Assembly: GCA_025558095.1 (NCBI GenBank) | Contig: JAIVFI010000037.1 | Location: forward strand, 248,001 to 312,000 | Reading direction: 5' to 3' | Length of the DNA stretch: 64,000 bases | DNA from: Hyaloraphidium curvatum | Lineage: Eukaryota > Monoblepharomycota > Hyaloraphidiomycetes > Hyaloraphidiales > Hyaloraphidiaceae | Shown: positions 1 through 64,000 of the stretch, piece by piece | Position numbering within the stretch: position 1 is the stretch's first letter | Layout: each line of letters begins with the position of its first letter | The notes under the pieces: generated by a model | Databases searched by the model: none | What the model saw: only the letters and a program-made list of their open reading frames with translations | Told to the model about the DNA's origin: nothing | Position numbers and translations under genes: made by a program

Positions 1-1436
1 TCGAAGCGCATCTGGGGCGAGCTCTACAAGGTCATCGACTCGTCGGACGTGGTCATCCAGGTCCTGGACGCCCGGAACCCGATGGGCACGCGGTGCCGCA
101 ACGTGGAAAAGTTCCTAAAGGAGGACGCGCACAAGCACAAGCACATGATCTTCGTGCTCAACAAGTCGGACCTCGTGCCGACCTGGGTCACGGGGCGCTG
201 GGTCAAGATCCTGTCGCGCGAATACCCGACCATCGCCTTCCACGCCTCGGTCACCAACTCGTTCGGCAAGGGGTCGCTGATCCAGCTGCTGAGGCAGTTT
301 GCCAAGCTGCACTCGGACAAGAAGCAGATCAGCGTCGGGTTCGTGGGCTACCCCAACGTCGGGAAGAGCAGCATCATCAACACGGTCAGGGGGAAGGCGG
401 TCTGCAAGACCGCGCCGATCCCGGGAGAGACCAAGGTGGGTCAGCAACGGCTCGGTGGTTGTTGCCCTAGCTGACAACGAGTGTCGGCTTCCGTGGTCCA
501 CAGATCTGGCAGTACATCACGCTCATGAAGCGCATCTACCTCATCGACTGCCCCGGGATCGTGTATCCCTCCCCCGATGACTCGGAAACGGACATTGTGC
601 TCAAGGGCGTCGTTCGGGTCGAGAACCTGCCGAGCCCCGAGGAGCACATCGGCGAGGTCCTGGAGCGGGTCAAGCCCGAGTACATCCGGCGGACGTACGA
701 CATCGAGTCGTGGGACTCGCCCGAGGACTTTCTCGAGAAGCTGGCGCGCAAGTCGGGCCGGCTGCTCAAGATGGGGGAGCCAGACCTGGGGACGGTGGCG
801 AAGATGGTGCTGAACGACTGGTTGCGGGGCAAGATCCCGTTCTTCGTGGAGCCGCCGTGGGAAGGCGAGGAGGAGGGGGAGGAGGCCGAGGGCGGGAAGG
901 ACAAGGTCGCGGAGGAGGTGGCGGTCAAGCAGGACCTGAGGAAGCTGGCGGTACAGCCCGGCTTCAGCGAGGGCGACGCCGCCGGGCCCGACGGCGAGGC
1001 GGCCGCGGAGGAGCAGGAGGACGAGCTGGATTGGGACACTGTGCTGGCCAATGTGGAGGCCGAGGAGGTGCCAATGTCGGCGGCGCCCTCGGACGCGAAA
1101 GCGCCCAGCAAGGGGAAGAAGAGGGCGGCTCCGGAGGCCGATGAAGACGAGGATGAGGATGGGAGCGACTACGGATCCGCCGAGGAAGGCGAAAGCGGCG
1201 GGGAGGAGGAGGATGCGGACGAGGCTCGTTCCGAGTCGTCCGAGGACAGCGGGGCAGCGGATGCCGCCGAGGAGGTCGTTCAGATCCCGACGCGGAAGCA
1301 GCGGATGACGACCAGCAAACGGAAAGCGGGCAACTTCTACACCGTGGCCAACGTCAAGAACCGCAACCGCAAGAAGCTGAAGCCGAACCCCACGCCGCCC
1401 GCAAAGGGCAAGGTGGCGAAGAAAGGTCGGCGGTGA
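1..1436 (+). CDS. NOG2: Nucleolar GTP-binding protein 2 (NOG2/GNL2), 5' part outside window
   Basis: Circularly permuted GTPase needed for late nuclear maturation and export of the pre-60S ribosomal subunit. The sequence opens inside the G domain: the G5/G4 side comes first ([10 protein letters not shown], then NKSDLVP), followed by the P-loop GYPNVGKSS and the switch motif GETKV. This permuted order is typical of the YlqF/NOG2 family. An intron of about 68 nt (436-503, GTGGGT...CACAG) separates GETK from [18 protein letters not shown], which holds the G3 motif DCPG. The C-terminal half is acidic ([18 protein letters not shown]) and ends in a basic tail ([12 protein letters not shown]), as in nucleolar family members. 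The start codon lies upstream of the window. The identification is secure; the yeast ortholog is Nog2/Nug2. Confidence 0.93.
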
Positions 1437-1574
1437 TCGGTGGAATGAATGTGGCTCCTGCATGGTTGAATACAATGGAACAGACGAACATCGTTAGCCG
1501 AAATGAAAGGAACCAAATGGTCGATTATGGGTGAGTATGTACAAGCATTCATCCAGTCCAAGAGTTGAATCGCA

Positions 1575-2565
1575 CTACCCTCCTTCCTTCCGCACCACGC
1601 CGTCCTCGTCCACGTACTCCCCCTTCTGCACCAGATCGTGGTCCCCGAAGGTCTCCTCCGTGTTCATGGCCTTGATCCAGTCGATCTCGAGCTCGAACGG
1701 GCCGGGCTGCCGCACGATGGAGAAGCCGACGGAGCGGACCTGCATCCGGTCCATCTCGATCTGCCGCTTCTGGATCCAGCCGTGGTTGGTGAGGAGGAAG
1801 TCGCGGAAGGGTATCTGCGGGGGTGCTGTCAGCGTCGCCCGGGCAGAGCCGGCAAGACGGCCCCACCATGATGGTCTCCCACTCCCCGGGCGTCTCAAAA
1901 AAGAGCCGGTGCTGGTACAGATCCTGTTCTATCGGCGAGTTGGTCTGCAGGTTGACGAACCATTGCCGCCCGTCGCCCCGACACCGGACGGCCAGGTAGC
2001 GGAAGAGGGTTGTGTCGAAGGAAGGGGTGTGGAAGAGGGTGAGCTGCTTCGGCTTGGCTTTGCAGGCCGCGTAGCCGAGGGCTTTGATGTTGCCCGGCAG
2101 CCCCGGCGGGACGTCGGTCGAGAGGTTGCCGCAGAACCGTCCTTGGGCCGACGCGTCAGCCCAGGTTCCGCGTCCCCGTGCCAGGCGGCCCACCCTTGTT
2201 CTCCGGCGTCAGCTCCAGCGTGGCCTCCGTCCGCCCGCCCATGTCCTTGTCGCTGCCCACGACCCAGTTGGCGAGGTCCGCCTGGGAGTTGAGCGTGTAC
2301 ATGGGGAGTTCTGCCCTCCATTCGCCAAAGTCCGTCTTGAAGGCTGGAGGTCCGGCACGGACCGCGATGAGTGTTCTCCAGAGTGCAGGGCGCGACGAGC
2401 GGGTACCAACACTTGGCCGTCTGCTTCCCGGCGTACCTGGAGGGAGGAGCGGGAAGGCGAGATCGGTGCCGTCAGCACACGCGTGCAGGACCTTCGGCGG
2501 GCCCGAACCGACTCCATAGACCGCTTCAGATATTGCCCCAAGCGACTCGCTGCCGCCGAGGCCAT
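1575..2565 (-). CDS. CIA30: CIA30/NDUFAF1-like complex I assembly factor
   Basis: Mitochondrial assembly factor for respiratory complex I. The ATG at 2565 opens a basic, alanine-rich leader (MASAAASRLGQYLKRS) that looks like a mitochondrial presequence. Four exons fit: the leader; FKTDFGEW...WVVGSDKDMGGRTEATLEL; RFCGNLSTDVP...GYAACKAKPKQLTLF...WETIM; and IPFRDFLLTNHGWIQKRQIEMDRMQVRSVGFSI to the stop at 1575. The motif W.V.SD.DMGG followed by F.GNLS and G-Y is the CIA30 signature. Introns are GTACGC...CTCCAG, GTGGGC...CCCAAG and GTGGGG...CCGCAG, and all keep frame. Divergent from the NUP192 gene with 97 bp between start codons. The family call is firm; exon 1 rests on frame and targeting character. 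Confidence 0.85.
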
Positions 2566-2581
2566 TTTCGCGGCTCGCAGC

Positions 2582-2599
2582 GGGGGGGGGGGGGGGGGG
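2582..2599 (+). repeat. 18-nt poly-G tract in a bidirectional promoter
   Basis: An uninterrupted run of 18 G sits in the 97-bp interval between the divergent starts of CIA30 (2565) and NUP192 (2663). It could form a quadruplex or a nucleosome-free tract. Its exact length is also where sequencing error is most likely. Confidence 0.9.
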
Positions 2600-2662
2600 C
2601 GCGGGTTGTGTGGTTGCTTCCAATCCCTGCCGCGCCTCTTCAACCGCTGTCGCGTCGCCGGC

Positions 2663-5600
2663 ATGCCTCCGAAGGCAGCGCTCGCTGCCGCCGGGGCGGA
2701 GGGCGCGCCGCCGTGGTCGCCCGACGTGTTCGCGCGGCTGCTCGACGCGGTGACGGACGCGTTCACGTCGAAGTCGTTCGGCGTCCTCGGCGCGGCAAAG
2801 GACGCGTACAAGGCGAACCGCGACAGACTGCGGGCCGGCCTCGCGCACCCGCCGAGGGCCGACGCAAAGCGCGACGAGATCGCCAAGCATGGTGCGGACC
2901 GCGGGGCGGCGCCGAATGCTGGAAGGCACTCACCCCTTTCGCACCCCGTTCCAGGCAAGGCAACCGTCGGCGGCCGCGAGTACCGCGGCTCGGCCGCATT
3001 CAACTACAACGTGCTGTGCCTGTCCGACCTGCTGCACATGGACGAGGACTGGGCCGCGGCGATCCTGTTCCACGCGCAGTCGCGGATCGCAGAGTTCGGC
3101 GGCCGCTCGCTGCTGGCCACCGGCCTGGCAATGTTCCACGCCGAGCGCGCCGCCTGGGTCGAGGTCGTCATCTCCCTCGTGCTGGGCGCCCTGGACGACC
3201 GCGTGCCCGACGAGTCGCGCCAGCTGTTCGTGCACATGCTGCGGCCGCTCATGGGCGACCCCGTGTCGGGCAACGGCCTGCTCCGGACAGTCCTCGAGGG
3301 CCTGGACCAGGTCCAGGGCCAGCTGGCCAGGCTGGCGCAGGTCGTCGACGCGCCGGCGCCCGCCATGCCGCCGAACCCGCAGCAGACGCTGCTGGCGGCC
3401 ATCGGCGGCGCGGCCGTTGTCGAGGAGCACTCGGCCCTGTTCGAGGAGCAGCTGCGGCGGCTCAAGTACGCCGCGTGCCTGCTCGCGGAAAAGACCTCGC
3501 TCAACTACAAGGACGTGGTCTCGCTCCTGAAGCGGCTGCAGTCGGCCCAGGACGCGGGCGACGAGTACGCGGCCTCAGCCTGGCTCAGCGCGCTGATGCG
3601 CCAGAGCTCCGAATCGACTAGCCCGGCCGACGAGTCGCTGGCCGCCATGGCGGGCGACCGCGACTTCCTCATGCAGGCGAACGAGCTCGTGGACGGCGCG
3701 GGCTGGAGGAGCCAGGGGATGCGGCTCTTTGCAAAGATGTCGTGGTCGACGTACCTCAAGGGCTTCCAGCCTGTGAGCCATGCGATCCGCTGCCCTTCTT
3801 CCGTGCAAGCTGACGCCGCTCGCAGATTTACCTCACCCTCTACGACAGCATCGGACTCGTGCAGGAGAAGCTCGACCAGGGCGGCCAGGCCGCGATCGCG
3901 GGCGACATTGTCACCTTCATCCGCGAGCGGCTGCTGCAGCCGGCCGGCACTTCGGACGCCGACCCGGACACGGACCTCCGCGCCAAGTTCCTGCTCCCGA
4001 ACCTGCGCATGCTCTTGGAGCAGTTCATCCAGCGCTTCCCGCGCATCCTGCGCAGCCTCAAGGTCGCCGACGACGAGGCCGCGCAGATCGCCAGCGCCCA
4101 GGGGCGGCTGCAGGTGTCGCAGTCCGGCGGCATGGTCACCGCGCAGTCGGCCATCTCGGGAGGCGCGCGGCCCGACTTTACCAACTTTGTCGCGCTCATC
4201 TCGGAGCTCTACCGGGGCCAGGTCGACGCCGGGTGGGACTTTTGGAACGAGAACAGGCTGGTCAACTTCCTCAAGCTCGCGGCGGATTCGAGGTCCATGG
4301 TCACGCGCAAGGAGGTGCTCGGGATGCTCGGCGCGCTGGCTTCGGGCCCCCGGTCCTCGGAGAAGGCGTTCAACTTCCTCGGTGGCGCGCAGGCTATGGG
4401 CTTCGGGGGCCAGGGCGGGTACTCGTCGGGCCTCAGCTGGTACACCCTGTTCCAGGCGCTGCAGACCTATGCGCAGCTGCTCAGTCCGGCCAACACCGCG
4501 GTCGGGCTGCCGGACGAGGAGGTGGCCCTCGTGTCTTGCTTCCTGTCGGTGCTCACGCAGGTTTGTGCATGCAAAGTCAGGACCCCCGACCCTATCTCAC
4601 GCCTCGTCGCTTCCAGGTCGCCACGTATAACGCGGCTGCCCGCACAATCCTTTCGCAAGCCCGGGGCTTCGATTCCCTCGTCATCCTAGTGACCTGCGGA
4701 CTTCCCGTGAGCCTCAAGGCGTCTCTTCTGGACTCGCTTGCCGCCTTCTGCGTCGGAAGGGGCGAAAACATTGCCGAGCGCGTGTTCGGTCTGATCGAGA
4801 CCCACCAGCTCCTTCAGACCCACGGGATTCCGCTGAACGGACAGATGACCACCGGCCTCGTCGTGGACCTGGAGCAGATCGAGGTTGCCAGCATGCGCTA
4901 TCCGGCGACGGGAGCCTTTGTCGAGCTGCTGACGACCCTCATGGTCACCACCGGGGGCGTCGGGCCGGCTTTGGACAACCTGGGCAGCGGTCGGCGAAAG
5001 CCGGGCGTCTGGCCCTACGTCGACTACGTCGTGGACCAGGTGCTCCTCAAGCTCCGGTCGCGGAGCTACGTCGACCCCAAGGAGCGGTGGAAGCTGCAGG
5101 AAAAGTGCTTCCGGTTCCTGGAGACCTGTCTTGCCAACATGAGCTTCAGGGTATCGGGAAACCAGGGGCGGGACCGCAACGAGTTCCTGGGCAAGCCGGG
5201 AAACGCGGACCAAATCGACGTCAGCGCCGTCCTCTACCATGCTGGGTTCCAGGTCATGACCAAAACCCTCTCGGGCCCCAAATTCAGGCTGCTCGAGGAG
5301 TTGCTCGACGTGCTCAGGGGCGGCGTGGAGGCGGTGAACAGGAACCTGCTTGGCACCGCCGACTACCGCACGTGCTGCCTGCATGCCCTCCGCATCGCTC
5401 ACAAGATCTCGGAGAACCAGCGCCCTTTCGTTGATGCCTGCAGCATTCTTTCGGCGTCCGGCGTCGAGCCGCCGTTTGCCTCGAACCTCCCTTCCAACAT
5501 CACCACGCTCGACCAGTTCATGTTCTACCGCAACGATGTCGTGGCCAAGCTCGCGGGCTTCGTGGCGTGCACAGTCGACGATGAGATCGGCTGGCTCGCT

Positions 5601-8600
5601 GTCAGGTTGTTGCACTTCATCAGCTTGGCGCCGGATTTCGGAGGACCGGGCCAGGGCGGGCGGGCTGGAGCCGGTGCGTCGGGCGGCAACAGGATCAATC
5701 GCCTCGTCAGCGTCATCCGACAGAGTCCGGACCGAGACGCCATCATCCAGGGTTTCGCGGACCGCTTGGACGTCGAAGATGCCGCAGACGACGTTGCCGA
5801 GCCCGCGCTGGACGGACCCGCCGAGGACGGCGACCAGTTGGTCCAGCGGAACGTCGATGGTCTCGGGCCGGACGGCCGCGCGAAACCCAAGCCGTCCGTG
5901 AGGTCCGCCATTTTGGACTTGTTGCTCGACAACCTGGGACCGCAAGTCGTTGCGCCCTCCGTGGCGCACTTGCTGCTCGGTTTCGATGTCCAGCGCTCGC
6001 TGGCACATTCGACCCTCCTGAATCCGAAGAAGAACCCCTCGGTGACGCTCAACTCGCTGCACGTCATCGTCGACCTGATCCAGCGCGGGACGAACGAGGC
6101 GCTTTCCAAGGTGGCGTCGTGGGAGCAGATTATCTGGATCCGGCAGCCGTTGCTTGCAGAGAAGTGCTACCACCTCATCTACGCGCTCTGCTCGGACCCC
6201 CAAACATCGAACGCGACGCTTCAGTACCTGCGCGCTGAGGACGTGCTTGTAAAGCAGCTCGATCTACCTCCCTCGGCAGCCTTCGCGCGGGAACTGTTTT
6301 CAGACGACATGGACCAGGGAGAGGAGGTTGCAGGGGAGGCTTTGATGACGCTGTGCCGCGCCTGGCTCTTGCGTACTGTCGCCCTGGAACTCCGCAACCT
6401 TTCACAGGCGTCGGAAAACCCGGCGCTGGGCAAGCTTCTAAAGGTACTCGAGCCCGCGCCGCCGTTGCATAACTGTGCTCATGTTTCGCGTCTCCAGGTG
6501 CTGTACCAGGTCGGCTCGGGCCAGGCAAATGGCCCCAATGGGTCCACGCCCTCGTCCTCGGGGCTGCCGAGGATGCTTGAGCTCGCGCAAAACTTTGAAA
6601 TGGGCACCATTGAGCTGGCCCCGTTGCCGCGAGGAACCCGCGTTTCCGAGGACGAGGCTTCGATGTATCGCTACGAGGACTCGCGCGGATGTCCGGTGTA
6701 CGATGTGCCGTCCCTGGCGCTCCTCTTGACTGCGCGAAGGCCCGAGGACAGGCTTGGGGGCGGGCAGACGGTGCAAGATCGGGAGATTCTCCAGCTTCTC
6801 GAGGTCTTCGTCGTGCGGAATCGCCAGTACGAGTCGCAGTTTGCGCGACAGCTTTCCATGAAAGCCTGGGCCGAGATCGTCGAGGTCAGCCTGAGCGATG
6901 AATGCTATCCGAGGATTCCCGGCCCCGAGAAGCACATCCTCGTCTACGACATGTGCACCGCCGTGCTGCCTCGGTTGGCTGAAGACGACACGGACCCTGA
7001 CATTGTTGAAGACCTCTCGCGCGCGGTTCTCAGCATGGTGGTCAAGCTGGGGGCCAAGGATTCTTCCGACCGGGGATCTGGAGCGAACGGACCCAACAAC
7101 GCCCTGTCACTTGACATGATGGCCACGCTCGTGAAGCAGCTCATCGGGGTGCTGACGAAGAGCACGCTGAAGAGCGGTGCAAAGGGCGACCTTACCAGCG
7201 CCTTGCTGCGCTTCATGCAGGATATTGCCATGCCGCCAGCGGATGCGCGAGCTGCACCTGGTGCGAAGCGCGGTGATTCCGGTGAAGCCGACGACGAAAC
7301 CGTTGGTCGGAGTTCGGCACTTGCCATCAGGCAGACGGGAACGCTGGCGACCATCTATCGGCTTGTGGACCAGACTTCGGCGAGACTCGTGGAACTTCTG
7401 TGCTCGATGGCCCTTGATGCGCGCGAGGACATTTGGAAGGCAACAGCCCTGGCCGCCCTGGACTCCGTCCTTGGTCTATACCAGTCCCACACGGACAACA
7501 CAGAGCGCGTGGTTCATTTCATCAACCAGAGGAACTTCATCGGCCTCCTCGTCGAGACCATCAGGCGCGATGATTTCGCACTTCAGCAGCTGGTTCACAC
7601 GTACGAAGCTGGTAAGCAGCCGTTCCGTATGCCCATCCGGGTTGGTTGTTGACTCGGCTCGCAACGCAGATTCCCTCAACCCCCTCTCACTCTACCTCCA
7701 AAAGATGTCTCTGCTTTGTCGGCTCTGCTTGAAACGCGAAGGCGCTGACAAGCTCGTTGAGAACGGGTTGATCGAGGCCCTCACGGACAGCCGTGTCTTG
7801 GACATGAAGCCCGATGTCGATCTCACCCCTGACTGTGTGTTCGGTCGTCTTTTCCCCGGAATCGGTTGCTGATTAGTGTTTCCAGCTATGGAGCATGCCA
7901 TCGGCCTTGCCGAACGCTTCCACCGCATCTTCCTGCCCGCCGTACGCCTGGTGAGCTCCATCCTCTCGCGAGTCGGACGGGACAACGTTGATGCGGCACG
8001 CCGGGTTCGTTGTGCCGGGCGGGAGCAAATGTGTCGCACCTTACGCGGTAACATTGCAGGCCACAGCGTTCATCATGGGTCACCAAGACGTCCTGCTCTC
8101 GATACTGAAGGATCGAACCGCAGCGATCACCTTGCTAAACCTCGAGCAGCTCGAATGCATCACTTTCCTGTGCTCCATGTTGGCCGGTCGGTCTGACTTC
8201 ACAGCACGCACGGGTTTCCTCCACTTCCACCTCATCGGCCTGCTTGCCAAGTACTCTGACACTTCACGCTGGATGCCGCGACTGCGGCCGGTCGGCTCGG
8301 GACAGGCGGAGCGGCATGCGGAACCCGTGGCCGGTACGCGCGCTCTGTGGCGTTTCGGCGCTCAAACTAATAGCACACGTTTCGCAGGATCGCGCGGCGC
8401 GTTGACTCCTTTCCAACGGGATGCCAGCCGGGTCGTGCGGAATATCTGTCGCAACATCCTTTCCTACTGCCAGAACTTCGCCGACAGCCGGTCTGATCAC
8501 ACGCAGACCTTCGTTCCTGTCTTTGCACTTTCGACCAACATTCCGGACGACATCTGTGAGTTGTCCGGCGAGCGCGTCGTGTTTTCCAGCTTCTGACCTC

Positions 8601-9334
8601 CGCTTCGTAGCTTACGCGCCAGCGACGCCAACGCTCGGCACGCTCATACAGTACACTGCCTCGGCCACAGATGATCTAGCACAGGCGCTGGAGGACCATA
8701 AACGTTACTCGGCGAAGGTCAAGGATCTCAGTGAAGGGCGCACGCCGGCACCCGCGGACCTGGACGATGTCCTGGGTCCCAAGGCGGTAGCGTCCCTCGA
8801 GCCCGCAGAGAAGAACAAGGCGTACGGGAAGGAGATCCGCAGAATGGCCAGCGATCTGACCAAGGACATTCTCGCTCTGCTCTGTCAGTTGCCGCGCGCA
8901 GCGGCTCATTCGGTGCTGACACGCGGGACCCGTCCAGATATCATCGAGCACAGCCTGTTGCAGATCTATCGGCACGTCGAGTTCTGCCACGCAATCGTCG
9001 GGGGTCGCGCGGATTACCCGTCGGCGGCTCTGGCGACGAGGCGGCCTTTCGTGGGTGGTGCGGCCGAAATGGAGGACCTGCAACGGCTCCGACGGGAGCT
9101 GAGCAGCCGCCCTTCGACCCTGCGTGACGTGCTGGACCGATTAGGTCGTCTGGACATGGTGAGAAGCGCTTCGAACACCGCCTTTGGACCGGAGCTGATG
9201 AGGACCCCGCAAATCAGAGCCAGGACGTCGGCGGCAGGCAGCTCAGGAGTCGCAACACATTTATGCAAATGCTCTTGCGACGATCGCGGGATCTGCTCAA
9301 CCTCGACTCCGCCGGTGACATGCTGGAGGACTAG
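2663..9334 (+). CDS. NUP192: Nuclear pore inner-ring scaffold nucleoporin NUP192/NUP205
   Basis: Giant alpha-helical scaffold of the nuclear pore inner ring. The ATG at 2663 begins MPPKAALAAAG. Diagnostic blocks are KFLLPNLRMLLEQFIQRFP, DFTNFVALISELYRGQ, DFWNENRLVNFLKLA, TRKEVLGMLGALASGP, then SLKASLLDSLAAFC and FRLLEELLDVLRGG further on. No catalytic motif or membrane segment is expected or seen. Introns are short. Visible boundaries lie near 2889-2955, 3770-3825, 4560-4616, 7610-7670 and 7860-7890, with more after 7980. The last exon ends ...LLNLDSAGDMLED and stops at TAG 9332-9334, about 2000 residues in all, the usual family size. Its stop codon overlaps that of the convergent G-gamma gene. 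Smaller exons after 7.6 kb are approximate. Confidence 0.9.
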
Positions 9335-9606
9335 AGGATATTGCACCCGCCACTCTTTGCCTGGAGATACGGATTGTTGGCAAACTCGGGCATGTTCGGG
9401 GTCACGAACGGGTCGGGGTGCGATTTGACGTAGGCAACGAGGCTGAGAAGGCGAGAAGAAGACTGTAAGCGCTCGGACACGGGAAGAGACCAGGGGATGG
9501 ATGCGGACCTTTTGCTGGCCTCGGAAATCTTGATCCGCGGCAGAAGCTCGTCAGCCCTGAGCTTCTCGTTGACCTGGAGGAGTTTCTGCAGCTTAAGCTC
9601 CGACAT
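9331..9606 (-). CDS. Heterotrimeric G protein gamma subunit
   Basis: Small G-gamma (GGL domain) protein that pairs with a G-beta WD40 subunit at the plasma membrane. The ATG at 9606 begins MSELKLQKLLQVNEKL, the N-terminal coiled coil, followed by ELLPRIKISEASK. One intron (GTCCGC...TTCTCAG) joins SEASK to SLVAYVKSHPDPFVTP, the conserved HPDP(L/F)-(L/V)TP element. The protein ends NPYLQAKSGGCNIL, a C-terminal CaaX-type prenylation signal. Spliced length is about 74 residues, normal for the family. The stop TAG (9333-9331) lies on the same CTAG tetranucleotide as the NUP192 stop on the other strand. Confidence 0.9.
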   Translation of the reverse strand: MSELKLQKLLQVNEKLRADELLPRIKISEASKRSASIPWSLPVSERLQSSSRLLSLVAYVKSHPDPFVTPNMPEFANNPYLQAKSGGCNIL

Positions 9607-10005
9607 TCTGCTGGTTCTGGGTGTTACTGAGGGTTGAATGCCGGGCGTGGGCAGGACGCAGGGTGGAAGCGGTGACCGGCAGCGTTACCTCGGTAGCCCC
9701 GGTAGTGCCATCTCCAGGGCACGGAAACGGACAATCTCACCTATATGAATGAAGCAGCTTGCGTGACGGGGCGCCGCCTGATGACTTCTTTGCCGGGTTG
9801 GTGCGCTCCGAATTGCGGGTTGCAAACGTCGCTGGCGTCGCCGCAACTGATCACACCGAACCTTACCGCTTCCTTGCGGTGTAGCAGGAGCGCGACGGGC
9901 ACGGAATAACCCAAAGGGTCACTGCTCCAGGTTCGAACGCGGGAGTATTTCGGAGAGGATCCAGAGTATGATACACAGCGGGCATCCGCTACATGATCGA
10001 GGCGT
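9607..10005. other. Intergenic, no gene recognised
   Basis: About 400 bp between the G-gamma start and the eL43 stop, both minus-strand. It should hold the G-gamma promoter. A B-box-like GGTTCGAAC near 9930 was tested as a tRNA and rejected. Nothing else is supported. Confidence 0.6.
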
Positions 10006-10617
10006 CTAGATCTCGGCCAATTCCCTCAACCGCCGGACGGTTGACCGGACAGTGGCAGCAGCGGTCGTCCTGCACAAGCGCATGAGCGACGATGCCGACA
10101 GAGGCGGCGATGGAGAACACTCACGAGACGGTCCATGCTCCACCGGCCATGACCTTCTTGCACCCCTTGCACTCCCAGATACCGACGTTGGTCCGCTTCA
10201 CGCTGTCCTGTTTGTCGAAAGCGGCAGAGAGGTCCGATGAGCGACGTCCAAGAACTTCCCAGGTGCCGCCGCGACCCGCCGAGGCCACCTCCACGCCATG
10301 TGCGACCGCTCCACCACGAGTCACTCGGTCGCCAGAGACGGGCGGACTGCATCCTTCCTCGTCCAACCCAGCGCCGCAAGTGGTTGTGAAAGTCGGCCAA
10401 GCCAGCCCTCCCCCGCAGTCGCCCTCCACCACCACCGCGGGCCCCGCCGGCCCAAGACCGCCCGGCCAACTGCCTCGAAACCGACCTTTCCGCAAAAGGT
10501 GCAGGTGTAGCGCGCGTGCTGCGTGACCTCCATCTTCTTGATCTGCTTCCGCAGCGAGGCACCGTAGCGGGTGCCGTATTTGCCGGTGATTCCGACTTTC
10601 CGCGTGCGCTTGGCCAT
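10006..10617 (-). CDS. RPL43: 60S ribosomal protein eL43 (RPL43/RPL37A)
   Basis: Zinc-binding large-subunit ribosomal protein. Exon 1 from ATG 10617 reads [19 protein letters not shown]...[11 protein letters not shown], giving the first CX2C. An unusually long intron of about 280 nt (roughly 10212-10491) leads to [18 protein letters not shown], the second CX2C, then [10 protein letters not shown] second intron (GTGAGT...GTGCAG) leads to [20 protein letters not shown] and TAG at 10008-10006. About 93 residues, normal for eL43, with all four zinc ligands present. Splice phases agree throughout. Confidence 0.95.
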
Positions 10618-10959
10618 GGCGAGGGAGAGGAACGGACTGTAGCAGACCCGTCAAGAGTCTGCCAAGGAATGGAGACGAGAGGAGGCTCACGAGGCGAGGA
10701 AGGGAGAGGAGGAGACGAGCGCGTTGGGGTGCCTGGCTGGTGCGGGCCGCACACAAAACAGACCTCTGAGGTCGAAATGTAATGGTTTGGTCACAGATAG
10801 GGCCAGACACTTTTACTGTTCGACCTTCGAGACTAAAGTCCCCGACTAGTGTGATTACATCAGTAGCTCATCCCGCCATCCACCGCGCCCTCGCCGTGCC
10901 CAAAGTAGTGTCCGGCCAGAGGCTGCTCCAGTCAGCCCCGGCGCCTCCAGCTCTAGCAG
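10618..10959. other. Intergenic: eL43 upstream region
   Basis: About 340 bp between the eL43 start and the GUK1 stop. It presumably contains the eL43 promoter and the GUK1 3' end. Short reading frames here show no family similarity. No RNA gene was recognised. Confidence 0.6.
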
Positions 10960-11788
10960 TCAGCAGTCAAACCAGGTCTCCTCCACGAATTCCAAAAGCG
11001 ATTTGTAGGCGGTTTCCAGGTCGTCGTTGACGATGATGGTGTCGTAGACGCCGTCCTGCTTCGCGTAGTCAATCTCCGTCTGGGCGGTGGCCAGCCGCTT
11101 CTGGATCGCCTCCTCCGTCTCGGTCTGCCGGCCCCGCAGCCGCCGCTCCAGCGTTTCAAAGTTCGGGGGCATGATAAAGAGGTACTTGGCGCCCAGGTCC
11201 GTGTTCTTGATGCTCTTCACGCCATTGGACTCGACGTCCAGCACGCAAATCCTCCCCTCGTTCTGGACGTCCTTGATCGCCTTGATCGACGTCCCGTACA
11301 GGTTCCCAGCAAACTCGGCCGTCTCGACAAAGCCGCCGTCGGCCTTGAGAGCGAGGAACTCGTCCCGGGTCACGAACCAGTAGTGCCTGCCATTCTCCTC
11401 CCCGGGCCGCGGTTTCCTCGTCGTATCTGAAGCATGGGCAGTACGCCATGGCAGGTGGCCGCAATTGAGGTCGGTCCGAACCGGGGGCAGTGGCACGGTC
11501 AGGGGACCCCGGGTGCGTGGCACATTGTGACCCACGAGAGACGCTCAGGCCGAAAGCTCCGTCATAGGACTTGAAGAGACGGGTCAAAAGCGTAGATTTT
11601 CCGCCTCCAGAAGGACCCGAGACGACGAGTGGCGCGGCTGGAAACCGAGGACAGCGTCCCTCGTCAGGAGAGAGCCCATTCAGCCCGGGACGCCGTCACC
11701 CGCCTTTCCCTGGCCGCCGTTTCTTCGGCTGGGGTACCGCCGGCAATTCTAGCGCCACTTCGGTGGCCACCTGCTGCTCCAGCGCCAT
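10960..11788 (-). CDS. GUK1: Guanylate kinase (GMP kinase)
   Basis: Cytosolic ATP:GMP phosphotransferase of nucleotide salvage. Visible are the P-loop SGPSGGGKSTL, the GMP-binding region HTTRKPRPGEENGRHYWFV, EFAGNLYGTS, DVESNGVKSIK, the lid arginines in ERRLRGRQTETEEAIQKRL, and the C-terminal FDC before TGA at 10962. An intron (GTGGGT...CTTCAG) joins LSVS to HTTRKP. The first coding exon is less certain. The best fit is MALEQQVATEVALEL from ATG 11788, joined by a GC-AG intron (donor AAAG|GCGGGT, acceptor TTTCCAG), which restores frame into AAPLVVSGPSG. The GT donor 4 nt downstream would shift frame. Divergent from RPB8, 87 bp between starts. Confidence 0.88.
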
Positions 11789-11875
11789 CCTCGCCAGCAA
11801 ACAATATGTTGTGCCCACGCGTCGATCATAGCCCGCCCGCGCCCGCCCTTCATTTCATCTCCTCCTCAGCGTGCG

Positions 11876-12448
11876 ATGGCCTCCAACATCATTCTCCAGG
11901 GGAAGTTCCGCGTCACGCAGATAGATGGTGGCAACAAGAAGCATTTCGACCGAGGTGCGTGTGCTCCATGCCCGGGTCGTTGCTGCGTGAACGAACGGTC
12001 CACTGCCCCAGTCTCGAGGATCAACAGCACCGCGGAGGACTACGACCTCAACCTGCGCATTGATGTGAACTCAGAGATATATCCGATGCACGTGGAGGAG
12101 CGCTTCACCTTCTGCTTGGCACACTCGCTGGCGGCCGACGCCAGCTCCGCGGGGGTGGAGCGAAAAGAGGTCTGGCGCGACGTGGGCGCCCCGGGGAAGA
12201 AGACGCTGGCGGACGACTTCGACTACGTGATGCACGGAAAGGTGTACCGCTACACGGACGTCGAGGGAGAGCAAGGGAGCCACGTGTGGGTCTGTTGACC
12301 GCCTCCCGAGGCTCTCCTGCTCACTCGCGTGCCCAGGGTCGTCCTCGTGTCTTTCGGCGGACTGCTCATGGCGCTGGAGGGCGATGGGAGACCGATCAGC
12401 GGCCTGGAGCTGGGACAGAACGTCTACGTCTTGATACGGAGATCATGA
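11876..12448 (+). CDS. RPB8: Shared RNA polymerase I/II/III subunit RPB8 (RPABC3)
   Basis: Eight-stranded OB-fold subunit common to all three nuclear RNA polymerases. Exon 1 reads MASNIILQGKFRVTQIDGG..KKHFDR. Exon 2 starts VSRINSTAEDYDLNLRIDVN and contains EIYPMHVEERFTFCLA and DDFDYVMHGKVYRYTD, equivalent to the conserved EYVMYGKVY block. Exon 3 holds VSFGGLLMALEGD and YVLIRRS before TGA 12446-12448. The acidic insert of animal RPB8 is replaced by ERKEVWRDVGAPGKK. Length is about 145 residues, as expected. Confidence 0.93.
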
Positions 12449-12520
12449 GCGAGGGTTGAGGGTTCAGGTCGGCACGGCACCGACGCCGAGCCAGGTATAC
12501 CAGCGTGGATACAGGCGATA

Positions 12521-15500
12521 TCACTTTAGGACCTTAATGACCCCATCGTATGAGGTGGTAATCAGCATCGGGTATGGGAAAGGGGTGATCTGGATGTCCG
12601 TGATGGTATCCAGGTGGTACGACTGGGTCGGGGCGGAAAGAGAGGAAGACGACGAAGACGTTTGTGGTTGCTGGCTGCTGGATGCCAGGGAAGCATCCCC
12701 GAGGAGCCTGCTCCTGCCGGAGGAGGAGGTTGAGGACTTGCGCGAAGACACAGCCGAAGACGTGCCCGATCGCAGCGGGCCGGTGTTGGCGGGGTATTGG
12801 AGCACGGGGGAGTACTCCAGATAGAACGAAGTGTTCTCATGGCGTTGGAAGCTTCGGATTCCGTCAGCCATCCGTTCGGGCGTCGGAGAATCGCGGACGT
12901 ACCTGTACTTCGGCGCGGGAGAGTCCACGTCGGGGTTGGAGACCAGATACGACTTCTCGACGGATTGCAAATCCCAGAAACGGATCTTGCGGTCGGCTCC
13001 GGCTGATATCATGCCCTTGCCATCCGGCGTGTAGACGACCCCGGACACGCCCCCAACGCGGCTGAATTTGGAAGCGCCATACCTCGCGCCACCCAGCAGG
13101 TCGTTGGCGCCGGCAGGGCTGGACGCCTGAAGCAAGTCCGCATGACACGGCGTTAATGGGAATCCATAGCCAGATAGGGTTCGCAGGCCCCACCTTCACA
13201 CCGCGTCCGTAGAGCGCATTCATTTCGTCCTCGGCCCGATCGTTGTCCGCATCGATTACGCAAAAGACCTGCTCGCACGCCGCCGTTTCGATGTCCCACA
13301 CAGACACCTCCTCGGTAGGGCCTTCGACTGAAGCCGTGAGCTTCGGTGCCCCCATGTGACGGCCCGGCCCGGAAGCCCCAGAGTCCAGCGACAGGAAGTT
13401 GATCCGCGAACGACTCGGATGGCCCCATGACTTGAGCGGCAGGCCGAACCGAATGTCCCAAAGCACAAACGTCCCCATAGACGAACCAGATACGAACCAG
13501 TTGTGGTTCCTGTCCACAACAAAGGCCGTGGTGGTGCCGTACTCCGCCGGAACGGGGAAGGTCCATGCATCCTTCATGGTCCGCAGATCGAGGCCGCATA
13601 TGCGGCCGCGATTGGTGGAGTACATGAGGACCGACGAGAGTTCTTCGGAGTAATGGTGCAAAAGGGTGGCATGCTCGCCGTCCGGCAGGTCGAAACGGCG
13701 CACGCCGTCGAGACCCGAGTACTTCGGAGTCGCGCCCGTGTACGAGCATTCGACCCTCGACACGTGCACGCTGCCGGTGGTCGATGCCGAGGCGACGCTG
13801 TGCGACTGCTCGCAGAACGCAACGGAAGTGACCTTGCCTCCTTGGACCAGCGACAGCCTAGCCCGGTTGGTCACGTTCTGCTCCAGGCGCGCGCAATCCC
13901 AGATCTTGACCGTCCCGTCGTTGGAGCACGTGGCAAAGAACATGAAGTCCGGACTAATCCTGACCTGATTGATGGCGGCGGAGTGTTCGTGAAACGATCC
14001 CACGAGCGTGCCCTCGGGCTTCCAGTTCTTCAGGCTCGAAAGGACCCCATCCAATGGAGCCCCCACGGGCGAAGTCCCAGCATCCCCTACGACCTTGCCC
14101 AAGTCCATCTCCGGCGGGAAGAAGTGCGCAGCCTTCTTCTCAAGCAGCGGGATGACGTTCTGCGGCCGACCTTCCGTGCCGATAACGAAAGTGCTCGACG
14201 AGAACTCGGCGCCCACACCGAGCGCTGTTTCGCGCCTCCCGAGGCCCCGATCTCCGGCAGCAGGGAAGCTGTTTGTCCGCGATGGCGACGCACTGGTCAC
14301 GTGTCCGCTCCCGCGCGGCGTCAGGGGCCTGGTAGTCCGTCCGCGCTGGTCGTTCCGCAATCTCGATCCCGCGGGGGAACTGCGCCCACTCGGATCCAAA
14401 TCAACAGACAATCGTCCGCCCGATACGATGACCATGGATCCTTGTGCTGCATCCTTCAAGCCTTCCGGATGGAGCTTCTGCTTCTCGTCCGTAGGCGGGG
14501 TCAGGAACACCGTGTGGGGAGTAACGCCCAGCATCTTCAGGGGCATGAATGCCGACTGCGAGCTATCTCCGCGATCCGAATCACTGATGGAAGCAGAGCT
14601 GCGCATGTCCCGGGACCGCGAGGCGCGGGCAATGAAGGCGTACAAGGACAAAATCTTGGCGCGCTCTGCCTCCGTGAGCCCTAACTCCTTGAGCCGTTTG
14701 ATCACCGGCTTTCCGTCGATCAGCGGATCGTTCAATGGTAGGCTGATGTCGCGCAGGTCCGCCAACGCAGCAGGTGACTGCGATGCGAAGGTCATGGTCT
14801 GATCGTAGAGGATGCGAGGTAGAGGCGGCTTGAGCTTGTCCAGGAGATCCAGTTCTGTGACCTCGCTGAGCTCCCGACGCAGGAAAGGTTTCACCAGCGG
14901 GTACACAAACACCCGAACCTCAACGGGCGCGAGTGACTTGGCCGCGGCTACGGTAAGGCTGACAGCACCTGCATCTCCTGCTCAGGTGCGGAAACGAATA
15001 ATGCGCCAGAAAACTCTCACCATAGCGCACCCAAATGTTCGGATGGCAAAGAAGAGGGACGGCGGTCTCAACTGCCTCAATCAGCCGCGTTTTGCCGATG
15101 AAGCCAGCGTTCGACAGATCAGTCAAGGCGCTGAGTGCCTTGGCAACGACAAACTCCTCCTCATCTGCGTAAGCAACCGCATCAGTCAGGTGGATTCCAC
15201 GCCGACAGCTCACGCACCAGACAGTGCTTGGATCATGAGCGGGAGGACGTAGTCTTCCAGACTCTTTCCGCCGACGCTGAGCCCAACCCCAACGATGCTG
15301 TCAAAGAAGGCGCTGTAGGCACGTGTGTGTGAGCTATAGTCTGCTGGACCGTGTTCCGCATACCACCTTCGAAGAAGCCAGTCGCGATCGTTCAGGTACG
15401 TAATGAGGTGACTTAGGACAACATCGTTCGAGCGAGTGGGACCCAGGAAAGAACACAGCTTGGCGACGTCGGCGAGCAAGGTACGCTTGACTGCGGGGTT

Positions 15501-17674
15501 CGGGTCGACCAGGAGAGCGGCGACGTCTTCCTGGACAAGGTCCTGGATGTCTCGGAGTGAGGAGTCGTACGTCCCATGCGGCGTGTCGCCGTAGTCCGTT
15601 TCCGCATTCGATGAGGGCAAGTTCTTCCTGAGCAGCTGTGCCATTTGGAGGAAGCGCATCGCGCACTCTGCCAATGACGAAAGGCAAGACGCATAGGCGA
15701 CGCGCACGTTCAGTTCCGTGTCGACCGCGAAGCGGCGGAGATTGGGCAGGATGTACTCGGGAAACACCTGGATGTCTCCGGGTGTCAATGATTCAACCGA
15801 CAGGAGCTGGCGTTCACAGAATGTCAGACGCGAAGGGAACGCGCTGGAGGGCAAGATCCCACGAGCTGTGTCAACACCCGCACGGCAGTGGCCCGAACAA
15901 CCGGAACATCATCTTGCAGATAGACGACCAGGAAGGGGACAACCCTGTCTAGCTTGTGCTCGTCCTCTGCGTTGATTGAAAGAGCCAGCAGCAGGTCCAT
16001 GGCACACAGCTTTGCCGAGACAAACACGCAGGCATGCGAGTTTGCGCACACCATCGTCGTGAGGATAACGGAAAGAATGTCTGAGTGGGGACGTAATGTG
16101 AGATTTGGACGCTGCCGTGTAGGGCTAACGAACCAATATTCGTTGCCGGGAGCTCGGCCATCATCTTTAGAGTGCATTGAGGTATCCCAACGTCACCAAG
16201 ATTGGTGATGGTCGTCCAGGCGGCAAATCGGTCGGAGGCTGCGAGAGAAGGGCATGAGACCGAGATTGTGGTGTCCGAGCGCAGGTGCAGCTCACCCGAG
16301 CGGGCGGCCCTCGCAACTCCGTTCCTCTGTCCGGAAGTGATGTCGAGGACGGTGGACATCTCCCGATGAAGCTTCTCGATCCGGTAGTCCGCTTCGGACA
16401 CCAGAAGCTTCTTCGAATGCGGAGACTGCCACTGGTAAGGAGCCAATAGATCCTTAGGCGGTTGAGTAAGGGAGCCCAAGTAGTCGTGGAGGAAGTCGCG
16501 GAAAAGAGGCGGAAACACGGTGCCGAAGCTCCGGCGCAAATGGTCTTCCGCGGTGCCTCGCTGCGCTGGATTGACTCGGATCATAGCCGCTATCATGTCC
16601 TGTCGGATCGCACGTCAAACAACTCGTCTCCCCCTTGCCGACGGACAACCCACCCGCAGAGCAGTGTCCTCGATGTGCCCGAGGTCGCCCAGAGGGTCGT
16701 AGTCCCCGTTTCGATACCGCAGGAGTTGTGACAGATCGAAGAGCGGCTTCTCCAAGAACAGTTCCGCGAGAACGCAGCCCAACGAGAAGACGTCCATGGC
16801 CGGGCTCAGGCCTCCAGCGGCGACCTTCTCCTTCGGGGAATGGAAGCGCTCGGGTGCTAAGTAGCATGTGCGGCGGGCCGACGTGTCGAAGAAGAAAAAG
16901 AAATCGGCCGGATTGTCCTGGCGCCTGAAGTGAGTCGCGCTCGGGGACAAGCACCGATGATCACGAACTTCAGGCAGGTACACGGGCTTGTAGTTCGCAA
17001 AGTCGACGTAGAACGCCCACGTCCAGCTCGTGACCATTATGTTCTCGGTCTTGATGTCACCGTGCTGGACCTGGGGAGGGTTCCATGGGTACACGGGCCG
17101 CACGTCCGAGGGAACGAGCAAGGACCTGCCGTGCGTGGATGTCGCTCAGGCCCTTGAGAAGCTGGAACGCTATCCACTTCTTCTCGATCGGGCAGAGGAA
17201 AGGCCGCGTGCTCAGACGGTCGTACAGGCTGCTGAAGACATACTGCCGGACCGAGTACGCGGCTCGCTCCGTCTCGATGATCCTCTGGTGGAACAAGACA
17301 TTCGGCACCGATTCCAAGGCCCTGCGCTCGCCTGCAATAAAACAGGCATGTTCCAGGTCTCGAACGTTCCTCCAGAGCGACGCACTGCGAGAACCCACGT
17401 CGCAGCTCTTCGATGTACCGGCCCAGGGGCAGCCCCGCCGAAGGCTTGACGAAAATCTTCACCACGAGCGCTCCCTCGCGATGCCGGCATTTGATCGTCT
17501 TCATGAGCCGAGCTCCACCGAGACTGCGGGTCCCACGGACGTCAGGGCCCGCGAATCGCGTAGCTCCGTTGGATGTCCCGACCTCCGCTCGTACTGCACA
17601 TCGGTCAACTCGCTGACATAGCTGTCGATCCCCACGGCGGCAGCTATGTTTGCCGACGAAACGACGTTCCCCAT
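12521..17674 (-). CDS. VPS15: VPS15/PIK3R4 regulatory kinase of the class III PI3-kinase complex
   Basis: Large scaffold and pseudokinase-like subunit that recruits VPS34 to endosomes and autophagosomes. The ATG at 17674 gives [10 protein letters not shown], an N-myristoylation signal as in all VPS15 proteins. The kinase domain follows ([25 protein letters not shown], and YLAPERF then [17 protein letters not shown]). Next come HEAT-like helices (around 15-16.5 kb: [39 protein letters not shown]) and a C-terminal WD40 propeller ([54 protein letters not shown]), ending YDGVIKVLK. The catalytic HGD replaces the usual HRD, as in other VPS15s. The gene has many short introns. Convergent with RPB8. 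Confidence 0.92.
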
Positions 17675-17888
17675 CGCGTCCAACGGGCCTTTTAACGCGT
17701 CATTTCGAAGCCCCGGTTCGCGTGACTGGTTCTGAGAGGCCCAATAGAGGCGGCGGCCAGCGGCGGCGACGCCGGTCCGCTGCACCGATTCGGTCATCCT
17801 TATCACTTTGGAAGAGATGCCTGCCATGTATTCAGCTTCCCAGACACGTCGCACGCGGCGGAAATCTCGCTTCCGGTCCCGCAACGCC

Positions 17889-20317
<2,429 letters not shown>

Positions 20318-20454
20318 GGGACCGGCCGGCCGCGGTTGAAAGGGATTGGATTTTCGCAGCCCAACTCCCAACCTTGAATTTTTCGCGCAGACGCACCCCT
20401 CTCAGACGCGCTGCCTCGTCATACGACCAACCCCTCCTTCCTCCACGCGCCAGC

Positions 20455-21493
20455 CATGGAGCTCCAGAACGAGGAAGGGGCGGAGAACGTGAAAGTGCGG
20501 ACTGCAGGATGCCGGCGAGGGAGCCATTGCTGACGGCGGCTGCGTCCGGAAACCTCTCCCGGCTTCCACGCCCACCCGCCCCACCGCCGCCCTCTCCTGC
20601 CCTCCGATCCCTCGGCCGCGCTTCTGCCTCGTACCTGCATTCCATCTGGATAGCTGTTCGGCAAATGGTCGTATGAAGATGTGAAGGCCTCGGACATCTC
20701 GCTCGAGGTGGGCCCGCCCTCGCGCCTCGGCTCCGCGCCGCTGACCCGTCCCTCGCATGCTTGCTCTCTCTCTGGAATCGCTTTTTTGCCCTCCGTGTGC
20801 GGTGCGCGCCACCAGGACTACATCCAAATCCGGCACCGCGTCTACATCCCGCACACCGCGGGGCGGTACCAGATGCGGCGGTTCAGGAAGGCCCAGGTGC
20901 GGCCCGCGCGCCGGAGGAGCGTAGCGTGCACTGATGCGCTGGGTCACCGCAGTGCCCCATCGTCGAGCGCCTGGCCAACTCGCTCATGATGCACGGCCGC
21001 AACAACGGCAAGAAGCTCATGGCGAACCGGATCGTCAAGCACACCTTCGAGATCATCCACCTCCTCACGGACCAGAACCCCATCCAGATCCTCGTGGACG
21101 CCATCATCAACACCGGCCCGCGCGAGGACTCGACCCGCATCGGGAGCGCCGGTACCGTGAGGCGGCAGGCCGTCGACGTGTCGCCGCTGCGGAGGGTCAA
21201 CCAGGCCATCTGGCTGCTGACGACGGGCGTAAGTTGCCGTTGTGGGGTTTGCGTGTGTGCGGAGGAGCCAACACCGGTCGGTCGCCAGGCTCGTGAGGCT
21301 GCGTTCAGGAACGTCAAGACCATTGCCGAGTGCCTGGCGGACGAGCTCATCAACGCGGCCAAGGGGTCCTCCAACTCGTACGCCATCAAGAAGAAGGACG
21401 AGCTGGAGCGTGTCGGTGCGTTGCCGCCAAATGTCTCCGCCAAGGGACGGGAACTGACTGCCGTTCCGGTTTCCAGCGAAATCCAACCGGTAA
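20455..21493 (+). CDS. RPS5: 40S ribosomal protein uS7 (RPS5)
   Basis: Small-subunit head protein that binds the 3' major domain of 18S rRNA near the E site. Six exons fit in frame: [78 protein letters not shown] to [31 protein letters not shown] to DELERV; and AKSNR ending at TAA 21491-21493. The last donor GTGCGT after GTCG restores the universal ELERVAKSNR tail. A DNA-level partial duplicate of this gene lies at 23365-23822. Confidence 0.95.
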
Positions 21494-21537
21494 AGGCCGG
21501 CCTGTACATTCCTGGCGAATACACGCTGCTGTGGACA

Positions 21538-23055
21538 TCATCGGCTGTATCCGCCCTTCCACCGGCCTCCTTTCGGCGGCGATGGCGCCCGCTGGTGGCG
21601 CGGATCCCGCTCCGGCGTGGGAACCCATTCGACACGGCGCCCGGAGTCGTACCGCACGCCGACCTCCCTGTCCCTCTCGCGGTACCGCGGTGGGCTGGTT
21701 GCCCGTTCCCGTTCCCGCTCCCGATCTCTTCTGTCCCGATCCCGGCGGTCGTAGGAGTTGGAGGGCTCGCGCTCGCGCTCCGGCCGGCTTGGCCGCTGGT
21801 ACCGATCGTTCGCACCGGGCGAGCGGGACCTCCTGCGCCGGTCGCCGTCCCGGCGGTCGTCTCGGCGATCCTCCCTCCGATCGTCCCTCCTGCGATCCGA
21901 ATCGCGGCGGCCCCCATCGCGGTCGCTCCTCGGCGTGTCCCTTCCCCGATCACTGCGCGGCGTGTCTCTTCCCCAGTCGCTGCGCGGCGTATCGCGCCCG
22001 CGCGGCCGGTCCCCGTGGCCCCTGCCGTCGCCGTTGCGGTCGGCCCCGCGCCGCCCGTCGTTCCTTAGATCCGCCGTCAGCTCGTCGTGGCGTTTGATCA
22101 TCCACGCCACCATGGAGCTGCTGAAGGGTGTCGGGCCCCCGAAACCGGTCCGGTAGCGCTCGGGGCAGTCCTGGCGGCGGAATCGATGGTCAGCAGGGAT
22201 ACAAGAACAGAGCAAGCGAGCGGTCCCACGTCTCCCCAGTGCTCCGTCGATGAGCACGTGTAGCACGAAACCACTTCGACCTCCTTTGACGGCGCATCCG
22301 ATATGAGAGCGTACTGTCGCCAGCAGATCTTGCAGTCCTGCGGGAAACAATCAGCACCGGGCCATGACTCAAGGGAGAGATGAACGAACGATCGTGGCGT
22401 GGTCAGTCGAGTCGCAGTAGTGGCAGTAGCGGCTCGAGTTGTTGTCTCGCTGGGGACATATCTGCGCGAAGGACCGAGATCAGCATTGCCTCTGGTTGGA
22501 ACGGTAGCACTTGCCTGTCGCCTGTGACCGAGCGAGCCACCTTTCATGACAAGAGGATTCCGTTTAGCTTCATGCCACATATCAGCAGCGCAGGTCGGTC
22601 CCACAGATGAAGCAGCAATGAGAAGCCAGCGGGCACCGCGTCGGGTCATGTTTCTCGTCACAAAAGAAGCAGATTTCGGCTGCCGGGCAGCTCCATCAGT
22701 TTCCGTCCCTCAACAAACTGCCAAAGGGCGCCGACCTCCGGATATCTTCTCCTGGCAATCTCGCGCCAGGTGGCCCCGTTTCCTGTTGTCGGTTTTCCCA
22801 CCGTGAGCGTCTTCCGACCAAAGACCGCAGAACCTTCCCACCGGCAAAAGAAGCACGCCACGCCCTTCCCTGCCTTCGCATCCTGGTTCTCCGGCACGAA
22901 GTAGCGGCCCCATGGCAGCGAGGCCTGGGGGACCGGCTCGGCCTGAGGAGCCAGTCCCGAGGGAGGGACATCAGGTCCTCGTTCGGCACCTCGAGACCGG
23001 AGGGCTGACGCACCGGCTTCTCTGGGTTCTCGAGCGGTATCGCTTCGTTCCCCAT
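21538..23055 (-). CDS. AIR1/2 (ZCCHC7)-like zinc-knuckle protein with RS/RD-rich tail
   Basis: RNA-binding subunit type of the nuclear TRAMP exosome adaptor. Removing short introns in frame yields five CCHC-type knuckles: [55 protein letters not shown] and [14 protein letters not shown]. The fourth runs into [10 protein letters not shown] and the fifth into PERYRTG...PFSSSM, both positions typical of Air1/2 and ZCCHC7. The C-terminus is an arginine/aspartate/serine tail with three tandem GRDTPRSD units. ATG 23055 ([13 protein letters not shown]) is chosen because a phase-0 intron (GTGCCG...CCTCAG) links it to YFVPENQ upstream of knuckle 1. The intron before ICPQR has a GC donor (CAG|GCAAGT). 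Convergent with uS7, with 44 bp between stops. Confidence 0.8.
21925..22012 (-). repeat. Short tandem repeat encoding GRDTPRSD units
   Basis: Three near-identical 27-nt units within the RS/RD tail of the AIR-like protein encode [18 protein letters not shown] and [13 protein letters not shown]-rich RS tails like this are often phosphorylated; that is inference here. Confidence 0.75.
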
Positions 23056-23364
23056 TTCCCCCACGTGAAGTGCCCTCTAGTCGGAACTTTGTCTCAGAGC
23101 CGGGACGCCGAAGCCCGCGGGGACGCCGCCGCCTTCCGGTGCAGCATTCATCGATGGCCGAAAACAGCGAACGAAACGAACTTCCAATTTGTTAGCAGCG
23201 CGGGTCCTGGCGCTCGGAAATGCTGCGACGCGTCTGCAACTCCCCGTCAAGCCTCCTGGACCATCGCCCACTCGCACAAGGAGCGCATGTGGAGAGCGGC
23301 TGTCGTGGCGAGATCGCTGCAGCCGAGATTCTCAAAACGGGATTGAATGTTGTCGGCGGAGCAG
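23056..23364. other. Upstream region of the AIR-like gene, no gene recognised
   Basis: About 310 bp between the AIR-like start and the uS7-derived fragment. It presumably holds the AIR promoter. Reading frames here have no recognisable motif. Confidence 0.5.
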
Positions 23365-23822
23365 TAGTGCTGACGGCCACCGTGCCCCGGACCTCTCCCG
23401 GCCTCCAACGCCCTCCCGCCCCACCGCTGCCCTCTCCTGCCCTCCGATCCCTCGGCCGCGCTTCTGCCTCGTATCTGCAATCCATCTGGATCTTCAGCTG
23501 TTCGGCAAATGGTCGTATGAAGATGTGAAGGCCTCGGACATCTCGCTCGAGGTGGGCCCGCCCTCGCGCCTCGGCTCCGCGTCGCTGACCCGTCCCTCGC
23601 ATGCTTGCTCTGTCTCTGGAATCGCCTTTTGCCCTCCGTGCGGTGCCCGCCAACAGGACTACATCCAAACCCGGCACCGCGTCTACATCCCGCACACCGC
23701 GGGGCGGTACCAGATGCGGCGGTTCAGGAAGGCACGGACCGGAACCCCATACAGATCCTTGTGCCATCGCCAGTACCGACCCGTGCTAGGGTCGATCCGC
23801 ATGGGAGCTCTCGTACCGTGTG
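23365..23822 (+). pseudogene. Partial duplicate of the uS7 (RPS5) gene with internal deletion
   Basis: The segment from about 23365 to 23733 matches the authentic uS7 gene from about 20530 to 20893 base for base apart from scattered changes. It covers the end of intron 1, the exon [18 protein letters not shown], intron 2, and exon [25 protein letters not shown]. Introns are retained, so this is a DNA duplication and not a processed copy. After RFRKA the sequence jumps to a degraded match of 21069-21160 (cggaccggaaccccataca), so about 175 bp of exon 4 are missing. There is no start codon and downstream frames are broken, so it cannot encode uS7. Confidence 0.85.
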
Positions 23823-24019
23823 GGGCGTCGATGGGTCACCGTGGGCCGGCCAACAAAACCATCGAGTACGAGCGATCCATCGTAGAGTCCTCGTGTTCAT
23901 TTCATTCAAACATGTCAATCGGGAAAGACGGACGCCTAGGTTTGGTGGTTGTCCGCAACCATCGGGGGCGCATCGGGGGCTCCGCACCGCGACCGCCGCC
24001 CCTCGCCCCGAATCAAACG

Positions 24020-26751
24020 ATGCTGAGCACCGAAGGCGCGGCACTCGCGCCGCGATTCACGCGGAAAGCGAAGCTGCCAGAAGCGCGACAAACGAGGCCG
24101 GCCGATGACGGCGTGCCGCTCCCCGTCCGGCTCGCGAAGCTGAAGGTACCCGAGTCCCTGGTTCCGCGCTCTCGCCGCTCCAACTCCCCGGAACGGCAGC
24201 GGCTCGTCCACGAGACCATTATTGCACATCGGAAGGACTTTCTGACGGCGTTTCAGTACTGCTCAAACCTGGTGCAGGACGTGGAAGCGGCATTCGGGAC
24301 CGTGGATGTGGGACTCGCCGAGGTCCTCAAACCGCGATGAATGTGAACCATTCGTGGGATTCCTGCAGGCTCAGGATGAAGAGAGAATACCGGGCGATCT
24401 TGTCGGGGAGATCCAGTCGCTCCGAGTCCTCGCGCAGGTGCGGGGACGGTGTCCGCGCGATGGACCCACTCTTGACGACGCGTGGGACAGCTGCACCACA
24501 CGTTGCAGAACTTTGACAGTCTCTTGGAGATTGGAGAATTCAAGATGGCCGCCGCAGCCGTCGTGCAGATGGTGGGTCCGGCGTTCGTGGCCAAGACCAG
24601 TCCACCAACACTCTCTGGCGGAAGATGGATCTTTTCGAGCAGCTCGTCGATGCCAACGGCTTGCGGTGCGACTTCAACATCTATCAGCTGCTGAAGAACG
24701 ACTACGCTGCAAAACGCGCCCGCCTCACCCAGTATCTGAACGAGATGTTCGCCGCGGGCATTTCCATCCACCAAGAGGGTTCAAGCGCAGAAGTCCAAGT
24801 CTCCTTCCGCCTCGTCGGTGAGCAAGGACTCGACCTTATCTTTTCCACTCAGCGCTGAACGAGTCGTCCGTACAGGGCCGCATGCCAAGAAGTACTACGA
24901 ATCGTCGATCCCCCTCGAAGACGTCCTGAGCGCCCTTTACCACCTCGAAACCCTGGAAGCAAAGTTCCAAACTGTAGCCACGCGTCTGACTCAGCTGTGC
25001 ATCGCTCCGTGCATTTCAAGTGCGAAGCTGGACATTCAATGTTCCAAGAGCAAGCTGCAGGCCGTCTTGAAGCTTCAAGGCGGCGCCAGAAAGTCCAGGG
25101 GACCAGGCCAATCTCCAGGTGGGTCAAGCTTCGCTCGTGCTATGCTGAATTAATCCTGTCTGGTGCTGCAGCTTTGGACCAGGTCCTCGACCGAATTCTC
25201 CAAATTTGCAGGTTCGTGTCCGAGGACGTCTTCCCAGCACCACCACCCAGCGACGGGCATTTTCCGACTGAAACACTGCTTGACGTCTTTGGCCGGACCT
25301 GGTGGCCATCACTGTGGAGCTCCGTGAACGAAAACGTCCTGACGCCGTTGGTGCCCGAGGACGTCCTTTCATTGAAGCACTTTCAAGAGGAGCTGAGGCC
25401 AAAAGTCCTCGAATTTGGGAACGCTTTGGAACAACTAGGTGGCTTGCCTCTCGCGCCGGGGTTCAATTCGACCCATTGATTCTCCGACCAGGGGTGCTTC
25501 CCGCCGGCAGGCGTGAGCTGGACGACTTTGTGGAGAACATCGCGGCTCTGAGCACCGCGAAACGGCGCGCATCGATCCTTGCGACTGCACGATCCGTCCT
25601 GCTCAACGAAGACATAAATATGGTGGAGGTCAGCGACGCAACAGAAAGAGGTGAGATCCCTACGTGTGCGCAACGCTCCGGTTCGCAGCTAAAGCAGAGG
25701 TCCGCAGGCGGCGTATTCAACCTGAATGGAGGCAAGAAGGACCCGGGCTTTGATCAGGCGAGAGGCAAGGAGGGCGCCGAGGGCAAGGCCGGCCTGGAAT
25801 CGGGAGAAGTCGACGCATTCAAGGTGCCTCGATGTTCCGTGTCATCACAAGTCCACGCAGTGGTCGAGATGGCGTATCAGATGGTAAACGAAGCCACCTC
25901 CAGCGATTCCAAAGCGTGGGTTTTGCTTGAGCATAGCCCTGTCGCGCGGGACGGCGGACCCTTAACGTTCATCGTTCTGCTGCCCTGCCTGCCAGTGCGA
26001 TCGAGCTGTTCTACTGCGCTCGCGACCTCTTCGACCTCATGCGCTGCGTTCGGCCGATGTGCCACGCGGACCCGGCGACGGCGACGATCGCAAGCACTCT
26101 CCTCTTCCACAACGATTGCCTCTACGTCTCCCATCACCTCCTCACGATCGGCTACCAGTACAAAAGCCAGCTGCCGCCCCCGCTCAATGAGACCGCAACC
26201 TTTGTCGACATGATTCCGTCTTTTCGGAAGCTCGGGGAGACGGCCCTGCGTGGACTCTTGGTACGTGGATCGAGAAAGTGCATCTCGTCGGGCTGACAGC
26301 AGTCCAGCGCAACCACAGGGACTACATCTTGGAGTGCTTGGTGGATGCCGATCTCCTGCGGGAGCTTCAAGTGCAGGAGCGATTCGAGAAGGCGGAAAGG
26401 TGCTTCAAGGACGTGATTGCGAAGATCGAAACCCTGTCCCGTTCCGCCAAGGTGACTCCTTCGCACGACCGTGCAGTTCCGTGCTGATCGTGCTATGCGC
26501 AGAACATCCTTCCGAGCGAGCTGTACTTGAGCGTGATCGGGCAGCTCGTCGACACGGTTGTCGAGCAGGTGCTCCTGATGGTTCCCCAACTGGACACGAC
26601 TTCGTGGCAAAACTCGTTTCAGGTCAAGTACATCCTCAACCTCGCCGCGGTTCGGATCGAACGCTGGTTCGAGATCTCGAGGAGGGAGGGGAACAAGACG
26701 ATCACGGAAAAGGTTGGGGACCTAGTTCCCGAACGCTTCTGCCTCGCCTGA
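24020..26751 (+). CDS. ZW10: ZW10 / Dsl1-complex kinetochore and ER-tethering protein
   Basis: Helical-rod protein of the ZW10/Dsl1 family, acting in RZZ (kinetochore) and/or Golgi-to-ER vesicle tethering. Recognisable blocks in order: an N-terminal helical region (RLVHETIIAHRKDFLTAFQYC..LVQDVEAAFG), LFEQLVDANGLRCDFNIYQLL, VLSALYHLETLEAKF, EDVFPAPPPSDGHFP, then LDDFVENIAALSTAKRRASIL, FYCARDLFDLMRCVRP, HHLLTIGYQYKSQLPP with ETATFVDMIPSFRKLGE, and NILPSELYLSVIGQLVDTVV. Many short introns. The ATG at 24020 (MLSTEGAALAP) is the nearest to the conserved region; an in-frame ATG at 23910 is possible. After the last block only about 55 residues follow before the stop at 26749-26751, shorter than animal ZW10. 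Confidence 0.82.
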
Positions 26752-26872
26752 CAGGGTTTTGATGATTGCAGGCCCCCATCTCGAAACGAGTTGCGTCTTG
26801 GGAGCGCTTTTCGCGCCTCGTCGGCGCTCCCCCCGCGTGAGGTGGGGTCGGAATATATAGTGCTCCGTTATT

Positions 26873-26886
26873 AGAAACCCGCACTC
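26873..26886 (+). repeat. Left copy of a 14-nt inverted repeat flanking the Fanzor-like gene
   Basis: AGAAACCCGCACTC at 26873-26886 is the exact reverse complement of 32122-32135. Further inside, CGCTAC recurs 13 nt from the left copy and 14 nt from the right copy, so the terminal similarity extends imperfectly. Candidate terminal inverted repeat. No clear target-site duplication is visible. Confidence 0.55.
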
Positions 26887-27397
26887 TCTAAGCGTCCCAC
26901 GCTACAGCTAAAGTCCTCGTTCTCTCTGTCGCTAACTCGGCACTACAGCGTCTAACATCGTGCTCCGCCATCTTGACGTCCTGATTGTGTCCATTTTTTG
27001 AGCTGGCGGATGGCCCCAGCATTCGGTCGCCGTCTCGCTGCATCGGTCCCCAACGTCCGTGCGCAGCTTAATGCTTCGTTGTCATGCACAGAGGGATTTT
27101 ACAGTCCGGAGACGTTCCGAGGTGGCAGAGGCCGGATTTGTAGCGCGTTCGCGAGGAAGAGGTGCGAACGCAGACCGCGGTCCCGAACAGCACAGCACGT
27201 CACCCCTCCGACCCGCTACAGCTCGTGATGGCGCACCGGGATACGGTGGAGAACAGCGCTGGCCGCCAGTAGTCTCTTACGCGATTCCTGGCTCCACCAA
27301 ACGTCGTGGGATGGCCGTACGGGCCGCTCCGCGTGGACCGCCCCAAGACGAGTAGTACTGCCGAGCGAACCCCGACCTGCAAACTCATCCCGCTGAA

Positions 27398-27904
27398 ATG
27401 GCACCTAGGCGGCGCCAGGAGCATCTCGGAAGGCGATGCCGACGGCGCGGCTCCGTTTTGCGCCCGATCGTCGTCGCTACGACGACCGAAGTGCCGCGGT
27501 TGTGTCGAACCGCTGCGCTCCCGTTTCGCGACGTGCCATCGCAGGCATTCCACAGAAAGATGGCCGAGCTCCCAGAATTGCACGTCGGAAACGACTCGAA
27601 GGGGATCTCGGCCGCTCAGACGCCGATTCTGGGGAACCCGCACCGCATCGGTTGGGCGCTTAACCGTGTCGCCCCGCCGGAGCACTGGAAGCAATGGAGG
27701 TCCGGTGGCCGCGGTCTTTCCTCTTTTCCAGCTCAAACGATGATCCGCTTCGTCCGCTGGTGCTTGGAACCGAGATTGACAACCGCCGGCGAGAGGACGA
27801 AGCGGCAAAGGTCTGCCGCTGAATGCCCACGGGAGGCCCGGTCGCGGCAGGTGCAGTTGCAGGAAGAGCGAAAGCGAGCACGAGTCATTTCGCGTGAAAT
27901 CTAG
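27398..27904 (+). CDS. Hypothetical open frame upstream of the Fanzor-like gene
   Basis: A 168-codon frame beginning MAPRRRQEHLGRRCRRR, arginine-rich and without a recognisable domain. Frames on both strands are open here, as expected by chance at this GC content, so coding status is doubtful. It could be an unrecognised 5' exon of the nuclease gene, an element-borne accessory gene, or nothing. Confidence 0.15.
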   Translation: MAPRRRQEHLGRRCRRRGSVLRPIVVATTTEVPRLCRTAALPFRDVPSQAFHRKMAELPELHVGNDSKGISAAQTPILGNPHRIGWALNRVAPPEHWKQWRSGGRGLSSFPAQTMIRFVRWCLEPRLTTAGERTKRQRSAAECPREARSRQVQLQEERKRARVISREI

Positions 27905-28255
27905 GGCCCTCGACGGAGTGGGGCGACAGGCCTTTCGGAAACCGGGGGTCGGGAGCCCGAAGGCCCGAGCGGGGCGGAGTCGCCGACACCCCTGGTCAAA
28001 TGGCTGGTTAAATTGCTGGGCAAATAGGAAATGCCCGTTGCGGCAGACCGCCATGAAGCCGATAGGAAACGGAAACTGGGAAGGGCTTTTGGGCGCGTGA
28101 GACGTGGCCTTGGGTTTAGCGCCGTGTCGGAACGCAACGCGCCGCCGCGCGGCAGCGGCATGGCCGGGCACCAGGTACACTTTTGCACTCCCGTGGACAC
28201 CGCGTCGGACATTTTGGGCCAGTAGCGGCGACCGCGGCGCCGTGGCCGGCCCGCG

Positions 28256-31200
28256 ATGGCCGCGCACGCGGCTGCGTGGGCCAATTTCCTACCCGTACTG
28301 CCTTTGCCGTGGAGCGTACTGTGGAACAATCGGATTCACGGCCGCGATGTCGACATCACGCGGCCGCCGGCGGTGCAGTTCGCCATCTGGAACAACATGC
28401 CTGGGGTCGCTGTTGAAGCCGACGCCTTCAACCTCCCGGCGAACCTGGCCAGGTTCTGCCCAGTTCACGGCAACGCTTGTCCAGCTCCGCAGCAGCTTGC
28501 AGTCGGTCAGATGGTCCAGTTTGTGCAGGGTATTCCGTTCTGCAATTGTAAGTATGAGCCGCCTGCTACCCGACATACGGATCTCTCACACCCAGCGCTC
28601 GCAAGCCGCTTTCCACCAAGGCTTCGAACCGGCATTGGACGTGTTCCTTGGAACCTGCCCAGTCGCCCAACTTCGATGTGAGCAACTTCCGCATTTCCAC
28701 AATGCGCTTGCGGGGGCTTTTGGCTTTATCCTTCGTTTCTACGACGCGACCGCGACGATCCCGGAGCGGCACGTATCGGTGAGTGCGATTTGTGCCGTGT
28801 TTTTCTTGAGTCTGACGCCTCTGCGCAGCATGCACGATACGGCGTGGCGTTGGTCTTTGTCCCCCTCAGCTCTCTTCGTCCGACAACCCTTGTGGCCGCT
28901 GATGTCCCCGACGCATGGATCGAGAGGCCGACGACGGACGTGGTTTTCGACGGGATCCAGGCGTTCTACGGGCGTGCCACCATCTGGGACGACAACATGA
29001 TCTACGGCAACGCCCCGAACAAGACTTGCGTTGACTGCTCCCGCCGTGGCCACCCGAGCAAAGCCTCGTTCTACTGCGAGCAACATAACCCCCGTGCATT
29101 GAATGGCATCAAGGCCTTCGAATGGGATCACGAGGGTGGGCTATACTGGTACCGACCGTACGTCGTGAAGACGAGTTTGGACGCTTTCTGCCGGCATGAG
29201 CCGCTCCGTGGGCTTTTCAAGACCATTTCGGCTGCTACAACCATGGTTTGCTTTGAAGGAGCCCTCTTCCTGCAGTTGTTTTTGTCGCTCTACCCGTTGC
29301 GGTCCGCGGATGCAACCGGGATGTGGGAACCGATCGTGGACCTGAATTTGTCGGATTCCCAAATCCAGAACCTGTTCAAGGCGTTCTATTTCCCGTCGGA
29401 CGATGGCTACGGCAGGGTTTTACAGCTCCTAGACCGTTTCCATCCCCTAGCGCGCGAGGTATTTGTTCAGCACTACCTACCATGCCGGAAAGGAAGGGCG
29501 ACCTGGCCCGGGGACTGGCCTGCAGCCCGCGCGGTCTGCGACAACTTTGACTCTCTGCCAAATCAAGTTGCTGCCAACGTTCGCACGCAGTTCGTGGGCG
29601 CCTGGAAACGCCACGTCGTGTACAACATCGGGGACTGGACCGTGTGGTGGATCAAGGAGCGGCTCAAGGAGCGGATCACGGCTGCTGCGCAGTGGCCAGC
29701 GTGGATGCTTGGCAAGCTGGCCTGGGGCATGTACAACTACTTCACGCTGGGCCGCTCGGACAACCTGGACATCTTCGAAAGGCGCAAGGCGGAACGAAGA
29801 GCAGCAGCTGCTTCGCGGAGGGAGGGAAGAGCACCTGCCGAAGCGGCGGTCCCGGCCGACCACCCGTTCGAGCTACCGACTTTCCGGGCGGAAGATGCCT
29901 GTGGATGGCCACCGTCCACGCTCAACGTGGCGAACCGAATCATTGCTGAGCTGCGCCGGAAGTTTGGACCCGTCGATTGGAGCAAGACGGAGACGGGCGG
30001 CCTGATCTGCAAGGATAACGCCTTCATCGGCAACTACATCCGCTGGCTTAGGTACCTTTCGCTTGCGCGCGAGGAGGCCAACGCGAAGCAGTTTGCGCTT
30101 GTCCCGCTCTACGACTGGTCCAACAAGTTCGTCCTCGTCGATACGATGGTGCTGTATTGGTGCCTCAGGATCGTGGAAGATAGGGTTGGTGGTCTGTGCG
30201 GGACCAAACTGCTTTCTTTTCTGACGCCTAGCTCTACACCGCAAACAGCTCCGTGCATCGGAACAACCCCCGCCGGCGGACCTGAAGCTGCCCAAGACCC
30301 CGGCAGTCTTCTTCGCCGACCACGAGAATCTGCACAACTGGCACCTGTATCTGTTCAACGTCGACGGAGTCTTCCGCAACAAGAGCCCCGAAGCCCGGCG
30401 CAAGCGGAACCGGCGCCGCAAGGAGCAGCGGAGGCGGAGAAAAGCGCAGGAGGCGCAGAGCGGGCAGCGGTTTCAACACAAGCGGGGAGGGTGGAAGCGC
30501 GTGAAGAAGAAGAAGGTGGGCGACGGATCTCCGGATTTCGCCGTACTGGCAACCCATGAGAACTGCTTCCGCAGTCAAAGTCTCGGCCAATACCAGGCGA
30601 TCTCCGCGATTCCAGTTCGATACCCGAGTCCGAGATACCCCAAACAACACCTCCTCCGCCCCCCTTCCCCAAGCCAAAATCCATAGTCTTCGACGGGTCG
30701 TTCGTGGTCAACAACAGCGACGTCTCGATCCAGCTGCACAAGCGGAAGAGAACGTCCGCAACGTCGGACAGGAGCGCTTTCGAGGGTGCCGATGAGGGCT
30801 TCACGCGGGACCCGAACGGGCGCAGCAAGCGCACCGGCACGGGTGCGTGGGTCGGGGACGTGGACAGAATACCGGATCAGGTCAAGGAGAACTTCGACGT
30901 CTTCCCGGACCACACCATCGTCGCGGCGATCGACTTCGGCTGGAAGAATGTAGCAACGTGGGGCTGGACGACGCTGGGCAAGATCAGGGCCGCCGGCAAT
31001 CTCCATGTCTACGACAAGAACCCTCTGGACAACCCGCTACTGTACGACGTGGAGGAGGTCGTTGCAGTCGAGGTGGACGGCGTCGTCATGGACCCCGAGG
31101 GAAGGCCGCTGCTGGCGGCCGACGTCGAGCAGAGAGCGATGTTTGGCGGCACGACGGTCTGGGTCGACGACCCGATGCTCATGGACACGGGTGTCGTCGG

Positions 31201-32081
31201 GATGGACCGCGCAAACATGCCCTGGGTCGCGGACGACGTCGAGGAGAAGGTGGTGGACGGGTGCAAGGTCTACTACCGGAAGGTGAACAAGGGCAACGTC
31301 AAGCTCACCTTTGGCAAGGTCACGGCCGGCAACATCAAAAGGCATACGGGCGCTGCGCGCCGAGAGAAGGAGACCGCCGAGAAGGTCGAGCAGGTCTTTG
31401 GTCGGAAAGACCCCTTCGCCAACCTCGGTTCTCCGCGCACCTGCGTTGTCTCGGAGCTCGAGGAGCACCTGCGCAAGGTGTTCGAAAAGCTGGACCGTGT
31501 TTGGAAAGTGACGCTCGACCCTGATATCGTCAAGCTGCGATTCAAGAGCTACATCGACAAGCAGCGGTTCTACCAGAATACGCTCCCGGCCTGGGTGGTG
31601 GGAGGCAAGGAGAACCTGCGCAAGCCCATCCTCCTGTACCCTGGTGCGGCGAGCCTCGTCTTCAAGAACCAGCGCGGCAACATGCCCGCCTCTGTTCGCA
31701 AGTGTCGCCGCGGCATCGCCCACCGCCTCAACCCCGGCATGTGGCAGTTTGCCATGGACACGGGCGAGGAGTACACCTCTCAAGTGCACGCAGCGGCACA
31801 CTCGTGGGACCACCCCGAGCGATCGCTCGTCTGCATCAACCACGCCGAGGACAGTCCCGGCAAGCGCCCACGCGACCTCCAACGTTGCCAAGGAACAACG
31901 TGTGCGTAACGGTTTCCTTCTGCGCGAGGGGTGAAGCTCACGATCCCCTATAGATTGCTGTGGAGGGCACGTGGCCCGGGACAAGAACTCGGTGAAGGAC
32001 ATCATGAGCGTGGGGCTCAGCAACGTCGTCTTCGGTAAGCGGCCCACGATCTTTACCTACGAATACTGGCGAAACCGTTGA
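28256..32081 (+). CDS. Fanzor/TnpB-like RuvC nuclease, predicted 1168 aa, six exons
   Basis: Predicted eukaryotic RNA-guided nuclease of the Fanzor (TnpB-related) type. Six exons keep frame: 28256-28547, 28663-28778, 28829-30188, 30232-30515, 30575-31901 and 31954-32081. The introns are 43-115 nt. The split RuvC core is C-terminal: RuvC-I AAIDFGWKNVATW (Asp about 804), then RGNMPASVRKCRRGIAHR and DTGEEYTSQ (Glu about 1082/1083, where Fanzors carry a relocated catalytic Glu), and RuvC-III CCGGHVARDKNSVKDI (Asp about 1136). The zinc-ribbon half after TSQ has HX3H (VHAAAH) where CX2C is usual. An N-terminal cysteine cluster CVDCSRRGHPSKASFYCEQH lies near residues 203-222, and a basic linker (RRKRNRRRKEQRRRRK) joins the halves. 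Much longer than typical TnpB. The call rests on motifs and their order. The last splice and N-terminus are the weakest points. Confidence 0.68.
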
Positions 32082-32113
32082 AGACAGTAGCCAGAAAACT
32101 AGTAGCGGCGTCG

Positions 32114-32132
32114 AACCTGCGGAGTGCGGGTT
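32114..32132 (+). ncRNA. Candidate 3' hairpin at the right end (possible guide-RNA scaffold)
   Basis: AACCTGC (32114-32120), loop GGAGT and GCGGGTT (32126-32132) form an uninterrupted 7-bp stem with one G-T pair. It lies 33 nt after the nuclease stop and overlaps the right inverted repeat. In known OMEGA/Fanzor loci the guide RNA overlaps the 3' end of the nuclease gene and runs toward the right element end, so this is where a scaffold would be expected. No transcript evidence is available. Confidence 0.25.
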
Positions 32133-32135
32133 TCT
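32122..32135 (-). repeat. Right copy of the 14-nt inverted repeat
   Basis: GAGTGCGGGTTTCT is the exact reverse complement of 26873-26886. It sits 41 nt after the nuclease stop and 88 bp before the QCR6 start codon, and would bound a unit of about 5.26 kb containing the nuclease gene. Confidence 0.55.
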
Positions 32136-32222
32136 GATGTAGCCGCACGAGGAAAATCCTTTAGACCTTCCTTTCCGTGGCGCCAAACTTCGTCCGTGCC
32201 CTGACCGCGTATCCTGGGCGCC

Positions 32223-32885
32223 ATGTCTGAAGAACCTGAGGACCCGAAGCCCCAGCTGGTCGAGGAGTGTGAGTAGGGGGTCAACGGAGGCACACGGGCT
32301 CGGTCAGGGATGTGTGCAGCGTCGCCGTGGCGTCGACGTCTCTGCTTCCCACGGACCTGGGGACATCTTGCCCGCTGTTGACGACAATTATGGGCGCTCA
32401 ATTGTGCTGGAGTCTCTGCGATTGGCGCCGGCACCTTCGGACGGGAGGATGGCGGATGGCGTTGGGTCTCGGAGGCATTCGAACTCAACCGTGGGTCCGA
32501 TCCGCCAGGCAAGGAGTCGGACCACTGCAAGCACCTCCAACACGTCTATGAGCACTGCGCGGAGAGGTGGGCTCGTCCGGAAGCCGCGATGGACGGGCTC
32601 GGAGCCTGATTCGGACTGGTCGGACACGCAGGATCGAGAAGGAGGGAGGCGAGCAGAACTGCGTGCTGGAGTTCTTTGACCTCTTGGAGTGCATAGTACG
32701 TGATGGTGCTCGATGACTACTCGTTCTCTCTAACCCGCGGTCGCGCGTCCCCCTAGGATCACTGCGTTGGGTGAGTAGGGTCAGGTAACTCAGGGTAACG
32801 TCTCTGACCGCGGTCCACATGCTACCTCCTGGTGGGAATCTTGCTATCGACTTCTAGGCCGAAGCTGTTCAAGCAGCTGGTGTAA
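32223..32885 (+). CDS. QCR6: Cytochrome bc1 complex hinge protein (QCR6/UQCRH)
   Basis: Small acidic subunit of mitochondrial complex III that bridges cytochrome c1 and cytochrome c. Exon 1 from ATG 32223 reads MSEEPEDPKPQLVEEC. Middle exons contain CKHLQHVYEHCAERV and QNCVLEFFDLLEC, the twin-cysteine helical hairpin. The last junction joins DHCVG to PKLFKQLV (intron GTGAGT...TTCTAG), ending at TAA 32883-32885. The CX(n)C pairs and the DHCV..KLF tail are family signatures. Several short introns, with the middle boundaries approximate. Confidence 0.85.
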
Positions 32886-33132
32886 ACGGTAGTGACTAGC
32901 ACGACAGCCTTACTCCTTTGGGTGCCGCCAGCGAATCGGCTTCTCGCGTCAATCTAGGACGTCGATACTGTTTAGGTCGCTGTCTGTGAATGATTTTGTC
33001 CAATGCTCGCGGGCGGATGCGCAGTCGAAGCACGGCGGCTGACTGGGTCGTGGGGGCGCTTGCAGTGACTCGACTTCCGTGCCCGCAAACTCCAACCTCA
33101 GCAGCGAGCCACTCCCCCCGCCGGAGCCCGCC

Positions 33133-34533
33133 ATGGAGCCCGACGGCAGTAGCTCAACGGCGAGCAGTCCGCTCTCCGACACCGTGGAGGTCTACGGTGG
33201 CTTCGTAGGCCTCGAGACTCCGGGCCAGTCTCCCGGTGTGGCTTTCCAAGTCGCCGGCTTCGCCCCGCAAGGCCCGAGCTCCCCTGACCAACGGAACACC
33301 AAGATTCCGATGCACTTTGGGGCTGCCTTCTCGAGGTACGCGGTGGTTTAGGAGCCGGGGGGCCGGCTGCAATCGTGGCCGGTCGATGACGGTGCGCCGA
33401 CAGCTTCGTTCAACCTCCCTTCATCCGGAGTTCGAAGGACACTTACCACGTTTTCGTGGGCGATCTTTCGAACGCCGTGACGGCCGAAAGCTTGAAAGCG
33501 GCCTTCAGCGCCTACAACGTCCACGACGCGCGGGTTGGGACGACTGACTCCGTTGCACTTTCGTTGTGTACTCAGTTTCTTCTTCTCCAGGTGGTCATGG
33601 ACTACACGACGGGCCGCACCCGGGGTTATGGCTTCGCCTGCTTCAAAAATCGCGAGGATGCTGCCAGGGCGATTGAGGAAAAGAACGGCAGCTGGCTGGG
33701 CGGGAGGTCCGTGAGGGTCTCCTGGGGTTCCCGCGGACTGCAGCCGGACGGAACTCTGCCTCCGACCTCAAGCGATCGCTCGCAAAAGTCTCGTAAGTCG
33801 CTCGGCATGTCATCGGCCTTCTCTTAATCACGGAAGACGACTCTCCAGCCGGCCGAAGGTCTTCGCTGCAAGAAATCCGGACGCAGAGCCCCATCACCAA
33901 CACGACTGTGTGTAAGTAGCTTGTTCTTTATCGTCGTCTCATTGTGAACTCGAAGCTGACGTGCCCGACAAGACATTGCCAACATACCCCAGATGCAGAC
34001 GGATACCGAAGTCGCGAGGCTTTTCGAGCCGTTCGGGTTGATTCTGGACATTAGGCAACAATGGGCCCGCGGATACGCCTTCGTCACGTTCGTCGCACGT
34101 ATTGAAATCCAGCGCGACTCAACATACTGATCGATCACTCTCCAGGATGGAGAACCACGAGAGCGCCAGCCGCGCGATCCACTCGCTCAACGGGGCCGAG
34201 TACTGCGGAAGGAAGCTGAAGGTGCGATCGGAACCTGCGGTAACGCGATCTCTCGGCTGACGCCTGTGGCAGTGCTCGTGGGGCAGAGAGAAATGGGGCT
34301 ACGGCATGGAGGCCGAACCCCTGATCTACGATGCCTTCGGCAACGGCTTCGTGGGGGATCCCAACGCTCTCGCGGACGGCTGGGTGTTCCCCGCCATGCA
34401 GCAGCAGTACGTCGACGGCTCGGAGAGCGACACGGAATCGATTCCCGGCGGCGTTACATATCCGATGTACCCGCAGCAGGTCTACTTCATCCCGGGGATG
34501 GTGGCGCCGCAGTACGCGGAGGCAATGTACTAG
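33133..34533 (+). CDS. Pub1/TIA1-like RNA-binding protein with two visible RRMs
   Basis: Poly(U)/AU-rich RNA-binding protein of the TIA-1/Pub1/Nam8 group. ATG 33133 opens a Ser/Pro-rich leader (MEPDGSSSTASSPLSD). RRM-A: KDTYHVFVGDLSNAV (RNP2 VFVGDL) and TRGYGFACF (RNP1), ending VRVSWGSRG. RRM-B: TVYIANIPQM (RNP2), ARGYAFVTF (RNP1), ending LKCSWGREKWGYG. The C-terminus is acidic and Tyr/Pro/Met-rich (YPQQVYFIPGM). The canonical first RRM of TIA1/Pub1 is not visible upstream, so the gene is either a two-RRM relative or missing an unrecognised 5' exon. Introns of about 50-80 nt near 33345-33433, 33540-33590, 33795-33848, 33905-33975, 34097-34144 and 34222-34270. Convergent with DCN1. Confidence 0.82.
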
Positions 34534-34589
34534 GAGTCTTGAATCGCCAATCTTGCGTTTGCTTCAGCGACTCCGCCGGCCGTCCAAGT

Positions 34590-35916
34590 CTATCCCTCCC
34601 CATGCGTCTCGCGGTAGTACTCCACAAAGCTGTCGATCGTGGACGGCCATGCGCCTGCAGAGCGCCAGATAAGCTGGGATCGATTGCAGGCGAGTCTGCG
34701 CTAGTCACCGTCCGAGTCGTAGTTGCTGAGGTCCGGATTCGTTGTCCGGAGAAAGTCGAGAAGCTGGCGGCAACAATGAGCGTACTGGATCGGGCGCGGC
34801 AAGAAACGAGGAACGCACCAAGTTCCAAGTATCCCGGCTGATCGCCTTGCTGTGCTTCTCCTGCGGCCAGTTGTCATGAGTCCAGCGTCGAGGCATGCCG
34901 AACGCCAACCAACCTTGACAAAAGTGATCCATTCCTCTGCGAGCGGGTACTTTGGCGAAAGAAGAAGCTGCAAGAAGGCTGGTTGGCGACGATGCACGTT
35001 CGTCATGGAAGCTGCCCACCTCCCAATACGCAACGGCGATCTCAACCGCTAGGAGCGGGATCAGACGTCGAACACATACGCGCCATTGAATTAGACGTAC
35101 GCAAGCTCTTTTGTCCCTCGGACCGCGCAAAGTTGAAGGCAAACTGGTACACGTCCCGGAACTTGCTTTCGTCGTCGAGTTCGGCGCGGAGCATTGGTAG
35201 CGAGTGCTTCATCTTGTCTAGGGTATCGCACCTGGCGAGGGCAAGCGGGTCAGCGAACCGGACCGTCCAGCGCCACACATTGCAGCCGACCGAAGCTTGG
35301 TCCAGCCCTGCCGAAGCGACGGGGTGAGCGGGCAGATAAAGGGTCGAGATGGATGCCGATCGCACCTTTAGCCAGCCGTCCTTCGTGAACTCGGCCATCC
35401 GTTGGGCCCCAAGGTGAAACGCAATGACCAGCATGACCTTGTCCGACGGATCGACCTCCAGATCGTTGCACAGCGCCTCCACGCCCTCGATGCCGATGAC
35501 CTCCTCCCCGGCCTCTGCAGATCGGGTGCCGGAGACGACATTTCGGAAGCCGCGGGTTCCAGAGCAAGATGGCCTAATCAGCGATGGCCTGCCGGGCCTC
35601 CGGGCGCGACGCACCCTGGTACTTGGCGAAAAGCCGGTTCAGGTCGGCAGTGTTCACGTTCGACGAGCTCGGCCGCGCCTGCGACTCCCCCCCGCTCATG
35701 AAGAACGAGTCCACGGCCAATTCCAGGTTCCAGCCGGCCGCATTGAGGTACGTCTTGGCCGTCTTCTCGCTGCGCGACGCGTGGGAACGCGTCCGGATCG
35801 GCGGGCCGGCCGGTGAGCGCGCGCGGGGCAGATCGCATCGCGCCGTCGTACTTGGCATTGGTGAAGGAAATGAACTTGTTGATCTTCTCTTTCTGTCCGG
35901 GCTTCAGGGACAGCAT
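34590..35916 (-). CDS. DCN1: DCN1-like cullin neddylation E3 (DCUN1D)
   Basis: Scaffold-type E3 that promotes NEDD8 transfer from UBC12 to cullins. ATG 35916 begins MLSLKPGQKEKINKFISFTNA, followed after an intron by the UBA-like helix EKTAKTYLNAAGWNLELAVDSFF and LNRLFAKYQ. The PONY domain follows: GIEGVEALCNDLEVDPSDKVML, FHLGAQRMAEFTKDGWL, KFRDVYQFAFNFARSEGQK, KYPLAEEWITF and KAISRDTWNLV. Removing a last intron (GTGACT...CTGCAG) restores NYDSDGAWPSTIDSFVEYYRE, the Cul-binding C-terminus with the DAD-type patch, ending at TAG 34592-34590. Divergent from uS14, 135 bp between starts. Confidence 0.9.
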
Positions 35917-36051
35917 CGTGGAGCGGTGGGCCGGGAATGGGACTGACTATTGGTGCGGAGGGTCCCTTGGCGGTCGCGCCTCGTTGGGTTAGATTTTCGC
36001 CAACCCATCAACATCGATCACACTTTCGGCCGCCCAACCCGCCCATCGACC

Positions 36052-36576
36052 ATGGTGAGCTCGGAGACCGACGGGAGGCGGAGATTTATGGCCTGTGGAC
36101 GGGTCTGCTGGGCGTGGGGCGGGTGTCGGGCGCGTGGGGACTCTTGTGGGGAGGCGGAACGCGGGACCGGTGGACTCTGCTCCCACTCTGGCGGACTCGG
36201 GGGCGGCTGGGCACAGGCTGGCGGCTACTTTTCTGGGGCTACGGGGATCCTTCTCTGGACGGGAACTGACGGGAGGGCGCCGTTGCCAGTCGCACGACGC
36301 TGTGTGGTTCTCCAGGCCGAGGCGGTACGGCAAGGGCTCGCGCCAGTGGTGGGTTCCAGCGCCTGCCGGGCCTCGCTCCCCCTCTGAACGATTAGTTGCC
36401 TGTCTGCTCTCCGTGGCTCGCCGCGTGCCTGCCGGGTCGCCGTCTGTCTGTTCCGCCGTGCCAACAGCCGCGTCTGCGCGCACCAGGCCGGCCTCATCCG
36501 CAAGTACGGCCTCGACATCTGCCGCCAGTGCTTCCGGGAAAAGAGCTCGGACATTGGCTTTTTGAAGACCCGGTGA
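36052..36576 (+). CDS. RPS29: 40S ribosomal protein uS14 (RPS29) with a start-codon-only first exon
   Basis: Zinc-binding small-subunit protein. The protein is [56 protein letters not shown]: 56 residues, the universal size, with both CX2C pairs. Assembly requires an exon holding only ATG (36052-36054) followed directly by GTGAGC. A 237-nt intron ends at CCAG 36291, and TCG CAC GAC continues as SHDA. The second intron (donor GTGGGT after CAGTG, acceptor CAACAG) restores CRVC. No ATG begins exon 2 in frame. The sequence is closest in style to fungal RPS29. Confidence 0.92.
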
Positions 36577-36833
36577 TTCGCCGGACCAGGTGGGCGGGGC
36601 GTGTGGAAGGCGATGGAAAACCAGGCTGACGCCGTCTGCGGCAGGCGAGGGCTACCTGCAACTCAGTATGCTGTTGCAGAGACGCCTTTGTACATTACAT
36701 CGGTAATGGAAGCTTCGATTTCCTGAAGGAGTTGCCGTGTGCGGGCGTGGATGTCTAGTTTACGAGAGCCGGACAGAGGGCCCGTGGGACAACGTCAACG
36801 GCAGCAGTCTATGGCCAAGCACATGGAAACCAT

Positions 36834-37755
36834 CTACAGCTTCTCCTCCTGCGAATCCGAGGCGCGGTCAGCGGCTGGTCCTCTGGGAAGTCCGGTCCGC
36901 GAACAAACCTTGAGCCCGTCCCTGAAGAAGACAAAGTAGGGGGTGACGCTGGAGGGTAGGAGACCAGTGAGAATGTGCCCAGCTCCGTCTAGTCGCGGTG
37001 CAGCCCCACCCGTCCTCGCGGTAGTTCAGAAGGGCGACCATGCCCTCGGGGTTCATGTTCTCGCCCGTGTAGAACTCCCAGTCCTTGAAGTTCTCGAGGA
37101 CCTTCTTGATGAAGGGCTGGATGTTCTTCTTGAAGACGTCGACCCGGTCGGGTGCGTTTGCCTCGAGGTGCTTCTGCACGGCCTTCATGTAGTCCTTGAT
37201 GTAGACCATGTACGACTTCTTGTCGAACTGCGTGCTCTGCAGCCGCATGGCGTAGGCCACGTTGTTCCTTTGGTGCCCGCATCAGCCTCGCCGCGCGCCG
37301 GGAGCCGGGAGCCGGTCGGTGCTCACACAGTGACCGTGCCCTCGTCCGCCGGCCCATCATCTGCGTCCTCGCCCTCGGCCGAGGCGTTGGCACCAATGTC
37401 GATGTCCCCGGCACCGGCCTTCATGGTGATCATCTGCGATGCGCCCGTCAGCGCTTCCTCCCGGGTCCCGGCCAGCCGATGGCACCTTCGCGTCGACCTC
37501 GTAAATAACGTCGTCCACGAGCGTCAGCTTGAAGGCGTCCGAGACCATCTCGTCGCCCGAGATGACGTCCTTGTACTGGCGATTGCGGGACGGGGGTCAG
37601 CCGGGGGTCTCCGGGGCGTGCGGCGCACGGGACCCACGAGGAGCTGGGCGAGGAAGAAAAGCGCGGGCGGCGCCGGGGGGGCGGGGCGGGGGCAGGCGGG
37701 GCCGATGAGCGCGGGGCGGGGGCGGCGCAACAATGACCAGCGCGAATGCTACCAT
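36834..37755 (-). CDS. TCTP: Translationally controlled tumour protein homolog (TCTP/Tma19)
   Basis: Conserved cytosolic, ribosome-associated protein of the Mss4-like fold. Blocks: YKDVISGDEMVSDAFKLTLVDDVIYEVDAK; an acidic loop (ASAEGEDADDG); NNVAYAMRLQSTQFDKKSY, MVYIKDYMKAVQKHLE, FKDWEFYTGENMNPEGMVALLNYREDG (TCTP signature) and TPYFVFFRDGLK. A final intron (GTTTGT...TCGCAG) adds EEKL and TAG 36836-36834. The start is ATG 37755 followed at once by GTAGCA; removing a roughly 190-nt intron ending ATCGCCAG gives M-YKDVISGDEM. This is the second start-codon-only exon within 2 kb. Divergent from the bZIP gene. Confidence 0.9.
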
Positions 37756-37870
37756 TTTGGCGGATTAAAGGCGGGACGGGGGAGAAAACGGGGGTGCGTG
37801 CGTCCGAGTAGGTGGAGGGCGCGGTGACCGATCACACGCGAGCATCACCGGCCTCCGCCCAACCGCCCCG

Positions 37871-38389
37871 ATGACGTCGGCCGCGGGCGCCGAGGCGGGC
37901 AAGAAGCGGCGCGCCAAGGCCGAGTCGCCGGGCGACGAGCGGTCGGCGCGCGACCCGTCGGAGACGCCGACGTCGAAGTCGGGCGGCGACGCGGACCCCG
38001 ACGAGAAGCGCCGCCGCTTCCTCGAGCGCAACCGCCTGGCCGCCTCGAAGTGCCGCCAGAAGAAGAAGCAGTGGATCGAGGAGCTGGAGCGCGCCTCGGC
38101 AGACAGCCGCGCTCGCAACAAGCAGCTGCACGCGCTGGTCGACCAGATGCGCGAGGAGCTGATGGCGCTCAAGAACCAGGTGCTGCTGCACCAGTCCTGC
38201 GAGGGCGTCGAGAGGTGGGCACGCCGTCGCGCCGCCCGATGCCCGTCTGACCCGGCCACCCGGTCGCCAGCTTCCTCCGGACCCACAAGGTCGAACCCTC
38301 CGCCGTTTGAACATCTTGGGATGCTGTTGTCTGTCTATTCTTCACTCGTTGCTGTGGGCGCCTGTATGTTGCGCCGTGTCAATCGATGA
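37871..38389 (+). CDS. bZIP transcription factor (ATF/CREB type)
   Basis: Basic leucine zipper DNA-binding protein. ATG 37871 opens a charged N-terminus. The basic region [23 protein letters not shown] has the invariant N-x2-A-x2-C-x-R signature, and the zipper heptads follow ([26 protein letters not shown]...[11 protein letters not shown]). Unspliced translation ends at 38389, but GTGGGC at about 38215 after CEGVER looks like a donor. If used, the 3' end is uncertain: a proline-rich frame ([12 protein letters not shown]) runs antisense into the MtnB coding region. No other domain is visible. The regulon cannot be inferred. Confidence 0.78.
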
Positions 38390-38406
38390 TTTGCCTCCGC
38401 CGCCGT

Positions 38407-39242
38407 TCATTCCGGGACCGCCTCCGGGTCGATTCCCGCCGCCCTGCACTTGACCGCGAGCTCGAACAGGTAATCGTAGCATTCCGCCATCGTCTTGGTC
38501 CGCTGCCACGTATCGCCCCAAACGTACACCCCGTGCCTCCGCACGAGCACGGCGCAGGTGTCCGGATACCGTTCCATCGCCTGAGTCTCGTCAGCGATGG
38601 GCACCGCACAGCGCCCGGAGACTGCCCACCTCGGCCATTCGGTCCTTCAGGTCCTCCTCTTCGGGCGTGTTTTCGACGATCGGGACTGCGGCGGCGACAT
38701 GAGGAGTCGGACGCAACTGCGGCGCCGGACCACCGACCCTCGAGCATGTCAAAGTACCGCAGGTTGGTATTCGTCGTCCCCCGCCGGATCCCCTTGATCA
38801 TCTCCTGGTGCGTGATCCGGAACACATCCCCCGGCCAGAGCAGAGTCACCATGACCGCCGCCTGCGAATGCGTGTGGATGCAGGCGCCCGCGTTCCGCAT
38901 GTCGAACGCGTTCATGAACAGCGGCGTGCACTGCGACGGCTTGAACTTCTTGGCCGGCGGCGGGCCGCGGACGATGCTCTTTCCGCGGTCGAGCACGTAG
39001 AGGTCCTCGGGGAGCATGCGCTCCTTCTGCACGCCCGACGGCGCGATGTATGTGAAGCGGTCGTCGCGGATGCTCATGCCGCCCCCGGTACCGGTGACCC
39101 AGCCGAGATGGTAGAACTGTTGACAAAGAGCCGGAATGAGGTTCGCTGGGTGTTCCGGATCCGCTGCCCGGATGAGGTCGTCGAGGTCTTCCGGGAGCGG
39201 CCCGCGGCCGTTGGCCGCCGCACTGCGCGCCTCCCCGGCCAT
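38407..39242 (-). CDS. MDE1: Methylthioribulose-1-phosphate dehydratase (MtnB/APIP)
   Basis: Zn-dependent class II aldolase-fold dehydratase of the methionine salvage pathway. ATG 39242 ([12 protein letters not shown]) leads to [67 protein letters not shown] (zinc-ligand HTH), [12 protein letters not shown], then after an intron [19 protein letters not shown], and after a second intron [23 protein letters not shown] (third zinc His) and [11 protein letters not shown]. Both introns keep frame. About 240 residues, the normal size. Yeast calls this gene MDE1. Confidence 0.93.
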
Positions 39243-39437
39243 CGCGGTGCCAAATCCCCGGGGGACGACAGACTGAGCAAGCTCGGAGTCTGGCCGGTGC
39301 CCTTCGCTCCGGAGAAGGGCGGAGCAAGAGGATGCGGTGTGGGATACGGAGTGTTGCGCACAAAGCAGCCCATCGCAGTCATTGCAGCCGCGTCACACAT
39401 TTATTGGAGGCGGCGACGCAGCCTGCAAGCAAGGGAA

Positions 39438-42400
39438 TTACGACGGCAAGAAATAGTAATCGTCGTCGCTGCCGAGCGCGGGAGCTTCGTAGAGGACGGT
39501 CTTCTGTGGCGGGATCGGCACCATGCTCAGTCGCTCGCGCCGTTCGTCGAGCGTCTCCGGGACCTGCCGGAGCCATGAGCTCACTCGTCTGATGCGCTGT
39601 CGCGGTCACTTACGTCGACCGACACTGAGAATATCGCCTTGAGGCGGTTGCGCATGGCGCGAATCAGCTTCATGACGGTTTCCTGGAGGCGTTCTGCTCT
39701 TTCCCATTCGCCGATCCGAATGAGCACACGACCGAGCTCCTTTACCGGGCCTGAAGGCAATCGGTGAGCTTAAGCTCTCGAGGACAGCAACCTCGTCGTA
39801 GAGACGCACCTCTGCAACCGTTGTTCGCCGACTGCACGAGCGATCGCAGGGTGACCACCAGGTACTCCTCCTCGTAAGGGCTGCCTTCCTTGCCGCTCAA
39901 TCGCTTGCGCTCTTCCTTCCGCCGCGACTTGCTGCGCGGGAGTTAGCCGAGCATCGGAGCCTGCAGCGTGAGATCGGACCTCGACTTTCGAGAGGCTTTG
40001 CTGTTGACGGATCGCGAGGCGGTGGTCGCCGTCTTCATAGATGCCGTGTCCGACATCAAGTCCACCTTGTCGGGTTCCGCTCCGTCGTCCAAATCCAGTG
40101 GCCGGGCTAATAGGCTCTGCGTCATTGCTAGCAATGATTCCGACGTGCTCAAAAACCTACCCTTCTGAAGCTCGCGATCGGTCCTGACTTTGCCCAACCG
40201 CGCGAACATCTCGTCGAATTTGTGACGCTGATCTTGCAGCTCCTGTATCGTGGTATCAAGCTCTGCAGGGGAATAGGGATTACATCCGATGTCGAATGTG
40301 ATGGTAACCACCGAAGCCAACCATCCCTAATCGCGGGGTAGACAACGGTCTCGAGGAGATCCATCTCGCTTCCAGCAGTGGCCTGCAACTGAAATCAGAG
40401 ACCTGGGCGCAACGACCAGGAAGACGCGCACTATCCGGATCGCTTCGGACCACGAACTTGACTTGACCAGCATGGACACGCACTCGGCTGTGTCGTGCAA
40501 AACCTCGCGGAAGACTGTTGCTGCCTCGCTGAATCGGCCTTCTTGGATGAGCTCGTCTGAAAGACGTCAGGTGCGCTGTAGCAGCAGCCTGTGCTCCACA
40601 AACCTGCAAGGTCTTTCCCAAGTTCTGCCACGCGTTCCTTATCGAACGGCACGCGCCGTGCTGCGGAGAGGGCCTCATTCCAACAGAGACCCTTGGAGTA
40701 CGCATCGACAGACTCCTCGTACAAAGCGGCCTGCTCGAGGACCATTCCGGCAGCATCATACTTTGCCTGCGACAGCAATGACGCTGCAAATGCTCTCATC
40801 ACGGCCTTACGGCGAGAGTCAGTTTCAACCAGCGTGTTTCCATCAAGATCCAACCTTGTGCTCTTCCCCACCCCGAGGAAACAGGGATGCGGCAGTACTG
40901 TAAAGACTGTGCTCTTGCATATAGCCGAGGAGCTGCTCGAAATGTGACGGCCCTGTAAACATCACGGTTACGATCGCACTCACGCAAACAGCGTCGCCAC
41001 CTACCAGCTTCTGCCAGGTTTCCAATTGCTTTGTTGTAGCGCCGCAAATGGTCATCAATCGCAAACTTTCGATAGGGACCTTCATGCTGCCGCAGCTCGT
41101 GCAGGAAAGGTAAATATTCCTTTGGGTCCTGGACATGCGGGTAAGCACCAGCCACGACGCTCCCCTGACGTCGTCCTTACCATTTGCGATTGCTGTGCGA
41201 CCATCAATGCGAGCGCAAAGTTGTACATCCCCAAAGCGACGTCGAATAAGCTTCGGACGTCGGAGAGGAAGATAGCATAACGCAGAGCTTCCTCGGCGGC
41301 TTCGATGCCTCTCGTTGCTGCAAGCACCCGCGGTCACGAGAGCAGTAGACTCCGCTCTTTGATGGCCTGCCTTTGATGTCAAGGATCCTGCGCAAGGCTC
41401 CTTCGTAGTCCGGTGGCATGTGCTTAACCAGCGAAACCAAGATTGCTTGCTCGTACTTGACCGGATTGATCTGATCCAACGCCGTCCCTACTGACGTGCA
41501 GATCCTGTTTACCTTGTCCGATCTGCAGATCATGTTTGCCACGCCCTACACTCGGGAAGAAGCTGTACTCACTGTTCGTCCTCTTGGGTCGTCGACCGGG
41601 AGTTGGGATAAAGGGCCGCGTACAGAGTGCGCGTTACGTCCGCGGGCCTGATGCACAGTCAGAGCAGATCGCAGGAAGCACACGTAAACACTAACGTGAG
41701 GGCTGAGAGGAACAGATTGAGGTAGTCCGCAGTGTCCACATCACGGATGAAACGATCAACGTTGGCTAGGAAACGGTCCAAGTTGTGGTCGACAAGAACG
41801 TTCAAGTCGATCCGGTGCCGGCGGCACAGCACCAAGGCGTCTCTGTACTCCATCCTGCATGTGCGAATAACATGATCGGCGCGGCGAATACAAAGATCGC
41901 GCGAGAGGATCGCACTTATCGAGGTGAGCCTTCACAGTCGTCAGAACCAAGGGCCGGGGGGCGATAGTTTCGAGATTGCCACGCGGCATTTGAAGCACCA
42001 AAGATTGAGCGCCGTGAAGCGCAGTCACGATGAAGGCGCCCCTCTCGATGCGCCGGGACACATGCTCCAACGGGCTCTTGCTTTCTGTTGCCTCCGCATC
42101 TCGATGTACATTCCCAGGTGCCATGAGCGGGACGAAGTCCACACGGTTCGAGATTGTGGTGAAGATGAGGAAATTCGAGTGACAGAAAAAGGACGTGGCA
42201 TCCGCCGCTATGGTCATCTCGTTCAAGCTCAGCCTGCCGCGAGAATCAAGCGCCACAATTGCAAGACTGGAATCAGAGGCTGTCGCCGATGCAATCCATC
42301 CAGAGGCAGCAAGCTCAAAACTGGGAGTAGGACTCGGAAGCTTGGGACAAGGGCCAAACAGATCCAGTGACAACCTGCTGTGTGCCGACGAAGCATTGAT

Positions 42401-44802
42401 CGTGCCTGCACAAATTGCACAATCAGAAGGCATTGCAGAGAGATGCGGCTCAAGATCCTTACAACTGTAAAGCGAACCGTCCGCAAGTTCAAGAACTGTG
42501 CGACCGAAGGTGACGTGGTGATACAGGCGCATTGCAAGCGCTTTCGGCAGCGCCACATCAGCCAAGATTAGGCAGGCGCCGTCATTGGAAATCTTCACAA
42601 GCAGTAGCTCGTCTCGTGCGGCATCAGAGTTCCAAGACAGCAGCAAAGCGACGTCTTCTGCGATCAAGCAAGCTTGGCGGACGCTCGAATGTGGGAGCCT
42701 GGGAAGAACATGCTAAGCTCCTGTTGTAACGAGGAGAGACAGCACCAACCTGGTCGTCCACATTGGCTGCGGTGCGGACGAACCCGAACACTTGTAGCAG
42801 GCCAGGCTGGAGTCGCACAAAAGGGCGAGCAGAAGCTCGTGTTCCCCATCGCCCCACAAATTCAGGTAGCGGGCGGCGGCAGAAAGGCTTACATCCCAAG
42901 CATACATGGGGGGAGGTATGTTCTTGGACGCAAAGGGTGTTAGCAGGGCATGATCTGGCGTTTTCGATGCATTTAATGTTTGCTTGGGAGCAATCCTGCT
43001 CATGTGACCCACCGCCGTCAACGACAGCAACAGTCCCCTGACTGGAAGCGGCAATGGAGGTGTTCCTGAAGGTGTCCCAGTAAAGCTTGATGCAAGTATA
43101 AACCCCATCTGAATGCAAACCTCCGTTGAAAGGCCATTTACCAAGCCGGCACTTTACCTACCGCTGCTCAACACGTGGAGAACAGTGGCGGATTCGGGAT
43201 CCCACAGGAAGCACGTAGCGGAGCTACCAATGTCCCGGATCTCCTGTTTCAGATACCAATGGTAGTTGGAGGAGGCCCAAAGTTGGACTGCTCGGCTTGG
43301 CATGAGAATGGTGGAAGGCGACAAAAAGGCACTCACCGCAGTTCTTTGCATCGTTACGCAGCAGCTCCACAGCCAGGATGGTGGAGTCTGAGTTCCAGCA
43401 CATGGAAAGCACCTAAAAAGCATGGCGTCGACAACAATTAGCGCGTGCCACGCCGAGCTGTCACACAAACCACCTTTGTCGACGCTGGCTCGCGCAAAGA
43501 GAACTGTCCATGCCTGAGCCCATTCGGCTCGAAGAAGATTACATCAATGGAGCCGTTCACGAGTTGGTACGAGGTGATCTGGTTTCCCTGCGGTCTGTGC
43601 GAATAGCCACCACGTAATCAGTGAGGCGTCGATGCCGACAAGACTAAAGACGAACCGCCACGCGACAGCATCCCCGAGATGCGAGACTCTCTCCCCAATG
43701 TACTGCAACCCTGCTTCGCGGGTGTACAGATGCAGGACTCGACCTCAAGGTCAATGGTTCAGCGGTTGTTATGCGGGGCCTGGCATGCACAGCGTACCTT
43801 TCCCCTGTTCTGGCACCAGAGCACAAAAAGCATTGCCATCACCTCGCCAGGAAAATCGCGGAGTCCCAGAGTCTCCATCCACAAGCTGCTCAACAGCAGT
43901 GATCTTGCGCCTCGCAGCTTCCTTCCCCTCCGAACCATGAAACTGCGTCTCCTTCTTGCCCCATCCCACGCTTACGAGGGCCTCTGGTAAATTGAACCGG
44001 TTCAGCGCACCGCGATGCCAACCGACTCCTGAAGAACCCCCAACCTTGCGCCGGTTCACTCGGAACAAGCTCTGTTTCCACCACAACATCGAAATCCTTC
44101 GTCATCTCCAACAGACTGCCCTTGCCTATCATGGCAAGGAGCTGGACGTCAGAGAACTCCCGTAGCGCCCCGGAGCTCGCTCACGAACCCGTCGCGACCG
44201 CGAAAACCTCCTTGTCGGGACTCCATTCCATGGCGGCGATTCCACCTTCAATGCTGCCGACGCACTCAATCTATCCAAGCAGGGCGAATGACCATCAGGC
44301 ACTGGCCCAGAATGACAAAGAACGGCCACAAGACCTGATCCTCCGAAGCTGGAGCGCCGCGATCCAAGCCAATGACAAAGATATCCCCGTCGGAGAATGC
44401 TAGGCACAAGGACGAGGAGTCCGGCAGTAATTGCATTGAGACGGGCCTTCGATGGCCATGGGCAGCCGGAGGCGAAGGTATCCTCGCCAGCTCCAGCACT
44501 TCCACGTCACGGCGAAGGATCGGCGAGTTGCCGTCCCCGATCACGTGCAAAACGACGGAGGACGACGTTTCCGCAGCATCCGAGCCCGAAACTGAGCCGT
44601 CGGGATCTACGGCGGGGCCACCCGGAACGGTCAAGACGGCGAAGATGTCGCCCGTCTGCGAATCCACCGCGAGCATGTCCCCTCCCTCGTCCTGCTTCCG
44701 TTTCCTCCGGTTCGCCGCGACGCCGTCCTGCACATCGCGATGAGATCCCAAAACATGGAACAAGTCCAATGTCCGCTGCTGGAGAACAGCGAGAGAGCGC
44801 AT
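39438..44802 (-). CDS. ELP1: Elongator complex subunit 1 (ELP1/IKAP)
   Basis: Largest scaffold of Elongator, which makes the cm5U-type wobble uridine modification in tRNA. ATG 44802 begins MRSLAVLQQRTLDLF. N-terminal WD40 propellers occupy about 42-44.8 kb (MLAVDSQTGDIFAV, LCLAFSDGDIFVIG, TVLELADGSLYSC). A helical solenoid follows: MEYRDALVLCRRHRIDLNVLVDHN, INPVKYEQAILVSLVKHMPPDYEGAL, DVALGMYNFALALMVAQQSQ, DPKEYLPFLHELRQHEGPYRKF, YDAAGMVLEQAALYEESVDAYS. Near the end are the basic segment (NSKASRKSR, SRRKEERKRL) and ERLSMVPIPPQKTV. Stop TAA 39440-39438. Many short introns. Order and spacing match ELP1 throughout. Divergent from LSM7, 149 bp between starts. Confidence 0.9.
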
Positions 44803-44951
44803 TGTTTTGAGGTTGTTTGATTCCGCCGTCCCCGATCACCGAGCTTCGCGTTCAACACGAGCGCACCGGGAAATGAGCGAACGGGTGGGGCGGGACGCGT
44901 TCGACGCGTGTGTGATGTTTGGTAGTCGGACGTCGAGCGGCTAATGGTCCG

Positions 44952-45485
44952 ATGGGCGGTCTCCAGGGCAGAGGAGGCGGCGGAGGCCGAGGTCGAGGGG
45001 GCGGGGACAACCGCGGCCGCGGAGGCGGCCAGCAGGGCCGCGGAGGGGGCGGCCAGCGTGACGGTCCGGAGAAGAAGCAGTCCATCCTTGACCTTTCGAA
45101 GTACGTGGACAAGAAAGTGAGGGTCAAGTTCACGGGCGGGCGAGAGTGTGGGTGGAGCTCGGTCGCGGACTCGGCGACGACGAGACGAGCCTGACTGGTG
45201 ATCACCGGGCCAGGCATAGGGACTTTGAAAGGCTACGATCCGTTGCTGAACCTGGTTTTGGACGAGACTGAGGAGTTCATTCGAGGTAAGGGACGCCGCT
45301 CCACTGCCGTGGAGAGGCACCTCGTGTACTGGTGGCTGACTTCTGAGGTAGATCCGCAGGACCACAGCAAGCTGTTGGACGAGACGCGATCCCTCGGACT
45401 GGTGGTGTGCCGCGGCACGTCGGTAATCCTCATCTGCCCAACATCGGACTTTGTTCAGATCGCAAACCCGTTTGCGCAATCATGA
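44952..45485 (+). CDS. LSM7: U6 snRNA-associated Sm-like protein LSm7 with RGG extension
   Basis: Member of the LSm2-8 (U6 snRNP) and LSm1-7 (mRNA decay) rings. The Sm1 motif begins KKQSILDLSKYVDKKVRVKF and, after a short intron (T|GTGGGT...GCCAG|GC), continues as GRECIGTLKGYDPLLNLVLDE. A second intron (GTAAGG...GAGGTAG) leads to DPQDHSKLLDETRSLGLVVC and the Sm2 motif RGTSVILICP. Unlike usual LSm7, it has about 40 extra N-terminal residues rich in Gly and Arg ([20 protein letters not shown]), an RGG-type extension that could bind RNA or be arginine-methylated. ATG 44952 is the first in frame. A further ATG at 44944 is in another frame. Confidence 0.9.
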
Positions 45486-45612
45486 GGGACGCTCGAGGGA
45501 ATGCTTGTAGTTTCGATCATTACAAAAGCATATCGCTGGGTATGACAAAGGAGGGGTATCGCATGGAGATTCCCTTGAGACCGTCCGAGTGTCCGCGGGC
45601 AGGGATTGGCGA

Positions 45613-46272
45613 TCACTCGCCCGCTTTCTTCCTCAGTGCAGCGAGCTCCTCGGCTTTCTTATCCAGATCCGGCTTCTTCAGTTTCTGCTGCTGGAAGTAA
45701 AGGACGATAAGGCTAGGGGCACGGCCATGAGGGGTCATCTGGCGGTGCCATCGCAACGAATGCTTACTATCGTCCCATGATGTTGAAGCCGCTTAGGTGC
45801 TCGCAAGCAGCCTTCGCGTCAAAGATGTCCTGCGCAGCAGTCAGTCTTCGGCTCCGGACGTTGAAGGCAAGGCCGGCGAACCTCATACACCACAAACGCG
45901 GTACCCCTCGTGTCCGCCGCCGTCCCCACGCGGATTTGTCTGGTGTCAAGGCAGCCGAACGATGGTCAGCGGTTGAGGCTAAGGCGCTGCAGGCCAGGTG
46001 ACGCACCGTATTGCCCCGTACTTGCCGAAAAGGTCATACAGCTCCTCTGCGACCCGAGAAAGATAGGAAGGTATCAATGAGCCCGTGATGCGCTCGGTCG
46101 AACGTCCAGATATCCCACCGGCCGTGATCTTGAACGGGAGGTTCCGGACGAAGAGGATTCTGCGCAGTTGCGCCTCGTGAGCCCCGGAATCGCAATCCGG
46201 CCCCAAGAGAAAGGCCAACCTGTTCACCTCCGGAGGAAGGCGCACGTTTCTCGCACGAGGCTGAAGTGCCAT
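45613..46272 (-). CDS. SF3B6: Splicing factor SF3b subunit 6 (SF3B6/p14)
   Basis: RRM protein that contacts the branch-point adenosine within U2 snRNP SF3b. ATG 46272 gives MALQPRARNVRLPPEVNR. An insert-bearing stretch is followed by ILFVRNLPFKITA (RNP2) and, after an intron, EELYDLFGKYGAIR, QIRVGTAADTRGTAFVVYE (RNP1-like), DIFDAKAACEHLSGFNIMGR, LIVLYFQQQKLKKPDLDKKAEEL and a stop at 45615-45613. Between VNR and ILFVRN the first exon has extra residues (LAFLLGPDCDSGAHEAQLRR) absent from usual p14, probably an intron read through (starting GTTGGCC) or a real insertion. Convergent with LSM7, divergent from VPS27. Confidence 0.88.
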
Positions 46273-46382
46273 AGTGCAGGCAGGGAGGGTGAACGGGTTG
46301 GTGTGATCCCGGGCGCGCGCGCCCTCGCCGCCGAGCCGGCGGAGACGTGCGGACGCAAGCAGACTGCCCCTGTCTGCTCACA

Positions 46383-48516
46383 ATGTCGTACTTCCTCGGA
46401 CGCGATGCGTTCGCGGACCTCGTCGGTGCGTTATTGCTCTTCAAGTGTGGCGACGCGTTCCTGACTGGACGACGGGAAACGCTCCGCAGAGCGCGCGACG
46501 TCCGAGGCGATACCTGCGGGGTCCGACGACATCATGGTGAATCTGGAGGTCGCGGACAAGATCAAGGGCAAAGAAGTTGCGCCGGATAAGGCGATGCGGA
46601 CGATCAAGGCGCGTCTGGACCACAAGAACCCGAACGTCCAGTTGCTGGCCCTGAAGGTGGAGATCTCCGCGCACGGTGCGCCTTCCCCCGGCAAGGCTGA
46701 CCCGGACCCGTCACAAGCTATGTGACATCTGCGTCAAGAACGGAGGCAACCATTTCCTCCAGCAGATCTCGTCGAGGGAGTTCCTGGATCACCTGGAGAC
46801 GATGCTGAAGCAGCACGTAGGTGCCGGGCCGGCACGCGAAGCATTGCCCCTCTGATGAGCCACCGCAGACGTTGAACTTCGACGTCCGGAACAAGGCGCT
46901 GGCGCTGATTCAGTCCTGGGCCATGGCGTTCCGGGGCAAGCCCGATCTCTACTACGTGGTCGAGGTGTACAACCGCCTGCGCAACCTCGGCATGCAGTTC
47001 CCGCCCTTGGACAAGACGGACTCCCTGTCGGTCATGGTCGACACCGCAACCGCGCCGGAGTGGACGGATTCGGACGTTTGCGAGCGCTGCCGCGTTGCTT
47101 TCACCTTCACCAACCGCAAGCACCACTGCCGCAACTGCGGCAAGACCTTCTGCGGCTCGTGTTCGGGAAAGAACGAGCCTCTGCCGCACTTTGGGATTAC
47201 GAAGCCGGTACGGGTGTGTGAAGGATGCTTCACGAAGCTTCAGTCGGGAAGTGGAGCTGCGGCGGCTACCGCGACCGCGAGCATGCCGCCGCCGATGCCG
47301 AGCACCGGTTTCCCGGGGGTCATAGGTGCTACAGACCCCAAAGTTGCGGCTTACCAGAGCGCGGCTCAGTCCGCCATCGCGAGAATGGCCAACAAGGAGG
47401 ACGACGATCTGGCCAAGGCCATCGCGCTCAGCTTGGAGGAAGTCAGCAAGCCGTCGCCGAGGCCCAACGGATACTCTGTGCCACCTTCCAGGAGCAAAGA
47501 GGACGAGGATCTGGAGCGAGCGATAGCCGAGTCGTTGAAGGATCTGGAGAACAAGCGGGATTCCGCGACCCAGAACGTGGAAGCCGTTCTGAAGGCGGCT
47601 CCCGTGGCGAGCATCGCGGCGGGAGAGCCGGCGAGGGACCCGAATGAACTGAATCCCACCGAAGCGGAGAACATACGTCTCTTTGCACAGCTCGTCGAGC
47701 GCTTGGAGCAGGAAGCTGCGTCTCGCGGCGCGTCCGCGGCCGTTGCGGATGCTTCGGTTCAGGTACGGTCTGCGCTGTCTGCTCGCGGCTCGGTCTTGAC
47801 CGACCGTTCGTCGGCAGGCTCTCTACAACCAGATCGCCGCTTTGCAGCCCAAGCTGGTGCGGAACGTGGAGGAATCGGTCCAAAAGTACCGCGCGTTCGT
47901 GGACATCAACTCGAGGATCGAAGGAGCGATGCGCACGTACGACATGATGCTCCAGGCTCGCTTGCGGGAGGCGGCGTACGGAACGTCGGGGTCGGGGAAC
48001 ATTGCGGCCTACGGCCGGGAACCTTACGCTGGAGCCCAGTACGCGACCTCGGCACCCTCTTCCGCGTACTCGTATCCTCAAGCTGCTGCTACCCCGCCGG
48101 CGCAGTACGGATATCCTCAGTCGATGCCTTATCCCGGACCCGAAGCTTCCGCGGCACCGGCGCCGTCTCCGGCAGTGCAGCACCTACCGGGACCCGAGGC
48201 TTACCCGGCCGCCCCCGCGGCGTTCCCCAGTTCTGTCGGCCCGCCCCAGGGAGCTTATCCGACCGCTGGCCCGCCGCCGGAACAGTACCCGACGGCGCCG
48301 GCACAGACGGCTCCTCCCTACGCCAGCCAGGACTACCCGACCCCTCCGTCAGGGCAGACCGCGCCTTCCTACACTGGCCAGGACTATGCCAACCCTCCGC
48401 CAGGACAGATTCCGGGGGCCGTTCCGTACGGGCAACCACAATATCCCCAGCAGCAAGCACCTCCCCCGCAACCGCTTCCGGTTGCTGTCGAGGAGAAGCC
48501 ATTGATTGAGTTCTGA
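46383..48516 (+). CDS. VPS27: ESCRT-0 subunit VPS27 (HRS-like; VHS-FYVE-UIM)
   Basis: Endosomal sorting receptor for ubiquitinated cargo. ATG 46383 begins [14 protein letters not shown]. The VHS domain follows ([55 protein letters not shown]). The FYVE finger is [21 protein letters not shown], with the RKHHCR PI3P-binding motif and CEGCF at its end. Two ubiquitin-interacting motifs are [16 protein letters not shown] and [17 protein letters not shown] coiled-coil GAT-like region follows ([20 protein letters not shown]), then a Pro/Tyr/Gln-rich tail with repeated GQ-(T/I)-x-P and [11 protein letters not shown] / [11 protein letters not shown] units. The end LIEF is a clathrin-box-like motif. 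Stop 48514-48516. Confidence 0.92.
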
Positions 48517-48671
48517 TCGCGCTATACATCGGAGCAACATCAGGGGGATTTCATCGTGTACATTCGCGGGAAAGCTGCTGTTGCACCTCAGAAAGCGCCT
48601 CGGCTGCACATCGGTGTCGATGCCGGCCGTTTGTCCCTGCTGTCCAGTGTCCGGCGCCGTGAGAACAGACC

Positions 48672-50480
48672 TCACTTCAGCCGCGCGATCTCCACTCTTT
48701 GGAACATGGCGCGCTCGTCCTCCAGGGACAGAAACTCGAGGCCCGCGGAGTCGGCGGCAGTTTCGTCGGAATCGGCGCCCTGCAGCGAGCTCTCCGATCC
48801 CGGTTCCCCACTGTCCTCGTCGTCCTCATCGGCAAGCAACTCGGTGGTTCCCGCCGTCGGACTGCCTTCCTCGTCGTCCGATTCGAGGTGGAAGAGCGGC
48901 ATGGCCGCAAAGTTGACGTCCCCAGTGTCCGACGCCCAGCTCAGAGCACGGGGACCCATCCCGGAACCGGAGCCGTCGCGCTTCCTCATCGAACGCGGAG
49001 GCTGCGGGGTGTTGTGGGCGAAACGTTCGATGATCCCGTCGTCCGAGTGGGGGCTCCGGAAGTACCGGCTTTCGAAGCGAGAGTCCGAATCGCGGATCCA
49101 CGGCACGTCGTGGTGGACCGCGATCATCGAAGCGACCTCCTCGACCGTCGCACGGTCCTGGGGGTCGAGCTGGAGCATGCGAGAGACGATGTACCAGCCT
49201 TCGTCCGTGAGCTTGAAGGCAGTGCGGATGACGCCGACCTCCCCGCGCTGGAAGCGGCGAAACACGGGGTCGTTCAAGCTGGCCTCCTGCCAAGGCGATT
49301 TCCCGCGCAAGCAGTTGAGCAGGATGATGCCCAGGCTCCACACATCCGCGCGGCTGGGAAGGTACCGTTCCGTGCGGTAGTTGAGGAGCTCGGGAGCCTC
49401 GTATCGCAGGGATCCGATGTTCAAGGTCGTTTCGATGTCCGCCCTGGCAACATCGGCGGGTTCCATGGTACGGGAAAGGTGACTCAACCCGAAATCGGCC
49501 AGCCGGACGTTGCCGTCGCGTCCCTGAACCAAGCGCGAGTGAGTAACCGCACAGACGACGCGGCCGAAGCAAACGACTCACGAGCAGGACGTTTTCGGGC
49601 TTGAGGTCCCTGTGCCAAACGCCCTTGGTCTGAGAAAAGGCGACCGCATCCACAATCTGCGCAAACAGCCTGCAAGCCCCGACATCAGCCGCGACATTGA
49701 ACCGAGTTCCGACAGCACGCCCACCGCTTGCTCTCTTCCTCCCCCAGGCCGTTGCCGTCCTCCTCGGAATCGGCGATCGTTTCGTAGAGATCCATCGGGC
49801 AATACTCCATGATTAGCCAGGTGATGTCCTCCTCGTCCACGACTCGGTACAGCGTTGTCACGTAAGGATGACCTGCAACGCGGCACAGGGACTCGATCTG
49901 CACGCCAGGCTGCGTCAGATCCGCACCCAGACCGGGTACGATCCGCGGAACCCACCTCCACGCGATGAGCCTCCACCTGCGCCGCCGTGAGACCGAACTT
50001 GAACAGCGCCTTTACGGCAAACAGCTCGCTCGTGCGCGTGCTCTCCCCCAGGTAGACCGCGGCGAAGCTTCCCAGGCCAAGCGTCCTGACGAGACGGATC
50101 TCGTCGTTCGCCGCGTTGACAGGCTTGGTCGGGGAGCCGGCTCCCGAAGCATTCCGCGCCGAGCCGGGGATGCAGCGCCCGATCTGCGTTTTGGGGTCAA
50201 AGTTGGCGGGCAGGTGGTAGTCGACCACCACGGGCTCCAGCGGGGTGGGCGGCGCCTCCTCGGCCTGCAGGCGCTTTGCCAGCGCGCTTGCGGCATGGAA
50301 GCTCAGGTCCAGGTTCAGCGAGGGGTGGAAGAGTGTTGCGTCGGAGAGCAGGCTCGAGGCGCCGCCGGGGCTGGCGTGAGCAAAGAGGCCCCCGCCCGCA
50401 TTGCGCACCGAATCCGCCAAGTGCAGCGCGCCGCCGCCTGGGCGCAGCGATCTGCGTGGGATCTGGATGCTGTCGGGCAT
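48672..50480 (-). CDS. Serine/threonine protein kinase (fungal Ran1/Ksp1-like)
   Basis: Protein kinase. ATG 50480 opens a non-conserved Ser/Pro-rich leader of about 120 residues. Kinase motifs: glycine loop TLGLGSFAAVYLG, VAVK-type FAVKALFK, PYVTTLYRVVDEEDITWLIMEY, catalytic HRDLKPENVLL, DFGLS, and GSLRYEAPEL with RADVWSLGIILLNCL. The C-terminal 150 residues are acidic (DEDDEDSGEPGSES) and lack a domain. Introns lie near 49530-49578, 49705-49735 and 49905-49960. The hinge and APE-like segment (YEAPE) resemble fungal Ran1/Pat1, Sks1 and Ksp1 kinases that respond to nutrients. That subfamily assignment is tentative. Confidence 0.82.
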
Positions 50481-50986
50481 TGTCCGGGGGCGTCACGCGG
50501 CTGGCACGTGCGAGGAGGAGGGGCGGGGTTGGCGAGGGGGGCGGCTCGCGGCACCGGCGCGGGGACGCCTCCCGCCTGCCGCGCTGCCTCGGCGCGCCGG
50601 TCACGGGCGGTCGGCCGGGGGCATCGGATGCGCCGAGTGCGCCGCGGGCGACGCCCGCGTAAGGGGCTCGCGCGGCCGGCCGTCACAGCGGGGCTCGCGC
50701 GCCGCTGACGCCGCCGCTTGCAAGCAAACCTCCGAGGCGCGCGGGCGAGATGCGGGCGGATGAGCTGTGGAGCTGTAGTGGGGTGGCAATGAAGTCACGC
50801 TGGCGGGGTGTGCGCGATCGCCTACTCCCTTCCATCAAGATCCCAACTCCGGGACGCTGCACTGTCCGCTCGTTTGCCTTTCGAGGCACGTGGCCCACCC
50901 CTCTATTGTCTACCGGCAACTCACCGCATGTTGTCGCCCATTCAGTTGCGTCTCGTGAACTCTCCGGACTTCGCATCGGACGCAAG
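50481..50986. other. Divergent intergenic region, kinase / OCIA-like gene
   Basis: About 500 very GC-rich bases between two divergent starts. Open frames exist on several strands but none has a recognisable motif. Presumed promoters and 5' UTRs. Confidence 0.5.
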
Positions 50987-51651
50987 ATGGACCCCCCGCC
51001 GAACGGCGAGCCCCGGCCAATCCAGGGTCTTCCGGACGGCTTCTCCCAGCCAAAGACACCGCGGGAGGGCACCATCGCCACCGGGCGGTACAGCCCCTTC
51101 GACGTTTTCCGTAGCTATCGGCCGTCGGAATCGGAGAGCGCCGTGGCTCGCAAAGCCAGCGCGGCTTTCAACACGTACTGGTTGATCGGGACCGGATTGT
51201 GCGTCTTGTCAGCCGCGCAGTTCGCGGGCCTTCTTGACGTTGATTTTGGAACAGGGGTCTCGCGGGAACGGTCGCGATCGTGCGAAAGACGCCATTCAAC
51301 TTTCGCACCGTCCCCGGGACCTTGGCGCTTGTGAGCGTGATGACCATAGGCGAGTACGGGGGTCGCAAGCTCGGGGAACGGGCCGGCCTGCGTATCCTGT
51401 TGGACGAGTTGCCGCAGGACTCCGAGCTGCGGAAGGCACTGATCGCCGCCCAGCAATCGGGGCCATTTACTCCGTCGATGGAGGGATCGATCGATCCGGA
51501 TGTGTCAATGCCGACGCCAACGCCGTCGCTGGATCGGACTGCGGCTCCCTCCGCTGCATTCCCCCCGAACGTGGGGCCGCCGAGCGGTCCCACACCTCCG
51601 AAGCCCCGTCGAACGAACAAATATGGGGACCCAATTGAAGATTACAAGTGA
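50987..51651 (+). CDS. Putative OCIA-domain mitochondrial membrane protein
   Basis: ATG 50987 gives MDPPPNGEPRPIQGLPDG, a hydrophilic start. SESAVARKASAAFNTYWLIG then leads into a hydrophobic helix (TGLCVLSAAQFAGLL). After an intron (about 51237-51297), FRTVPGTLALVSVMTIGEYGGRKLGE forms a second hydrophobic helix with small residues, then LDELPQDSELRKAL. The C-terminus is Pro-rich and ends NKYGDPIEDYK. Two adjacent membrane helices, a G-rich second helix and a C-terminal (N)KYGD motif recall OCIAD proteins, which act in mitochondrial complex III/prohibitin assembly. Similarity is weak, so this may be another two-helix membrane protein. Confidence 0.55.
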
Positions 51652-52077
51652 AGCATAGCTTGTCCCTGTATCCGTTGCCGTGCACGTAGTCCGCCATCTC
51701 CCATCCGTCACGTTCCAGGAGTTCCCCGCATTGCCACCGCTCGTTCATCGGGACTTCCGCCCAAACAAGGTCCGGAAATAGATTGTCACGGTGCTGATGA
51801 AAAAACCGTTGATGAACGGCCTCACGCAGACGTTCCTGGTGGAACATCGAGGGTCGATCAGCACGGCAGTGCGAGCTTCACACGTCGTCTCCCACCATAA
51901 CGTCGTCCCGCTCCAGGCCACGAGGGCTTGCATTGCCGGAGACATGCTGGATCCCACCAAGGGCCCGGGTGGGCTCTGCCGTGCGTCCATTGCAACGACA
52001 CGGCCGCTCGTGTTGTGACCGCGGCGCGACGCGCGCATAAACACCTACCCCTTTCTCTATCTCCCTCTCCTCCCTCA
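51652..52077. other. Intergenic, no gene recognised
   Basis: About 430 bp between the OCIA-like stop and the A12.2 start. A minus-strand frame of about 100 codons (52044 downward) lacks any motif. Presumably a 3' UTR and the A12.2 promoter, with a pyrimidine-rich tract (ctatctccctctcctccct) just before the ATG. Confidence 0.5.
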
Positions 52078-52616
52078 TGGGAACCCAGACGCACTCGATG
52101 GTCTTCTGCCCCGATTGCGGCACTCTGCTTAACCCTCCGGGGTCCGGGCAGTCCGATGACATGGTGTGCGATCTGTGCGGGTTCACCGAGGACGCAGGCG
52201 GTCTGTGGTTTCGACCCCCTGGAGAGTGTAACCAGGTTGACAGGCCCTGGCGAATCAGCATACGAGAACATCCGTGTCGTGACCCGATCGACGCCGGAGG
52301 CATTTCCGAGCAGGCCGTCGAAAAGGAGAGAAAAGGCAAAGAAGGAGGAGGAAGCTGCTGTTGGTTCCACTCGCGCCTCGCGATCGCGACTTTCCTCTAA
52401 CGAACGCCCTCTTTTCCCTCTAGATTGACGAGAAATGGTTCGTCTATCTCGTTTACCTGTGCTTCTCACATTCACTCCGAGTCCCACAGTCCTAAGTGCG
52501 GCCATGTTGGATTGACGTTCCACACGATGCAGCTGCGGAGCGCAGACGAAGGCGCCACCATCTTTTATCGGTGTCCAGTCGTACAATGCGGGCACAAATT
52601 CTCAGTCAACAGCTAA
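52078..52616 (+). CDS. RPA12: RNA polymerase I subunit A12.2 (RPA12/ZNRD1)
   Basis: TFIIS-like subunit that gives Pol I its transcript-cleavage activity. The N-terminal zinc ribbon is [24 protein letters not shown] (CX2C...CX2C). The linker is [28 protein letters not shown]. After introns, the C-terminal ribbon is [33 protein letters not shown]. The catalytic RSADEGAT hairpin is intact. The last cysteine pair reads CPVVQC, a CX4C where family members have CX2C, before GHKFSVNS and TAA 52614-52616. The intron that splits the codon of IDEKC runs GTTCGT...CACAG. Confidence 0.88.
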
Positions 52617-53285
52617 CGACGTGGCGATGGGGGGGGTCTCTTGGAACTGTGATACCCAAAGTGTTGATCAACGTGCGCTGCATTGGCCCATAGACGGTGT
52701 TTGCTGGCACCGCTGTGACTCTACACCGGTGCGCGAACGGACACTGACCCTAACTGCGCTACGGAAGTCCTATCCGCGTCCCCGCCGCTGCCTCCCTTGC
52801 TAGCTTTGCCGCGGAGCGGCCCCGCGAGCGCCAGCGAGCCCCGCGTCAGCGGGCACGTACCCACGCCGAAGGCAGGTACGTTCCCCCGCCGCCACCTGCC
52901 AGCTAGCTTCGCGCGGAGCGCGCCCCGAGCGTCAGCGAGACGGCGAGGACCGGTCGAAGGGCAAGGACACGAGCGGGGGGATGCCCGTGTCGGAGGGCTG
53001 CGGGGTGGACGGGGCGGAGACCGAGGTCGCGGACGAGGACGGGCCGCCGGCGCTCGAGCAAGTTTCCTGGACCTCCTCGGTGCCCGCCGGCAGCATCTGC
53101 GCCGTCGCCATCCCCTCCAAGGCCGCCAACATCGCCACTGTGGACCCCGCCATGCGTGCCATCCTGGACGAACTTCTCCTTGCGGCACCCAACCCCCTCC
53201 TTGAAACGAAGCACAGAAAGGCACCGGGAAGCTAAGAAGCTGCTGTCCACTCCGGCAAGCCGATCGCACCGAACACCGGTCACCG
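52617..53285. other. Intergenic, GC-rich, with an imperfect direct repeat
   Basis: About 670 bp without a recognisable gene. Frames of 75-310 codons on both strands show only Ala/Arg/Pro composition bias. Two imperfect direct repeats of about 40 bp start with gctagctt (about 52800-52839 and 52901-52940) and carry gcggagcg and gcgagcg(c/t)cagcgag. Function unknown. Confidence 0.5.
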
Positions 53286-53954
53286 TCAATCTCGCCCGCC
53301 CAGAAGACGCTGCAGGGCTTCCCGTTTCCCCTGAGCGACAAAGATCTCCGAAAGGGTCCCATAGATTGCGGTCGTCCCCTTGATTCCATCTTCTTCCATC
53401 AATCTGAGAAGCTGCTCGGCTCCCGCAGCGTCGCCCACCCGGTGCAGGGAGTCCATAAAGTGCTCGTAGAGCTTCGAGTCCAGTTTGACGCCGCTTTGCC
53501 GCAAGACGGCGATGAACTGGGAGATTGCATCGTATCCCCACGGGACGAGCGCGCCCGCCCGGGCTATCAGGGTCGCGTCCGGCGCCGTGAGTCCCAAATC
53601 CCGAGCCTTCGCGACAAGGAGCGTGAGCAAGTGCTTCCTCGTGTCGCGCGTCGCGTCGTCTTCCGCCTCGGCGCCCTCCCCGACCCGGCACAGAATGTCG
53701 CGGATCTCCGGTTTGCCGAACTCGACGCTCCCGCTTCGCACGACGGCGAGCACGTCCGACAGTCGGCCTTCGAGAATGAGCCGCCGGAGACGGCTGGCGT
53801 CCGGCGGAGAGTCCGGCTGCGTCGAAGCGGGTCGGCGCGCGGTGCATCGTGCCGCTGGCAGCGCAGGCGACACGATCCGGAACCGCGATGTCGCCGGGGC
53901 GAGCATTGGAGCGCCCCGGCGGAGAACAATGCTACGCGCAACGATGCCCGACAT
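53286..53954 (-). CDS. PPR-like mitochondrial protein, single exon
   Basis: A 222-residue protein with no intron. ATG 53954 starts MSGIVARSIVLRRGAPMLAPATSRFRI, a basic, acid-free leader typical of mitochondrial targeting. The rest is helical. SKLYEHFMDSLHRVGDAAGAEQLLRLMEEDGIK matches one pentatricopeptide (PPR) unit, and YDAISQFIAVLRQSGVKLD upstream fits a second weaker unit. The partner RNA cannot be predicted from one or two repeats. It is the last recognisable single-copy gene before the retrotransposon array. Confidence 0.6.
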   Translation of the reverse strand: MSGIVARSIVLRRGAPMLAPATSRFRIVSPALPAARCTARRPASTQPDSPPDASRLRRLILEGRLSDVLAVVRSGSVEFGKPEIRDILCRVGEGAEAEDDATRDTRKHLLTLLVAKARDLGLTAPDATLIARAGALVPWGYDAISQFIAVLRQSGVKLDSKLYEHFMDSLHRVGDAAGAEQLLRLMEEDGIKGTTAIYGTLSEIFVAQGKREALQRLLGGRD

Positions 53955-54817
53955 TTTAGAAAGGCCGATGGTCGCCGACTATGGTCGCAGTTGGGTGTCT
54001 GGGATCTGGGACGATATGGGTTGTGATGACTACGCCGCCCGTCTCCCACAGGAGGGTGAGCAAAGTTTCTCCTCGTCATCAAATGCTCCTCAAATGCTCC
54101 AGTCCATTGCTAGGTCCCCCTACTGTACAGATAGATGGCCTGGCTTACACTGATTGCTGATTGCCCCATGAAAAGGCTAAGAAACAAGCAAGGTGAAAGA
54201 GAAGGGAGTTATTGGTAACCCTTCCATTTCCCAGTTTTCCTGTCCTACATTTGCCTTTTGCCTTGCCTTTTGACTATTCGATAGAATAGGAGGTTGAGGT
54301 CCAAAGTTCCCCCCCGGCGGGACAATCCCTTTTTTTTTCTTCGCAACAAATCGACTTTTCGCGTCGAGCTTGGCCGAACGCCGCCCGGAACCCGGTCCAA
54401 TGGCTCTTGTTATCCTATGCGCAGGTTATCGTGGGGTTGTTGGGGTTGTTCGGGGTTGGACCGTGGACGCCGACTATATGCCTTCGGACCTCCGGCGTCG
54501 CTGACCCTCCAGTTCTGTTGAATCGCAGCCAAGGCCCGTGCGAATCGCGCTTCATATGACACGTTGTGGCTACGGTGAGTCGGTTTCGGCTCCGCGACAA
54601 CGGGAGGGGGTGTGCTAGAGGGCTCCGCAGCGCCGCCGAATGTGCGAGGCTCTCGGTGGTGCTGGCCGCCTCTCCTGGCACGGCAACGCGGGCCACACGC
54701 TGCTTTCATTGTGAAAAGACGCATTGGAACGTTTGGGACCCGGGATTCGGATGAATCGAGGGTGGGGGGACGCGCCGGAGAATGGACCGCCCCAGGGTAT
54801 AGTACTCAGGGTATAGT
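53955..54817. other. Transition zone between gene space and retrotransposon array
   Basis: About 860 bp with no recognisable gene. The middle is AT-richer than the rest of the window (around 54130-54360, with a run of T at 54330). It includes a deleted LINE 3' relic (54210-54250) and, just before copy A, a repeated gggtatagta. Confidence 0.6.
54210..54250 (-). mobile_element. Relic of the LINE 3' end
   Basis: attggtaaccc followed by catttcccagttttcctgtcctacat matches two pieces of the 3' end of the nearby LINE (attggtgaccc and cattttcccagttttcctgtccttcat) with about 75 bp missing between. An attcgatagaatag string follows at about 54275. Confidence 0.55.
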
Positions 54818-55248
54818 AGTATTGGTGACCCGGACCTGCCCCTGGCTTGGCCGCTGTTACACCATCAGTTTGCTGCTAATTTGGCGTTTGTCGTCGTGCA
54901 TCTTTTTCATTTTCCCTGTTTTCTGTCCTTCATGGACTTTGAAATGAAGCTGGCGATGGAGTTGAGGGCCTTCTCCTTTTGCTGCCTCACTTTGATCGTG
55001 GGCTCGAACTCCTTGATGCTGAGAGCCCAGAGCCAGGTCTCCATGTTCCACTCGCGGCCCAGTGCTTCCAGTCTGGTCTGCAGCTTCTGGCGCCGCTCTG
55101 CATTTGCTGAACAGTGGAACAGAAAATGTTGTTCATCTCCAATGTGCTCAGGGTCATGCTTGCACATCCTCTGCTGCACCTCAAGTCCTTGGTGCCTGCC
55201 TGTTTCCACCTCCAGGTCGTGGGTAGAGCAGAGCAGCTTCTGGACGTC

Positions 55249-55423
55249 TGTCAGGACAGGCCTTGGAGATGGCCTAGTCATGGGTTGGTTAGGGAGAGCA
55301 TATGGGGGCAGCCCAAACACCATGTACCCCCACTGCTTCTCACTGTGTACATAGACATCCCGCTGCCTCGATGCTGTGCAGTCCCCGCTAGGCAGGGCCC
55401 AGCTGGCCCCTGGGTTCCTGACA
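55249..55423 (+). mobile_element. MITE-like element, copy 1 (175 bp)
   Basis: Starts TGTCAGGA and ends TCCTGACA, a perfect 8-bp terminal inverted repeat. It interrupts LINE copy A within sequence that is continuous in the other copies. ACGT occurs at 55244-55247 on the left and at 55424-55427 on the right, a possible 4-bp target duplication. No coding capacity. Confidence 0.75.
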
Positions 55424-55774
55424 ACGTTCCTCCGGTGTTTCTCCACCCGGATCAGCGACGGTGCAATGTGACCAAAGGTCATGTCACACATCCTCCAGAA
55501 GTGCAGCTTGTCGTTGTCCTTGAGCTTCTGGGCATTGATCTCCCTGAACTTGCCCTTCACAAGATTCTCCACAGTCTCCTTGGCCCATGAAAAAGTGTCC
55601 TTCTCCCACATCTCCCTCCACTCCTCTCCACCATAGTACACAAGTAGTTCCCTCAGGAAGGCAGCCCAGTTCCAGCACCCCTTCAGTGCCTCGATCTTGA
55701 GCTCCTTGTAGAGCAGGTACAATGCAGGGTCAGCTGTTTTGATACGCATGAGGAACTTGAGAGCCGACTCATGG

Positions 55775-55946
55775 TGTCAGGAACCCAGGGGCCAGCTGGG
55801 CCCTAGCGGGGACTGCACAGCATCGAGGCGGCGGGATGTCTATGTACACAGTGAGAAGCAGTGGGGGTACATGGTATTTGGGCCGCCCCCATATGCTCTC
55901 CCTAACCAACCCATGACTAGGCCATCTCCCAAGGCCCGTCCTGACA
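55775..55946 (-). mobile_element. MITE-like element, copy 2 (172 bp), opposite orientation
   Basis: Reverse complement of copy 1 with few changes, bounded by the same TGTCAGGA...TCCTGACA ends. Its two flanks are not adjacent in intact LINE copies but about 813 bp apart, so a deletion has occurred at this insertion. No target-site duplication is visible. Confidence 0.75.
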
Positions 55947-56148
55947 GGTACACCCATCCCTTCCAGCTTCCTCCACAACCTTGGGCGCTCCACCGTGTCA
56001 AAAGCCTTTGTGAAATCTACAAACACCATGATCAGCTTTTCCTTGCGTGCCTTGGCCAAGGAGAAGAGCGCCTCAGCGAGGAACACAGTGCATGAAGGGT
56101 GGACCTCCGTGCCCGGAATCCAAACTGCGAGTCTTCCAGCAGCTTGTT

Positions 56149-58441
56149 AGAATAGAATAGTATTGGTGACCCGGACCTGCCCCTGGCTTGGCCGCTGTTA
56201 CACCATGAGTTTGCTGCTAATTGCAAAGTTCATCGTCGTCGTGTGTCTTTTTCATTTTCCCAGTTTTCCTGTCCTTCATGGACTTTGAGATGAAGCTGGC
56301 AATGGAGTTGAGGGCCTTCTCCTTCTGCCGCCTCGCTTTGATCGTGGGCTCGAACTCCTTGATGCTAAGAGCCCAGAGCCAGGTCTCCATGTTCCACTCG
56401 CGGCCTAGTGCTTCCAATCTAGTCTGCAGCTTCTTGCGCCGCTCCGCATTTGCTGAACAGTGAAACAGAAAGTGTTGTTCGTCTCCAATGTGCTCAGGGT
56501 CATGCTTGCACGTTCTCTGCTGCACCTCAAGTCCTTGGTGCCTGCCTGTCTCCACCTCCAGGTCGTGGGTAGAGCACAGCAACTTTTGGACATCCCTCCG
56601 GTGCTTCTCCACCCGGATCAGGGATGGTCCGATGTGGCCAAAGGTCATGTCACACATCCTCCAAAAGTGCAGTTTGTCGTTGTCCTTGTTCCTTTGGGCA
56701 TTGATCTCCCTGAACTTGCCCTTCACAAGATTCTCCACAGTCTCCATGAGGCCATGAGAAAGTGTCCTTCTCCCACATCTCCCTCCCATCTTCCCCGCCA
56801 TAGTATACAAGTAGTTCCCTCAGGAAGGCAGCCCAGTTCCAGGACCCCTTCAGTGCCTCGATCTTGAGCTCTTTGTAAAGTAGGTACAGCGCAGGATCCG
56901 CTGTTTTGATGCGCATGAGGAACTTGAGTGCCGACTCGTGGTCATGAACTGCAAGGGGGTACTGGCCAGTGATCGCATACAGACAGGCCAGGGAGGTAGA
57001 CTTGGGCAGATGAGTGACGGCACGAAGAGCCATGCATGTCACTTTGTCCCTGGTGCTTTCCCCGGCAAGGTACTCCTCCTTCGGCATCTCAACAATGAAC
57101 GGGTTCCCATATTGGCCCACTGCCTTGACCTTTGTGTTGTAGAGCTTGAGCTGGAGGTCAGGACTCATCCCAGGCTGCTCCCTGAAGTCGCGGAGCCAGA
57201 GCCCATAAGCAGCGTTCATCTTGGCCTCTCTGCCATGCACATGGTCCTTGCTCCGGCCGGTTGAGGTCAGCTGATACCCCAGAAGCTTGAAGCTGTCAAC
57301 CCTCTTCAGCTCCTGGTCCCTGTACATGACCTTTACACGGTGAGGTATCCTCCTGGCCATCCACTCTGTCTTGCTGACGTTGATCTCCAGCCCATTGGCA
57401 CTGGCATATGCAGACAAAAGATCCAGCTGCATCTTGGCATCCTTCACCGTCTTCGAGATCAAAGTGGTGTCGTCTGCAAAGAACAGAGCCAGTGTCACAG
57501 CCAGCAAGCTGACCATCCTCTCCTGATCCTCTTCCTCCTCAGACACCATGCCCAGATCCATCCCTTTTGCACCATTGGCCTCCATGAAAGCAGTGATGTT
57601 GTTGATGAACAAGATGAAGAACAGCGACGAGAGAGGGTCCCCCTGCTTCACTCCGGTCAGGAACTTGATGAAGTCTGACTTGGTCCCGTCTTCATCCCGG
57701 AGCCGTCCCCACACCCGCCCGAACGCCATCTCGAACATGTCAACAACCAGTTTGGGTACTCCCATCTCCTCCGCCAGCTTCTGCCATAACCTGGGGCGCT
57801 CCACCGTGTCAAAAGCCTTTGTGAAATCTACAAACACCATGATCAGCTTCTCCTTGCGTATGCGTGCCTTGGCCAAGGAGAAGAGTGCCTCGGCAAGGAA
57901 CACTGCATGAAGGGTCGATCTCCGTGCACGGAATCCAAACTGCGAGCCTTCCAGCAGCTTGTTGCACTCAGCCCAGGGAGCTAGCCGAGCGTTCCAGACC
58001 AGGGAGAAGACCTTCTCCAGCGTCCTCTCTATGCTGATGCCTCGGTAGTTGCCAGCCACGTTCTTGGGCCCCTTCTTGTGCAGCATCACCAGCAGTGTCT
58101 GGCCCCAGTCATCCATCTTGACGCCATTGAGCACGTCGTTGACGAGGTTGACAACAGCTTGCTTCAGTACTGCAGTCCCGTACTTGACGAACTCGAGCCG
58201 GATCCCATCCTCGTCCTTTGCCTTGCCGTTGGGGGCCTTCTTCAAGACCCTCTCCAGCTCCTTGAGGGTGATGGGGCGCGTACTCGGCGCTGGCCACCAT
58301 CTCCATGTGGCGTACCAGCTCCGCAAAGGGTACGGGGTTGCCCTTCCGCCTCGCATAAGTGTTGGTTCCCGATGGTGACATGCTCATAGACGTCAGACCA
58401 CTTGGGCCAGAGACGTGGTACCTTCTCTTTAGTCCAGTGGT
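56149..58441 (-). mobile_element. LINE copy B, nearly complete but frameshifted
   Basis: Minus strand; the 3' end at about 56149 carries a (TATTC)n-type tail (agaatagaatag on the plus strand). RT blocks are intact from about 58356 down to 56740. One extra base near 56745 (ctccatgaggccatgag against ctccttgggccatgag in copy D) shifts the frame, splitting the ORF into 58356-56650 and 56810-56217. The 5' side ends at the shared junction ...gtggtctaacaataagtc. Confidence 0.85.
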
Positions 58442-59586
58442 CTAACAATAAGTCTTTCCAAGCAGTTGGTAGTGAAACAGAAAGTGTTGTTCGTCTCCAA
58501 TGTGCTCAGGGTCATGCTTGCACGTTCTCTGCTGCACCTCAAGCCCTTGGTGCCTGCCTGTCTCCACCTCCAGGTCGTGGGTAGAGCACAGCAACTTTTG
58601 GACATCCCTCCGGTGCTTCTCCACCCGGATCAGGGACGGTCCGATGTGGCCAAAGGTCATGTCACACATCCTCCAAAAGTGCAGTTTGTCGTTGTCCTTG
58701 AGCCTCTGTGCATTGATCTCCCGGAGCTTGCCCTTCACAAGATTCTCCACAGTCTCCTTGGGCCATGAGAAAGTGTCCTTCTCCCACATCTCCCTCCCAT
58801 CTTCGCCGCCATAGTATACAAGTAGTTCCCTCAGGAAGGCAGCCCAGTTCCAGGACCCCTTCAGTGCCTCGATCTTGAGCTCTTTGTAAAGTAGGTACAG
58901 CGCAGGATCCGCTGTTTTGATGCGCATGAGGAACTTGAGTGCCGACTCGTGGTCATGAACTGCAAGGGGGTACTGGCCAGTGATCGCATACAGACAGGCC
59001 AGGGAGGTAGACTTGGGCAGATGAGTGACGGCACGAAGAGCCATGCATGTCACTTTGTCCCTGGTGCTTTCCCCGGCAAGGTACTCCTCCTTCGGCATCT
59101 CAACAATGAACGGGTTCCCATATTGGCCCACTGCCTTGACCTTTGTGTTGTAGAGCTTGAGCTGGAGGTCAGGACTCATCCCAGGCTGCTCCCTGATGTC
59201 ACGGAGCCAGAGCCCATAAGCAGCGTTCATTTTGGCCTCTCTGCCATGCACATGGTCCTTGCTCCGGCCGGTTGAGGTCAGCTGATACCCCAGAAGCTTG
59301 AAGCTGTCAACCCTCTTCAGCTCCTGGTCCCTGTACATGACCTTTACACGGTGAGGTATCCTCCTGGCCATCCACTCTGTCTTGCTGACGTTGATCTCCA
59401 GCCCATTGGCACTGGCATATGCAGACAAAAGATCCAGCTGCATCTTGGCATCCTTCACCGTCTTCAAGATCAAAGTGGTGTCGTCTGCAAAGAACAGAGC
59501 CAGTGTCACAGCCAGCAAGCTGACCATCCTCTCCTGATCCTCTTCCTCCTCAGACACCATGCCCAGATCCATCCCTTTTGCACCTT
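58442..59586 (-). mobile_element. LINE copy C, truncated at both ends
   Basis: Begins at the aataagtctttccaagcagttggta/gtgaaacag junction, so it lacks the 3' UTR and last ORF residues. It is cut on its 5' side at 59586 where the tail of copy D begins. Its frame (59572 to 58442) starts at MDLGMVSEEEEDQ, includes FADDTTLILK, and ends HFLFHYQLLGKTYC through the junction. Confidence 0.85.
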
Positions 59587-61883
59587 AGAATAGAATAGAA
59601 TAGTATTGGTGACCCGGACCTGCCCCTGGCTTGGCCGCTGTTACACCATGAGTTTGCTGCTAATTGCAAAGTTCATCGTCGTCGTGTGTCTTTTTCATTT
59701 TCCCAGTTTTCCTGTCCTTCATGGACTTTGAGATGAAGCTGGCAATGGAGTTGAGGGCCTTCTCCTTCTGCCGCCTCGCTTTGATCGTGGGCTCGAACTC
59801 CTTGATGCTAAGAGCCCAGAGCCAGGTCTCCATGTTCCACTCGCGGCCTAGTGCTTCCAATCTAGTCTGCAGCTTCTTGCGCCGCTCCGCATTTGCTGAA
59901 CAGTGAAACAGAAAGTGTTGTTCGTCTCCAATGTGCTCAGGGTCATGCTTGCACGTTCTCTGCTGCACCTCAAGTCCTTGGTGCCTGCCTGTCTCCACCT
60001 CCAGGTCGTGGGTAGAGCACAGCAACTTTTGGACATCCCTCCGGTGCTTCTCCACCCGGATCAAGGATGGTCCGATGTGGCCAAAGGTCATGTCACACAT
60101 CCTCCAAAAGTGCAGTTTGTCGTTGTCCTTGGGCCTCTGGGCATTGATCTCCCTGAACTTGCCCTTCACAAGATTCTCCACAGTCTCCTTGGGCCATGAG
60201 ACAGTGTCCTTCTCCCACATCTCCTTCCCATCTTCGCCACCATAGTATACAAGTAGTTCCCTCAGGAAGGCAGCCCAGTTCCAGGACCCCTTCAGTGCCT
60301 CGATCTTGAGCTCTTTGTAAAGTAGGTACAGCGCAGGATCCGCTGTTTTGATGCGCATGAGGAACTTGAGTGCCGACTCGTGGTCATGAACTGCAAGGGG
60401 GTACTGGCCAGTGATCGCATACAGACAGGCCAGGGAGGTAGACTTGGGCAGATGAGTGACGGCACGAAGAGCCATGCATGTCACTTTGTCCCTGGTGCTT
60501 TCCCCGGCAAGGTACTCCTCCTTCGGCATCTCAACAATGAACGGGTTCCCATATTGGCCCACTGCCTTGACCTTTGTGTTGTAGAGCTTGAGCTGGAGGT
60601 CAGGACTCATCCCAGGCTGCTCCCTGATGTCACGGAGCCAGAGCCCATAAGCAGCGTTCATTTTGGCCTCTCTGCCATGCACATGGTCCTTGCTCCGGCC
60701 GGTTGAGGTCAGCTGATACCCCAGAAGCTTGAAGCTGTCAACCCTCTTCAGCTCCTGGTCCCTGTACATGACCTTTACACGGTGAGGTATCCTCCTGGCC
60801 ATCCACTCTGTCTTGCTGACGTTGATCTCCAGCCCATTGGCACTGGCATATGCAGACAAAAGATCCAGCTGCATCTTGGCATCCTTCACCGTCTTCGAGA
60901 TCAAAGTGGTGTCGTCTGCAAAGAACAGAGCCAGTGTCACAGCCAGCAAGCTGACCATCCTCTCCTGATCCTCTTCCTCCTCAGACACCATGCCCAGATC
61001 CATCCCTTTTGCACCATTGGCCTCCATGAAAGCAGTGATGTTGTTGATGAACAAGATGAAGAACAGCGACGAGAGAGGGTCCCCCTGCTTCACTCCGGTC
61101 AGGAACTTGATGAAGTCTGACTTGGTCCCGTCTTCATCCCGGAGCCGTCCCCACACCCGCCCGAACGCCATCTCGAACATGTCAACAACCAGTTTGGGTA
61201 CTCCCATCTCCTCCGCCAGCTTCTGCCATAACCTGGGGCGCTCCACCGTGTCAAAAGCCTTTGTGAAATCTACAAACACCATGATCAGCTTCTCCTTGCG
61301 TATGCGTGCCTTGGCCAAGGAGAAGAGTGCCTCGGCAAGGAACACTGCATGAAGGGTCGATCTCCGTGCACGGAATCCAAACTGCGAGCCTTCCAGCAGC
61401 TTGTTGCACTCAGCCCAGGGAGCTAGCCGAGCGTTCCAGACCAGGGAGAAGACCTTCTCCAGCGTCCTCTCTATGCTGATGCCTCGGTAGTTGCCAGCCA
61501 CGTTCTTGGGCCCCTTCTTGTGCAGCATCACCAGCAGTGTCTGGCCCCAGTCATCCATCTTGACGCCATTGAGCACGTCGTTGACGAGGTTGACAACAGC
61601 TTGCTTCAGTACTGCAGTCCCGTACTTGACGAACTCGAGCCGGATCCCATCCTCGTCCTTTGCCTTGCCGTTGGGGGCCTTCTTCAAGACCCTCTCCAGC
61701 TCCTTGAGGGTGATGGGGCGCGTACTCGGCGCTGGCCACCATCTCCATGTGGCGTACCAGCTCCGCAAAGGGTACGGGGTTGCCCTTCCGCCTCGCATAA
61801 GTGTTGGTTCCCGATGGTGACATGCTCATAGACGTCAGACCACTTGGGCCAGAGACGTGGTACCTTCTCTTTAGTCCAGTGGT
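59587..61883 (-). mobile_element. LINE copy D, longest intact copy in the window
   Basis: The 3' end at 59587 bears ttagaatagaatagaatag (plus strand), i.e. a (TATTC)3-like tail, followed by a 3' UTR with attggtgacccggacctg. It contains the uninterrupted 712-codon ORF described separately and extends to the common junction near 61883. No endonuclease domain is visible within this copy, so the 5' part is missing. Confidence 0.88.
59660..61798 (-). CDS. Non-LTR retrotransposon reverse transcriptase, 712 aa (copy D)
   Basis: LINE-type reverse transcriptase used for target-primed reverse transcription. RT blocks in order: KKAPNGKAKDEDGIRLEFV, LLVMLHKKGPKNVAGNYRGIS, QFGFRARRSTLHA, MVFVDFTKAFDTVERP (block A catalytic Asp), TGVKQGDPLSSLFF, ALFFADDTTLISK (block C catalytic DD) and GLEINVSKTEWM with FKLLGYQLT. 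The C-terminus has a Cys/His cluster CKHDPEHIGDEQHFLFHC like those of many LINE ORF2 proteins. The N-terminal endonuclease is absent, since the reading frame begins just before the RT, so this is a 5'-truncated or rearranged ORF. The clade cannot be named from sequence alone. Confidence 0.88.
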   Translation of the reverse strand: MRGGRATPYPLRSWYATWRWWPAPSTRPITLKELERVLKKAPNGKAKDEDGIRLEFVKYGTAVLKQAVVNLVNDVLNGVKMDDWGQTLLVMLHKKGPKNVAGNYRGISIERTLEKVFSLVWNARLAPWAECNKLLEGSQFGFRARRSTLHAVFLAEALFSLAKARIRKEKLIMVFVDFTKAFDTVERPRLWQKLAEEMGVPKLVVDMFEMAFGRVWGRLRDEDGTKSDFIKFLTGVKQGDPLSSLFFILFINNITAFMEANGAKGMDLGMVSEEEEDQERMVSLLAVTLALFFADDTTLISKTVKDAKMQLDLLSAYASANGLEINVSKTEWMARRIPHRVKVMYRDQELKRVDSFKLLGYQLTSTGRSKDHVHGREAKMNAAYGLWLRDIREQPGMSPDLQLKLYNTKVKAVGQYGNPFIVEMPKEEYLAGESTRDKVTCMALRAVTHLPKSTSLACLYAITGQYPLAVHDHESALKFLMRIKTADPALYLLYKELKIEALKGSWNWAAFLRELLVYYGGEDGKEMWEKDTVSWPKETVENLVKGKFREINAQRPKDNDKLHFWRMCDMTFGHIGPSLIRVEKHRRDVQKLLCSTHDLEVETGRHQGLEVQQRTCKHDPEHIGDEQHFLFHCSANAERRKKLQTRLEALGREWNMETWLWALSIKEFEPTIKARRQKEKALNSIASFISKSMKDRKTGKMKKTHDDDELCN

Positions 61884-63894
61884 CTAACAATAAGTCTTTC
61901 CAAGCAGTTGGTAGTGAAACAGAAAGTGTTGTTCGTCTCCAATGTGCTCAGGGTCATGCTTGCACGTTCTCTGCTGCACCTCAAGCCCTTGGTGCCTGCC
62001 TGTCTCCACCTCCAGGTCGTGGGTAGAGCACAGCAACTTTTGGACATCCCTCCGGTGCTTCTCCACCCGGATCAGGGACGGTCCGATGTGGCCAAAGGTC
62101 ATGTCACACATCCTCCAAAAGTGCAGTTTGTCGTTGTCCTTGAGCCTCTGTGCATTGATCTCCCGGAGCTTGCCCTTCACAAGATTCTCCACAGTCTCCT
62201 TGGGCCATGAGAAAGTGTCCTTCTCCCACATCTCCCTCCCATCTTCGCCGCCATAGTATACAAGTAGTTCCCTCAGGAAGGCAGCCCAGTTCCAGGACCC
62301 CTTCAGTGCCTCGATCTTGAGCTCTTTGTAAAGTAGGTACAGCGCAGGATCCGCTGTTTTGATGCGCATGAGGAACTTGAGTGCCGACTCGTGGTCATGA
62401 ACTGCAAGGGGGTACTGGCCAGTGATCGCATACAGACAGGCCAGGGAGGTAGACTTGGGCAGATGAGTGACGGCACGAAGAGCCATGCATGTCACTTTGT
62501 CCCTGGTGCTTTCCCCGGCAAGGTACTCCTCCTTCGGCATCTCAACAATGAACGGGTTCCCATATTGGCCCACTGCCTTGACCTTTGTGTTGTAGAGCTT
62601 GAGCTGGAGGTCAGGACTCATCCCAGGCTGCTCCCTGATGTCACGGAGCCAGAGCCCATAAGCAGCGTTCATTTTGGCCTCTCTGCCATGCACATGGTCC
62701 TTGCTCCGGCCGGTTGAGGTCAGCTGATACCCCAGAAGCTTGAAGCTGTCAACCCTCTTCAGCTCCTGGTCCCTGTACATGACCTTTACACGGTGAGGTA
62801 TCCTCCTGGCCATCCACTCTGTCTTGCTGACGTTGATCTCCAGCCCATTGGCACTGGCATATGCAGACAAAAGATCCAGCTGCATCTTGGCATCCTTCAC
62901 CGTCTTCGAGATCAAAGTGGTGTCGTCTGCAAAGAACAGAGCCAGTGTCACAGCCAGCAAGCTGACCATCCTCTCCTGATCCTCTTCCTCCTCAGACACC
63001 ATGCCCAGATCCATCCCTTTTGCACCATTGGCCTCCATGAAAGCAGTGATGTTGTTGATGAACAAGATGAAGAACAGCGACGAGAGAGGGTCCCCCTGCT
63101 TCACTCCGGTCAGGAACTTGATGAAGTCTGACTTGGTCCCGTCTTCATCCCGGAGCCGTCCCCACACCCGCCCGAACGCCATCTCGAACATGTCAACAAC
63201 CAGTTTGGGTACTCCCATCTCCTCCGCCAGCTTCTGCCATAACCTGGGGCGCTCCACCGTGTCAAAAGCCTTTGTGAAATCTACAAACACCATGATCAGC
63301 TTCTCCTTGCGTATGCGTGCCTTGGCCAAGGAGAAGAGTGCCTCGGCAAGGAACACTGCATGAAGGGTCGATCTCCGTGCACGGAATCCAAACTGCGAGC
63401 CTTCCAGCAGCTTGTTGCACTCAGCCCAGGGAGCTAGCCGAGCGTTCCAGACCAGGGAGAAGACCTTCTCCAGCGTCCTCTCTATGCTGATGCCTCGGTA
63501 GTTGCCAGCCACGTTCTTGGGCCCCTTCTTGTGCAGCATCACCAGCAGTGTCTGGCCCCAGTCATCCATCTTGACGCCATTGAGCACGTCGTTGACGAGG
63601 TTGACAACAGCTTGCTTCAGTACTGCAGTCCCGTACTTGACGAACTCGAGCCGGATCCCATCCTCGTCCTTTGCCTTGCCGTTGGGGGCCTTCTTCAAGA
63701 CCCTCTCCAGCTCCTTGAGGGTGATGGGGCGCGTACTCGGCGCTGGCCACCATCTCCATGTGGCGTACCAGCTCCGCAAAGGGTACGGGGTTGCCCTTCC
63801 GCCTCGCATAAGTGTTGGTTCCCGATGGTGACATGCTCATAGACGTCAGACCACTTGGGCCAGAGACGTGGTACCTTCTCTTTAGTCCAGTGGT
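61884..63894 (-). mobile_element. LINE copy E: complete 2011-bp tandem unit
   Basis: Runs from one aataagtctttccaagcag junction to the next (61884 to 63895), so its period is 2011 bp. It contains the whole RT region in a 641-codon frame (63809 to 61884) whose C-terminus is replaced at the junction by YQLLGKTYC. It is almost identical to copies B and D where they overlap, which implies very recent amplification or assembly expansion. Confidence 0.88.
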
Positions 63895-64000
63895 CTAACA
63901 ATAAGTCTTTCCAAGCAGTTGGTAGTGAAACAGAAAGTGTTGTTCGTCTCCAATGTGCTCAGGGTCATGCTTGCACGTTCTCTGCTGCACCTCAAGCCCT
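63895..64000 (-). mobile_element. LINE copy F, continues beyond window
   Basis: The same junction sequence as at 58442 and 61884, followed by the start of another unit. The array therefore extends past the right edge. Confidence 0.85.

Follow-up and report, generated by a model that had tools for sequence, protein, structure and literature searches.

What kind of protein is encoded by the spliced gene that lies among housekeeping genes on contig C37 of the fungus Hyaloraphidium curvatum, and what carries it, is the question raised by the stretch of 64,000 nucleotides analysed here (the window; C37:248001-312000 in a 31.9-Mb assembly of 55 contigs). We consider it quite probable that the gene specifies a divergent Fanzor-type, omegaRNA-guided DNA endonuclease within a eukaryotic DNA transposon that has inverted ends and inserts at TA. 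The initial annotation had placed the gene in a fungal housekeeping neighbourhood, which holds for its flanks (ZW10, an RRM gene and a gene that we take to be QCR6) but overlooks that the gene is the cargo of a 5.3-kb transposon (26860-32148) situated between ZW10 and the probable QCR6 gene. Both ends of this element recur in other elements that lack a Fanzor gene, the property by which we judged the gene to be carried by a transposable element. At the left, 26862-26992 shares 86-87% identity with the corresponding ends at C21:385733 and C21:631082 and partly matches that of C44; the right end is treated below. A TA flank was found on the left side only, the right flank being GA. The inner inverted pair (see table) is a weak argument when taken alone, because it is one of 42 inverted pairs within 7 kb. 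The left part of the element contains a nested piece of another repeat family, of which 27020-27806 has four further genomic copies (85-86%) and 27369-28130 two more (71%), and none of the five ORFs in this left part, inspected for a transposase, matched a Pfam family below E 0.08.

From ATG 28256 onwards the gene stays open until its stop codon (32079-32081) and encodes 1169 aa in six in-frame exons, as described before, with GT-AG introns at 28548-28605, 28779-28828, 30189-30231, 30574-30686 and 31902-31953; our residue numbers equal those of the initial annotation plus one. The exact gene model is not fixed, because all of the 36 combinations of alternative splice sites that were tried stay open (36/36; 1155-1188 aa). 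Intron 5 is backed by homology, as its removal gives LQRCQGTTYCCGGHVARD, to be compared with LQLCHSETEYCCGWLWARD in P0003 and LQRCEGTRYSCGAHVARD in the NCBI protein P0001, and the match to P0003, which carries on in the next frame, speaks for introns 3 and 4. Exons 1 and 2 had no match in any relative; the GC content of exon 1 by codon position (0.66/0.46/0.73) is coding-like. Homology to the relatives begins near 29000, the genomic copies C31 and C39 aligning from about the CxxC motif found there, and an in-frame ATG at 28997 is a possible start. The size claimed earlier, about double that of the usual Fanzor, has to be read as a maximum: Fanzor1 proteins mostly measure 600-700 aa (PMC11423790), as compared to 1169 aa for the full model and 958 aa from ATG 28997.

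Table 1. Features of the element and its gene, in window positions.
Feature	Positions	Strand	Basis or remark
Transposon, 5289 bp	26860..32148	+	left end TA then GTGCTCCGTTATTAG; right end GATGTAGCCGCAC then GA
Left inverted end, inner part	26870..26886	+	17 nt, 94% complementary to 32122-32138
Nested piece of another repeat family, left part of element	27020..28130	.	genome copies
Exon 1 (tentative)	28256..28547	+	open frame, GTAAGT donor, coding-like composition
Exon 2 (tentative)	28606..28778	+	open frame only
Exon 3, N-terminal region with C-x2-C-x4-H-x7-C	28829..30188	+	matches C31, C39, P0003, P0002
Exon 4 (ends uncertain)	30232..30573	+	weak match to P0003 287-359
Exon 5, RuvC-I to zinc site	30687..31901	+	matches P0001, P0002, P0003, P0004
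RuvC-I Asp D805 in AIDFG	30932..30934	+	aligns with DPG Asp of P0003, P0005, P0002, C45
Relocated RuvC-II Glu E1083 in GEEYTSQVH	31766..31768	+	aligns with P0003 GEDYTSQLC = E-x6-C
Exon 6 with CCGGHVARDKNS	31954..32081	+	matches P0001 and P0003
RuvC-III Asp D1137	31980-31982	+	exon 6
Predicted omegaRNA scaffold, 72 nt	32077..32148	+	identity in gene-less elements; SpuFz1 ghost-locus layout
Right inverted end, inner part	32122..32138	+	pairs with 26870-26886
Predicted guide (host flank)	32149..32163	+	inferred from 14-15-nt SpuFz1 extensions

Relatives were collected from a protein database, where each search scored the best 8000 candidates by shared words: exon 5 as the query retrieved four proteins and an alignment retrieved three, one of them new (P0005), and with another Fanzor of the H. 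curvatum genome as the query no match was found. Among the public relatives, P0003 (743 aa), P0005 (804 aa) and P0002 (588 aa) bear the source labels jgi or lgn, and P0001 and P0004 are proteins of H. curvatum. The genomic copies comprise, besides that of the window: C13 (without the N-terminal half), C1 (C-terminus only), C39 and C31 (N-terminal part) and C45 (C-terminal part). C31 and C45 appear to derive from a single copy that an LTR element has interrupted, because the same 477-bp repeat follows the one and precedes the other; with the repeat taken as TG...CA, GAGG is found on both sides of the break. The repeat at this break (L037 5080-5556 and L009 5428-5904) is an identical LTR of a gypsy-like element. 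A frame of 970 aa that contains a reverse transcriptase domain (L038 1397-4306; PF00078, E 4.6e-8) lies a short way downstream of the truncated C39 copy. One scan of viral contigs with P0003 yielded 600 stretches that fit a pattern, none of which encodes a relative. The literature search gave, among the matches listed, no paper naming both Fanzor and Hyaloraphidium, and no paper that joins three of the terms Fanzor, chytrid, omega RNA, MITE and non-autonomous.

The four RuvC motifs quoted in the initial annotation are present, in the order and frame given there, and were compared with the Fanzor rules of PMC3627910 and PMC10711439, i.e. the string D-x(125,275)-[TS][TS]xx-[C4]-x(5,50)-RD, and DPG combined with a relocated Glu. 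The strict string is matched by P0003 and P0005, and the window protein matches D-x(125,275)-[TS][TS]xx...RD without the zinc ligands, in a relaxed form that allows an insertion. An insertion of ~80-90 aa after RuvC-I (30986-31300) is common to the window and C13, and is absent from P0003, P0002 and C45. At RuvC-I, where DPG is near exclusive to Fanzors, the window has DFG and C13 has DYG, and DPG itself occurs in P0003, P0005, P0002 and C45. The Glu six residues before the zinc site is present in the window protein, where it belongs to the pair E1083/E1084; GEDY[TS]SQ.C is found in P0003, P0005, P0002 and C45, the relocated Glu could also be read from the DNA of C1, and C13 has a Gly in its place. 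The C4 zinc finger after [TS][TS]xx is not kept in the window (TSQVHAAAH...CINH...C...YCC, to be compared with TSQLCSKRH...CVKH...C...YCC in P0003), the first ligand being His instead of Cys and the CxxC pairs being lost. Because both DPG and the C4 zinc finger are missing from the window copy, we class it as a Fanzor variant and not as a plain member. The Cys/His cluster noted earlier in the N-terminal region is real, its C-x2-C-x4-H-x7-C pattern being kept in the C31 and C39 copies.

None of the curated families scored above its own cut-off in the window or its relatives: the best scores were 22.3 bits for PF07282 (cut-off 26.3) and 14.3 for guided_TnpB (cut-off 100), both with P0003. For P0003, P0005 and the C-terminus of C45, PF07282 was the best-scoring Pfam family, in each case below its cut-off; no PF07282 match was reported with the window exon, P0001, P0002 or P0004, nor any match of guided_TnpB with the window exon. 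A genome-wide search with PF07282 (E <= 1) found 17 places, the window and its relatives not being among them. Sub-threshold scores throughout are what an unrelated protein with motifs by chance would give, yet we hold such a protein to be highly improbable: the relaxed string was matched by none of the shuffled P0003 sequences (0/20000), on which ground chance motifs were rejected, and both the profile and the structure comparisons point to Fanzor. By hhalign the family aligned with a different Fanzor family present in this genome, over a stretch that starts at GAA..F and extends past RD (E 3.6e-6, probability 87%). A profile of four C-termini of the family matched, in the PDB at E <= 1, the TnpB-like L79 (0.022; best single stretch E 2.1) and two LaTranC entries (0.67, 0.73). 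A second C-terminal profile, consisting of the family C-termini and two sequences of the other Fanzor family, gave eight matches: GtFz1 (0.0033), SpuFz1 (0.0098), LaTranC (0.093 and 0.11), PpFz1 (0.22), Cas12m (0.5) and two ribosomal eS7 proteins. Searched as single sequences against the PDB, neither P0003 nor the window C-terminus had a match; the whole-family profile gave two unrelated matches there (E 1.3 and 1.9), and the phage families yielded the phrog_506 transposase only (E 0.23 and 0.09).

A template-free structure model, of low confidence, is RuvC-like and has SpuFz1 as its best structural match; the model of P0003 (pLDDT 42.4) was left unused. Neither of the outcomes that had been named beforehand as speaking against the assignment, catalytic residues lying apart or a RuvC fold being absent, was seen in this low-confidence model. 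The proposed Fanzor-like nuclease is supported by the motif rules, the profile-profile match, weak PDB profile hits and the SpuFz1-like model, and it falls short at the curated cut-offs; most likely the protein is a divergent, unusually large Fanzor-type protein, for which RNA-guided cutting is predicted.

The genome contains various other genes of this kind. A very young repeat (L044 1-5086, L043 and L029-L036, on C3, C5, C6, C7, C11, C15 and others), reaches 99.7-100% identity over 5.1 kb in L043 and over 2.2-kb stretches in eight other copies. Every copy holds a frame with E-x6-C (NEYLTSQMCSWCG), which suggests one more Fanzor family. Further divergent Fanzor-like genes with E-x6-C (L039 3737-5809, L041 2889-6503 and L040 2574-5623; C2 and C5) have zinc regions that score above the PF07282 cut-off, and L042 (C14:724943) holds a 972-aa frame with a sub-threshold PF07282 match (23.2 bits).

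Comparison of the copies by NG86 gave dN 0.23 and dS 0.88 for the window versus C13 (385 codons; dN/dS ~0.26), and dN 0.095 and dS 0.12 for C13 versus C1 (74 codons). This pattern agrees with constraint on the window lineage and decay of the copies C13 and C1, and leaves the activity of the window copy a prediction. The locus could instead hold a Fanzor relic, in which the fold is right but cutting has ceased, the protein of a decaying element being dead or merely RNA-binding. The change from DPG to DFG, the His among the zinc ligands, the nested repeat upstream of the gene, the lost right TA and the decayed look of C13 (with its missing relocated Glu) and C1 would all agree with such a relic; we nevertheless regard it as quite unlikely, as exons 3-6 are entirely open, the D-E-D residues are kept, dN/dS between window and C13 is ~0.26 and three ghost elements, which are described in the following, match the right end at 96-97% identity.

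Gene-less (Fanzor-less) elements of ~0.95 kb were found at eight sites that share the right end of the window element; seven were read as sequence and C10 by its match only. The last 72 bp, from stop codon to right end (32077-32148), are 86-97% identical in seven of the eight (C21:386, C44 and C10, 96-97%; C21:630, 92%; C34, C5 and C1:1075, 86-88%), the eighth, C29, being 97% identical over 39 bp; C13 and C1:1267 match the window right end over 42 bp at 93%. In an alignment of ten right ends the identity stops at GCAC, after which TA follows in six and GA in the window, C29, C13 and C1a being different. The left ends of C34, C5, C1b and C29 read TA followed by GTGGGGC; at those of C21a, C21b and C44 a TA was looked for and none was seen. 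In C13 (L007 7652-8639) and C1 (L008 4971-6009) the gene end is followed by a ghost-like stretch in which the region of the gene's last intron occurs once more. By eye, a small ORF (MRARKRKK...) was noticed after ACGTGGC repeats in the ghost elements (L054, about 1656-1841).

The right end looks like a guide RNA gene, with a predicted scaffold and a guide from 32149 onwards. In Spizellomyces, the ghost loci have at their right repeat 75 conserved nt that they share with the sequence following the stop codon of Fanzor, and the RNAs reach 14-15 nt into the flank (PMC10432273). We predict an omegaRNA because the same anatomy has been published for the SpuFz1 omegaRNA and its ghost loci, and place the putative guide as in Table 1 because of the 14-15-nt extension of the SpuFz1 RNAs; the prediction relies on layout and conservation. 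A terminal hairpin of 12 pairs forms in all five distinct rows (5/5), one pair being changed on both sides and one on one side, a covariation score that 42 of 500 shuffles attained. RNA model R1, which fits the window by construction, also matched C13 and C1 and had no match in nine other loci, including C31, C45 and C39. Since the conserved stretch includes the inverted end, it might be a transposase-binding end and not an RNA gene, the guide RNA of the Fanzor then being elsewhere or lost; that the fold of the window right end is no better than shuffles (z -0.44) and that Rfam has no match in 26500-33000 up to E 1 would agree with this. We judge it unlikely, as the 86-97% identity reaches 45 bp inward of the inverted core and the conserved stretch begins at the stop codon, like in the SpuFz1 loci (PMC10432273).

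For the preferred reading, a Fanzor-type endonuclease with its omegaRNA at the right end, we propose that the right end of the element would be transcribed into an RNA of ~72 nt, that the protein encoded by the same element would bind this RNA, and that the transcript would continue into the host flank, which would act as the guide. The RuvC site (D805, E1083, D1137) would then cut a matching target, above all the empty donor site, where repair would restore the element, and the eight gene-less elements with the same right end could supply more guides in trans; the expression of the RNA, the guide length, the cutting and the benefit to the element are what we infer here. It is possible, though doubtful, that the family forms a separate branch of eukaryotic RNA-guided nucleases, marked by a large zinc module at the N-terminus and by His in the zinc site, and that a single coding element there works for at least eight elements without a protein, their ends acting as genome-encoded trans guide RNAs. 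If so, a single Fanzor would protect many insertion sites. The gene extends the Fanzor kind to a branch that the curated family models miss. Several Fanzor families are present in the genome of its host, an early-branching fungus, and the case offers a concrete predicted guide RNA with natural targets; should the short elements indeed give guides in trans, it would be a simple system in which to ask what use a Fanzor has for transposons.

Among the known systems, SpuFz1 (Fanzor1 of Spizellomyces punctatus) is like the window protein in its RuvC layout with relocated Glu, and is the best match of the low-confidence structure model. The length of SpuFz1 is given as up to 638 aa. The window protein differs from it in the DFG and in the His of the zinc site, and by single-sequence search no sequence similarity to SpuFz1 was found. 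SpuFz1 is a single ORF of 633 aa, in contrast to the 958-1169 aa and introns of the window gene (PMC3627910, PMC10432273). The Spu-1 element resembles the window element in its inverted ends, TA and gene-less ghosts (PMC3627910, PMC10432273) and in the ~75 nt conserved between stop codon and right end; the ghosts number 134 in Spizellomyces and eight, of ~0.95 kb, here (PMC10432273). The relocated Glu and zinc region of the Fanzor1 proteins of Guillardia theta (GtFz1) and Parasitella parasitica (PpFz1) align with the C-terminal profile, at the E-values given above. PpFz1 also bears an insertion in RuvC (PMC11423790). The insertion after RuvC-I of the window protein is common only to C13, and the N-terminal region of the window protein is longer than in both. 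The RuvC core and zinc region are also alike in the prokaryotic TnpB and Cas12-type nucleases, as indicated by the low-confidence structure model and, weakly, by PF07282 and guided_TnpB; the DPG of the window's relatives together with the Glu six residues before the zinc site is, however, the Fanzor/pro-Fanzor state and not that usual for TnpB (PMC10711439).
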